Source: an uncultured Pelagibacteraceae bacterium (GTDB lineage: Bacteria; Pseudomonadota; Alphaproteobacteria; Pelagibacterales; Pelagibacteraceae). From it: a DNA stretch of 46,174 nucleotides. Shown piece after piece: positions 1 to 46,174 of this stretch (the stretch's first letter is position 1; every line of letters begins with the position of its first letter). The position numbers and the translations under genes are program-made. The notes below the pieces were generated by a model that saw only the letters and a program-made list of their open reading frames with translations, had not been told where the DNA came from and made no database searches. The stretch covers positions 1 to 46,174 of the forward strand of contig CACAKN010000008.1 of NCBI GenBank assembly GCA_902533075.1, in the 5' to 3' direction.

Positions 1-1946
<1,946 letters not shown>

Positions 1947-1965
1947 CTAGTTTAAAGTTGTACTA

Positions 1966-2220
1966 TTAATTGGGTTTTACCGAAACAAAAGTTCTATCTG
2001 ATTTTGTTTTTTTAAAAACTACTTTACCTTTGATCACAGAAAAAATTGAATGATCTTTACCCATTCCAACGTTTTCTCCAGGAAAAATTTTAGTACCTCT
2101 TTGTCTAACAATTATATTTCCAGGTATGACAGTTTCACCACCGTACTTTTTTACTCCAAGTCTCCGACCAGCACTATCTCGTCCATTTCTAGATGATCCA
2201 CCTGCTTTTTTTGTTGCCAT
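1966..2220 (-). CDS. rpmA: 50S ribosomal protein L27
   Basis: Ribosomal protein L27, whose N-terminus reaches the peptidyl-transferase centre. The 84-residue product starts [20 protein letters not shown], the typical L27 N-terminus without the cleaved leader seen in Firmicutes. The conserved [21 protein letters not shown] segment (in part) lies mid-protein. The length is normal for the family. It sits 8 bases after rplU and 28 bases before obg, a near-universal arrangement, and is transcribed from the promoter upstream of rplU. Confidence 0.98.
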
Positions 2221-2228
2221 AATTTTTC

Positions 2229-2642
2229 CTATTTAGTTGCTTCTTTTTTAGTTGCTTCTTTTTTAGTTGCTTCTTTTTTAGAAAGCTTAGAAATTTTTTC
2301 AGCTTCAGAGAGGATCTTACCATCTTTTGAAAAAATTTTGTTAATTCTTATCATAGAAAATTGCTGTCTATGTCCATTCTTTCTTCTTGAATTTTGCCTT
2401 CTTCTTTTTTTAAATATTATAACGGTTCTGTTTTTTGAATTTTTAATTAAATCGGCTTCTACCTTTGCACCTTGAACAATTGGAGCACCTATCTCAATTA
2501 TTTTATTGTCTCCATAAGCTAAGATTTCTTTAAATTCTATTTTGGTGTTATCTTTTGTATTTGGTAATCTTTCGATTTTTAATATCTCTCCAGACTTTAC
2601 TTTATACTGTTTTCCACCGGTTTGTATTACTGCGTAAGACAT
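2229..2642 (-). CDS. rplU: 50S ribosomal protein L21 with repetitive lysine-rich tail
   Basis: Ribosomal protein L21, a 23S rRNA-binding large-subunit protein. The N-terminus [19 protein letters not shown] and the [16 protein letters not shown] segment are diagnostic. The core is about 103 residues in most bacteria; this protein has 137. The extra part is a charged tail (from about residue 104) that ends in three exact copies of K-K-E-A-T. The repeat is also exact at DNA level (15-base unit, see the repeat entry). Lysine/alanine-rich L21 tails are known in alphaproteobacteria; the perfect repeat suggests recent slippage. First gene of the operon, with a good promoter just upstream. Confidence 0.97.
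2236..2280. repeat. Three perfect 15-bp tandem copies in the rplU 3' end
   Basis: The unit gttgcttctttttta occurs at 2236-2250, 2251-2265 and 2266-2280 without a mismatch. Read on the minus strand it encodes K-K-E-A-T, so copy-number changes keep the frame and only lengthen or shorten the L21 tail. Confidence 0.95.
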
Positions 2643-2668
2643 AATGTTGTGTTAATTATAATTAAGGC

Positions 2669-2696
2669 AATATAGTCTGGGCAAAGCTTTAGTCAA
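2669..2696 (-). promoter_or_regulatory. Sigma-70-like promoter for rplU-rpmA-obg-proB
   Basis: On the minus strand TTGACT (2696-2691) is followed by a 16-base spacer and TATATT (2674-2669). The start codon of rplU lies 26 bases past the -10 box. The gap to gloB is only 64 bases, so this is the obvious place for initiation. Read by eye from consensus; not tested. Confidence 0.65.
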
Positions 2697-2706
2697 GCTG
2701 AATAAA

Positions 2707-3426
2707 TTAGAAATTATCCTTTAAATCTCTGAGTTTTGAAAAACTTTGAAGATCATTTGCTTTTAAAAATATATTACAATCGATCTCATCTTGTATTTTA
2801 CTCGGTATTGTTGGAAGACCTTTTTCAATTTTTTTGGATATTTCGATAATTTTATCTTTAAGTTTATTGTTTTCAGAATCATACTTAATACAAAATTTTG
2901 AATTTTGTAGAGTATATTCGTGACCGCAGTAAACCAATGTTTCTGGTGGTAAACTTTTAATTTTATTTAAAGATTCAAACATTTGTTTATGTGTTCCTTC
3001 AAAGATTCTACCACATCCTAACGAAAATAAAGTATCACCAGTAAAAATTATTTTATCTTTGGGAAAATAAAAACATATATGTCCTATAGTATGACCTGGA
3101 ATATGAAAAATTTTTATTTCAAAATTATCTTTTGACCAAGTTTGTTTATCTTGAACTAAAATATCTATTTCTGGAATACGATTTTTATCACCTTCAAAAC
3201 CAATAATTTTTGTATTGAATTCTTCTTTTAATTCTTTGTTACCACCAACATGGTCATAATGATGGTGTGTATTTAGAATATATTTTAAATTTAAGTTATT
3301 TGTTTTTATAGCATCTATTATCGGCCTAGATTCACTTGGATCAATAACACAGGCAATTTTGGTATTTTCATCATATATTATGTAAGAATAATTATCATTT
3401 AAACAGGGTATTACTAAAACTTTCAT
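2707..3426 (-). CDS. gloB: Hydroxyacylglutathione hydrolase (glyoxalase II)
   Basis: Hydrolyses S-lactoylglutathione to lactate and glutathione, the second step of methylglyoxal detoxification. It has a metallo-beta-lactamase fold: the metal-binding THHHYDH motif is at residues 53-59 (H54, H56, D58, H59), followed by GHTIGHICFY, the FTGDTLF metal-bridging aspartate motif and a C-terminal YCGHEYT motif typical of GloB. The length (239 aa) is slightly short against about 250-255. The gene lies 1 base after metW, so it is the last gene of the metX-metW-gloB unit. No functional link to methionine is obvious; the order may only reflect compaction. Confidence 0.93.
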   Translation of the reverse strand: MKVLVIPCLNDNYSYIIYDENTKIACVIDPSESRPIIDAIKTNNLNLKYILNTHHHYDHVGGNKELKEEFNTKIIGFEGDKNRIPEIDILVQDKQTWSKDNFEIKIFHIPGHTIGHICFYFPKDKIIFTGDTLFSLGCGRIFEGTHKQMFESLNKIKSLPPETLVYCGHEYTLQNSKFCIKYDSENNKLKDKIIEISKKIEKGLPTIPSKIQDEIDCNIFLKANDLQSFSKLRDLKDNF

Positions 3427-3427
3427 T

Positions 3428-4024
3428 TTATTTTTCTATTAAAAAAATTCCTAAATTTGAACTTAAATTTTTTATATTTAAATTTAAATCATTGATATAT
3501 GAAATTTTATTACTCTTCATAGCAATAGATTTTGATAAGTTAAAATTTTTTTTTTTACTAAAAAAAACAAAATCCTTTATAGTACAAAGATGAATATTGG
3601 GAGTATTGTACCATTCATCAGGTAAAGTTCTAGTAATTGGCATTGTACCTTTTAAAAGAAGATGGAGTCTTATTTTCCAGTATCCAAAATTAGGAATTGT
3701 AACAATAGCTTGTTTGCCAATTCTTAAAAGTTGATTAATAACATTCTCAGGATTTAAAAAAGCCTGTAATGTTTGACTTAAAACCACATAGTCGAATGAT
3801 TTGTCTGGGAACTGTTTTAAATCCTCTTCGGCATTTCCTTCAATGATAGTTAATCCTTTCGCAATACAGTTTTGAACTTTAGATTTAGAAATTTCAATAC
3901 CTCTTATATTAACTTTTTTCTCTTTAAGTAGATATTCCATTAAAACTCCGTCACCACATCCCACATCTAACACATGTGAATTTTGTTTAATTAAGCTAGA
4001 AATAATTTTAAATTCTGATTTCAT
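3428..4024 (-). CDS. metW: MetW, methionine biosynthesis partner of MetX
   Basis: A class I SAM-dependent-methyltransferase-fold protein of 198 residues that accompanies MetX in many proteobacteria and supports homoserine acylation. The nucleotide-binding motif HVLDVGCGDGVLMEYLL lies near residues 17-33. The SFDYVVLSQTLQ and PNFGYWKIRL segments are typical of MetW. The start is 2 bases after metX, so the two are translated from one message under the upstream SAM-II riboswitch. Its exact biochemical activity is less established than that of MetX. Confidence 0.94.
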   Translation of the reverse strand: MKSEFKIISSLIKQNSHVLDVGCGDGVLMEYLLKEKKVNIRGIEISKSKVQNCIAKGLTIIEGNAEEDLKQFPDKSFDYVVLSQTLQAFLNPENVINQLLRIGKQAIVTIPNFGYWKIRLHLLLKGTMPITRTLPDEWYNTPNIHLCTIKDFVFFSKKKNFNLSKSIAMKSNKISYINDLNLNIKNLSSNLGIFLIEK

Positions 4025-4026
4025 AT

Positions 4027-5145
4027 TTAATTTTCTGAATAAGACTTATCTAAAAAATTTTTAAGAGCTTTTAAGAAATCCGGAACATCTAATAAAAAAG
4101 AATCGTGTCCTTTGTCTGACTCTATTTCCACAAAACCTACATCTGCTCCAATTGCATTTAAAGCTATTACTATGTCCTTATTTTCTTGGGTAGGGTATAA
4201 CCAATCAGAGGTAAAAGAGATTACAAAAAATTTTGCTTTAGTATTTTTGAAAGCATCAGATAAATTTCCATTAAATTCTTTTACTAGATCAAAATAATCC
4301 ATTGCTCTTGTTATATATAAGTAGCTATTCGCATCAAAACGATCTACAAATACTGATCCTTGGTATCTTAGATAACTTTCAATTTGAAAATCTGCATCAA
4401 AACCAAATTTAAGATCATCTCTTTCTTGAAGTTTTCTACCAAACTTTTCTTGAAGACCTTTTTTTGACAAATAAGTAATATGTGCTGCCATTCTCGCTAC
4501 GGCTAATCCTTTATCAGGAACTATATTTTTAGATGAATAATCTCCATCTTGCCAATTGTGATCTGCTGCTATAGCTTGTCTACCAAGTTCATTGAAAGCT
4601 ATATTTTGAGCTGAATGACTAGAAGTACATGCTATTGGTACTACAGTTTTTGTTTTATTAGGATAATTGCTTACAAACTGTAAAACTTGCATTCCACCCA
4701 TCGAACCGCCAACAACAGAAAAAAGTTTTTCAATATTAAAGTGATCTAATAAATTAATTTGAGCATTGACCATGTCGTTAATAGTAATAACTGGAAAATC
4801 TGTACCATATTTTTTTTTTGTTTTAGGATTTTCATGACTCGGACCAAAAGATCCCATACATCCCCCAATTACATTTGCACAGATCACAAAATATTTATTT
4901 GTATCAATAGATTTATTAGGGCCAACAGCAAACGACCACCATCCATCTTTATTTGTTATAGGGTTAATGCCTGTTACAAATTGATCTCCTGTTAAAGCAT
5001 GAAATACTAAAATTGCATTATCTTTTTTATCGTTTAGTGATCCATACGTCTCATATGCTATTGGATAATTAGCGATAATTTGACCACAATCTAGTTTTAA
5101 CGGTTTATCAACCGTTAATATTTTTATATTTTTTTTAGTATTCAT
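4027..5145 (-). CDS. metX: Homoserine O-acyltransferase (MetX type, probably acetyl)
   Basis: Activates homoserine, most likely with acetyl-CoA, for methionine synthesis by sulfhydrylation. It is an alpha/beta-hydrolase-fold enzyme of 372 residues: nucleophile in GGSMGGMQ (Ser148), aspartate in TSDWLYP (Asp314) and histidine in KGHDSFL (His347). The segments AYETYGSLN and [10 protein letters not shown] are MetX hallmarks. Acetyl versus succinyl preference cannot be decided by eye; acetyl is the usual case in alphaproteobacteria. The gene heads metX-metW-gloB and has a 5' leader with a SAM-II aptamer, so expression should fall when SAM is plentiful. Confidence 0.96.
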
Positions 5146-5153
5146 ATATACTG

Positions 5154-5218
5154 GCTAAAAGCTGAATTGAGAGAAAAAAAACTTTTTTAGCTGTTTTTTT
5201 AAAGCGCTCGCAATTCAG
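5154..5218 (-). promoter_or_regulatory. Competing pairings of the metX leader (expression platform)
   Basis: Two downstream segments can pair with aptamer strands. CUGAAUUG (5218-5211), inside the aptamer loop, is fully complementary over 8 bases to CAAUUCAG (5169-5162). The aptamer strand GCUAAAA (5191-5185) is complementary over 7 bases to UUUUAGC (5160-5154), which lies 8-15 bases before the metX start codon. A run of eight U (5181-5174) follows the aptamer and no clear Shine-Dalgarno site is visible. How these segments give control is inferred, not shown. Confidence 0.6.
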
Positions 5219-5232
5219 TTAAATCAGCGCAT
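5182..5232 (-). ncRNA. SAM-II class S-adenosylmethionine riboswitch aptamer
   Basis: On the minus strand the metX leader holds the SAM-II core in order: GCGCU-GAUUUAA (5230-5219), a loop ending in UUGC, the closing strand AGCGC, then an A-rich linker and GCUAAAAAAG (5191-5182), which would form the H-type pseudoknot. Helix P1 is GCGCU with AGCGC. Spacing and invariant segments (GAUUUAA, UUGC, GCUAAA) fit the compact SAM-II class known upstream of alphaproteobacterial metA/metX genes. The aptamer begins about where transcription from the promoter at 5237-5265 should start. The related SAM-V class is an alternative, since it shares much of the binding core. Confidence 0.85.
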
Positions 5233-5236
5233 AAAT

Positions 5237-5265
5237 TTTGTACTAGAAGTTCATTAGTATGTCAA
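5237..5265 (-). promoter_or_regulatory. Sigma-70-like promoter of the metX leader
   Basis: On the minus strand a perfect TTGACA (5265-5260), a 17-base spacer and TACAAA (5242-5237). Predicted initiation near 5230 places the first transcribed bases at the 5' edge of the SAM-II aptamer, which supports both calls. Confidence 0.7.
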
Positions 5266-5336
5266 TTTTTAAAATATTTTACTAATACTATATAAAAAAT
5301 TGTTATTTTAATTATAAAGAGCTTAAAATTAAAAAC

Positions 5337-6422
5337 ATGACAACGGTAAGATTTAAAAAATTCAATATAGAGGCCTATAAACCTGGTAAATCTAGCGTTA
5401 AAAGATTTAGGAAAATAATAAAGCTTTCCGCTAATGAGTCCGCATTAGGTGTAAGCCCTAAAGTTAAAAAATTAATATCTAATAAAAATTTAAGTTTTTT
5501 TAGATACCCGGATGGTAAGTCAAAAAAATTGAGACACCAAATATCCAAAAAATTTAAATGTGATCAAGATAAAATAATTTGTGGTGCTGGATCTGATGAG
5601 GTTATACAAATGTTGTGTCAACTGTTTTTAAAGCCAAATGATGAAGTCATTGTCCCTCAGTTTAGTTTTTTGATGTATAGAATTTACTCCAAAATTGTTT
5701 CTGCAAAGATAGTATTTGCAAAAGAAAAAAACTTTAAAGTTTCGGTTTCAGAAATATTAAAAAAGGTGACCAGAAAGACGAAAATTGTTTTTTTAGCAAA
5801 TCCAAATAACCCAACAGGAACTTATTTGGAAAAAGAAAAACTTCTTGAATTAAGAAAAAAATTAAGAAAAAACATATTATTAGTTGTAGATGATGCTTAC
5901 GCAGAATATATGAAAAATTTTGACTATAAATCTGGTTTAGAATTATTTAAAAATAGAGATAATGTTTTTATTCTAAGAACTTTTTCAAAAATTTACGGCT
6001 TATCATCATTGAGAATAGGTTGGGGCTATGGATCTAGAAAAATAATAAATGGTCTAAATTTAATCAAACCACCGTTTAATGTAAATGAGGTTGCTCAAAA
6101 AGCAGCCATTGAATCTCTTAAAGATTCAAGATTTATATCACGTTCAATAAAGCATAATATTTTTTATGCTAAAAAAATAAAAAATTTTTTAAATAAATAT
6201 AAGATAGATTCAAATAAGGTTTCTGCAAATTTTTTATTATTAGATTTTTCAAAATGTAGATTAAAAGCGAAGTTTTTTTATGAAAAACTTAAAAGAAAAG
6301 GAATTATATTAAGATTAACTGAGGACGGTTATAAACTCAAAAATATGCTGAGATTAACTATAGGTTCAAGAACTGATAGCTTAAAATTTATACGTGCTGT
6401 AGAAAGTATATTTAATAAATGA
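5337..6422 (+). CDS. hisC: Histidinol-phosphate / aromatic aminotransferase
   Basis: A PLP-dependent fold-type I aminotransferase of 361 residues, HisC family. Visible motifs are the substrate-arm region KLSANESALG, FRYPDGKSKKLR, GAGSDEVIQ, the LANPNNPTGTYL motif, DDAYAEYM (PLP aspartate and tyrosine) and RTFSKIYGLSSLRIGWGYG, which carries the PLP lysine. HisC enzymes often also transaminate prephenate, phenylpyruvate or hydroxyphenylpyruvate. Here hisC overlaps tyrA by four bases (ATGA), which suggests that the tyrosine/phenylalanine role matters at least as much as histidine synthesis. That dual role is inference from context. Confidence 0.92.
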   Translation: MTTVRFKKFNIEAYKPGKSSVKRFRKIIKLSANESALGVSPKVKKLISNKNLSFFRYPDGKSKKLRHQISKKFKCDQDKIICGAGSDEVIQMLCQLFLKPNDEVIVPQFSFLMYRIYSKIVSAKIVFAKEKNFKVSVSEILKKVTRKTKIVFLANPNNPTGTYLEKEKLLELRKKLRKNILLVVDDAYAEYMKNFDYKSGLELFKNRDNVFILRTFSKIYGLSSLRIGWGYGSRKIINGLNLIKPPFNVNEVAQKAAIESLKDSRFISRSIKHNIFYAKKIKNFLNKYKIDSNKVSANFLLLDFSKCRLKAKFFYEKLKRKGIILRLTEDGYKLKNMLRLTIGSRTDSLKFIRAVESIFNK

Positions 6423-7315
6423 AAAATATATTAATTATCGGTTGCGGACTATTAGGCTCATCTTTAGTGAGAAGAATTTCGAAAAAAAAATTAGCAAAAA
6501 AGATTTTTATTTACGAAAAGTCGAAAAAAAATATATTAAAAATAAAGAGATTAAAATTACCTGGGATTCTTGTCAATAAATTACAAATAGCAGCGTCACA
6601 GTCTGAACTAATTATTTTGTGTACACCAATGAGTGAATATAAAAAGATAATTTTAAAAATTAATGGATATTTAACACCAAAACATATCATTACAGATATT
6701 GGTTCGTCAAAAGCAAGATCTCTTGAAATCATAAAAAAAAATTTAAATAAAAACTTTTTTTGGAGCTCAAGTCATCCAATAACCGGTTCAGAGGTAAGCG
6801 GTCCTGAATACGGCAGAGAAGATTTGTTTGAAAATAAGTGGTGTATTTTAATAAAAGATGAAAAAACCAATTTAAAACACTTAAAATTTTTAATGCATTT
6901 TTGGAAAAAAATAGGTTCAAGAATAGTAATTATGAATTCAAAAAAGCATGATAAAATTTTTTCAATCACTAGTCACTTGCCTCATTTAATTGCTTATAAT
7001 CTTGTAAAGTCAGCACAAGATTTTGAAAAAAAACAGAAATATGATCTGATAAAATATAGTGCAGGTGGATTAAGAGATTTTTCAAGAATTGCAGCATCTA
7101 ATGAAATAATGTGGAGAGACATTTTTTTTGATAATAAAAAGAATATTTCAAAAGCAATAGATATATTTATTAAAAATTTATATGCCTTTAAAAAAGATAT
7201 TAATTTAAAAAATAACAAATCTATTCTTAGAAAATTAACCCAAACTAAAAAAGTAAGATCTAAGATAATTAAATTGAAACAAGATATAAATAAACCAGAT
7301 TTTGGTCGTAACTAA
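6419..7315 (+). CDS. tyrA: Prephenate/arogenate dehydrogenase
   Basis: NAD(P)-dependent oxidative decarboxylation of prephenate (or arogenate) on the way to tyrosine. The 298-residue protein begins with the dinucleotide-binding motif IIGCGLLGSSLVRRI (residues 5-19). The conserved CTPMSEY, TDIGSSK and SSHPITGSEVSGPEYGR segments of TyrA follow, then SHLPHLIAYNL and SAGGLRDFSRIA. It has no fused chorismate mutase and no ACT domain, so feedback control by tyrosine through ACT is not expected. Translationally coupled to hisC; the 3' end overlaps the convergent NlpC/P60 gene by four bases. Confidence 0.94.
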   Translation: MKNILIIGCGLLGSSLVRRISKKKLAKKIFIYEKSKKNILKIKRLKLPGILVNKLQIAASQSELIILCTPMSEYKKIILKINGYLTPKHIITDIGSSKARSLEIIKKNLNKNFFWSSSHPITGSEVSGPEYGREDLFENKWCILIKDEKTNLKHLKFLMHFWKKIGSRIVIMNSKKHDKIFSITSHLPHLIAYNLVKSAQDFEKKQKYDLIKYSAGGLRDFSRIAASNEIMWRDIFFDNKKNISKAIDIFIKNLYAFKKDINLKNNKSILRKLTQTKKVRSKIIKLKQDINKPDFGRN

Positions 7316-8064
7316 TATATCTTAATATTACTAATTTTTTTAACTTTTAAATTTGCAGTTTTATAAATGTTTTTTATTGTAAAATATAAAGGCATAATTA
7401 GAACTTTTTTTCTTGGTCCATAAGCATGAATAAAATCTAATTTATTGAGACATATACCCACATGGCCTTTCCAAAAAATTATATCTCCTTTTGATAGTTT
7501 TTTTCCTAATTTTTTTTTACAAAACTTAATTTGATCTTTAGTGTCTCTTGGAAAAAACACTCTATTATAATAGAAATAAATTTGAATTAACGCTGAACAA
7601 TCAATTCCTTTTGATGTCTTTCCACCCCATAGATATTTTGTATTTAAAAATAATTTAAGTATTTTAGAAAAATTTTTTTCGTAATGATCAATTTTTTTTA
7701 CATCAATTTTTTTAATCCATTTATTTTTTTCAAATTCAATTAGATTCTTATTTTTTTTCATCAATGAAATTCTAGAACCAAAATACAAAAAGTTATTTGT
7801 GGAAAAAAACTTTTTATTTTTTTTTATAAAGACTCTTGATCTTAATTTATAGATTTTATGGGTAGTCCTTAATTTCTTAAGAAATTTTCTTTTTTTGATA
7901 TAGCCTATATAATTATCATAATTTGTTTTAATTTTAATCCAATTATTTTTTTTTGTTAAAATTTTAAATTTTTCTCCATATAAAATTTGAGAAGTAACTT
8001 CAGATTTTAAAGAAGGTTTAGAGTATATATTTGACACTGAAGAATTGAAAAAACTATTTTTCAC
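7312..8064 (-). CDS. NlpC/P60 family peptidase, probably cytoplasmic
   Basis: A cysteine peptidase of the family that cuts gamma-D-glutamyl-diamino-acid bonds in peptidoglycan peptides. The N-terminal part (about residues 8-60) looks like a bacterial SH3-like domain (IYSKPSLKSEV, WIKIKTNYDNYIGYIKK). The catalytic domain carries KGIDCSALIQ (Cys156), GDIIFWKGHVGICL (His201) and FIHAYGP (third polar residue His213). There is no signal peptide or lipobox, so it should act inside the cell on imported muropeptides. The start overlaps the 3' end of the AmpG-like permease gene by 11 bases, which supports a recycling role. Exact bond specificity is unknown. Confidence 0.88.
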   Translation of the reverse strand: MKNSFFNSSVSNIYSKPSLKSEVTSQILYGEKFKILTKKNNWIKIKTNYDNYIGYIKKRKFLKKLRTTHKIYKLRSRVFIKKNKKFFSTNNFLYFGSRISLMKKNKNLIEFEKNKWIKKIDVKKIDHYEKNFSKILKLFLNTKYLWGGKTSKGIDCSALIQIYFYYNRVFFPRDTKDQIKFCKKKLGKKLSKGDIIFWKGHVGICLNKLDFIHAYGPRKKVLIMPLYFTIKNIYKTANLKVKKISNIKIY

Positions 8065-9445
8065 TAAGTCGAAGTTTGTTTTTCATTATCCATAATATTA
8101 CAAGAGATGGTATTACCATTAAAGCAGTTAAAATAAAAAATATACCCCAGTCACCATTTAACCAATCCACTAATGCACCTGAAGATGAGGCTAAAGTAGT
8201 TCTACCAGCGGTACCGATTGATGCTAAAAGTGCATATTGAGTTGCGGTATACGCTCTGTCAACTAATAACGAAATAAACGCTACAAAGGCAACTGTGGCG
8301 AATGCAGCAGCTATATCATCAAAAATAACTGCTATAGCAAATAAAAGTTCAGACTTACCACTCCAAGCTAAAACACTAAATAAAAGGTTAGTACTTGCCA
8401 TTATAACACCTGCCAAAAACATTGCCTTTAAAACTCCTGATCTTATTACGAATAATCCTCCCAAAAGAGTAAATATAACGGTAGTAATCCAGCCTAAAGT
8501 TTTTGAGTAAATTGCAATGTCTGTTTTACTAAATCCTATCTCCTTATAGAAGATAATAGACATTCTTCCTAAAAAAGCCTCTCCTACTTTAAATAAAAAA
8601 ACAAATCCTAAAATTCCTAAAGCAATTGAAAAACCATTTTTTTTAAAAAAACTTATTATTGGACCACTTATTGTACCACCAATCCAAGTTAAAAAATTAG
8701 TAAATATGTTCTTATTCGAAAATTTATTAGAAATTAATTTATCATTTTCAATTTGTTTATTGAGCCTTTCAGAGCTATCAGTCTCATTTATAAACATTAA
8801 GCCAATGTTCATCAATATTACCAAAATTCCCAAGATCAAAAAAGTTAATTGCCAATAATTTTCAAAACCTGCATTTTGTAAAATTTCTGCAGAAAAAAGA
8901 GACAAAACACCCCCTAGCTTGTATCCCGACCACCAACCAACAACAGCCATTGCCGCGCCTGCAGCCATTGATCTTCCCTCATTTTCTCCTATTTGTTCAA
9001 TTCTAAGAGCGTCTACCGTAATATCTTGTGTAGCAGATGCTATCGCGATTATTAAACCAACTGTAATTACTAAAGCCAAATTTTCAGAAGGATTGATAAC
9101 ACTCCAAAAAATTAGAGATATTAAAATAATAAATTGCATTAAAACAATCCAACCTCTTCTATGACCAATTTTTTTTGTTAAAAAAGGTATTTGAATTCTA
9201 TCTATCAATGGTGCCCATAAGTAATTAAATGCATAAACTCCAAAAATTAATCCAGCCCATCCAATAGTTGATCTACTTAATCCATCCTCTTTTAACCATA
9301 AGCTAAGACTGCTACCAATCAATACCCATGGAAAACCTGAAATAGCACCCAATAATAAAATTTTTAACATTCTTTTATCAAAATAAACTGAAAACATTTC
9401 TGAGAAGGATTGTTTTTTTATTTCAATCATTTTTAATTTCTCCAA
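8054..9445 (-). CDS. ampG: AmpG-like muropeptide permease (MFS)
   Basis: An inner-membrane transporter of the major facilitator superfamily. In characterised members AmpG imports anhydromuropeptides (GlcNAc-anhydroMurNAc-peptides) for cell-wall recycling. The 463-residue protein has about 12 hydrophobic helices. The first part (MLKILLLGAISGFPW, LKEDGLSRSTIGWAGL, YAFNYLWAPLIDR) and HRRGWIVLMQ after helix 2-3 are typical of AmpG, as is SATQDITVDALRIE. A second Met six codons in (MIEIKKQ) is an alternative start. It overlaps trkH upstream and the NlpC/P60 gene downstream. Family is sure; the substrate is inferred from the family and the neighbouring peptidase. Confidence 0.85.
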   Translation of the reverse strand: MEKLKMIEIKKQSFSEMFSVYFDKRMLKILLLGAISGFPWVLIGSSLSLWLKEDGLSRSTIGWAGLIFGVYAFNYLWAPLIDRIQIPFLTKKIGHRRGWIVLMQFIILISLIFWSVINPSENLALVITVGLIIAIASATQDITVDALRIEQIGENEGRSMAAGAAMAVVGWWSGYKLGGVLSLFSAEILQNAGFENYWQLTFLILGILVILMNIGLMFINETDSSERLNKQIENDKLISNKFSNKNIFTNFLTWIGGTISGPIISFFKKNGFSIALGILGFVFLFKVGEAFLGRMSIIFYKEIGFSKTDIAIYSKTLGWITTVIFTLLGGLFVIRSGVLKAMFLAGVIMASTNLLFSVLAWSGKSELLFAIAVIFDDIAAAFATVAFVAFISLLVDRAYTATQYALLASIGTAGRTTLASSSGALVDWLNGDWGIFFILTALMVIPSLVILWIMKNKLRLSEK

Positions 9446-10872
9446 AAAGAAGGCAAAAATAATACTAGTATAGCGAACAGTTCTAGTCTACCTAAAATCA
9501 TACCTAGTGTGAGTATCCATTTTGATATATCTGGTAATGATGAAAAGTTTCCATTAGGACCAATAATTGATCCCAATCCTGGTCCAACATTTGAAATAGA
9601 TGTTGCTGCTCCTGAAATCGATGTAATAAAATCTAGTCCTGTTAATGAGAGTAATGCAGTGATTATAAAAAATATTACTAAATACATATAAATAAATGAA
9701 ATTACTGAAGAAATAAATTTATTATCAACAGGATTTTGGTCATATTTTAATACGAAAATACCTTTAGGATAAATTATTTTTTTTAGTTGGTTAATGATAA
9801 AATAATAAAGAATTTGAATTCTAAAAATTTTTATACCACAAGTTGTTGAACCTGCACATCCACCAATAAACATTAACCCTAAAAATAAAACAATAGGAAA
9901 ACCACCCCAATTATCAAATTGTGCATTCACATATCCTGTTCCTGTTAAAATTGAGACAACATTAAAAAAAATTGATCTTAAATTTATTTGATCAGAATCA
10001 CCTATAGCTAAATAAATTAATAAAATTATGATACTGATAGTTATAATTTTAAAAAAAGTTTTAATTTGAATATCAGAAAAAAATATTTTTTTATTTCCAC
10101 TTAAGAATTTTATATAAGCTATAAATGGTAAACTTCCTAAAATTATAAAAATCATTGCAGAAATTTCTATAGATATACTGTCAAAGAAACCAATAGACTC
10201 ATTATAATTTGAGAAACCGCCAGTTGCTATTGTTGTCATAGAATGTGTTAAACTATCAAAAGTATTCATCCCAAGCACTTTATAGGAAATGGCACATAAT
10301 CCAGTCAACCCTGTGTAAATATAAATTAATCGTAAAGCAATTTCTTTTGATTTAGGAAGAATTTTTTCAGAGGAGTCATTATTGGAAATTTTGAATAACT
10401 GCATACCTCCAACATTCATTATTGGCATAAGCGTTATTGCCATAACAATAATACCAATACCTCCTAACCATTGAAGAACCGCTCTCCATAATAAAATTCC
10501 TTTAGGAATATTTTCTAAATTTGAAATAATAGTAGAACCAGTAGTTGTGATCCCTGACATACTTTCAAAAAAAGCATTTGTGAAAGAGAATTCAATACTA
10601 GAAAAGATAAATGGCAGAGATCCAAAAATAGCCACACTAAACCATGATAATGCAGTTAACAAAAAAGCTTGTTGTAAATTTAACTTTTTATCGTGGTCTA
10701 AATTCGATAAAAAAAATAATGTTCCAAATATAATTGTTACAATTGAAGCACCAAAAAATGATGAGTCAATTTCATTATAAAGAAATTGTGCTATAACTGG
10801 AATCAACATAAAAATTCCAAGAATTATTTGCAAAATTCCGAGTGTAAAAAAAACAGTTTTATAATTAGACAT
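9433..10872 (-). CDS. trkH: TrkH/KtrB family potassium uptake membrane subunit
   Basis: Potassium-translocating subunit of a Trk-type system in the inner membrane. The 479-residue protein has the repeated membrane-pore-membrane plan with selectivity-filter segments at MSGITTTGSTI, MTTIATGGFSNYN, SILTGTGYVNAQ and SISNVGPGLGS, and the LQWLGGIGIIVMAI segment. The cytoplasmic NAD-binding regulator TrkA is not in this window. It begins the trkH-ampG-NlpC minus-strand series (13-base overlap with ampG) and is divergent from lysK across 88 bases. Confidence 0.95.
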   Translation of the reverse strand: MSNYKTVFFTLGILQIILGIFMLIPVIAQFLYNEIDSSFFGASIVTIIFGTLFFLSNLDHDKKLNLQQAFLLTALSWFSVAIFGSLPFIFSSIEFSFTNAFFESMSGITTTGSTIISNLENIPKGILLWRAVLQWLGGIGIIVMAITLMPIMNVGGMQLFKISNNDSSEKILPKSKEIALRLIYIYTGLTGLCAISYKVLGMNTFDSLTHSMTTIATGGFSNYNESIGFFDSISIEISAMIFIILGSLPFIAYIKFLSGNKKIFFSDIQIKTFFKIITISIIILLIYLAIGDSDQINLRSIFFNVVSILTGTGYVNAQFDNWGGFPIVLFLGLMFIGGCAGSTTCGIKIFRIQILYYFIINQLKKIIYPKGIFVLKYDQNPVDNKFISSVISFIYMYLVIFFIITALLSLTGLDFITSISGAATSISNVGPGLGSIIGPNGNFSSLPDISKWILTLGMILGRLELFAILVLFLPSFWRN

Positions 10873-10960
10873 TTTGAATGAACATTATTTTATGGTAAAT
10901 AAATTTCAACTCTATAAGAATTAACTAATTCATAAATTTTAGATTTTATTTGGATTATTC

Positions 10961-12523
10961 ATGATTAAAAAAGAAAATTTAGACAAAACAAGTGCCTGGC
11001 CTTTTATAGAAGCAAAAAAAATGCTTCGAGAGAGAAAGTCATTTATTGAAAAAAAAGGGAAGATTACATTACAAACAGGATATGGTCCAAGTGGTTTGCC
11101 TCACATCGGGACTTTTGGAGAGGTTGCTAGAACTTCAATGATGGTGAATGCATTAAAGCATTTAACAGATCTTCCAACGGAAATAATCACATTTTCTGAT
11201 GATATGGATGGTTTGAGAAAGGTCCCAGATAATGTTCCTAAAAAAGAAATGCTAGAAAAAAATTTACATAAGCCACTTACACAAGTCCCAGATCCTTTTG
11301 AAAAATTCAATAGTTTTGGCGAACACAATAATGAAATGCTTAAAAAATTTTTAGATAATTTTAAATTTAAATATGAATTTAAAAGTTCAACTGCCCTTTA
11401 TAAATCAGGTTTTTTTAATTCTTCACTGCAAACAATTTTAAAAAATTATGATGGGATTATGAATGTGATATTACCAACATTAGGAAAAGAACGTCAAAAG
11501 ACTTACAGTCCATTTTTACCTATATGTCCAGATACAGGGCATGTTCTAGAAATTCCTGTAAAAAAAATTATTAAAGACAAGTCAATAATTATTTTTGACA
11601 ATAAAGGTAAAGAGCTAGAGACTAACATTCTGGATGGTAATTGCAAATTACAATGGAAAGTTGATTGGGCTATGAGATGGTATGCTTTAGATATTGATTT
11701 TGAGATGTATGGAAAAGATCTTATAGAAAGTGCAATTTTATCAACAAAAATAATTAAATTAATTGGAAAAACAAATCCTTCAGGATTTGCATATGAATTG
11801 TTTTTAGATGAAAAAGGAGAAAAAATTTCAAAATCTAAAGGTAATGGAATTACGATAGATCAGTGGCTCCAATACGCTTCACCAGAAAGTTTATCATTAT
11901 ATATGTATCAAAATCCTAAAAGAGCAAAAAAACTTTATAAAGAAATAGTACCAAAAGCAGTTGATGAATATTTAGATTTCATTGAAAAAGCAAAAACTCA
12001 AGATGAATTACAATTATTAATGAATCCAGTTTGGCATGTTCATAATAGTAAAATACCAAAGGAAAATATGATTATGTCATTTTCAATGTTACTAAATCTT
12101 GTAGAAACAAGCAATGCAGATAATAAAGATCTTTTATGGAAGTTTGTAAAAAAATATAAAACAAATATTTCTGAAAAAGATCATGCTATATTTAATAATT
12201 TAATTGGTTATGCAATTAAATATTTTAAAGATGTTATTAAACTACAAAAAAAATATAAAAAACCAAATAAAGAAGAAAAGTTAGCTTTAGAAGCTTTAGT
12301 GCAGTCTCTTGATAATTGTAATGATAAAATGTCTCCTGAGGAAATACAAACAGTGATTTATTCAACTGGTAAAGAAAATGGATATTCTGAAAAACTTCGA
12401 GAATGGTTTAAATTGATTTACGAAGTTGTATTTGGGGATGAAAATGGTCCAAGAATGGGTTTTTTTATAAGTTTTTTTGGTGTTAAAGAAACAAAAGATC
12501 TTATAATAAATAAAATTAAATAA
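10961..12523 (+). CDS. lysK: Class I lysyl-tRNA synthetase
   Basis: Charges tRNA-Lys with lysine using a class I (Rossmann) catalytic domain, unlike the class II LysS of most bacteria. Signature 1 is GPSGLPHIGTFGE (HIGT at residues 48-51) and signature 2 is EKISKSKG (287-294). The WAMRWYALDIDFEMYGKD segment is characteristic of the archaeal/alphaproteobacterial LysK type. The length of 520 aa matches the family. The terminal TAA shares its last base with the pyrD start, so lysK and pyrD form one unit. Class I LysRS is standard in alphaproteobacteria and therefore a useful taxonomic hint. Confidence 0.97.
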   Translation: MIKKENLDKTSAWPFIEAKKMLRERKSFIEKKGKITLQTGYGPSGLPHIGTFGEVARTSMMVNALKHLTDLPTEIITFSDDMDGLRKVPDNVPKKEMLEKNLHKPLTQVPDPFEKFNSFGEHNNEMLKKFLDNFKFKYEFKSSTALYKSGFFNSSLQTILKNYDGIMNVILPTLGKERQKTYSPFLPICPDTGHVLEIPVKKIIKDKSIIIFDNKGKELETNILDGNCKLQWKVDWAMRWYALDIDFEMYGKDLIESAILSTKIIKLIGKTNPSGFAYELFLDEKGEKISKSKGNGITIDQWLQYASPESLSLYMYQNPKRAKKLYKEIVPKAVDEYLDFIEKAKTQDELQLLMNPVWHVHNSKIPKENMIMSFSMLLNLVETSNADNKDLLWKFVKKYKTNISEKDHAIFNNLIGYAIKYFKDVIKLQKKYKKPNKEEKLALEALVQSLDNCNDKMSPEEIQTVIYSTGKENGYSEKLREWFKLIYEVVFGDENGPRMGFFISFFGVKETKDLIINKIK

Positions 12524-13566
12524 TGTTTTCAAATTTAAGATCTTTAATTTTCAAGTTTGATCCTGAGACAGCTCATAATTTAGCAATTAAGTCATTAAAG
12601 TTTAATTTTGTCCCAAATATTTTAGATAATGATAAAAATAATCCATTATTTAAAACAAAATTATTTAATAAAGAATTAGAAAATCCTATAGGTATGGCTG
12701 CAGGTTTTGATAAAAATGCTGAAGTTTATAATTCTCTATTCAAATTAGGATTTGGCTTTGTAGAAGTTGGGACTATTACTCCTTTAAAACAATATGGAAA
12801 TCCTAAACCAAGAGTATTCAGATTGGTGGAGGATGAGGCATTAATAAATAGACTCGGATTCAATAATTTAGGTGCTCAAAATATCGCTGATAGAATTAAA
12901 TCAAATAAACAATCGGGTTTGCTTGGAGTGAACATAGGACCAAATAAGGACTCAGAAAATAGACTTAGAGACTATATAGAATGTTTGAGAACATTTCATC
13001 ACACTGCTGATTATATTACAATAAATATTTCATCACCGAATACAGAAGATCTAAGAAGCTTTCATGAACAGACAAAACTTAATGAATTATTACAAACTAT
13101 CAATAAAGAAAAAAAAAACTTAAATTCAAAAGTGCCAATAGCAGTTAAAGTTTCACCGGATATTAATGATCAAGAAGTAAATAAAATCACAGAAGTTCTT
13201 ATAAGTAATAATATTGAAGTTGTTATCATTTCAAACACATCCGACTCATCTCGTGATAGTTTAAGCAATATCCAAAAACATCAAAAAGGAGGCTTATCAG
13301 GCAAACCAATCGAAAAAAAATCTTCAATATTGATTAATAAATTCTATAAATTACTTAATGGAAAAATTAAAATCATTGGTGTAGGGGGAGTAGACTCTGG
13401 AAAAAGTGCATATGAAAAATTCTTAGCTGGTGCTAGTTATGTTCAGCTTTATACTGGAATGGTATTTAAAGGGCCCAATATAGTTAATATGATTAAAAAA
13501 GAGCTTAAAGAATTACTAATTAAAGATGGTGTTAAAAATTTTACAGAAATAGTAGGAAAAAAATAG
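12523..13566 (+). CDS. pyrD: Dihydroorotate dehydrogenase (quinone), class 2
   Basis: Membrane-associated flavoenzyme that oxidises dihydroorotate to orotate with ubiquinone, in pyrimidine synthesis. The 347-residue protein has an N-terminal helical region (residues 1-40) for membrane/quinone contact, then NPIGMAAGFDKNAE and VEVGTITPLKQYGNPKPR. The catalytic serine lies in ITINISSPNTEDLR (about 166-179) and FMN-binding segments are IAVKVSPD, ISNTS, GGLSGKPI and IGVGGVDSG. The catalytic serine and N-terminal extension place it in class 2. It starts within the lysK stop codon. Confidence 0.97.
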   Translation: MFSNLRSLIFKFDPETAHNLAIKSLKFNFVPNILDNDKNNPLFKTKLFNKELENPIGMAAGFDKNAEVYNSLFKLGFGFVEVGTITPLKQYGNPKPRVFRLVEDEALINRLGFNNLGAQNIADRIKSNKQSGLLGVNIGPNKDSENRLRDYIECLRTFHHTADYITINISSPNTEDLRSFHEQTKLNELLQTINKEKKNLNSKVPIAVKVSPDINDQEVNKITEVLISNNIEVVIISNTSDSSRDSLSNIQKHQKGGLSGKPIEKKSSILINKFYKLLNGKIKIIGVGGVDSGKSAYEKFLAGASYVQLYTGMVFKGPNIVNMIKKELKELLIKDGVKNFTEIVGKK

Positions 13567-13585
13567 AAGCTTAAATCTTATAAAC

Positions 13586-13614
13586 TTGACGAGTTCGTTA
13601 TCTCACTTTATACA
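13586..13614 (+). promoter_or_regulatory. Strong sigma-70-like promoter for rpmB-yhhQ
   Basis: TTGACG (13586-13591), a 17-base spacer and TATACA (13609-13614) lie in the 60-base gap after pyrD. The rpmB start codon is 12 bases after the -10 box, which predicts a very short leader. Confidence 0.7.
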
Positions 13615-13626
13615 GTCGATAATATC

Positions 13627-13941
13627 ATGTCAAAAAAATGTGAACTTACCGGAAAAAATCCAATGAAAGGTCATAATGTTAGTCACGCTAACAATAAGAC
13701 AAAAAGAAGATTTTTACCTAACTTAAAAAAAGTGAAATTTACCAGCGAACTTTTAAAAAGAAGTTTAAAATTAACAGTCAGCAATGCCGGTGTAAGATCT
13801 GTTGATAAAAAAGGTAGTTTTGATGAGTTTTTGAAAACTGTCAAAAATAAAAATTTATCACCAAGATTAAAAAAACTTAAAAAAAATATTTTAGTAAAAT
13901 CTCCCTTTCAAAAAAAAGCAGTTCAATCTAAAAGTGCTTAA
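13627..13941 (+). CDS. rpmB: 50S ribosomal protein L28
   Basis: Large-subunit ribosomal protein L28. The N-terminus [20 protein letters not shown] and the following [15 protein letters not shown] are diagnostic. At 104 residues it is slightly longer than the 77-98 usual in bacteria, with a basic C-terminal tail typical of alphaproteobacteria. It has its own promoter, and its stop codon TAA provides the A of the next start codon, so the transporter downstream is translationally coupled. Confidence 0.97.
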
Positions 13942-14489
13942 TGAATAGATTATTCTTATTGCTCTCATTAATTATGGGAGTCGTTGTTTTAGCTTCTAAT
14001 TATTTAGTTCAATTTCCAATCAAATATTATGGTTTAGAAGAAATATTAACTTATGGAGCATTTAGTTATCCAATTGCTTTTTTAATAACTGATTTAGCAA
14101 ATAGATCTTATGGTAAACTAATTGCAAGACAAATAGTTTACATTGGTTTTATTATAGGTATCAGTTTTACTCTTCTTTTTTCAACAAATTTTGCAGATCT
14201 GATATCCTTAAGAATAGCCGTTGGATCAGGTACTGCTTTTTTAGTAGCTCAACTAATAGATGTTCAGATTTTTGATAAATTGAGAAAGAAGAAATGGTTT
14301 GTAGCACCATTAACTTCATCTTTTATTGGTTCGGCAGTTGATACCTTCTTATTTTTCTCTATATCTTTTTATGCTACAGGAATACCTTGGGTAACATTAT
14401 CCTTAGGTGATTTGGCTGTAAAAATATTTGTTGCTTTAGTAATGTTAATTCCTTTTAGATTACTTTTAGGATCTTTAAAACCAGTTTAA
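13941..14489 (+). CDS. yhhQ: Queuosine precursor transporter (VUT family)
   Basis: Integral membrane protein of 182 residues with about six hydrophobic helices. The segments FPIKYYGLEEILTYGAFSYP, ITDLANRSYGKLIARQI and DTFLFFSISFYATGIPW match the VUT family, whose E. coli member takes up the queuosine precursors preQ0/preQ1 for tRNA modification. It is translationally coupled to rpmB, consistent with a link to translation. Its 3' end stops 2 bases from the convergent aguA gene. Substrate is from family knowledge. Confidence 0.85.
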   Translation: MNRLFLLLSLIMGVVVLASNYLVQFPIKYYGLEEILTYGAFSYPIAFLITDLANRSYGKLIARQIVYIGFIIGISFTLLFSTNFADLISLRIAVGSGTAFLVAQLIDVQIFDKLRKKKWFVAPLTSSFIGSAVDTFLFFSISFYATGIPWVTLSLGDLAVKIFVALVMLIPFRLLLGSLKPV

Positions 14490-14491
14490 AG

Positions 14492-15547
14492 CTATATCAA
14501 GGGCTCCTGTTGCGTCATGCAATGGATTGCACCAAATCCCCAAATAAGCTCACTACAATCGATAGTAATTATTTTTCTTTTTTTAAAAAATTTTTTAAAA
14601 ATAGAAAAAACTTTTTTATCATTTTTGTCATTAAAAACCGGTAACAGTACTATTCTGTTTGCAATATAAAAATTAAGATAACTTGCAGGAACTTGTATAT
14701 TATTAATATAGATGGGTTTTGGCATTGGAATTTTAATTATTCTAAATTTTTTTCCATCGGTATTATTTGATTTTTTTAAAATTTGTAAATTTTCTTTTAA
14801 ATTTTTAAAATTTCTATCTTTTTTATTTTTTTCAATTGCAGCCATTATAGTATTTGGAGAAACGAACCTAGCAATATCATCTATGTGTCCATGAGTATCA
14901 TCCCCCTTAATACCTTTATTTAACCATATGAAATTTTTTAAATTAAGATATTTCCTTAACGTATTTTCTAGATTTAATTTATTTACACCAGGGTTTCTTT
15001 CTTGAACTTTACTTAATAGACATTCTCGGGTCAGAAGTATTGAACCTTGGCCATTTACATCTATCGCTCCACCTTCTAAAACAATTTTCTTAAGATTTTT
15101 TTTTATTTTAATTGTGGGTTCAATTTTTTTAGTCTTTATCAATTTTGCGATTTTATCATTAATTTTATTATCTTTTTGATAATCATTATATTTTGACCAC
15201 CCATTAAATCTGAAATTAAGAATAATTTTTTTTCCTTTTTTATTATTGACTAAAAATAGTGGACCATTATCTCTGATCCAAATTCTGTTTGTTAAAATTT
15301 GGTGAAATTTGATTTTAGATAGATTATTTTTAAATTTTTTTAATTCTTGTTTAATTCTTATTTTATCTTTATTAGTTTTAATAATTAAATTTACAGTTTG
15401 ATTAATTGACAAATTACAAACAATCTTACTTATTACTTCAGGAATTTTATCAAACAAGCCTGGCCAATCTTTTTTATTGTACGGCCAAACAATCCAAACA
15501 GATTTTTGTTTCTCCCACTCTCCGGGCATTCTAAAACCTTTAAGCAT
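14492..15547 (-). CDS. aguA: Agmatine deiminase family protein
   Basis: A member of the guanidino-group-modifying superfamily (porphyromonas-type peptidyl-arginine deiminase fold); agmatine deiminase turns agmatine into N-carbamoylputrescine and ammonia. The N-terminus MPGEWEKQKSVWIVWP (from residue 7), RDNGPLF, the GGAIDVNGQGSIL segment, GDDTHGHIDDIARF and the C-terminal GFGAIHCMTQQEP, with catalytic Cys343, are all present. The length (351 aa) is normal. Its start overlaps aguB by 8 bases; it is the last gene of the polyamine operon. Peptidyl-arginine deiminase activity is unlikely because there is no signal peptide. Confidence 0.92.
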   Translation of the reverse strand: MLKGFRMPGEWEKQKSVWIVWPYNKKDWPGLFDKIPEVISKIVCNLSINQTVNLIIKTNKDKIRIKQELKKFKNNLSKIKFHQILTNRIWIRDNGPLFLVNNKKGKKIILNFRFNGWSKYNDYQKDNKINDKIAKLIKTKKIEPTIKIKKNLKKIVLEGGAIDVNGQGSILLTRECLLSKVQERNPGVNKLNLENTLRKYLNLKNFIWLNKGIKGDDTHGHIDDIARFVSPNTIMAAIEKNKKDRNFKNLKENLQILKKSNNTDGKKFRIIKIPMPKPIYINNIQVPASYLNFYIANRIVLLPVFNDKNDKKVFSIFKKFFKKRKIITIDCSELIWGFGAIHCMTQQEPLI

Positions 15548-16421
15548 CTTCAGGATTTTTTAATAAGCCCTTGTAATAATCAATTCTTCTATCTCTTAAA
15601 AATGGCCAATGTTGTCTTGTGTTTTCTACTTTTCTAAAATCAATATCACATATCAATATTTCTTCTTTGTTTGATTTGGATTGTTTAATTATATTTCCAC
15701 TTGGATCAATAATCATAGAGTTACCCCAAAATTGAATCTTTTTATTTTTGACTTTTTCTAATCCAATTCTATTTATTGCAGCCACAAAAACACCATTGGC
15801 AATAGCGTGAGATCTTTGCATTGTAATCCAAGCATTTAATTGTGAATTCCCAAATTTTTTTCTCTCTTTGGGGTGCCATCCTATTGCAGTAGGATAAAAT
15901 AAAATTTCAGCACCTTTAAGTGCAGTGAGTCTTGCTGCCTCAGGAAACCATTGATCCCAACATACTAAAGATCCTATTTTTCCGTGATTGGTATTTATCG
16001 ATTTGAAACCCAAATCCCCAGGAGTAAAATAAAACTTTTCGTAGTAGCCTGGATCATCTGGAATATGCATTTTTCTATATTTGGAAACAATTTTTCCATT
16101 TTCATTAATTACAATACTAGTATTATGATAAAAACCAGATGTTTTTTTTTCAAAAAGAGAGATCATTAGAATAACAGAGAGTTCCTTAGCTAGATTACAA
16201 AATATATTTGTGATTGGTCCTGGAATCTTTTCAGCAAGTTTGAACTTTGAATGATTTTCAGTTTGACAAAAGTAAGGTGAAAGAAATAATTCAGGTAAAC
16301 AAATTATTTTTGCATTTCTCCTTGCTGCATTTTTAATTTTTTTAATTGAATTTTCTAAATTCTTGTTTTGATTTTCAAAAACTTTTGTTTGTATTAAACC
16401 AATAGTGGTTTTTTTTTTCAT
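15540..16421 (-). CDS. aguB: N-carbamoylputrescine amidase
   Basis: Nitrilase-superfamily hydrolase that converts N-carbamoylputrescine to putrescine, CO2 and ammonia. The catalytic triad is visible: Glu44 in CLPELFLSPYF, Lys117 in YRKMHIPDD and Cys154 in SLVCWDQWFPE. The C-terminal ENTRQHWPFLRDRRIDYY is a hallmark of AguB. The length (293 aa) is typical. It sits 3 bases after the DHS-like gene and overlaps aguA, giving a consecutive agmatine-to-putrescine pair within the operon. Confidence 0.93.
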   Translation of the reverse strand: MKKKTTIGLIQTKVFENQNKNLENSIKKIKNAARRNAKIICLPELFLSPYFCQTENHSKFKLAEKIPGPITNIFCNLAKELSVILMISLFEKKTSGFYHNTSIVINENGKIVSKYRKMHIPDDPGYYEKFYFTPGDLGFKSINTNHGKIGSLVCWDQWFPEAARLTALKGAEILFYPTAIGWHPKERKKFGNSQLNAWITMQRSHAIANGVFVAAINRIGLEKVKNKKIQFWGNSMIIDPSGNIIKQSKSNKEEILICDIDFRKVENTRQHWPFLRDRRIDYYKGLLKNPEDA

Positions 16422-16424
16422 TTT

Positions 16425-17468
16425 TTAATCAAAAATTTTAGAGAAATTTTTTCTATTTCTATTTTTCCATTCACCTTTATGATATGCATCACTACAAATT
16501 AGGGGTAATACACTAGTTGCTTCTGCAAAAACCATCTGCTCTTTTGTGACATTGACCTTACCCCAAGAGCTAGCCTCTTTTAAAGTTGAACTGCTACAAG
16601 CTCCATCCCTGGAATCTGCTACAGTGATTTGAACTGCATATTTGTGCATATCTACATTTTTACCTAAAAGTTCTGCACATATTACTGTGTCTTGTATAAA
16701 GTTTTTTGGAACACCCCCACCTATCATAAAAAGACCAGAACCCTTAGACTGAATCTTTATTTCAGTCAGTTCTCTGAACTCTTTAATTGAATCTATAGTT
16801 AAATGTTTTTTTGGGTTTTTTTCTTGATGAATTACCAATCCAAAACCTGCACTAGAATCTGTAAAAGCAGGGCAGAAAATAGGAACATTATTGTCATATG
16901 CTGTTTCAATTAATGAATCTTTTTTTACTGAATTTTTTTTTAAATATTTACCCATTTCGTGAATAAATTCTCTAGATGTATAACTTCTTGGTTCAAGACC
17001 ATCGGCGATTTCACAAATTTTTTTGTCACAAACTTGTAATTCATCCTCATCAATATATGTGTCATAAATCCTATCAATATAATTTTTTCTAAGCTCTGTA
17101 TCATCCTGAAATTGTGATCCTTGATAATGCTTAAAACCCAATGCTTCAAAAAAGTCCATATCTACAATAGAAGCTCCTGTAGCAACTATTGCATCGACCA
17201 TATTATATTTAATAAGATCTTTATAAATACTCATACAGCCAGCAGCAGAAGTGGATCCTGCTAAAGTTAAAAAAATTGTACAATCTTTATCTTTTAACAT
17301 TTCATTATAGATATTTGCAGCGCTCGCAGTTTCTCTTGAAACAAAAGACATTTTTTCCATTGAGGAAATAATTTTTCTTGAGTCGAATGAAGTAATATCA
17401 ATATGTTCTACAGGATTTTTAAGAAAATCTTTTTTACTATTATGGCCTACATTTTTATTATCAGGCAT
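16425..17468 (-). CDS. Deoxyhypusine synthase-like protein (probable polyamine aminobutyltransferase)
   Basis: A homologue of deoxyhypusine synthase, 347 residues. The NAD-binding segments LTLAGSTSAAGC and VATGASIVDMDF, the acidic PIFCPAFTDSSAGFG region, IGGGVPKNF and SRDGACSSS are recognisable, and the catalytic lysine is kept in ASSWGKVNV (Lys304). Bacteria have no eIF5A, so hypusine formation is excluded. Some bacterial homologues make homospermidine by transferring an aminobutyl group between polyamines; that is the best guess here. It starts in the stop codon of the decarboxylase gene and is followed 3 bases later by aguB, so it acts with polyamine enzymes. The true donor and acceptor are unknown. 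Confidence 0.85.
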   Translation of the reverse strand: MPDNKNVGHNSKKDFLKNPVEHIDITSFDSRKIISSMEKMSFVSRETASAANIYNEMLKDKDCTIFLTLAGSTSAAGCMSIYKDLIKYNMVDAIVATGASIVDMDFFEALGFKHYQGSQFQDDTELRKNYIDRIYDTYIDEDELQVCDKKICEIADGLEPRSYTSREFIHEMGKYLKKNSVKKDSLIETAYDNNVPIFCPAFTDSSAGFGLVIHQEKNPKKHLTIDSIKEFRELTEIKIQSKGSGLFMIGGGVPKNFIQDTVICAELLGKNVDMHKYAVQITVADSRDGACSSSTLKEASSWGKVNVTKEQMVFAEATSVLPLICSDAYHKGEWKNRNRKNFSKIFD

Positions 17469-18652
17469 TAAGCTACCAAAGTAGCCTTGTTAACATCTTT
17501 GTTGTAAAGACTCATTATAGGACCATCTTCAACTTCATAAATTTCATCTGAATAAAAACCATTAAATTGAGTTCTAAATGTTAAACCATAAGCACCCAAC
17601 TGACCTAGTTCGATATAATCATTTTCTTTAATGTTGTTAGGAAGTAGGAAAGGACCTTTCATATAATCCATGCTATCACATGTTGGACCATAAAAATCAA
17701 ATGCAGTAATTTTCTTTGAAATAATTTTGTTAGAAGTGTCTTTAATCATTTTTGATGGAAAAACTATGTTTGGAGTACCTGCATCAAAAAGTGTACCATA
17801 TGTCCCCTCATTAATATAAAGTTTTTGTTTTTTCCTTAAGTTAACTCTTACTATTGTTGATCCACTTTCAGCAACTAATGCTCTTCCTGGTTCACAAATT
17901 ATTTCAGGTAAATTATCTAATTTTAAATTTTCCAATCCCTTTTTAATTTCATCAAAATAACTATCTAAAGATTGTGGTATTAAATCAGGATAGATAGTTG
18001 GAAATCCACCACCAACATTAATATAATCAGGGACAATTTTTGTTTTTTTAATTATATTTCCAATTTCTGTAATTCCTTTTGTGTAAGAAATAGGGTGCAT
18101 ACATTGCGATCCTACATGAAAACTCAAACCAATTTTTTTGGAGTATTGTTTAGCTAATCTTAATAAACCAGAGGCCTCTGAATTTAATGCTCCAAATTTT
18201 TTTGATAAGTCAATTTCTGCATGTTCATTTGAAACTGATACTCTCACAAATAGTTCAAGATCTCTTGCACCACTAGTGCTTTCAATAATTTTAATCAATT
18301 CGTCTTTTGTATCTAAAGCAAAGGTTTTTATTCCATATTTGAAATAAGCTTCAGTGATACTCTCTTTACTTTTGACTGTATGCATATAAGAACATTTCGC
18401 ATTTTGACTAAATTTTCTTACAGCTTTGATTTCTTCAATTGAGGCAACATCAAATTGTTCAATTCCACTCTTAATTAATGTTTTTATTATTTCAGGATGA
18501 GGATTTGTTTTAACAGCGTATAAAATTTTTCCAGGAAATTGATTTTGAAAAAATCTTGATGCAGAAAGAATTGAATTCTTTCTTATACAATAAATCGGTT
18601 TATCCGGTCTAAGTTGTTTAACCAATTCTTCAACTGACTTAAATTTTTGCAT
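17468..18652 (-). CDS. PLP-dependent ornithine/lysine/arginine decarboxylase (alanine-racemase fold)
   Basis: Fold-type III decarboxylase of 394 residues, which forms a diamine from a basic amino acid. PLP lysine in ILYAVKTNP (Lys48), FDVASIEEI, HVGSQCMHP, the glycine-rich NVGGGFPTIYP, the phosphate-binding CEPGRALVAESG, and the dimer-contributed GPTCDSMD (Cys325) are all present. The size and motifs match the alphaproteobacterial ornithine decarboxylase group. Substrate is not decided by these motifs: the operon partners AguB and AguA would need agmatine (from arginine), while putrescine from ornithine would make them redundant. It is the first gene of the operon, preceded by a G-run and a long T/A-rich leader. 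Confidence 0.9.
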   Translation of the reverse strand: MQKFKSVEELVKQLRPDKPIYCIRKNSILSASRFFQNQFPGKILYAVKTNPHPEIIKTLIKSGIEQFDVASIEEIKAVRKFSQNAKCSYMHTVKSKESITEAYFKYGIKTFALDTKDELIKIIESTSGARDLELFVRVSVSNEHAEIDLSKKFGALNSEASGLLRLAKQYSKKIGLSFHVGSQCMHPISYTKGITEIGNIIKKTKIVPDYINVGGGFPTIYPDLIPQSLDSYFDEIKKGLENLKLDNLPEIICEPGRALVAESGSTIVRVNLRKKQKLYINEGTYGTLFDAGTPNIVFPSKMIKDTSNKIISKKITAFDFYGPTCDSMDYMKGPFLLPNNIKENDYIELGQLGAYGLTFRTQFNGFYSDEIYEVEDGPIMSLYNKDVNKATLVA

Positions 18653-18726
18653 TTTTAATGCCCCCCAAAAAAATTTAACAAAAAAAAGCCTTTTTTATTT
18701 AAAAAACTTTAGTAATTGCAGCAATT

Positions 18727-18772
18727 AATTCAATAGTTATTCAATGTAAAGTAAATAATTACCTATTGAATT
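18727..18772. promoter_or_regulatory. 10-bp inverted repeat between the divergent decarboxylase and regA genes
   Basis: aattcaatag at 18727-18736 is an exact inverted copy of ctattgaatt at 18763-18772, with a 26-base spacer. It lies in the only 147-base gap between the two divergent starts and could be an operator for one or both genes. No transcription factor can be named from the sequence, and AT-richness makes such matches more likely by chance. Confidence 0.35.
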
Positions 18773-18799
18773 GTGGAAAAAAATCACCATATCTAAGCT

Positions 18800-19363
18800 A
18801 TGAAAAATGAGCCTACACTTCAAAATTTAGCTGATTTTGAGAATAAATCCCTATTAATTGTCGATGATGACAACCCTTTTAGAGAAAGGTTGGCTAGAGC
18901 TATGGAAAAAAAGGGATTTGAAGTTATTCAAGCTGAGGGTGTGAAAAAAGGCATAGATACAGTAAAAGCAAAAAAACCTGGATTCGCTGTTGTTGACCTT
19001 AGACTTGGAGATGGAAATGGCTTAGAGGTTGTGAAAGAGATACAGTCATCTAATTCAGAAAGTAGAATTATAATGCTTACAGGATATGGTAATATTCCAA
19101 CTGCAGTAGCAGCAATCAAAGAAGGGGCGATTGATTATTTAGCAAAACCTGCAGATGCAGATGATGTTGAAAAAGCTCTTTTAGCTGATCCAGAAAAAAA
19201 AGCTGCTCCACCTGAAAACCCGATGTCTGCAGATAGAGTTAAATGGGAACATATACATAGAGTTTTTGAATTATGTAATAGAAATGTTTCAGAAACTGCT
19301 AGAAGATTAAAAATGCACAGAAGAACTTTACAGAGAATTTTGTCTAAAAGATCCCCTAAATAA
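18800..19363 (+). CDS. regA: RegA/ActR/PrrA-type response regulator
   Basis: Redox-type global response regulator of alphaproteobacteria, 187 residues. The receiver domain (about 16-128) has the acidic pocket VDDD, phosphoacceptor Asp66 in VVDLRLGDG, Thr94 in MLTGYGN and Lys116 in YLAKPAD. A short proline-containing linker leads to a Fis-type helix-turn-helix (162-181, NVSETARRLKMHRRTLQRIL), which is nearly invariant in this family. The cognate membrane kinase RegB is not in the window. The 3' end overlaps the convergent bioY by 8 bases. Confidence 0.95.
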   Translation: MKNEPTLQNLADFENKSLLIVDDDNPFRERLARAMEKKGFEVIQAEGVKKGIDTVKAKKPGFAVVDLRLGDGNGLEVVKEIQSSNSESRIIMLTGYGNIPTAVAAIKEGAIDYLAKPADADDVEKALLADPEKKAAPPENPMSADRVKWEHIHRVFELCNRNVSETARRLKMHRRTLQRILSKRSPK

Positions 19364-19907
19364 GACCTCTAATTTTAAGAATTTTTTTAGCTAGAATTGT
19401 TAATAGAACCATCTTAAATAATTCAGCAAGTAAAAAAGGCATTACACCTAATTCAAAAATTGGCTTATCCCATCCTATTAATGTTCCTAACCACAAAATA
19501 CCAAAAAAATAAATCGTAGAAACTGATAAGACTAATTTAAGGAAAATTATAAAATAATTATCATCATTTTTTATAAAAGAAGCTAAAAAACATGCTGAAA
19601 GAAACCCAATTAAATATCCCATTGTTGGCCCAACAAAATATGTTAAACCTATTCCTCGTTCTGGGGAATTTGAAAAAACTGGCAAACCAAGAATACCCTC
19701 CAATAAATACAAACCTACTGAAGCAAGACCAATTTTATATCCAAAACCTATTCCAATAAACAGAACTATAAATGTTTGCATAGTCATAGGAACTGGATAA
19801 AAGGGTATCTTGAGCTTTGCGGAAATTGCTAGCATCACTGAGCCTAAAAAGATTATTATTAATGATTTTATTATTTGAGTTTGAGTATTTTGCTTTATTA
19901 GTTCCAT
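19356..19907 (-). CDS. bioY: BioY biotin transporter, ECF S-component
   Basis: Substrate-binding membrane subunit for biotin uptake. The 183-residue protein has about six hydrophobic helices. KLKIPFYPVPMTMQTFIVLF, GSVGLYLLEG-like text (here GLASVGLYLLEGILGLPVF) and YFVGPTMGYLIGFL match the family. No BioM/BioN energising genes are adjacent, so it works alone or with a shared ECF module elsewhere. This suggests that the organism takes up biotin; whether it also makes it cannot be told here. Head-to-head with polA over 46 bases. Confidence 0.93.
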   Translation of the reverse strand: MELIKQNTQTQIIKSLIIIFLGSVMLAISAKLKIPFYPVPMTMQTFIVLFIGIGFGYKIGLASVGLYLLEGILGLPVFSNSPERGIGLTYFVGPTMGYLIGFLSACFLASFIKNDDNYFIIFLKLVLSVSTIYFFGILWLGTLIGWDKPIFELGVMPFLLAELFKMVLLTILAKKILKIRGLI

Positions 19908-19953
19908 AAAAAATAATACTCTTATTTTAATTGAGAATCTATATTAATTTATA

Positions 19954-22728
19954 ATGAGTAAAATTCAAAAAACAGATCATTTTTATCTAATTGATGGTTC
20001 AGGTTATATTTTCCGAGCATATTATGCCCTACCTCCTCTGTCACGAAAGAGTGATGGACTTCCTACTGGAGCTGTGAGTGGCTTTTGTAGTATGCTCTTT
20101 AAACTTTTAGAGGACTCTAAGTCAAATCAAAATTTACAAAAACCAACACATTTTGCTGTTATATTTGACTCAGCTAGAAAAACTTTTAGAAATGAGATTT
20201 ATAGTGACTATAAAGCAAATAGAGCAGAAGCTCCAGATGATTTAGCCCCTCAATTTGAATACATTAGAAAATCCGTTCTTGCATTTAATTTACCGTCTGT
20301 TGAATTGGTTAATTATGAAGCAGACGACCTAATCGCAACATATGCAGATATGATTTTAGATAAAGGTGCCAAGGTAACAATAGTATCATCAGATAAAGAT
20401 TTGATGCAATTGTATAAGAAGAACGTAAGAATTTTTGATCCTATGAAAAATAAATTTATTTCAGAGGATGATATTAAAAATAAATTTGGTGTAGATTCTA
20501 GCAAAGTAATTGATGTTCAAGCATTAGCAGGTGATAGTAGTGATAATGTTCCTGGCGTTCCTGGAATAGGTGTAAAGACTGCAGCAGAATTAATAAATAA
20601 ATATGGCAATTTAGATAAACTTTTAAAATTTGCTCATGAGATTAAACAAAACAAAAGAAGAGAAACACTTATAGAAAATAAAGATAAAGCTTTGATTAGC
20701 AAAAAATTAGTTACATTAAAACATGATGCTCCAGTAGAAAAAGAGTTAAGTGAATTCTTATTAAAAGATATTGATAAAAACAAACTTTACAAATTTTTAA
20801 GAGAAATGGAATTTAATAGATTATTAAGTTCAGCAATATCTACTTATGGAGAACCTAAATTAAGTAGTGATAAAGTTGAAAAAAAACCTTCGGAAAGAAA
20901 AAAAGAAATTAATAAAAAAGAATATTTTTTGATAACAGATTTAAATAAAATTGATGATTGGATAAAAGAAGCAGAAGAAACTGGTGAAATAGCAGTCGAT
21001 ACAGAAACTAATTCATTAGATCCTCACCAAGCTGAATTAGTAGGAATATCCTTAAGCACTAAAATTGGCAAAGCATGCTATATCCCAATAGGACATGACT
21101 CAAAAAAATGTCTTAGTAAAGAATTAGTTTTGAAAAAATTAAAACCTTTACTTGAGGATCCTAGTATTAAAAAGATAGGGCAAAATATTAAATTTGATTT
21201 TATTGTGTTATACAAACATGGAATAAACATATCATCAATGGAAGACACAATGTTAATGTCATATGTGCTTGATGCAGGTAAAAATAGACACAACATGGAC
21301 ACCTTATCAGAAATACATTTGGACCATAAAACAATTCCTTTTAAAGATTTAGTTGGATCTGGAAAAAAAGAAATAAATTTCAGTAAAGTTGATATTGATA
21401 AAGCCAAAGATTATGCAGCAGAAGATGCTGATATAACTTTTAGATTGTATAAAAAATTCTATAAAAGTCTAAAAGAGGAAAAAATGATTAATATTTATGA
21501 AGTTTTTGAGAAACCAATGATAAAAATTTTGGCTTATATGGAAATAGAAGGAATTAAAGTTGATAATAAATTTCTAAAGATACTGTCATCTAAGTTTGAA
21601 AAAAAAATTGAAAAAATTCAAAAGAATGTATTTAAAATATCTAATAAAGAATTTAATATTGCATCCCCAAAACAACTTGGAGAAATTCTATATAATGAAT
21701 TAAAAATAGCAGATTTAAAAAAAACTAAAAAAGGAAGTTTTGCTACTAGCGCATCTGTACTTGAAGATTTAGCTTTTAAAGGTCATAAATTTCCAAAATT
21801 AATTTTAGATTGGAGACAACTTTCTAAATTAAAAAATACTTACTCAGACTCTCTTCCAGGTCATATAAATCCAAAAACAATGAGAGTTCATACATCCTTT
21901 TTACTTGCAGCTACTACTACAGGAAGATTAGCATCAAGTGATCCAAATTTACAAAATATTCCTATTAAGTCTGAGGATGGAAAAGATATTAGAAAAGCCT
22001 TTGTAGCAGAAAAAGATAATGTTTTGATTTCTGCTGATTATAATCAAATAGAAATGAGAATTTTGGCGGATTTAGCAGACGTTAAAGAATTAAAGAAAGC
22101 ATTTAAAAATAATATTGATATTCATTCATTAACAGCAAGCCAAATATTTAATATTGATATTAAAAAAGTCAATGAGGATCAAAGAAGAAAAGCTAAAGCT
22201 ATAAACTTTGGAATAATTTATGGAATCTCACAATATGGACTTGCTAAACAAATAAATGTATCAAATTATGAAGCAGAAAACTTCTTAAATGCGTATTTTG
22301 CTAGATTTCCAGAAATAAAAGTTTATATGGATCAGACAATTAAATTTTGTAGAAAAAGTGGTTATGTAAACAATATTTTTGGAAGAAGATCTCACTTTAT
22401 TAATATCAATGATAAAAATTATAATGTTAGAAATTTTCAAGAACGTGCAGCTATTAATGCTCCTATTCAAGGTTCTGCAGCAGAAATTATGAGATTAGCT
22501 ATGATAAGATTAGATAAAAAATTAAGTGATAATAAATTCAAAAAAACAAAAATGTTACTCCAAATCCATGATGAACTAATTTTTGAGACCCATAAAGATG
22601 AATCTAAGAGAGTCAGTAAAACCATAATTGAAGAAATGTCGAGTGTTGCTAAAAGCGATCAGCATTCTTTTTCTATACCTCTAACTGTGGATCTGGACAT
22701 GGGTGAAAATTGGGGCACTCTACACTAA
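19954..22728 (+). CDS. polA: DNA polymerase I
   Basis: Repair and Okazaki-processing polymerase of 924 residues with all three domains. The 5' nuclease (about 1-300) shows LIDGSGYIFRAYYALPPL, NYEADDLIATYAD and the helix-hairpin-helix GVPGIGVKTAAELI. The 3'-5' exonuclease retains its metal ligands: AVDTETNSLD (Exo I), GQNIKFDFIVL (Exo II) and YAAEDADIT (Exo III), so proofreading should be active. The polymerase domain has motif A SADYNQIEMRILA, motif B RRKAKAINFGIIYGIS and motif C LLQIHDELIFE. Full length and intact. Confidence 0.98.
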   Translation: MSKIQKTDHFYLIDGSGYIFRAYYALPPLSRKSDGLPTGAVSGFCSMLFKLLEDSKSNQNLQKPTHFAVIFDSARKTFRNEIYSDYKANRAEAPDDLAPQFEYIRKSVLAFNLPSVELVNYEADDLIATYADMILDKGAKVTIVSSDKDLMQLYKKNVRIFDPMKNKFISEDDIKNKFGVDSSKVIDVQALAGDSSDNVPGVPGIGVKTAAELINKYGNLDKLLKFAHEIKQNKRRETLIENKDKALISKKLVTLKHDAPVEKELSEFLLKDIDKNKLYKFLREMEFNRLLSSAISTYGEPKLSSDKVEKKPSERKKEINKKEYFLITDLNKIDDWIKEAEETGEIAVDTETNSLDPHQAELVGISLSTKIGKACYIPIGHDSKKCLSKELVLKKLKPLLEDPSIKKIGQNIKFDFIVLYKHGINISSMEDTMLMSYVLDAGKNRHNMDTLSEIHLDHKTIPFKDLVGSGKKEINFSKVDIDKAKDYAAEDADITFRLYKKFYKSLKEEKMINIYEVFEKPMIKILAYMEIEGIKVDNKFLKILSSKFEKKIEKIQKNVFKISNKEFNIASPKQLGEILYNELKIADLKKTKKGSFATSASVLEDLAFKGHKFPKLILDWRQLSKLKNTYSDSLPGHINPKTMRVHTSFLLAATTTGRLASSDPNLQNIPIKSEDGKDIRKAFVAEKDNVLISADYNQIEMRILADLADVKELKKAFKNNIDIHSLTASQIFNIDIKKVNEDQRRKAKAINFGIIYGISQYGLAKQINVSNYEAENFLNAYFARFPEIKVYMDQTIKFCRKSGYVNNIFGRRSHFININDKNYNVRNFQERAAINAPIQGSAAEIMRLAMIRLDKKLSDNKFKKTKMLLQIHDELIFETHKDESKRVSKTIIEEMSSVAKSDQHSFSIPLTVDLDMGENWGTLH

Positions 22729-22767
22729 TTTAATTTGATTGCCCAATTTGTGACAATTTAGTATTTT

Positions 22768-22773
22768 TATAAT
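22768..22773 (+). promoter_or_regulatory. Perfect -10 box just before chvI (possible leaderless start)
   Basis: TATAAT lies 5 bases before the chvI ATG at 22779, which puts the expected initiation point at or next to the start codon. No Shine-Dalgarno sequence is visible and the -35 region is weak. AT-rich sequence makes a chance match possible. Confidence 0.35.
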
Positions 22774-22778
22774 AGTCT

Positions 22779-23486
22779 ATGCAAAAACAAACAATTGCCC
22801 TTGTCGATGATGATAGAAATATATTAACAAGTCTCAGTATTGCTTTAGAGAAGGAGGGCTTTAATGTTCAAACATTTATTGATGGTGAAAGTGCATTAAT
22901 TGGATTGTCAAGATCTCCTCCTGACTTAGCAATAATTGATATTAAAATGCCTAAAATGGATGGTGAAGAGTTACTTAAAAAGCTTAGAAAAAAAACATCA
23001 ATGCCAGTTATTTTTCTTACATCAAAAGATGATGAAATTGATGAGTTACTTGGCCTTAAACTTGGTGCTGATGATTTTGTCAAAAAGTCGGGTGGATTTT
23101 CTATTAAAGTTTTAATTGAAAGAATAAGAGTTCAACTAAGAAAAAAAGACAATAGTAATTCAATTGAGGAAAATAAAACTATAATATCACATGGAAAATT
23201 AAAGTTAGACCCATCTCAATTAGAATGTGAATGGAATGGAATGCAGTTACCTGATAAACTTACTACAACAGAATTTTTAATTGTGAAAGAATTAGCTAAA
23301 AGACCAGGAATAATAAAAGAAAGAGCTCAATTAATGGATATAGCATATAGAGAAGACACAGATATAGAAGACAGAACAATAGATAGCCATGTTAAGAGAA
23401 TAAGAAAAAAATTTAAAAAAGTTGACCCTGAGTTTTCAGCTATAGAAACAAGATACGGAAGCGGGTACAGGTGGAATGTTAATTGA
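22779..23486 (+). CDS. chvI: ChvI-like OmpR-family response regulator
   Basis: Two-component regulator of 235 residues, paired with the downstream kinase; in alphaproteobacteria ChvG-ChvI responds to envelope/acid stress. The receiver domain has VDDD at 9-12, phosphoacceptor Asp54 in IIDIKMP and Thr81 in FLTSKD. The C-terminal winged helix (about 135-232) ends with DRTIDSHVKRIRKKF and IETRYGSGYRW. Oddity: after GADDF the usual K-P-F is replaced by KKSGGFS (102-108), so the conserved cis-proline after the switch lysine is missing and two residues are inserted. The four-base overlap (ATGA) with chvG indicates coupled translation. Confidence 0.9.
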   Translation: MQKQTIALVDDDRNILTSLSIALEKEGFNVQTFIDGESALIGLSRSPPDLAIIDIKMPKMDGEELLKKLRKKTSMPVIFLTSKDDEIDELLGLKLGADDFVKKSGGFSIKVLIERIRVQLRKKDNSNSIEENKTIISHGKLKLDPSQLECEWNGMQLPDKLTTTEFLIVKELAKRPGIIKERAQLMDIAYREDTDIEDRTIDSHVKRIRKKFKKVDPEFSAIETRYGSGYRWNVN

Positions 23487-25027
23487 TGTTCAGCAGTCTT
23501 CTCAAAAACTTATCAATTTTAAAAAAATTCTTATTTATAAATTTAATTTTTTTTACAATCATGGGGCTGTTTACATTTGCTTACATTAAAAATGTACAAC
23601 CAAATTTAATAAAAAAAAAATCCTCAAATCATATTGAAGTTATCAATAATACAATTGATAATCTAATCAGATTAGATGTAAAATTTATTGAAGAAGATAT
23701 TAGAAGATTTTTATTTTCTACAAGATTTTTATTTCAAAACTTAGATAGAGTAATATTTTTTGATAATGAATTAAACTTAGTAGGTGATACTGATACTTTA
23801 GATTTAGATCCCAGATCATTTTCAACAAGGTTAGATACTGTTGAATTGGAGATATTGAGTGAAAAAAAAACTAAAGAAATTACAGAAAAAAAAAATATAA
23901 ATATAGGAAGTGAAAACGCAGTTTCTTTAAGTGATATATTGTTTAATTACGCCGGGTCAAAAAATTTTGGAATTCCATTTACATTTACTCAAGAAGAATT
24001 TAATAAATTTAAACTAACAACAATAAAAAATGTGATGCAAGATGGACAAAATATAGGCTATTTAGCTATTACAGAAAATGCAAATGATATTAAAGCAGCG
24101 ATAGACGAGAGAAAAACTTTCATAATTAGAACTGCGTTTGCTGTTGGTATCGTGATATTAATCTTTTCCTTTGTATTAAACAGGTACTTTCTTAAGCCAA
24201 TTAAAAATTTAGTTAGTTATACAAAAACAATAAAAGATAAAAATCCAAAAACGACAAATATAGATACATTAAAATTGAGAAATGATGAACTCGGATTACT
24301 TTCAAATTCTTTAGATGACATGACGTTAGAATTACAAAAAAGAATTACTCATGCAGAAAATTTTTCAACTGATCTTGTTCATGAAATAAGAAATCCTCTT
24401 GCTTCGCTTAAAAGTGCATCAGAAATTTTACATGATACTACTGATTTGGATCAAAGAATAAAGTTAATTGATATATTGAGCCATGATGTCCAAAGAATTG
24501 AAAGACTAATTACAGATTATTCTCAAATGTTGAAGGATGAAGTTGCATTAAGTAAAGAAAAAATTAAAAAATTAGATGTAGAGCCTATAGTAAAATCTGT
24601 AGTGGATGATTTTAATAATATATACAAACTTAAAAGAGGTATCAAAATTTCATATGAAAATGATGGTAAAAATAAATATTTCATTAATGGAATAGAAAAT
24701 AGGATTGAACAAATAGTTGCAAATCTTTTGGAAAATGCAATTTCATTTAGTAAAGATAATAGTGACGTTAAAGTAAGAATCTCTAAATTAAATGATAATA
24801 AAGTTATAGTTAATGTGTTAGATGAAGGTCAAGGATTTAGGGAAAAGGACACTAATAAGATATTTAAAAGATTCTACAGTAATAGACCTGATAAATTTGG
24901 TCAGCACTCTGGATTGGGTCTAAACATAGTTAAAAATTTAGTTGATTTACATAATGCTTCTATTAAAGCATCAAATAGATTAGATCGTAAAGGAGCAAGT
25001 ATGGAAATAATTTTTCCTAAAGTGTAA
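23483..25027 (+). CDS. chvG: ChvG-like sensor histidine kinase
   Basis: Inner-membrane kinase of 514 residues. It has two membrane segments (about 16-35 and 213-235) flanking a periplasmic sensor domain of about 175 residues. HAMP linker (about 236-290) follows, then HisKA with STDLVHEIRNPLASLKSA (His300) and an ATPase domain with N-box EQIVANLLENAISFS, G1 VLDEGQGF, F-box IFKRFYS and G2 GQHSGLGLNIVKNL. All catalytic motifs are intact. Coupled to chvI. The periplasmic domain resembles that of ChvG/ExoS by position and size, but the ligand or partner cannot be read from the sequence. Confidence 0.92.
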   Translation: MMFSSLLKNLSILKKFLFINLIFFTIMGLFTFAYIKNVQPNLIKKKSSNHIEVINNTIDNLIRLDVKFIEEDIRRFLFSTRFLFQNLDRVIFFDNELNLVGDTDTLDLDPRSFSTRLDTVELEILSEKKTKEITEKKNINIGSENAVSLSDILFNYAGSKNFGIPFTFTQEEFNKFKLTTIKNVMQDGQNIGYLAITENANDIKAAIDERKTFIIRTAFAVGIVILIFSFVLNRYFLKPIKNLVSYTKTIKDKNPKTTNIDTLKLRNDELGLLSNSLDDMTLELQKRITHAENFSTDLVHEIRNPLASLKSASEILHDTTDLDQRIKLIDILSHDVQRIERLITDYSQMLKDEVALSKEKIKKLDVEPIVKSVVDDFNNIYKLKRGIKISYENDGKNKYFINGIENRIEQIVANLLENAISFSKDNSDVKVRISKLNDNKVIVNVLDEGQGFREKDTNKIFKRFYSNRPDKFGQHSGLGLNIVKNLVDLHNASIKASNRLDRKGASMEIIFPKV

Positions 25028-25072
25028 ATAGTTCTATTGATTAATTAATCCTTTATTGCTAGAAAACTCTTC

Positions 25073-26359
25073 ATGAATGATTTCAAAGTAAAAGATATAT
25101 CTCAAGCAGAATTTGGTCGGAAAGAAATATCAATAGCTGAAAGTGAAATGCCAGGACTAATGGCTTTGAGAGAAGAATACTTAGGAAAGTCACCTCTAAA
25201 GGGAGCTAAAATTATTGGTTGTTTACACATGACTATTCAAACAGCTGTTTTAATTGAAACGTTAGTAAATTTAGGCGCTGATGTAAGATGGTCTTCTTGT
25301 AACATTTTTTCAACTCAAGATCATGCAGCAGCTGCAATCGCTAAAGTTGGGATACCTGTTTATGCTTGGAAGGGTGAAACAGAAGAGGAATATCTTTGGT
25401 GTATAAAACAAACAATAGTCGGTAATAAGGATTGGAAACCAAATATGCTTTTAGATGATGGTGGTGATCTAACTGCCATTATGCATAACGAATATAAAGA
25501 ATTAATAAAAGATGTAAAAGGCGTTTCTGAGGAGACAACAACTGGAATCAAAGCTTTAAATAAAATGGAAAAAGATAAATCTCTCTTAGTTCCAGCAATA
25601 AATGTCAATGATTCAGTCACTAAATCCAAATTTGATAATCTTTATGGGTGCAGAGAAAGTTTAGTTGATGGTATTAGAAGAGCAACTGATGTTATGATGT
25701 CAGGAAAAATAGCTATTGTAGCTGGGTTTGGTGATGTTGGAAAAGGAAGTGCTGCATCTTTAAGACAAAGTGGTGCTAGAGTTTTAGTTACTGAGGCAGA
25801 TCCAATTTGTGCTCTACAGGCTGCAATGGAGGGATATGAAGTAGTCTTAATGGAAGAAGCCATTAGTAAAGCAGATATAATTGTAACTGCAACTGGAAAC
25901 AAAGACATTGTTACTGCAGACCATATGAGAGAAATGAAAGATAGAGCTATATTATGCAATATCGGACATTTTGACAATGAGATCCAAGTCGAGGCACTGA
26001 AAAACTACAAATGGACAGAGGTAAAACCACAAGTACATGAAATAGAACTTCCAAGTAAAAAAAGAATTATTCTTTTAGCCGAGGGAAGATTGGTAAATTT
26101 AGGTTGTGCAACTGGTCATCCAAGTTTTGTAATGAGCGCATCATTTACTAATCAAGTTATTGCTCAAATTGAGCTTTGGAATAATCATAAAAATTATGAA
26201 AACAAGGTATATGTTTTACCTAAACATCTTGATGAAAAAGTAGCTACATTACATCTTAAAAAGGTTGGTGCAAAATTAACTAAATTATCTAAAGAACAAG
26301 CGGACTACATTAGTGTTGAAGTAGAGGGTCCATTTAAACCTAATGCCTATCGCTACTAG
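25073..26359 (+). CDS. ahcY: S-adenosylhomocysteine hydrolase
   Basis: NAD-dependent enzyme that splits S-adenosylhomocysteine to adenosine and homocysteine, keeping methylation going. The 428-residue protein has the substrate segments [16 protein letters not shown] and [16 protein letters not shown], the NAD-binding [35 protein letters not shown] and the C-terminal ending KPNAYRY. Length and motifs are full. It follows chvG by 45 bases, without a visible SAH-type riboswitch in that gap. It overlaps tsaE by 17 bases. Works in the same cycle as metX/metW. Confidence 0.98.
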
Positions 26360-26798
26360 TAATGAAAAAGTTGATTTATTTTCAGAAAATCAAACAAAAG
26401 AATTAGCTAATAAATTTTCAAGAAAAATCACAGCAGGTGATATAGTATTTTTGTATGGTGAGATTGGGGTAGGTAAAACTACTTTTATTAGATATTTAAT
26501 AAATTTTTTACAAAAAAATAATAAATTAAATATTACTGAGGTTACAAGCCCAACGTTTAATATATTAAATGAATATCAGATTAATGAAATTAAAATCTAT
26601 CATTACGATTTATTTAGACTGAAGTCTACAGCAGAAATAAAAAATCTAGATTTATTTGAGGAAAATTTGAATGTAATTACATTAATAGAATGGCCCCAAA
26701 TTATTGAGAAAAAACCCCAAAATTTGATAGAATTAATTTTTAATTATGAGGGGGATCACAACAAAAGATCTGTACAAATAAAAGGCCTTAAGATCTAA
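26343..26798 (+). CDS. tsaE: tRNA threonylcarbamoyladenosine biosynthesis ATPase TsaE
   Basis: Small ATPase of the TsaBDE complex, which makes t6A37 on ANN-decoding tRNAs. The 151-residue protein has a Walker A motif [13 protein letters not shown] (GEIGVGKTT at 39-47), the [13 protein letters not shown] segment, YHYDLFRL and IEWPQII, all hallmarks of the YjeE/TsaE family. The start lies 17 bases inside ahcY. The order tsaE-amgK-murU is common in alphaproteobacteria, so the gene call is well supported by context. Confidence 0.95.
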
Positions 26799-26805
26799 AA
26801 TTATA

Positions 26806-27753
26806 ATGAAAAATTTAAAAAAAATAAAAGGAGATGCATCTTTTAGAAAATTTTTCAGAAAGAAGAATAAACACCAAAATACAATTATGGTTTTTGCAAA
26901 AAAAGATAAATTTAAAAATCTAATTGTATATGATGCAATAAATAAAATTTTTAATAATAATAAAATTTTAGCCCCGAAACTTTATTTTGAGAATTATAAA
27001 AAGAATTATATTGAAATTCAGGATTTTGGAAATAGGACAATATTTAAAGTTTTAAATAAAAAAACAAATAACAAACTCTTTTATTTTAAAAAAATAATTG
27101 TGATATTAAATAAAATACAATTAATAAAAGATAGAAATGTTTTTAATTTTAAAAAAAAAAATTATAAGATTCCAAAATATAGTAAAAAAATACTCATTGA
27201 AGAGGCTAACTTATTTTGTGATTGGTATGTAAAAAAGAACTTACCAAAAGCAATTAGGTCTAAATTTACAAAAAAATATGAAAAAATAATTAAAAAATTA
27301 ATTTCAAGCCTTAAATTAAAAGATAACACTTTTGTTCATAGAGATTTTCATGTTTCAAACTTAATGCTAGTAAAAAATCAATTGGGGATCATAGACAGTC
27401 AAGATGCATTGATTGGAAATAAAGCTTATGATTTAGCATCATTAATAGATGATGTAAGGTTTAAAACGTCTTTATCCTTAAAAAAAAAGATCTATGATTT
27501 TTATGTTAATAAACAAAGGAAATTAGACAAACTTAAATTCAAAAATGATTTTCAAATATTATCAATTTTAAGAAATTTAAAGATAATTGGAATTTTTACT
27601 CGTCTCGCGGCAAGAGATAGAAAAAAAGGTTATCTAAAATTTATACCTTATGCATGGAAATTAATATCAATAAGAATAAATGAAAATAAAATATTTAAAG
27701 ACTTAAGAGATTTATTGTCAAAAAATTTTGAAAAAAAAATAAATGAAAATTAA
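26806..27753 (+). CDS. amgK: Aminoglycoside-phosphotransferase-fold kinase, AmgK-like
   Basis: Kinase-fold protein of 315 residues. AmgK phosphorylates N-acetylmuramate/N-acetylglucosamine at the anomeric position in cell-wall recycling. The catalytic loop FVHRDFHVSNLMLV (HRDFH at 178-182) and metal-binding GIIDSQDALIGNKAYDLASL (Asp197) are clear. The N-terminal half is very lysine/asparagine-rich and diverged. Immediately followed by the MurU-like nucleotidyltransferase (11-base overlap), the usual partner; together they give UDP-MurNAc without the MurQ route. The specific substrate is inferred from this pairing. Confidence 0.85.
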   Translation: MKNLKKIKGDASFRKFFRKKNKHQNTIMVFAKKDKFKNLIVYDAINKIFNNNKILAPKLYFENYKKNYIEIQDFGNRTIFKVLNKKTNNKLFYFKKIIVILNKIQLIKDRNVFNFKKKNYKIPKYSKKILIEEANLFCDWYVKKNLPKAIRSKFTKKYEKIIKKLISSLKLKDNTFVHRDFHVSNLMLVKNQLGIIDSQDALIGNKAYDLASLIDDVRFKTSLSLKKKIYDFYVNKQRKLDKLKFKNDFQILSILRNLKIIGIFTRLAARDRKKGYLKFIPYAWKLISIRINENKIFKDLRDLLSKNFEKKINEN

Positions 27754-28432
27754 TACAGCTTTAATTTTATGTGCTGGATTTGGAAAAAGATTAAATCCCT
27801 TAACTCTTAAAACTCCAAAACCACTCCTCGAACTAAAAAATATTACTTTGCTAGAGAATTGTATTAATACAATAAAATTCTCAGGAATTCAGAAGATAAT
27901 TATAAATACTTTTCATCTTGAGGATCAAGTTTTAGATTTTATTAATAATAAAAATTTTCAAGTTGAAATTCAAATAGTAAAGGATGGAGATAAAATCTTG
28001 AATACAGGTGGTGGAATATTAAATATGATAAATCACTCTCAAGATGATGATTTTTTTGTTTTTAATCCTGATACTATTTGGAGTTTAAATTATGTTAATG
28101 AAATAAAAAGAATGCAAAAATTTTACTTTGAAAAAAAATTAGATAATGTTCTTTTGGTTATCAATAAACAACTAAGTTTTGATAAAAGTCTACAAGGTGA
28201 TTTTAAGTTAGAAGATTATTTATTAAGTAAAAATGGTGATAGAAATTTTGTTTATACTGGTTGTCAAATTTTGAGTAAAAGTTTATTTAAGAATAATAAA
28301 GTATTTAATTTTCCGATTCTAGATGTATGGGAAAAATTGCTAAAAAAAAATGAGTTGAATGGTTTTGAAAGTTTAAATAAATTTTATCATTTGACTAATT
28401 TAGATATATTTAAAAAATTAAAAGATCTTTAG
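27743..28432 (+). CDS. murU: MurU-like sugar-phosphate nucleotidyltransferase
   Basis: Nucleotidyltransferase of 229 residues. The N-terminal LCAGFGKRLNPLTLKTPKPL is the pyrophosphorylase signature, with the lysine of the KPLLEL segment. LNTGGGILNMI and FFVFNPDTIW (substrate-binding aspartate) follow. In the AmgK-MurU pathway it adds UMP to MurNAc-1-phosphate. A mannose-1-phosphate guanylyltransferase role is possible on motifs alone, but the position after amgK favours MurU. Its end overlaps convergent gpmA by 23 bases, so the last codons are shared with the opposite strand. Confidence 0.87.
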   Translation: MKINTALILCAGFGKRLNPLTLKTPKPLLELKNITLLENCINTIKFSGIQKIIINTFHLEDQVLDFINNKNFQVEIQIVKDGDKILNTGGGILNMINHSQDDDFFVFNPDTIWSLNYVNEIKRMQKFYFEKKLDNVLLVINKQLSFDKSLQGDFKLEDYLLSKNGDRNFVYTGCQILSKSLFKNNKVFNFPILDVWEKLLKKNELNGFESLNKFYHLTNLDIFKKLKDL

Positions 28433-29123
28433 ATCTTTCTACATCAAGATATTTACAATTTAATATTTTAAGCGATTTATCAAATTCTATCACCAATGGA
28501 TTACCAGTGGGTATTTCCAAACTTGAAATTTGATTATTATCCAATTTAAATAAATATTTACAAAGAGCCCTAATAGAATTTCCATGTGCAGAAATTAAAA
28601 CATTCTTATTAATTAATTTTTCCTCAATTTCATCTTTAAAGTATTTAAAAACTCTTTCATAAGTATCTTCTAATGATTCTGTATCAGGAATTATTTCTTC
28701 CGGCAGATCTTTATATGTGTCAATATTTATTGGATGATAGGGACTTTCTTTGCTAAGTGCATCTGGTTTAATATTCCAAGATCTTCTAAATTCATGAATT
28801 TTTTTTTTACCAAGTTTTTCACTCATTTCAGTTTTGTTTAAACCTGTAAGAATTCCATAGTGTCTTTCATTTAGTTGCCAGGCTTTAATAAAATCCTTTT
28901 TATCGTTTAAAACACTTTTTATTATTTCTAATGTATTATTTGCTCTCAATTGAAGAGATGAATAATAATATTCAATAGTTATATTTTTATTTTTAATAAG
29001 AAATCCTGATTTTTCTGCTTCTGATTTGCCTTTTTCAGTAAGACCTATATCAACCCAGCCAGTGAATCTTTTTTCAAGATTCCAAATACTTTGACCGTGT
29101 CTAACTAATATTAAAAAACTCAT
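28410..29123 (-). CDS. gpmA: 2,3-bisphosphoglycerate-dependent phosphoglycerate mutase
   Basis: Interconverts 3- and 2-phosphoglycerate in glycolysis/gluconeogenesis. The 237-residue protein has the phosphohistidine motif LVRHGQSIWN (His9), the RFTGWVDIGLTEKG segment, LNERHYGILTGLNK and the second histidine in SAHGNSIRAL. Length and the conserved LEIPTGNPLV near the end mark the cofactor-dependent GpmA type rather than a generic histidine phosphatase. Stands alone on the minus strand, convergent with murU. Confidence 0.96.
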   Translation of the reverse strand: MSFLILVRHGQSIWNLEKRFTGWVDIGLTEKGKSEAEKSGFLIKNKNITIEYYYSSLQLRANNTLEIIKSVLNDKKDFIKAWQLNERHYGILTGLNKTEMSEKLGKKKIHEFRRSWNIKPDALSKESPYHPINIDTYKDLPEEIIPDTESLEDTYERVFKYFKDEIEEKLINKNVLISAHGNSIRALCKYLFKLDNNQISSLEIPTGNPLVIEFDKSLKILNCKYLDVERSKDLLIF

Positions 29124-29168
29124 ATTGTTATTTCTAAGATATATTTATAAATAAAACTATATAATTTA

Positions 29169-29564
29169 ATGATAAAATTTTTTTCAAAATACAAAATATT
29201 ATTTTACACTGTAAATTTTTCGTTTATTTTTATTTATCTTTATCCTGGTAGTTTAATTGGATTAGCTTTGTATGATGATATAAAATTACAACCTCAAATA
29301 ACACCTAATTTTGTAATTTCGTCTAATCATTTTTATGCCTTTATAATTATTTCTATGATTGGTTTTTTTACCTTTTTAAAGTCAAAAAATATTACCAATT
29401 TATTTATTTATTTAATTTTTCTGTCATTAATTCTTGAAATTTTACACTTATTTATACCAGGCAGAAGTTTCCAGTGGTCAGATTTATTTGGCAATTTACT
29501 TGGAGTTGTTGTTGTAATTTTGATCAACAATTTTATAAATAAATATGAGCACTCTAAAAAATAA
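29169..29564 (+). CDS. VanZ-like membrane protein
   Basis: A 131-residue protein with about four hydrophobic helices. The C-terminal pattern LEILHLFIPGRSFQWSDLFG followed by NLLGV fits the VanZ-like family (R-x-F-x-x-x-D-x-x-x-N-x-x-G). Function of the family is poorly defined; some members affect glycopeptide or lipid II-targeting antibiotic sensitivity. Its 3' end overlaps the next gene, a lysozyme-fold lipoprotein, by 20 bases, so the two are co-expressed and may both act at the envelope. Confidence 0.7.
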   Translation: MIKFFSKYKILFYTVNFSFIFIYLYPGSLIGLALYDDIKLQPQITPNFVISSNHFYAFIIISMIGFFTFLKSKNITNLFIYLIFLSLILEILHLFIPGRSFQWSDLFGNLLGVVVVILINNFINKYEHSKK

Positions 29565-30144
29565 AATATTAATATTATTCTTCTTTTTTTTAACCGGTTG
29601 TTCTTCAATCCCTTTAAATACTTCAAATAGTTGTTCAATTTTTGATGAGAGATACCTTTGGTATAAACACACTAAAAAAGTTGAACAAAAGTGGGGAACC
29701 CCTATTTATATTCAGTTAGCAATAATTAAAATGGAGTCCGATTTTGATTGGCTAGCAAAACCTGCTAGGCAAAAAATTTTTAAGGTGATACCCTATAAAC
29801 GACCTTCAAGTTCATTTGGTTATTCACAAGCAGTAAAAGGAACTTGGGATCAGTATAAAAAAGAAACAGGTAATAAATTAGCAATGAGAATGCGATTTAA
29901 AGATAGTGTCGACTTTATTGGTTGGTATACAAATAAGACAGAGTCTATTTTAAAGATTTCAAAAAAAAATGCTTTCAAACAATATCTTGCTTATCATGAA
30001 GGTTGGGGGAATTTCAAATATTACAAAAAAAACAAAGATGTGATAAGATTAGCTAAAAAAGTTGAAAAACAATCTAATATTTATAAAAAACAATTATTAA
30101 AGTGTCAAAATTCTCTTAATAAGAATAAATATATTATTTTTTAG
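29545..30144 (+). CDS. Lysozyme-fold (SLT-like) lipoprotein, putative
   Basis: A 199-residue predicted lipoprotein: a hydrophobic signal peptide ends in the lipobox LTGC (Cys19). Downstream, IQLAIIKMESDFDW (Glu64) followed by SSFGYSQAVKGTWDQYKK resembles the catalytic-glutamate and G-Y-x-Q segments of lytic transglycosylases, and AYHEGWGNFKYY fits the third conserved region of that fold. It could cut peptidoglycan at the outer membrane side. I do not recognise a named subfamily (such as MltC or EmtA). Catalytic activity is inferred from motif order only. Confidence 0.65.
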   Translation: MSTLKNKILILFFFFLTGCSSIPLNTSNSCSIFDERYLWYKHTKKVEQKWGTPIYIQLAIIKMESDFDWLAKPARQKIFKVIPYKRPSSSFGYSQAVKGTWDQYKKETGNKLAMRMRFKDSVDFIGWYTNKTESILKISKKNAFKQYLAYHEGWGNFKYYKKNKDVIRLAKKVEKQSNIYKKQLLKCQNSLNKNKYIIF

Positions 30145-33100
30145 TAAGTTCTTTTTTTAATTCTAAATCTACAACATCTATTCTTTTGGTATTTTTTGCT
30201 AAAGCTAAATACATTGATGGAGTTACATATAAAGTAAAAAATGTTGAAATTATCATACCTCCTAAAATAGTTGATCCAACAGCTAATCTAGAACCTTCAC
30301 CTGCTCCAGGACCAATATTTCCTATCACTAAAGGCATCATAGCTATCATTGTGCTAAGAGAAGTCATTATAATAGGTCTAAATCTTACAGCACAGGCTTC
30401 TTTAACAGCAGCTTCTATATTTTTTCCAGTAGTTCTAATTTGATTTGCATAATCCACAATTAAAATACTGTTTTTTGTTGAAATACCTATCAGTATAATA
30501 AGTGCAATTTGAGAAAAAATATTTACTGAGCTATTGAGAAATAAAATGAATATTAATCCACCAAAAATTGCTAATGGTACTGTTAAAATAATTATAAATG
30601 GGTGAATAAAGGAGTTAAAGGTTGCAGCCATTACTAAATATGCAGTTAGTAAAGCTAAGGCAAAAATTATAAATAATTCATTACTTGTCTCTTTGATTTC
30701 TTCAGATTTTCCTTTCCAAGTAATCTGATTTTCTGGGGCTAATTTAGACATTACTTCTTCAAAATATTTTATAGCTTCAGTCAAAGTATACCCTTCATTA
30801 ATATTTGCAGATATTGTCACTGCTCTTTGTCTATTGTATCTAGCAAGTTCTTTTGCTGAACCTTCTTCTTGAAAACTAACTAGATTTGCTAAAGAAATTA
30901 GTTTTCCAGTTGTCTCTGAGCGAACAAATATTTTTGAAACACCTTCTTTGTTTCTTCTATCTGATAAATATTGTTGAACAATTATAGGATACTCTTTACC
31001 TAATTTATTAAAAGTTGTTATTTTTTTACCACCATAAAGAGTCTCAAGTGTTTCACCAATTGATTTTGTAGAAACACCCAAATCTTTAGCTTTATTTTTA
31101 TTAATTATTAATTTTACTTCTGGTTTATTTCTGTTGTAATCAGACTCTATTCTTGAAAGGTTTTTATTAGATCTTAGTTCCTTGATAATTTTTTTTTGTA
31201 TTTCTTCAAGTTCTTCATAGGTACTTCCATAAATAACCATTTGCACTGGTTTATTGTAATTAGATACTCTTATTGATTGAGGAGAAATAGGAAATGCTAC
31301 TGCTTGAGGTAAAGTTACTATTTTTCCAATTGCTTCTCTTAAAACAACTTCTTGTCCCTTTTTTCGATTTTTCCAGTCATCTAATAAAGCAATTATTATA
31401 AAACTATTATATGAATTAGCTGAACTTCCAAACCCTGGAACCCTCATAATAAATCTTGAATATGGACTATCCTCAGCTTGAAGAAGTGGAAGAAGCCTAG
31501 CTTCTACTTTCTGAGCTTGTTCTTGCGTATATTCGAAAGAAGTTCCTTCATCTGTGAATCCAATAATTAAGTAGGCACCACGATCTTCCATGGGCAATAA
31601 TTCTTTCTTAGAAAAGTTAAATAATAATACCGATGCGACTAATATTAAGATTATAAAAAAACTTACAGCTTTTGTCTTATTTACAATTATATCTAAAGTC
31701 TCTTTGTAAAAGTTTGAAAAGCTTAAGAAAAACTTTTCAAACTTTCGGATAAAAAGTTTTTTTGATGTCTTTTTATATAAAAATTTACTAGCAAGCATTG
31801 GAGATAGTGTTAACGCTACAAACGAAGACACAACTATTGAAAAAGACAAAGCAATGGCTGTTTCTCTAAATAAAGTTCCAGAAATTCCTTCAATAAAAAT
31901 TAATGGTAGAAAAACAGCAACCAGAATTAATGTCGTAGCTACAATAGCAAAAGAAATTTGTTTAGAGCCTTTGTAAGCTGCAACCAATGGAGTTTCACCA
32001 TTTTCTATTCTTCTGTATATTGCATCTGTCATTATAACAGAATCATCTGTTATTATTCCTATAGCTAAAATAAAACTTAAAAGAACGAAAATATTTATTG
32101 ATAATCCAAATATATATAAACCTAAAAAAGAGGCTATAAGGCTCACTGGGAGGGCTATAGCTGGTACTATTACAGCCTTTAAATTTCCCAGAAATAGATA
32201 TATTATTAAAACAACTAAAACAAAAGCTATTAACAAAGTTTTATACACCTCTTCTATAGCAGCCTCTACATAATTTGCTCTGTTGAAAGAAACTCTTAAA
32301 TCTAACTCTGTTGGTAAAGATTTTTTAACTTGAATAATTTTTTTCTTAATATCATTTGAAAGCTCAACTGTTGAGGCACCACTTCTAGCATAAATACCAA
32401 TTCCAACAGTTTTTAAATTTATTTGATCTTTAGTTTGAGCTTTAAAAAGAGTTTTTTCTGAAACAGGACCAAATTCTATGTTAGCAACATCAGATAATAA
32501 AATAACTTTATTACCAGTTTTTTTAATTGGTAGCTGTTTAATTGAATTAATATCAGTGTATGACTTATCTAAATTAAGTGTTAAATCAATATTATCTGCC
32601 TCAAGTGTACCAGCCGGAAGACTTATATTTTCTCCACGCATTGCAGTTTCAACTTCTTTAATTGTTAAATCATTAGCTGCAAGTCTAATAGGATCTATCC
32701 ACACTCTAATACTCAATTCCCTTAATCCGCCAACTCTTATTCTTCCAACATTTTTTATACTTGAGAATTGATCGACTAAATATCTTTCAGCATAATCTCC
32801 TAACTCAAGGTCACTCCAAGTTGATGATGATAGAGATAACCACATAGTTGTAGTAAAACCAGCTGCTCTTTTAAGTATTTGTGGAGGATCAGATTCGGAT
32901 GGCAGGTTATCAACAACTCTAGCAACTCTTTCTCTAATGTCATTAGCAGCATTATCTAAGTCTATACTTGTATCAAATTCTACATTTATTGTGCTTCTTC
33001 CATTTTCTGATTTAGAGTCAATATTCTTTATTCCTTCAGCACCACCAATAACATCTTCAACAACCTGAGTTACTTCTTGATCTACTATCGAAGCTGCAGC

Positions 33101-33262
33101 AGACTTATAATCTACTTGAACTTGTACGACAGGTGGCTGTATACCATTTGGTAGTTCTCTAACTGGTAATTTCCAAAAAACAAATAAACCAAAAACGATC
33201 AAAATTAAAGACATGACCCAAGATATTGTTGGTCTTTTTATACTTAATTCGGTAATAAACAT
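30134..33262 (-). CDS. RND-family efflux pump, inner-membrane transporter (HAE1/AcrB-like)
   Basis: Proton-driven exporter of 1042 residues with the standard two-fold plan: TM1 near the N-terminus (SWVMSLILIVFGLFVFWKL), a large periplasmic loop, helices 2-6, TM7, a second loop and helices 8-12. Proton-relay residues are kept: the aspartate pair in AIGIITDDSVIM (TM4) and the lysine in IGISTKNSILIVDYAN (TM10). PVRELPNG and SKSENGRSTINVEF are typical of AcrB/MdtB relatives. It follows the adaptor gene without a gap, and no TolC-like gene is adjacent. Substrate unknown. Its 3' end overlaps the SLT-like gene by 11 bases. Confidence 0.93.
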   Translation of the reverse strand: MFITELSIKRPTISWVMSLILIVFGLFVFWKLPVRELPNGIQPPVVQVQVDYKSAAASIVDQEVTQVVEDVIGGAEGIKNIDSKSENGRSTINVEFDTSIDLDNAANDIRERVARVVDNLPSESDPPQILKRAAGFTTTMWLSLSSSTWSDLELGDYAERYLVDQFSSIKNVGRIRVGGLRELSIRVWIDPIRLAANDLTIKEVETAMRGENISLPAGTLEADNIDLTLNLDKSYTDINSIKQLPIKKTGNKVILLSDVANIEFGPVSEKTLFKAQTKDQINLKTVGIGIYARSGASTVELSNDIKKKIIQVKKSLPTELDLRVSFNRANYVEAAIEEVYKTLLIAFVLVVLIIYLFLGNLKAVIVPAIALPVSLIASFLGLYIFGLSINIFVLLSFILAIGIITDDSVIMTDAIYRRIENGETPLVAAYKGSKQISFAIVATTLILVAVFLPLIFIEGISGTLFRETAIALSFSIVVSSFVALTLSPMLASKFLYKKTSKKLFIRKFEKFFLSFSNFYKETLDIIVNKTKAVSFFIILILVASVLLFNFSKKELLPMEDRGAYLIIGFTDEGTSFEYTQEQAQKVEARLLPLLQAEDSPYSRFIMRVPGFGSSANSYNSFIIIALLDDWKNRKKGQEVVLREAIGKIVTLPQAVAFPISPQSIRVSNYNKPVQMVIYGSTYEELEEIQKKIIKELRSNKNLSRIESDYNRNKPEVKLIINKNKAKDLGVSTKSIGETLETLYGGKKITTFNKLGKEYPIIVQQYLSDRRNKEGVSKIFVRSETTGKLISLANLVSFQEEGSAKELARYNRQRAVTISANINEGYTLTEAIKYFEEVMSKLAPENQITWKGKSEEIKETSNELFIIFALALLTAYLVMAATFNSFIHPFIIILTVPLAIFGGLIFILFLNSSVNIFSQIALIILIGISTKNSILIVDYANQIRTTGKNIEAAVKEACAVRFRPIIMTSLSTMIAMMPLVIGNIGPGAGEGSRLAVGSTILGGMIISTFFTLYVTPSMYLALAKNTKRIDVVDLELKKELTKK

Positions 33263-34132
33263 TTATTTGTTGATAGGTTTTATTTTTCCACGCGGTCTAA
33301 CTTTTTTTAATCCTTCGGCTACAATAATATCACCTTCAGTTAGGCCAGAGATTATTTCTATACTTTTATCAGTTCTTATACCTGTTGTTATTTCAGTTTT
33401 ATTAGCAATATTCTCTTTGTTGATTTTATAAACATATGACTTGTCCCCCTCAATCATGATGCTTGTATCAGGAACACTTAAAGAATTTCTCAAATCAAAT
33501 TTAACCGCAACTTCTAATAATGATCCTGAAATAAGCTCTAAGTCCTCGTTATCTACTTTTATTCTAGATAATAAACTTCTAGTATCAGCATTAATTCTAC
33601 TTGAAACAAAGTCTACTTCACCTCTAAATATTTTATCTTTATAGCTAGTTAACTTAATTTCTACTGGCAGGCCTTTTTTTATAGATGCAGAATAATTTTC
33701 AGGTATTTTTACATCAGAATAAATAACAGAGTTATCATCAAGCGTAATAATAACTATATTATTTGACGCAAGGATATCTTCAGTCAGACTTGTGTATCCC
33801 AATACACCACTGAATGGTGCTATTATATTTCCACTTTTCAAATTTATTAAAATTTCCCCCTTTTTAACAAAATTCTTTAATTTAAGGTCTTCAAATAGAT
33901 CATCTTTTTTTATCTTAAATGTTTTTGATTTTTTCGAAATTGCTGTTCCAAAAGTTTCTACTTTTTCTGAAAATTCTTTTTTAACTACTTCTGTTACAAT
34001 TATCCCTGGAGGTGGTCTTTTACTAAATTTTTTTTTGAAATGATTTCCAACCATTGTTCTTCCAATAATCACAATTGCTATAATTAGAAAAAATACCAAT
34101 ATTATGGAAATAGTTTTTGTAGATCTTTTCAT
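33263..34132 (-). CDS. RND periplasmic adaptor, short form without coiled-coil hairpin
   Basis: Membrane-fusion (adaptor) subunit of the RND pump, 289 residues against the usual 350-400. An N-terminal membrane anchor (about 8-25) is followed by a lipoyl-like domain (about 60-130): the first half ends in NFVKKGEILINLKSG and the second half starts at once with NIIAPFSGVLG. In normal adaptors an alpha-helical hairpin of 60 or more residues sits between these halves; here none is present. Beta-barrel (about 133-210) and membrane-proximal domains (SLLEVAV to the end) follow. The gene directly precedes the pump gene. Confidence 0.9.
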   Translation of the reverse strand: MKRSTKTISIILVFFLIIAIVIIGRTMVGNHFKKKFSKRPPPGIIVTEVVKKEFSEKVETFGTAISKKSKTFKIKKDDLFEDLKLKNFVKKGEILINLKSGNIIAPFSGVLGYTSLTEDILASNNIVIITLDDNSVIYSDVKIPENYSASIKKGLPVEIKLTSYKDKIFRGEVDFVSSRINADTRSLLSRIKVDNEDLELISGSLLEVAVKFDLRNSLSVPDTSIMIEGDKSYVYKINKENIANKTEITTGIRTDKSIEIISGLTEGDIIVAEGLKKVRPRGKIKPINK

Positions 34133-34139
34133 ATTTAAT

Positions 34140-34955
34140 TTAAATTATGCCGTATTCAGCCCAAGAGCCATCATAAATACAAGGAAGATATTTATCATTA
34201 ATTAAAGAATAAGCTAGTGCCAAAACACACGCAGTAACTCCAGAACCACAAGAAAAAACTATATTTTTTTCATTTATATTTTCTAAACAAGTTTCAAAAA
34301 TCAGCTTAAGATCTTCTGCGGTCTTAAACGTTTTGTCCTTGTTTAAGCATTGATTAAAAGGTATGCAAAAGGAATTTTTGATATTGCCGCTCCTTAAACC
34401 TTTTCTTGGTTCTTGGACTTTTCCATCAAATCTCTCTTTGTTTCTAGCATCTATCAATTTAAATTTTTGTTCATAAATATTTTGATCAATTGACTGTTTA
34501 TTTTTAACAAGTTCCTTTTTTTCAAAGCCCTTATAGTCAGATGGCTGAATACTTATAATATTATTTGTTACTTCGTTATTTTCTTTAATCCATTTTTTAA
34601 GTCCACCATTTAAAACATGAACTAACTTTGGATTATGTCCAAAATAAATAAAATTAAACCAACATCTACATGAGCTAATTACATCAGAGTTATCATAAAT
34701 AACAATTTCATCATCCTTTTTAATTCCCATTTTTGAAACTATTTTTTCCCACTCATTTATGTCTACTAACATGTGAGGTAGATCAGTATCTTTTCTTGAA
34801 TTTTCGTCTAAATCAAAAAAAATAGCATTTGGAATATGTTGATTTTTATATTCAGTAAAACCATTTCTTTTAGTCATGGGCATATGCCAAGAGCAATCAA
34901 TAATTTTAACATCATCTAACTTTTCTTCTAACCAATTTGTTTCAATTAAAGGCAT
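34140..34955 (-). CDS. sseA: 3-mercaptopyruvate/thiosulfate sulfurtransferase
   Basis: Two-domain rhodanese-type enzyme of 271 residues that transfers sulfane sulfur. The N-terminal inactive domain contains IIDCSWHMP and IPNAIFFDLDENS; the C-terminal domain has DARNKERF, GLRSGNIKNS and the active loop CGSGVTA at 236-242 with Cys236. The G-S-G-V-T-A loop is typical of 3-mercaptopyruvate sulfurtransferases rather than thiosulfate rhodaneses. No signal peptide, so cytoplasmic. It lies 1 base after msrA and 7 before the adaptor gene, in one minus-strand unit. Confidence 0.93.
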   Translation of the reverse strand: MPLIETNWLEEKLDDVKIIDCSWHMPMTKRNGFTEYKNQHIPNAIFFDLDENSRKDTDLPHMLVDINEWEKIVSKMGIKKDDEIVIYDNSDVISSCRCWFNFIYFGHNPKLVHVLNGGLKKWIKENNEVTNNIISIQPSDYKGFEKKELVKNKQSIDQNIYEQKFKLIDARNKERFDGKVQEPRKGLRSGNIKNSFCIPFNQCLNKDKTFKTAEDLKLIFETCLENINEKNIVFSCGSGVTACVLALAYSLINDKYLPCIYDGSWAEYGII

Positions 34956-34956
34956 T

Positions 34957-35400
34957 TTATCTTTTTTCTAAATATTTTTGATGGTATTCTTCAGCAGGAC
35001 AATAATTTTTCAATAAAGAAATTTTTGTAACTACTTTTTTCGAAAGTCTTTCATTTACCTCTGTTAAAACTTTTTCAGCTATTTTCTTTTGATTATCATT
35101 TAGATAAAATATTTCACTTCGATACTGGGTTCCAAAATCAGGTCCTTGAGAGTTAAGTGTAGTAGGATCATGAATTTGAAAGAAAATTTTTAAAATTTTT
35201 TCATAAGAAATAACTTTTTCGTCAAAATCAAGTTTTACAACTTCAGCATGATTAGTATTGCCAGTGCAGACTTCTTTATAGGTTGTTCTTGGACTATTAC
35301 CCCCACAATATCCGACTTCAGTTTTAATGATGCCTTCAATTTTACTAAATTTTATTTCAGGTCCCCAAAAACATCCAAGAGCTAATACTGCTATTTCCAT
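34957..35400 (-). CDS. msrA: Peptide methionine-S-sulfoxide reductase
   Basis: Repairs methionine-S-sulfoxide. The 147-residue protein is a minimal MsrA: catalytic LGCFWGPE at the N-terminus (Cys10), GYCGGNSPRTTYKEVCTGNTNHAE, HDPTTLNSQGPDFGTQYRS and AEEYHQKYL (each conserved). N- and C-terminal extensions seen in 170-210 residue homologues are absent. Extra cysteines that could resolve the sulfenic acid include the one in NYCPAEEY. First gene of the msrA-sseA-adaptor-pump series. Confidence 0.96.
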   Translation of the reverse strand: MEIAVLALGCFWGPEIKFSKIEGIIKTEVGYCGGNSPRTTYKEVCTGNTNHAEVVKLDFDEKVISYEKILKIFFQIHDPTTLNSQGPDFGTQYRSEIFYLNDNQKKIAEKVLTEVNERLSKKVVTKISLLKNYCPAEEYHQKYLEKR

Positions 35401-35435
35401 TGATTATGATTTAAATTAATTTACAAATTATTCAT

Positions 35436-36320
35436 ATGCTAAGTAAAAATCAATTAGGATTTTTGTACATGTTTCTATCCATTTGTGCGTTTTCGTTGAT
35501 GGATGTAATCGTAAAATGGTCAGTTGACTATCCAATAGGGCAAGTTTTATTTTTTAGAGGATTTTTTGGGATGATTTTTTATTTTTTTATAATTCCAAAA
35601 GATAGACTTTATAATTTTTACAAAACCAAAAGACCAGGACTCCATACCTTAAGATGCATTTCTGGTTTAATTGCTCTTGTTGCAATTTTTATAGCCCTAA
35701 GAAAATTACCATTAGCAACAGTAGTAAGTATCTCTTTTGCAGCTCCAATATTTACAACAATCTTTTCAATATTTTTACTGAGTGAAAGAGTTGGTTTTTT
35801 TAGATGGCTTGCGGTCTTAATAGGTTTCGTAGGAATCTTAGTCATAACAGAGCCTGGAATTAGTGAATTAAATATTTATTATATTTTCCCGATAATATTT
35901 TGTTTAGGACTTTCTTACGTAGCAATTGCAATAAGACAATTATCTTCCACAGAACCAGTTTGGCTGATTTCCTTTTATTTTTCATTATCTATAACACTTT
36001 TGAGCTTTCTAACTATTCCTCAGGGCTGGGTTATGCCAAGTTTTAATCATTTTATTATTTTGTCTTTAGTAGGTATATTTGGTGGGGTAGCAAATTTGTG
36101 GTTAAGTCAATCTTATAAATATTCGGAAGTATCCCTTGTAACACCTTTAAAATATCTAGCATTAGTTTTTGCAATAATTTTTGGATATTTTATTTGGGAA
36201 GAAGTGCCAACGATTAAATCATTAATAGGTGCTTTTTTAGTGATTATTTCAACATTAATAATTTTTAGAAGAGAAATTTATAAAAAGAAAATAATTACGT
36301 CCAAAACAATCAATGACTAA
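35436..36320 (+). CDS. EamA/DMT family transporter
   Basis: Inner-membrane protein of 294 residues with ten predicted hydrophobic helices in two EamA repeats (about 8-135 and 150-282). Motifs such as FFRGFFGMIFYFFI, TLRCISGLIALVAIFIALRK, SFAAPIFTTIFSIFLLSERVG and VTPLKYLALVFAIIFGYFIW are typical of the drug/metabolite transporter superfamily. Members export or import amino acids, SAM, nucleosides or unknown metabolites; the substrate cannot be read here. Overlaps the glycosylase gene by 8 bases. Confidence 0.88.
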   Translation: MLSKNQLGFLYMFLSICAFSLMDVIVKWSVDYPIGQVLFFRGFFGMIFYFFIIPKDRLYNFYKTKRPGLHTLRCISGLIALVAIFIALRKLPLATVVSISFAAPIFTTIFSIFLLSERVGFFRWLAVLIGFVGILVITEPGISELNIYYIFPIIFCLGLSYVAIAIRQLSSTEPVWLISFYFSLSITLLSFLTIPQGWVMPSFNHFIILSLVGIFGGVANLWLSQSYKYSEVSLVTPLKYLALVFAIIFGYFIWEEVPTIKSLIGAFLVIISTLIIFRREIYKKKIITSKTIND

Positions 36321-36948
36321 AGTTCCAAAATATTGGAATAAAGCAAAAAAATATTTGTCTAAAAAAGATAAGATAATGTTAAAATTAATTAATGATTATA
36401 AGAGTCCTGCAGAAATTATTTTAACATCAAGAAAAGATATTTTTTTTTCATTATGTAAGAGTATTATTGGCCAACAAATTAGTGTTGCTGCAGCTAATTC
36501 TGTTTTCTTAAGATTTAAAATAAAATGTAAAAATAGAATAAATGCTAAAAATGTATCAAAATTAAGTTTTTCTCAACTTAAAAGTTGTGGGTTGAGTCGT
36601 CAAAAAGTAATTGGAATTAAAAGTTTGACAGAACAAATATTAAATAAGTCTTTTAATCCAAAACTTATCTCAAAAATGAATGATGAGGAAGCAATTGTTT
36701 ATCTTTCAAATTTAAAACAAATTGGTAGATGGTCTGCTGAAATGATACTTCTTTTTACCTACAACAGATCTAATATATGGCCAGTACAAGATATTGGATT
36801 ATTAAGAGCTATTTCTAAAAATTATAAAAAGAAATATTTACCACCAGAGAAGTTTGTTAAATTATTAAAAAAGAGATTTTCACCATACTGTTCAGTTGCA
36901 ACTTGGTATTTATGGAGAAGTATAGATCCTGAACCTATTCAGTACTAA
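36313..36948 (+). CDS. AlkA-like DNA-3-methyladenine glycosylase (HhH-GPD)
   Basis: Base-excision repair glycosylase of 211 residues in the helix-hairpin-helix-GPD superfamily. The IIGQQISVAAANSVFLRF segment (51-68), the hairpin LSNLKQIGRWSAEMILLF (131-148) and the catalytic aspartate in WPVQDIGLLRA (Asp160) are clear. It lacks the N-terminal AlkA domain and iron-sulfur cysteines, so it is a short AlkA-type alkyl-base glycosylase rather than an Nth/MutY protein. Its end overlaps the convergent DUF1330 gene by 14 bases. Confidence 0.9.
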   Translation: MTKVPKYWNKAKKYLSKKDKIMLKLINDYKSPAEIILTSRKDIFFSLCKSIIGQQISVAAANSVFLRFKIKCKNRINAKNVSKLSFSQLKSCGLSRQKVIGIKSLTEQILNKSFNPKLISKMNDEEAIVYLSNLKQIGRWSAEMILLFTYNRSNIWPVQDIGLLRAISKNYKKKYLPPEKFVKLLKKRFSPYCSVATWYLWRSIDPEPIQY

Positions 36949-37234
36949 ATCCCTCTATTATTTGCATATGTCTTTTAGTTGTTTTTTTAGCCAGATCCCA
37001 TCCAGCTTGATACTCTTTTGAATTATGACATTCCAGGGCTTTTTGATAATTGGGGAATTCCCATATCACTGTTCTAACGAAATCATCTCCATCATAAGTT
37101 TGATGCTCTCCACCTCTAACTAATGGAATTCCTCCAAAACCTTTAATGATAGGAGTAACAGTTTCAGCATATTTTTTTAAATTTTCTAGACTATCTACTT
37201 TGAAATACAAACTAATCCAATAACCTTTTTTCAT
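36935..37234 (-). CDS. DUF1330 family protein
   Basis: A 99-residue soluble protein of the dimeric alpha-beta barrel type. GYWISLYFKVDSLENLKKYA, TPIIKGFGGIPLVRGGEHQ and RTVIWEFPNYQKALECHNSKEY are recognisable DUF1330 segments. No catalytic role is established for the family. It starts immediately after the stop codon of the glycosyltransferase gene, so the two are probably co-transcribed. Confidence 0.9.
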   Translation of the reverse strand: MKKGYWISLYFKVDSLENLKKYAETVTPIIKGFGGIPLVRGGEHQTYDGDDFVRTVIWEFPNYQKALECHNSKEYQAGWDLAKKTTKRHMQIIEGFSTE

Positions 37235-38125
37235 TTAATCAATCCAATCTCTAAATTTTTCAATATTATCTTGCAAAAATTTTGGTAATTTGTCTAAAGA
37301 ATAATTCTCAAGTTTGCTACCTTCTCCAATCTTATTCACTCTTTTATCAACTTTTAGATCATAAATTGCTTGTTTATTTTCAATTATTTTATTTATTTCA
37401 TCTTTAGACATTGGATTTTCATCGAATTCTCTATGATGAAGATATGATTTTAATTTATGTTCAATTTCTGCAGCTGTTTTAATATTTGAAAAATGCCAAC
37501 CACCATTTTTGATAAACTTAATATCTATGTATTTTGTTTGAGAAAAAACTATATCCAATCTATAAAAATTATATTTCTTATCTTTTATATTTCTTAGCCA
37601 TTGTGGAGATTTAAGGTGTTTTTTTTTACACGCTTTTGTGCCAGTCCACTCCATCTCTGGTAATTTAAGATTAAATTTATAATAAAACATATCTTGTTTA
37701 AAAAAAATTATTTTTTGTTTAATTTCAAAAAAATTTAATTTTTCAAGGTTTGGTATCTCATCAACATCAGATATTAAAATAATATCCTCGTTACCTGCTT
37801 TATCTAAACCTTTGCAAATAAAATTTCTTTGACCATTTTCTCTATAGGCTGCATTTAATATATATTTTCTGGATTTTTCATCATTAGTATCATTCTCTAA
37901 AATTAATTCGACATTACTTGGATGCTCCTCATAAATGAGATAAATAATTTTATCTTTAAATTTTTCAAATTTTTCGTGATTAAATTTCAAATCTCTTTTT
38001 TCACCCTTATGATTAAAGGTACTTTCGACTATTACAAAGTAATCTACATATTTATTAAGGATATTTAGTCTAAGGTCCAAAACAACCTCTTCATCAAAAT
38101 ACATAAAACAATCAAAAATTTTCAT
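37235..38125 (-). CDS. GT17-like glycosyltransferase (N-acetylglucosaminyltransferase-like)
   Basis: A 296-residue protein similar to glycosyltransferase family 17. The N-terminus MKIFDCFMYFDEEVVLDLRL and VDYFVIVESTFNHKGEKR (37-54) and the DxD-containing ILISDVDEIPNLEKL are signature segments; YYKFNLKLPEMEWTGTKA and GGWHFSNI follow. Eukaryotic GT17 adds bisecting GlcNAc to N-glycans; bacterial members act on unknown acceptors, probably surface glycans. No signal peptide. Neighbours give no clue beyond the DUF1330 gene directly downstream. Confidence 0.85.
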   Translation of the reverse strand: MKIFDCFMYFDEEVVLDLRLNILNKYVDYFVIVESTFNHKGEKRDLKFNHEKFEKFKDKIIYLIYEEHPSNVELILENDTNDEKSRKYILNAAYRENGQRNFICKGLDKAGNEDIILISDVDEIPNLEKLNFFEIKQKIIFFKQDMFYYKFNLKLPEMEWTGTKACKKKHLKSPQWLRNIKDKKYNFYRLDIVFSQTKYIDIKFIKNGGWHFSNIKTAAEIEHKLKSYLHHREFDENPMSKDEINKIIENKQAIYDLKVDKRVNKIGEGSKLENYSLDKLPKFLQDNIEKFRDWID

Positions 38126-38158
38126 AATTACTTTTTAATCTTTTTTAATTATTTTTAT

Positions 38159-38695
38159 ATGATAAAAAAATCCATGGCAGATAAATTAATTATAAGCTTT
38201 GAAGAGTATACAGAAATTGTTGAAAAATTAGCAATTCAAATCCATAAAAAGTATAATCCAACAGTTCTAGTAGGTATAATGAGAGGTGCCGCGCCAATAA
38301 TCGATATACTCTCGAGAATTTTAAAACTCCCGATAGCATATATAGTTATTCAAAGTTACTCCGGCAAAGGTATGGAGGATCAGCAGGGTCAGCTGATGTT
38401 CGCTAGAGAAATTAGTTCTTTAGCAAATAATGAAGATTTTAATAAAGTTCTTCTGATTGATGATTTATCTGACACAGGTTTAACCCTTAACAAAAGTATT
38501 GAATGGTTAAGAAATTATGGACCAACTAAAAATTTTATCAAGGAAGTAAAAACAGCGTGTTTATGGAAAAAAAAATCGTCTACTTTTGAACCAGATTTTT
38601 GTTCAGTTAGACTTAACTCAGATCCTTGGATTGTTCAACCTACAGAACATTATGAAGAATTATCTATTGAGGAAATAATTAAAAAAAATAAATAG
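38159..38695 (+). CDS. Purine phosphoribosyltransferase (Gpt/xanthine-guanine type)
   Basis: Type I phosphoribosyltransferase of 178 residues for purine base salvage. The PRPP-binding loop VLLIDDLSDTGLTLNKS is at about 101-117; GIMRGAAPIIDILSRIL near residue 40 and DPWIVQPTEHYE at the C-terminus resemble bacterial xanthine-guanine phosphoribosyltransferases. Base specificity is not certain. A second Met at codon 6 (MADKLIISF) is a good alternative start at 38174. It converges on the purine permease gene with a shared terminator hairpin, which supports a salvage role. Confidence 0.85.
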   Translation: MIKKSMADKLIISFEEYTEIVEKLAIQIHKKYNPTVLVGIMRGAAPIIDILSRILKLPIAYIVIQSYSGKGMEDQQGQLMFAREISSLANNEDFNKVLLIDDLSDTGLTLNKSIEWLRNYGPTKNFIKEVKTACLWKKKSSTFEPDFCSVRLNSDPWIVQPTEHYEELSIEEIIKKNK

Positions 38696-38716
38696 GGCTA
38701 GTTAATTACTAGCCCT
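38694..38716. terminator. Bidirectional hairpin between phosphoribosyltransferase and purine permease genes
   Basis: A perfect 9-bp stem (agggctagt / actagccct) with a 5-base loop starts inside the stop codon of the plus-strand gene and is followed by ATAAAATTATTTTT. On the other strand A/T-rich sequence follows as well, so it may end transcription of both convergent genes. Confidence 0.8.
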
Positions 38717-38728
38717 ATAAAATTATTT

Positions 38729-40039
38729 TTAAGCAACTGCAAAACTGACTACACTTAATATTGCTATAATCCATATTGCTGGTGAAGTGGTAGAGAATTT
38801 ACCAGTAAATATTTTTATTAAAGCGTATGAAACAAAAGCTAATGCAATACCATTACTGATACTATAAGTTAATGGCATAGATATCATGGCCAATATTGCG
38901 GGTGCTGACTCTGAAATGTCATTCCATTCTATATCAGTAATATTTCTAATAAAAAGAACTGATACAAAAAGCAGAGCTGCTCCATCAATTTGTTTTGGTA
39001 AGCTCGTTGCTAAAGGGGCAAAAAATATACATGCCAAAAATAATATTCCTATTACAAGAGAGGTCATTCCAGTCTTTCCACCAGCTTTAACTCCAGCACC
39101 AGACTCAACATAACTTGTAACAGTTGTAGTTCCCATCATAGCACCTGCGACTGTACCAACACTGTCAGATAACATTGCTTTGTTAATATCTTGGACTTTT
39201 CCATCTTTCGAAACTTTACCTGCTACATTGGCAACGGAAGTTAAAGTTCCAGCTGTATCAAAGAAGTCAATAAATAAAAGAGTAAAAATTACAGTTGACA
39301 TTCCAGCAGTCATTGCAGCTGACAAATCAAATTCAAATAAATATGTCATTGATGGTGGTGAACTTGCAATACCATTGAATTTAGCGAGACCAGTGACCCA
39401 AGCAATAATACTAAAAACCAATATACCAATAATAATATTTCCTTTGATATTCATTTTATCTAAAACTATTATTGCAATGAAAGTAGCACATCCCAATAGA
39501 ACCAAGGGATCACCAAGATTTCCTAATTGGACTAATGTTACTGGATTATCAACAACAACTTCCATTATTTGAAGACCAATTATAGCAAGAAACAAACCTA
39601 TTCCTGCTCCAATCCCTAATTTTAAACTTTTTGGTATCGAGTTGATTAACCAGGCTCGAATTGGTGTTAAAGATATAATTAAAAATAGTACACCGGCAAC
39701 TAACACAGCTCCTAAAGCTTCTTGTGGTGTATATCCCATTCCCGCACAAACCCCAAAAGCCACGAAAGCATTAATTCCCATACCTGGCGCAAGTCCTATT
39801 GGCCAAGTTTTTCCATAAAAAGCCATAATGAAACATGCTAATGCTGTAGCTAAAATTGTTGCTGTATAAACTGCGCCGAAATCAAAGAAACCTTTTTCGG
39901 GTCCGGCAAATTCTCCCGATAAAATAAATGGATTTAAAAACATTATATAAGCCATAGTTAGAAACGTTGTAGTTCCGGCTATAACTTCTGTTTTAAAATC
40001 TGTTTTATGTTTTTTGTAATTGAAATAATTTTCAAGCAT
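38729..40039 (-). CDS. NCS2/AzgA-type purine base permease
   Basis: Inner-membrane proton-coupled transporter of 436 residues for adenine, guanine or hypoxanthine. The N-terminus with TDFKTEVIAGTTTFLTMAYI and NPFILSG, then WPIGLAPGMGINAFVAFGVC, FIDFFDTAGTLTSVANVAG, DSVGTVAGAMMGTTTVTSYV and ESGAGVKAGGKTGMTSLV, are diagnostic of the AzgA branch. About 13-14 helices are predicted. A strong AGGAGG site precedes the start codon. Convergent with a purine phosphoribosyltransferase gene, together forming a purine-salvage pair. Exact base is not determined. Confidence 0.93.
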   Translation of the reverse strand: MLENYFNYKKHKTDFKTEVIAGTTTFLTMAYIMFLNPFILSGEFAGPEKGFFDFGAVYTATILATALACFIMAFYGKTWPIGLAPGMGINAFVAFGVCAGMGYTPQEALGAVLVAGVLFLIISLTPIRAWLINSIPKSLKLGIGAGIGLFLAIIGLQIMEVVVDNPVTLVQLGNLGDPLVLLGCATFIAIIVLDKMNIKGNIIIGILVFSIIAWVTGLAKFNGIASSPPSMTYLFEFDLSAAMTAGMSTVIFTLLFIDFFDTAGTLTSVANVAGKVSKDGKVQDINKAMLSDSVGTVAGAMMGTTTVTSYVESGAGVKAGGKTGMTSLVIGILFLACIFFAPLATSLPKQIDGAALLFVSVLFIRNITDIEWNDISESAPAILAMISMPLTYSISNGIALAFVSYALIKIFTGKFSTTSPAIWIIAILSVVSFAVA

Positions 40040-40165
40040 TTGTCCTCCTAATATACGATAATTATTTGATTCTTTTTGTAATTACCTTTTAAAACTAGGC
40101 TTTATTCACACATTTCAACTCAGAAGTTTATATTTATGCCACAATTACCTTGTTATCATAAGAAA

Positions 40166-40471
40166 ATGCAAAAACTTAAAATTATTTTTGCGACACTACT
40201 ATTGTCAATTTTAATTAGCAGTTGTGAGACAATTAAAAAAAAGACAGATTCTATTGTTGAAAAAGAAAATCAAAAGTTAAGTAAATTTATCGGTAAATCT
40301 TCAAATGACCTAAAAATAGAAATGGGTGAACCAGACGAGGATTTTAGAAATGAAAAGGGAAATGTTGTATTTGTGTATAATACAAAAAAGTATGGAATAC
40401 CATGCGAACGAAGATTTGAAATTGACTCTATTTCAATGATAGTAGGATTTGTGTCTAATGGATGTTTTTAA
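40166..40471 (+). CDS. Small outer-membrane lipoprotein, SmpA/OmlA-like fold (hypothetical)
   Basis: I place the start at 40166 rather than an in-frame ATG 30 bases earlier, because it directly gives a signal peptide (MQKLKIIFATLLLSILISSC) ending in a lipobox cysteine. The mature part, about 80 residues, has KFIGKSSNDLKIEMGEPDED and VVFVYNTKKYG, a pattern like the BamE/SmpA-type small lipoproteins, and two cysteines (GIPCERRF and the C-terminal SNGCF) that could form a disulfide. No known function. It is divergent from the purine permease and is followed by a hairpin. Confidence 0.7.
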   Translation: MQKLKIIFATLLLSILISSCETIKKKTDSIVEKENQKLSKFIGKSSNDLKIEMGEPDEDFRNEKGNVVFVYNTKKYGIPCERRFEIDSISMIVGFVSNGCF

Positions 40472-40477
40472 TTTACC

Positions 40478-40498
40478 TGCGGAGAATTAATCTCCGCA
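40478..40498. terminator. Hairpin between the lipoprotein gene and hsp20
   Basis: A perfect 8-bp stem (tgcggaga / tctccgca) with a 5-base loop lies in the 40-base gap between two convergent genes. The U-tract after it is poor on the plus strand, so it may work as a weak terminator or simply protect 3' ends. Confidence 0.65.
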
Positions 40499-40511
40499 AG
40501 CAAGGTTTTAC

Positions 40512-40958
40512 TTATTTAATCTCAATAAGTTTCTTTTTTTTATGTTCTGGAACAATTCTTTCACAAGATATTGTCAAAAGACCATCTTTAAGTTCAGCAC
40601 CATTAACCCTTACATCATCAGCTATGGTAAATGATCTCGCGAATTGTCTTTGAGAAATGCCTTTATGTATAATTTCTCCATTTACATTATTCCCATCAGA
40701 TTTATTAACTTGTTTTGTTCTAACAGTTAATAAATTATCTTCAAACTCTACTTCAACATCTTTTTTGTTGAAACCAGCTAATGCTACCTCAATAGCATAA
40801 TTGTCTTTACCAGTTTTTCTGATATTGTAAGGCGGATAGTTTGATTGCATGGTTAATGCACCATTGTCCAACATGTTTTCAAACTGGTCAAACATATCGT
40901 CAAAACCAATCGAAAAAGGCCTTAAAGAGTTAAATATAGATAGATCCTTACTTGTCAT
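40512..40958 (-). CDS. ibpA: Small heat-shock protein Hsp20 (IbpA type)
   Basis: Holdase chaperone of 148 residues that binds unfolding proteins. FRPFSIGFDD-like N-terminus (SLRPFSIGFDDMFDQFENML), then the alpha-crystallin domain (about 40-135) with YNIRKTGKDNYAIEVALAGF, DNLLTVRTKQ, ISQRQFARSFTIADDVRV and NGAELKDGLLTISCERIVPE. Length and the PFSIGFD motif fit the class A alphaproteobacterial/IbpA group. It has a good AGGAGG site that lies within a short hairpin resembling a ROSE RNA thermometer, and its own promoter upstream. Confidence 0.96.
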   Translation of the reverse strand: MTSKDLSIFNSLRPFSIGFDDMFDQFENMLDNGALTMQSNYPPYNIRKTGKDNYAIEVALAGFNKKDVEVEFEDNLLTVRTKQVNKSDGNNVNGEIIHKGISQRQFARSFTIADDVRVNGAELKDGLLTISCERIVPEHKKKKLIEIK

Positions 40959-40963
40959 AATTT

Positions 40964-41014
40964 CCTCCTTTTAATAAGCAAGTTTATAAATGTAAGCCCC
41001 ATGAGGCGACTTAC
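40964..41014 (-). promoter_or_regulatory. ROSE-like RNA thermometer in the hsp20 leader
   Basis: On the minus strand CUUGCUU (40982-40976), a 5-base loop and AAGGAGG (40970-40964) form a small hairpin that covers the Shine-Dalgarno site, with one G opposite G. The U-U-G-C-U element opposite the SD and the G-G pair are the hallmark of ROSE elements. A second hairpin lies upstream, with arms GTAAG (41014-41010) and CTTAC (40996-40992). Melting on heating would free the SD. Structure drawn by eye. Confidence 0.75.
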
Positions 41015-41020
41015 TAGATT

Positions 41021-41048
41021 TATATAGTAACTTGTTTAATTTTTTCAA
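41021..41048 (-). promoter_or_regulatory. Promoter of hsp20
   Basis: On the minus strand TTGAAA (41048-41043), a 16-base spacer and TATATA (41026-41021). The expected transcript start, near 41014, coincides with the first leader hairpin. The -35 resembles both sigma-70 and heat-shock sigma forms; the -10 is of the sigma-70 type, so heat control may be mainly by the RNA thermometer. Confidence 0.55.
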
Positions 41049-41056
41049 TACTAAGG

Positions 41057-43132
41057 TTAAATTTTTTTTGAAATTTTTAGAGCAAAAGAGTAATCGAAAG
41101 CAATTTCCTCTATGGCTCCGTCACGACCTGATTTACCTCCATGGCCAGCATTCATTTCAGTTTTTAAAAGTAATAAATTATTATCTGTTTTAAAATCTCT
41201 GAGCTTAGCTGTAAATTTTGTAGGCTCGTCAAACAAAACTCTATTATCACTTAGACTTGTAGTAATTAATATATGAGGATAATCCATTTTTTTAATATTA
41301 TTATATGGTGCATATGAAAATATGTAGTCAAAATGTTCTTTATTATCTTTTGCATTACCAAATTCATCAAATTCACCAACAGTTAGAGGTAGTGAATGAT
41401 CAAGATTAGTTGTTAAAGAGTCAACGAAGGGAACTGCCATAATAATCCCTAAAAATAATTCTGGTTTTTTGTTCACAACCGCTCCCATTAATAAACCACC
41501 AGCTGATCCTCCCATGCCTATGATTTTTCCTTTCGAAGTGTATTTTTTATCTATTAAATATTTTGCCGCATAAATGTAATCTTCAAAAGTATTTTTTTTA
41601 TTAGTTAGTTTTCCTTCTTTCCACCATTTCATACCTCTTTCCATACCCCCTCTAATATGGGCAGTTACCCAAATTACATCTCTATTTATAAGACTTAATC
41701 TAGTTGATGAAAAATTAGGAGTCATCGAACTTCCATATGAACCATAACCATAAAGTAATAAATTTGCAGAACCATCTATTCTAGTTTTTTTATGTCTAGT
41801 AATTGTTAAAGGAATCATTCTTCCATCATGAGATTTACACTCGACTCTTTCAACGATGTAGTCATCAGAATTGTGACCTGATGGAATTTCTTGTTCTTTA
41901 ATTAATTCCTTTGTTTTTTTTGAGAGATTATATAAAAAAACTTTAGAAGGTGTTTTTGGCGAAGAGTATCCTAAATATACATTATCAGTGTCTTTATTTT
42001 TTTGAGTTAAAGAAATATTTGGTACAAAAACTTTCTCATCAGAAAAAACTAATTCCTCTTCTATATTAGTTGATATATTTCTTACAAATAATTTATCTAA
42101 TGCGTTAGAAGTTTCAGAACGAATTATCCAATTTTTTAAAAAAATACAACTTCCAATTAGAACTTCATCTTTTGGAGAAATAAATGATTTCCAATCTTGT
42201 TTTTCTAAACTATTAGAAACATCTATTTTGAAATCTTCTGCATCCTTATTTGTATGATTATAAAATTTATCATTCCAAGAATTAATTGAGTATAAGATTC
42301 CTCTATCTCTTTTCATTATAAGTTTTGGTTTTGGCATCTCCTCTGTAACATCAAAATAATATTGTTCAGAAGTATTATGATCTGAAGTTGAGATAAGATA
42401 ATATTTTTCATCTGAGCTTAAGCCTATACTTACAGTAAAAGCATCACTTTTCTCCTCAAAAATTAATATGTCTGAATCTTTATAATTTCCAATTTCATGC
42501 CTAAATATTTTTCTTGCTCGGTGATTTTCATCAAGTTTTGAGTAAAAAATAAATCTATCATCTAAACTGAAAGTAATATTGCCTGATGTATCTTTTATTT
42601 CCTTAGAAACTATTTTGTTCGAAATTATTTCTCTTACAAAAATTGTATAATATTCAGATCCTTTTATGTCTAAAGAATAAGCAAGTAATTTATCGTCATG
42701 ACTTACCTCCAAATCACCGATACCAAAATACTCTACACCCAATCTTTCTTTTTCCTTATCCCCATTCCATATCTCTTCAATTTCATTAGAATTAATTTTT
42801 TTACGAAGTTTTATGGAGTAATTCCCTTCAGCAGTGGTTTTAGTCCAATAATCATAAGTGTGATCTCTGTATGGAAGAGATTCGTCATCTAATTTTATCC
42901 TTCCTTTGATTTCATCAAACAATTTTTTTTGTAGAAACTTAGTATCCTTTAAGTGATATTCTGCATATTGATTTTCTTGATTGAGATAATTTTCGACTTC
43001 AGGATTCAATTTTTTCTTATCTTTTAAAACTTCTAAGATATTTTTTTGATGTATCCAACTATAATTATCTTCCCAAGTAACATTGTGACAAGATTTTATT
43101 TCAGTTTTTTTTCTAAGTTGTGGTACTTTCAT
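41057..43132 (-). CDS. ptrB: Oligopeptidase B (prolyl oligopeptidase family)
   Basis: Serine peptidase of 691 residues that cuts short peptides, usually after Arg or Lys. A seven-bladed propeller (about 60-400) precedes the alpha/beta-hydrolase domain. The catalytic triad is visible: Ser543 in GMGGSAGGLLMG, Asp629 in SDNRVLFDEP and His664 in NAGHGGKSGR; the spacing fits E. coli oligopeptidase B. VTAHIRGGMERGMKWWKEGK and LLYGYGSYG are family signatures. No signal peptide, so cytoplasmic. Its start is only 16 bases from the divergent J-domain gene. Confidence 0.95.
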   Translation of the reverse strand: MKVPQLRKKTEIKSCHNVTWEDNYSWIHQKNILEVLKDKKKLNPEVENYLNQENQYAEYHLKDTKFLQKKLFDEIKGRIKLDDESLPYRDHTYDYWTKTTAEGNYSIKLRKKINSNEIEEIWNGDKEKERLGVEYFGIGDLEVSHDDKLLAYSLDIKGSEYYTIFVREIISNKIVSKEIKDTSGNITFSLDDRFIFYSKLDENHRARKIFRHEIGNYKDSDILIFEEKSDAFTVSIGLSSDEKYYLISTSDHNTSEQYYFDVTEEMPKPKLIMKRDRGILYSINSWNDKFYNHTNKDAEDFKIDVSNSLEKQDWKSFISPKDEVLIGSCIFLKNWIIRSETSNALDKLFVRNISTNIEEELVFSDEKVFVPNISLTQKNKDTDNVYLGYSSPKTPSKVFLYNLSKKTKELIKEQEIPSGHNSDDYIVERVECKSHDGRMIPLTITRHKKTRIDGSANLLLYGYGSYGSSMTPNFSSTRLSLINRDVIWVTAHIRGGMERGMKWWKEGKLTNKKNTFEDYIYAAKYLIDKKYTSKGKIIGMGGSAGGLLMGAVVNKKPELFLGIIMAVPFVDSLTTNLDHSLPLTVGEFDEFGNAKDNKEHFDYIFSYAPYNNIKKMDYPHILITTSLSDNRVLFDEPTKFTAKLRDFKTDNNLLLLKTEMNAGHGGKSGRDGAIEEIAFDYSFALKISKKI

Positions 43133-43148
43133 AATTAAGAAGAAACAT

Positions 43149-43652
43149 ATGAATATAATAATTTATACAATAATAATATTAATAGTTTTTTATTTTTTAC
43201 TAAGACTTATTAGTAATATTTCTTCAAAAAAGATATCAAAAAGTTTAAGATTTTTAATAATTTTAGGACTAATCTTTTTAGCAATCTTGTTTGCAATTGG
43301 TGGAAGATTTTTATTAACTTTACCGCTTACCTTGGCGAGCATTGCGCTATTAAAACTAAAAGGCATGTCTATTTTTCAAATGATATCACTTTTTAGATTA
43401 ATTCAAACTTTAAGAAGATCAGGAAGATTTTCTTTTAATCAATCGTACTCAAGAAACTCATCTTCAATATCTGTTTCTGAAGCTTATAAAATTTTAAATT
43501 TAGATATCAAAAAAAAAGTAACTAAAGACGAAGTCAATAAAGCATACATTAAAATTCAAAAAAAAATACACCCTGATGTTTCACCAGAAACATCTAGGCT
43601 ATCATCAATAGTTAATGAGGCTAAAGATATAGTTTTAAATGATATTTCTTAA
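43149..43652 (+). CDS. Membrane-anchored J-domain protein (Tim14/DjlA-like)
   Basis: A 167-residue protein with two or three N-terminal hydrophobic helices (about 3-22, 33-50, 52-70), a short linker, and a C-terminal J domain (about 108-165). SVSEAYKILNLDIKKKVTKDEV leads to the HPD motif at 141-143 in KKIHPDVSPE, and the segment SSIVNEAKDIVL closes the domain. That end resembles the I-N-E-A-K-D signature of mitochondrial Tim14/Pam18. J domains stimulate Hsp70 ATPase, so it may recruit DnaK to the membrane. The partner is not visible. Overlaps convergent GT9 gene by four bases. Confidence 0.85.
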   Translation: MNIIIYTIIILIVFYFLLRLISNISSKKISKSLRFLIILGLIFLAILFAIGGRFLLTLPLTLASIALLKLKGMSIFQMISLFRLIQTLRRSGRFSFNQSYSRNSSSISVSEAYKILNLDIKKKVTKDEVNKAYIKIQKKIHPDVSPETSRLSSIVNEAKDIVLNDIS

Positions 43653-44611
43653 TTAATAATATCAATCACCTTATCAAATATCTTTTGAGGATTAATTCTA
43701 TCTTTACCTAAGGTATTATGTTTAACGGTATTTTCACCATCAGGAATTATAGGAAACATTTTTGAATTATAATTTCCATAAATTAAAGGTGTGTCTGCCA
43801 TTAAAGTAATAGTTTTTATGCCTAAAGCTGCAGATAAGTGACCAAAACTAGAGTCATTACAAATTGATAAATTACAACATTTTATAATCGGCAAAGTATC
43901 TTTTATTGTAAAATTATCTAAAGGAAAACAAAAATCTTTAAATTTAGAGTTTAATATTTCATTTAATATATTTTGTTCCTCCTTGTACCTTCCTGTAGCT
44001 AAAAAGAATTTACACTTTTTTATTTTTGATATCTTTTCAATCACATCTAAAAATATTCTTGCAGGTATTCTTTTTGTTGGACCTGATCCTCCAATTCCTA
44101 AAAGAATATTAGTCTCGTCTTTTTTAATATTAAATCGATTTATATTTTCTATAATTAATTTGTTATTAATTTGTATTTCGGGGTCTTCACTCACTTCTAT
44201 ATCTAAATTTTCTTTTATAAAATTTCTTGGAGTTTCAGTGATATGTTGCTTGGTTTTTTGAAATAATGGATATTGATAAACCTCTGGTATACCAGAAAAT
44301 CTAGCAATTAAGCTAAATCTTAAAGAAGAATTAAAAATAAAAATTTTATCAAAATTATATTTTTTTATATCTTTAATTAAATTTAAACTTCCTAAAAAAC
44401 CACTATGCCTATTATTATTTTTTTTATCTCGATCTAGATGGATAATTTCGTCTACATAATTTGTTTCATACAAATATTGGTCAGCTTTTGAGCTTTCTTT
44501 TACAAGTAAACTTATAGGCGAATTAAATTTTTTGTATAAAGCCTTTATATAAGGTAAAAAAATTACAGTATCTCCTATACCCATTCTATTTTGAACTGCT
44601 AATATTTTCAT
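43649..44611 (-). CDS. GT9-family glycosyltransferase (heptosyltransferase-like)
   Basis: A 320-residue GT-B fold enzyme. The N-terminal ILAVQNRMGIGDTVIFLPYI and the C-terminal donor-binding part (LGIGGSGPTKRIPARIF, CNLSICNDSSFGHLSAALGI) match the family 9 glycosyltransferases that add heptose to lipopolysaccharide core, or transfer related sugars. The acceptor and sugar are not determined. Isolated on the minus strand between a J-domain gene and a DapA-family gene. Confidence 0.88.
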   Translation of the reverse strand: MKILAVQNRMGIGDTVIFLPYIKALYKKFNSPISLLVKESSKADQYLYETNYVDEIIHLDRDKKNNNRHSGFLGSLNLIKDIKKYNFDKIFIFNSSLRFSLIARFSGIPEVYQYPLFQKTKQHITETPRNFIKENLDIEVSEDPEIQINNKLIIENINRFNIKKDETNILLGIGGSGPTKRIPARIFLDVIEKISKIKKCKFFLATGRYKEEQNILNEILNSKFKDFCFPLDNFTIKDTLPIIKCCNLSICNDSSFGHLSAALGIKTITLMADTPLIYGNYNSKMFPIIPDGENTVKHNTLGKDRINPQKIFDKVIDIIN

Positions 44612-44660
44612 ATAGTATTTATAATCTTTACTAGATATATTTTTTATATAAATTTTTATT

Positions 44661-45545
44661 ATGACAAAAATAAGTGGAATATTTGCGGCATCAATGTCAG
44701 TTTTAAATTCTGATTTAAGCTTAAACGTTGAAAAAACGATAAATCACGCTGAAAAATTAATTGATCAAGGTTGTCACGGAACTGCAATATTTGGAAGCAC
44801 AGGCCAATCCCAACTAATTCCTATTTCTGAAAAAATTGATTTATTAAATCAGTTATCAAAAAGTAAATATAAAGATAATCATTTAATTGGGACAGGTTTA
44901 AATTCATTAGGTGAAACAATAAATTTTATGAAAATAGCAAAATCTTTAAATTTTGAAAAATTTTTAATTATGCCTCCAGCTTACTACAAGTATGGTGATA
45001 AAGAAGTTATCGAGTTTTATACAAGAATAGTAAATTCAATTCCTGAATGTAGAATTATTCTTTATAACTTTGAAAAACTTTGTGGTTATAAATTTAGTAT
45101 AGAATGTGTTAATGAACTTGTAAAAAAGTTTCCAAAACAAATAATAGGAGTTAAAGATAGTTCATATAATTTGTATGAAAATTTAAAATTAGATAATTTT
45201 TCAATTTTTCCTGGTTCAGAATTAAAATTGTTAAAAGGTTTAGAATTAGGATGTTCTGGAATTATCACTGCCACATGTAATGTAACGTCTGAAATTTCTA
45301 GAAAAGTTTATGATGATTTTCACTTAGGTATAAAACAAACCCTCAATCAAAAATTATGTGATGTTAGAAGTGCTTTTGATAAATATAATTTGATTTCAGG
45401 ATTACATAGTTATTGTTCACAAGAAAACAAAATTTATCAAAATATTTTACCGCCTTTAAGTCTTTTAAATAAAAGTGATGAAAAAGAACTGATTAATACT
45501 TTAAAGGATTTAAGCTTTACGAACAAATCATCTTTGGCGGCTTAG
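44661..45545 (+). CDS. DapA/NAL-family aldolase, not a canonical DapA
   Basis: Class I aldolase of the dihydrodipicolinate synthase/N-acetylneuraminate lyase family, 294 residues. The Schiff-base lysine is in IIGVKDSSYN (Lys165) and the catalytic tyrosine in IILYNFEKL (Tyr135). The usual G-T-T-G-E loop is G-S-T-G-Q here (45-49), and at the place of the DapA arginine that binds the aspartate-semialdehyde carboxylate (five residues after the tyrosine) there is Leu140. So lysine biosynthesis is unlikely; a keto-acid aldolase or lyase role is more likely. The start lies 49 bases from the divergent GT9 gene; CFA synthase follows after 1 base. Confidence 0.85.
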   Translation: MTKISGIFAASMSVLNSDLSLNVEKTINHAEKLIDQGCHGTAIFGSTGQSQLIPISEKIDLLNQLSKSKYKDNHLIGTGLNSLGETINFMKIAKSLNFEKFLIMPPAYYKYGDKEVIEFYTRIVNSIPECRIILYNFEKLCGYKFSIECVNELVKKFPKQIIGVKDSSYNLYENLKLDNFSIFPGSELKLLKGLELGCSGIITATCNVTSEISRKVYDDFHLGIKQTLNQKLCDVRSAFDKYNLISGLHSYCSQENKIYQNILPPLSLLNKSDEKELINTLKDLSFTNKSSLAA

Positions 45546-45546
45546 T

Positions 45547-46174
45547 ATGCAACTTGCTAATTTTTTAAATAATGTTTTTAAAAAAGACGGTTTTATTTTA
45601 ACAGATGCTGAGTCCAAAGATCATATTATAGGAAATCCAAAAAATAATCCTCTAAAATTGAAAATTTTAAAAAAAAATCTTCATTACAAATTATTACTTC
45701 ATCCCGATCTATATTTTGGTGAAGCTTATACTAATGGAGAAATAATAATAGAGAATGGAACTTTATCAGATTTCCTAGACTTAGCTTTAATGAATTTTGG
45801 TAGAGGGGAATTAAATTTTTTTAGTTATTTAATTAATAGACTCAGAGGATCATATAGATATCTAACAAATTTTAATTTTATCAAAAAATCTAAAATGAAT
45901 GTCTCTCACCACTATGATATTAAAGATAATTTATATGATTTGTTTTTAGATCCAAAAAGACAATATTCTTGTGCATATTTTAAAAATAAAGACGATAGTC
46001 TTGAAACTGCTCAAAACAATAAAATTAGACATATAATTAAAAAACTAAATATAAAACCTAATCAAAAAGTTTTAGATATTGGTTGTGGCTGGGGTTCATT
46101 AGCAATTGATATTGCAAAAAGTGCAAATTGTGAAGTTACAGGTATAACTCTTTCAGAAAATCAATTTAAGTACT
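45547..46174 (+). CDS. cfa: Cyclopropane-fatty-acyl-phospholipid synthase family protein (partial)
   Basis: I translated 209 codons from the ATG at 45547; the gene runs off the right edge. The protein begins MQLANFLNNVFKKDGFIL, then LHPDLYFGEAYTNGEI, MNVSHHYDIKDNLYDLFLD and QYSCAYFKN, and ends in the SAM-binding motif VLDIGCGWGSLAIDIA. This order is that of CFA synthase/mycolic-acid cyclopropane synthase proteins, which transfer a methylene or methyl group from SAM to unsaturated lipid chains. About half of the usual 390-400 residues is visible. It is 1 base after the DapA-family gene. Confidence 0.93.
   Translation, partial: MQLANFLNNVFKKDGFILTDAESKDHIIGNPKNNPLKLKILKKNLHYKLLLHPDLYFGEAYTNGEIIIENGTLSDFLDLALMNFGRGELNFFSYLINRLRGSYRYLTNFNFIKKSKMNVSHHYDIKDNLYDLFLDPKRQYSCAYFKNKDDSLETAQNNKIRHIIKKLNIKPNQKVLDIGCGWGSLAIDIAKSANCEVTGITLSENQFKY

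Follow-up and report, generated by a model that had tools for sequence, protein, structure and literature searches.

A SAM-II riboswitch upstream of metX (SAR11_0217) in 'Ca. Pelagibacter ubique' was published in 2009 (PMC2704228), and the same placement before Pelagibacter metX is repeated in PMC5069961. In SAM-II RNAs the ligand is held by bases of L1 and P2 (PMC11508383), and in alphaproteobacteria these elements occur mostly with terminators (PMC2258182, PMC1273637). Terminators have likewise been noted in SAM-II tandems (PMC9481103), and in the full-length bhmT tandem of SAR11 a downstream stretch silences the SAM-II aptamer, a silencing that the authors call puzzling (PMC11508383). In the Sinorhizobium metA leader, AUG1 and AUG2 are separated by a terminator (PMC9373788). 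In the HMP-PP riboswitch, the decision falls in a narrow window with the polymerase at a U-run, and the full-length RNA is trapped at equilibrium (PMC6478431).

The window analysed here is a stretch of 46,174 nucleotides from an uncultured Pelagibacteraceae bacterium, whose 970 kb genome is 75% complete and belongs to SAR11, as a sequence-only reading of the same DNA had supposed. A SAM-II element sits upstream of methionine/SAM-type genes, metX-metW, and both genes named as its target in that reading score over the cut-offs of their NCBIfam models (Table 1). The metX SAM-II of HTCC1062 (PMC2704228) shares gene, class and lineage with that of the window and is probably orthologous, the comparison being by description; that description, in the parts of the source consulted, covers the aptamer with neither an arm nor a platform. 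The sequence-only reading had held that the class controlling metX in this lineage would be informative. The class is indeed SAM-II and not SAM-V, and this is already in the literature (PMC2704228, PMC5069961). The headline, SAM-II before Pelagibacter metX, is therefore known, while the variant of the output region described below is new as far as we found: the portions of the literature consulted yielded no published description of a genus-specific, terminator-less metX leader with an arm.

Table 1. Features of the metX-metW locus and its leader, in window coordinates.
Feature	Position	Strand	Basis or remark
metX, homoserine O-acetyltransferase	4027..5145	-	NCBIfam NF001209, 518.3 bits (cut-off 331)
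metW, starts two bases past metX	3428..4024	-	NCBIfam TIGR02081, 233.8 bits (cut-off 189.5)
-35 element TTGACA	5260..5265	-	sequence; in 74/74 distinct upstream-plus-leader sequences
-10-like element TACAAA, spacer 17 bases	5237..5242	-	sequence; ends six bases before P1
SAM-II aptamer core (P1, L1 with GAUUUA, P2, A-rich L3)	5182..5230	-	RF00521 and RF01726 alignments
P1 5' strand GCGCU	5226..5230	-	RF00521 and RF01726 alignments
L1 stretch behind GCGCU, GAUUUAAC	5225-5218	-	direct sequence reading
Arm's target UGAAUUGCGAG (L1 end, P2 5' strand, part of P1 3' strand)	5207..5217	-	sequence
P2 5' strand UUGC	5213-5210	-	direct sequence reading
P1 3' strand AGCGC	5204..5208	-	RF00521 and RF01726 alignments
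A7C of L3, possible partner of GU7 (5182-5175) in the alternative hairpin	5193..5200	-	minimum-energy folds
P2 3' strand GCUAA	5191-5187	-	sequence
Aptamer 3' end GCUAAAAAAG	5191-5182	-	direct sequence reading
U-tract U8, abuts aptamer	5174..5181	-	sequence
Anti-aptamer arm CUCUCAAUUCA (CUCxCAAUUCA)	5163..5173	-	forms 10 pairs with 5217-5207 around one mismatch

Read on the minus strand, the leader contains the whole SAM-II core in the order that had been claimed for it, and the ligand core GAUUUA, UUGC and GCUAA together with P1 can be followed in an alignment with the metX leaders of g6 and g7. In an all-Rfam scan of 5080-5340, RF00521 (SAM_alpha) matches at 28.5 bits (E 8.5e-5, 5240-5166) and RF01726 (SAM-II long loop) at 32.2 bits (E 1.4e-4, 5236-5177), each over the full model length. 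Both scores lie under the gathering thresholds of 36 and 44 bits, respectively, and with default settings Rfam finds nothing in the window at a gathering score. The SAM-II match spans model positions 1-79 of 79 (E 7.6e-5), with matches in none of 14 control genomes, and each SAM-II model finds one match at E<=0.001 in the window's own genome (150 of 188 and 98 of 1165 candidates scored). The core recurs in all 80 loci that were best by MetX protein similarity (MetX 84-91% identical), the record Candidatus Pelagibacter ubique SCGC AAA795-P11 among them; the exact 27-base pattern occurs in 0 viral contigs. Compared with the RF00521/RF01726 SAM-II class, the window's leader shares P1, GAUUUA in L1, UUGC/GCUAA of P2, the A-rich L3, a promoter before P1 and a methionine gene, but it differs in scoring below both gathering thresholds, in a platform without terminator or Shine-Dalgarno and in its genus-specific arm.

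That SAM-V, or a SAM-II/SAM-V hybrid, governs metX is barely credible, even if the ligand core is common to both classes and both are found in SAR11 (PMC2704228). The covariance-model check proposed in the sequence-only reading gave SAM-II twice at E of about 1e-4, whereas SAM-V (RF01826) is missing among the six models that 5080-5340 matches at E<=10; neither a lack of model matches nor a SAM-V score above SAM-II was found. The one SAM-V of the window's own genome (83.3 bits) precedes a metY-type gene (TIGR01326 over cut-off) and carries the Shine-Dalgarno AAAAAAGGAGUAAUAUG, and no Shine-Dalgarno of this type is present in GCUAAAAAAGUUUUUUUU of the metX leader. Across 41 genomes, 14 SAM-V matches in 13 of them precede open reading frames whose products look like MetY or homocysteine S-methyltransferases and in no case like MetX, two of these calls (L002, L272) being profile-checked and the other 12 judged by first letters. 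In the sampled genomes, SAM-II stands before metX and, in the window's genus, SAM-V before metY.

The low Rfam scores appear to be a property of the family. Leader L133 of g7, another genus of the family, scores 34.1 bits against the RF00521 threshold of 36 despite holding the standard SAM-II 52-mer discussed below, and another terminator-bearing relative, L126, is also sub-gathering at 35.3 bits. In the family, 299 of 397 genomes have a match to RF00521 at E<=0.01 and none is over the cut-off, in a survey with stricter filters and 11 candidates scored per genome among the rows listed. In the order, 133 of 147 genomes match and 37 are over the cut-off, all 37 in the other family, again with stricter filters; in these surveys over 40 genomes few first-look candidates were scored, so that a miss is weak as a sign of absence. 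Since L133 with the standard 52-mer fails and 0/397 family genomes pass, the gathering score is a weak criterion of membership for SAR11 SAM-II, and the window's sub-gathering score is hardly a warning.

A TTGACA/TACAAA promoter had also been claimed, placed for a start at the aptamer edge, and related leaders agree with it: TTGACA-N17 is followed by TACAAA in 63, TAAAAA in 9 and TACATA in 2 of 74 distinct upstream-plus-leader sequences (from the window and 80 loci fetched by MetX protein), with a gap to P1 of six bases in 72 and seven in two. When the stretch upstream of the window's leader was shuffled 5000 times by mononucleotides, 11 of the shuffles fitted the pattern. The metX promoter is unlisted in a promoter scan that requires T as the final -10 base and in which promoter-like sites are no commoner than in shuffles. 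Transcription of metX would start at about 5231-5229, that is, at the aptamer edge. Within the 5' metX codons the plus strand can form a hairpin of nine pairs followed by a T-rich tail (5097-5118), which reads towards hisC; its likeness to a terminator is probably chance, as it falls in metX codons and is absent from the relatives' letters inspected.

What sets the window's genus apart lies downstream of the aptamer, a part on which the sequence-only reading made no remark. Leaders built like that of the window number 117, and 88 of them are distinct; several represent one locus fetched twice and one is the window itself. Each of the 88 distinct leaders has a U-tract of U5-U9, most often U8 (57 leaders), with the proviso that 36 added leaders of the genus were chosen by the U-tract pattern, while the 55 metX leaders failing that pattern are all labelled as other genera or the other family. 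Behind the U-tract, an arm complementary to UGAAUUGCGAG is likewise found in 88/88, as CUC-x- plus CAAUUCA in 74, CAAUUC in 10, and AUAAUUCA or AAAAUUCA in four. Over these leaders the aptamer has a mean column entropy of 0.135 bits, the U-tract one of 0.154 and the arm one of 0.229, compared with 1.273 for the spacer to the AUG. The duplex between aptamer and downstream stretch averages -16.0 kcal/mol, a value that mononucleotide shuffles reach in 0.11% of cases on average across the 88. UGAAUUGCGAG is identical in 117/117 leaders of the window's type; at the same position the other SAR11 SAM-II leaders (n=121) have 16 forms, and the two that share UGAAUUGCGAG are both g6 metX leaders. The pairing of arm and UGAAUUGCGAG thus seems to be under selection, the best evidence being that positions which vary in other SAM-II leaders do not vary in those with the arm; compensatory changes are unobservable with an invariant aptamer side.

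The minus strand of 4950-5340 has no canonical terminator stem, and window positions 5191-5146 hold no Shine-Dalgarno in or next to P2. An AGG-like run occurs within 22 bases before the AUG in five of the 88 distinct leaders, the window having none, and initiation is therefore not of a simple Shine-Dalgarno kind. Capture of the start codon, with AUUCA of the arm pairing to AUGAAU, was considered and rejected: the letters past the AUG vary (AUGAGU, AUGGAU, AUGAAC, AUGAAG) and the arm is constant. In the same genus, leader L213, before a homocysteine methyltransferase-like gene, keeps the SAM-II core and has no terminator by rule.

Pseudoknot-free folding of six leaders gives -15.4 to -20.5 kcal/mol with the arm and -7.6 to -8.1 kcal/mol for the aptamer alone. 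The alternative fold is preferred over folds containing P1 by a mean of 6.7 kcal/mol (1.1 to 12.1; above 3 in 82/88), and as modelled the SAM-bound pseudoknot and the arm hairpin are mutually exclusive, so that the metX switch is probably kinetic. Micromolar ligand would hardly repay such a gap, and therefore SAM should act before the arm emerges. In a stepwise fold of the window, which assumes 12 bases covered by polymerase, P1 persists at 0.86-0.98 up to the emergence of the arm and has dropped to 0 with the polymerase 3 bases short of the AUG. In every one of the 88 distinct leaders the unbound hairpin stops 4-11 bases ahead of the AUG (median 7), and in the window a fold including the first codons pairs to within two bases of it. 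An outer helix before the AUG forms in folds but was not taken as conserved, its register differing among the six leaders inspected. Against shuffles, the window's whole-leader fold is mildly better (z -2.07; 6/200 as good) and the aptamer alone no better (z 0.07), half of the latter being pseudoknot and beyond the method's scoring.

Elsewhere in SAR11 the picture is different. A terminator, taken as a GC hairpin ending at a U-run, is present in 117 of 121 parsed SAM-II leaders other than metX leaders of the window's genus (64 distinct aptamer-terminator pairs), and in 89/89 parsed metX leaders of other genera, these being the 55 that fail the U-tract pattern and 34 others. The four outside the terminator rule are L213 and three leaders before metW in g8 (L194-L196, L194 profile-checked), which have A/U-rich hairpins with U-runs. 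Other SAM-II elements were observed before methylenetetrahydrofolate reductase in g12 and g15 (L197, L201, L204; L204 profile-checked) and before homocysteine methyltransferase-like genes (L193, L213, L214, L126, L137; L213 and L214 profile-checked), and L188 (g5) is a SAM-II plus SAM-V tandem before metY (profile-checked); gene calls for such side leaders without a profile check rest on first letters. The longest Watson-Crick match between terminator and P2 3' strand is 6-9 bases in 50 of the 64 pairs and 2-5 in 14, compared with an average of 3.9 in shuffles. Matched aptamer-terminator pairs average -10.6 versus -9.0 kcal/mol when swapped (lowest swapped mean -9.6), but in a six-group matrix the matched group is best in two groups only, which counts against aptamer-terminator matching. 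On a plain reading of these leaders, the P2 strand would open the terminator when SAM is missing, and with SAM bound P2 would be held and transcription would stop.

A further 26 RF00521 matches failed the first pattern; three (L128, L131, L144) were read by hand into the 121 and 23 stayed outside it. Seven of the 23 (L170, L171, L173, L177, L180, L182 and L184) are SAM-II with a terminator by pattern and a SAM-V-like 3' motif, 15 are of a Shine-Dalgarno type and one, L220, has no core. The 15 SAM-II-like leaders (L169, L176, L178, L199, L202, L205-L212, L226, L227) have GCUAAAGGAG just before the AUG, a longer L1 with 13-15 bases between GAUUU and CUUGC, and a GCUAAA that merges into GGAG 3-8 bases upstream of the AUG of an open reading frame of 55-63 codons. 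No terminator was found in them, P1 pairs in 15/15 with both sides changed (AGUCC/GGACU, UGUCC/GGACA, AGUCU/AGACU), and for six of the small proteins behind such leaders neither Pfam nor NCBIfam gives a family over cut-off. From these sequences, the predicted output of SAR11 SAM-II is mostly a terminator and also a Shine-Dalgarno.

The 52-mer wild-type SAM-II RNA printed in PMC8494917 is letter-identical in two g7 metX leaders, L133 and L134. A GC terminator with a U-run comes next in g7, unlike in the window's genus, which has none. Of 50 g7 metX leaders 49 were parsed (L245 failed the pattern), 36 of them distinct (L133, L134, L141-L143, L145, L148, L150, L155, L179, L181, L183, L185-L187, L229-L244, L246-L263), and GCCC[AG]G-UUUAG-C[UC]GGG[CU] plus a U-run stands just before MetX homology in 49/49 (48 strictly, L256 with one change). 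UUUAGC, the complement of aptamer GCUAAA, is kept in 36/36 distinct leaders. The AUG after the GGG run beside P2 overlaps the terminator hairpin. An open, in-frame AUG stands at this place in 32 of the 49 leaders (20 of the 36 distinct ones), the others lacking it or having it closed, and MetX similarity starts at the AUG behind the U-run, at query residue 1 in 47/49 and at residues 5 and 6 in two. We take the 52-mer to be the RNA of crystal structure 2QWY. The crystallised SAM-II RNA has been presented as a translational switch that occludes a Shine-Dalgarno (PMC10907184, PMC5352136), a view that PMC9373788 shares with a 'probably'. In the portions of the literature searched, the 2008 and 2009 originals aside, we found no mention of a terminator behind it. 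The model translational SAM-II RNA is, judging from the g7 leaders, probably a transcriptional switch before SAR11 metX.

The window's leader also resembles the bhmT SAM-II/SAM-V tandem (PMC11508383, PMC9481103), in that a downstream stretch can undo a SAR11 SAM-II aptamer; in the tandem leaders inspected, however, the terminator would pair with the P2 3' strand, whereas the arm of the window pairs with L1, the P2 5' strand and the P1 3' strand. By analogy with other tandem leaders, pairing of terminator and P2 may offer a reason for the silencing by the linker in bhmT. With the HMP-PP (thiS) riboswitch (PMC6478431) the window's leader shares a long hairpin that wins at equilibrium and a ligand acting with the polymerase at a U-run, but in HMP-PP the hairpin itself terminates transcription and ligand binding switches expression on.

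Our first choice, held tentatively and at less than even confidence, is that metX-metW is under a SAM-II riboswitch whose output is peculiar to Pelagibacter and whose SAM-bound fold would turn metXW down through release at the U-tract. The events that we infer, from SAM binding by the metX leader RNA through timing to the OFF direction and U-tract release, would begin with transcription at the aptamer edge. As the polymerase crosses or leaves the U-tract, nascent P1 and then P2 would form and bind SAM; P2 is partly out of the polymerase at this point (12-base cover assumed), and SAM must therefore bind fast. With SAM bound, the pseudoknot would be held, the leader hairpin blocked and metXW turned down, most likely by the polymerase releasing its transcript where the stable pseudoknot abuts the U-tract. 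If SAM is missing, the arm would emerge and invade L1, P2 and P1, and a long hairpin would form with loss of SAM binding and expression of metXW. We favour release at the U-tract because metX leaders of other genera terminate and because this tract is conserved. The missing stem counts against it, as does the position of the arm behind the U-tract, which leaves the arm no classical antiterminator role; moreover, the 15 leaders with a Shine-Dalgarno at P2 indicate that not every SAR11 SAM-II is transcriptional, and the U-tract may be kept merely through pairing with the A-tract of L3. In the parts of PMC5069961 consulted, metX is not named among the sulfur-limitation responders. A specific form of release, with the ligand-bound pseudoknot itself as the terminator 'hairpin' at the U-tract, the arm making the choice irreversible and no separate platform hairpin, is doubtful.

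Post-transcriptional control with the same sensor and folds is possible and a close rival to U-tract release: in the SAM-bound RNA the long A/U-rich segment that begins at U8 and reaches to the arm could lie open to ribonuclease or Rho, or ribosome access at the start could change, and in the unbound RNA a long 5' hairpin could hide that segment and so keep the mRNA. The absent terminator stem, a folding decision that falls with the polymerase near the start codon and the scarcity of AGG-like runs (5/88, the window none) are in its favour, as is Sinorhizobium metA, whose SAM-II affects both translation and the stability of the RNA (PMC9373788); the 89/89 metX leaders with terminators elsewhere and the U-tract still conserved here speak for release instead, and an effect on translation would have an awkward sign, since the leader is more open when SAM is bound. 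An unbound hairpin ending 4-11 bases before the AUG in 88/88 leaders fits poorly with an unbound state that is fully ON and suggests a hand in translation; because of it release at the U-tract loses and activation by SAM gains odds. Such activation, or two opposed actions of SAM, would have the hairpin hinder initiation and SAM open the leader, consistent with the window fold reaching within two bases of the AUG and with reported incoherent SAM-II regulation (PMC9373788). It is nevertheless improbable, as PMC1273637 describes SAM-II as switching genes of this kind OFF and the register of the outermost helix differs among the six leaders inspected. Still more improbable is a decayed riboswitch whose platform was deleted and whose aptamer is a relic: sub-gathering scores and the lost terminator would suit it, but relatives with terminators are under gathering too, and the aptamer is far less variable than the adjacent spacer (0.135 against 1.273 bits, 88 distinct leaders). 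The sequences themselves show the core, promoter, U-tract and arm, the conservation of these parts, two folds that exclude each other and the lack of the terminator seen in metX leaders of other genera; sensor and folds are common ground for U-tract release and its post-transcriptional rival.

For annotation, the Rfam cut-off hides SAM-II in the SAR11 family and so creates a blind spot, and the g7 terminators question the translational role assumed for a much-studied SAM-II RNA. The comparison indicates that one aptamer has been refitted with different outputs within one bacterial family. There would be three of them: a pseudoknot at a U-tract, if that reading is true, a terminator, and a Shine-Dalgarno at P2. 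SAR11 bacteria are among the commonest marine cells and have few regulators, and how they meter methionine synthesis therefore matters.
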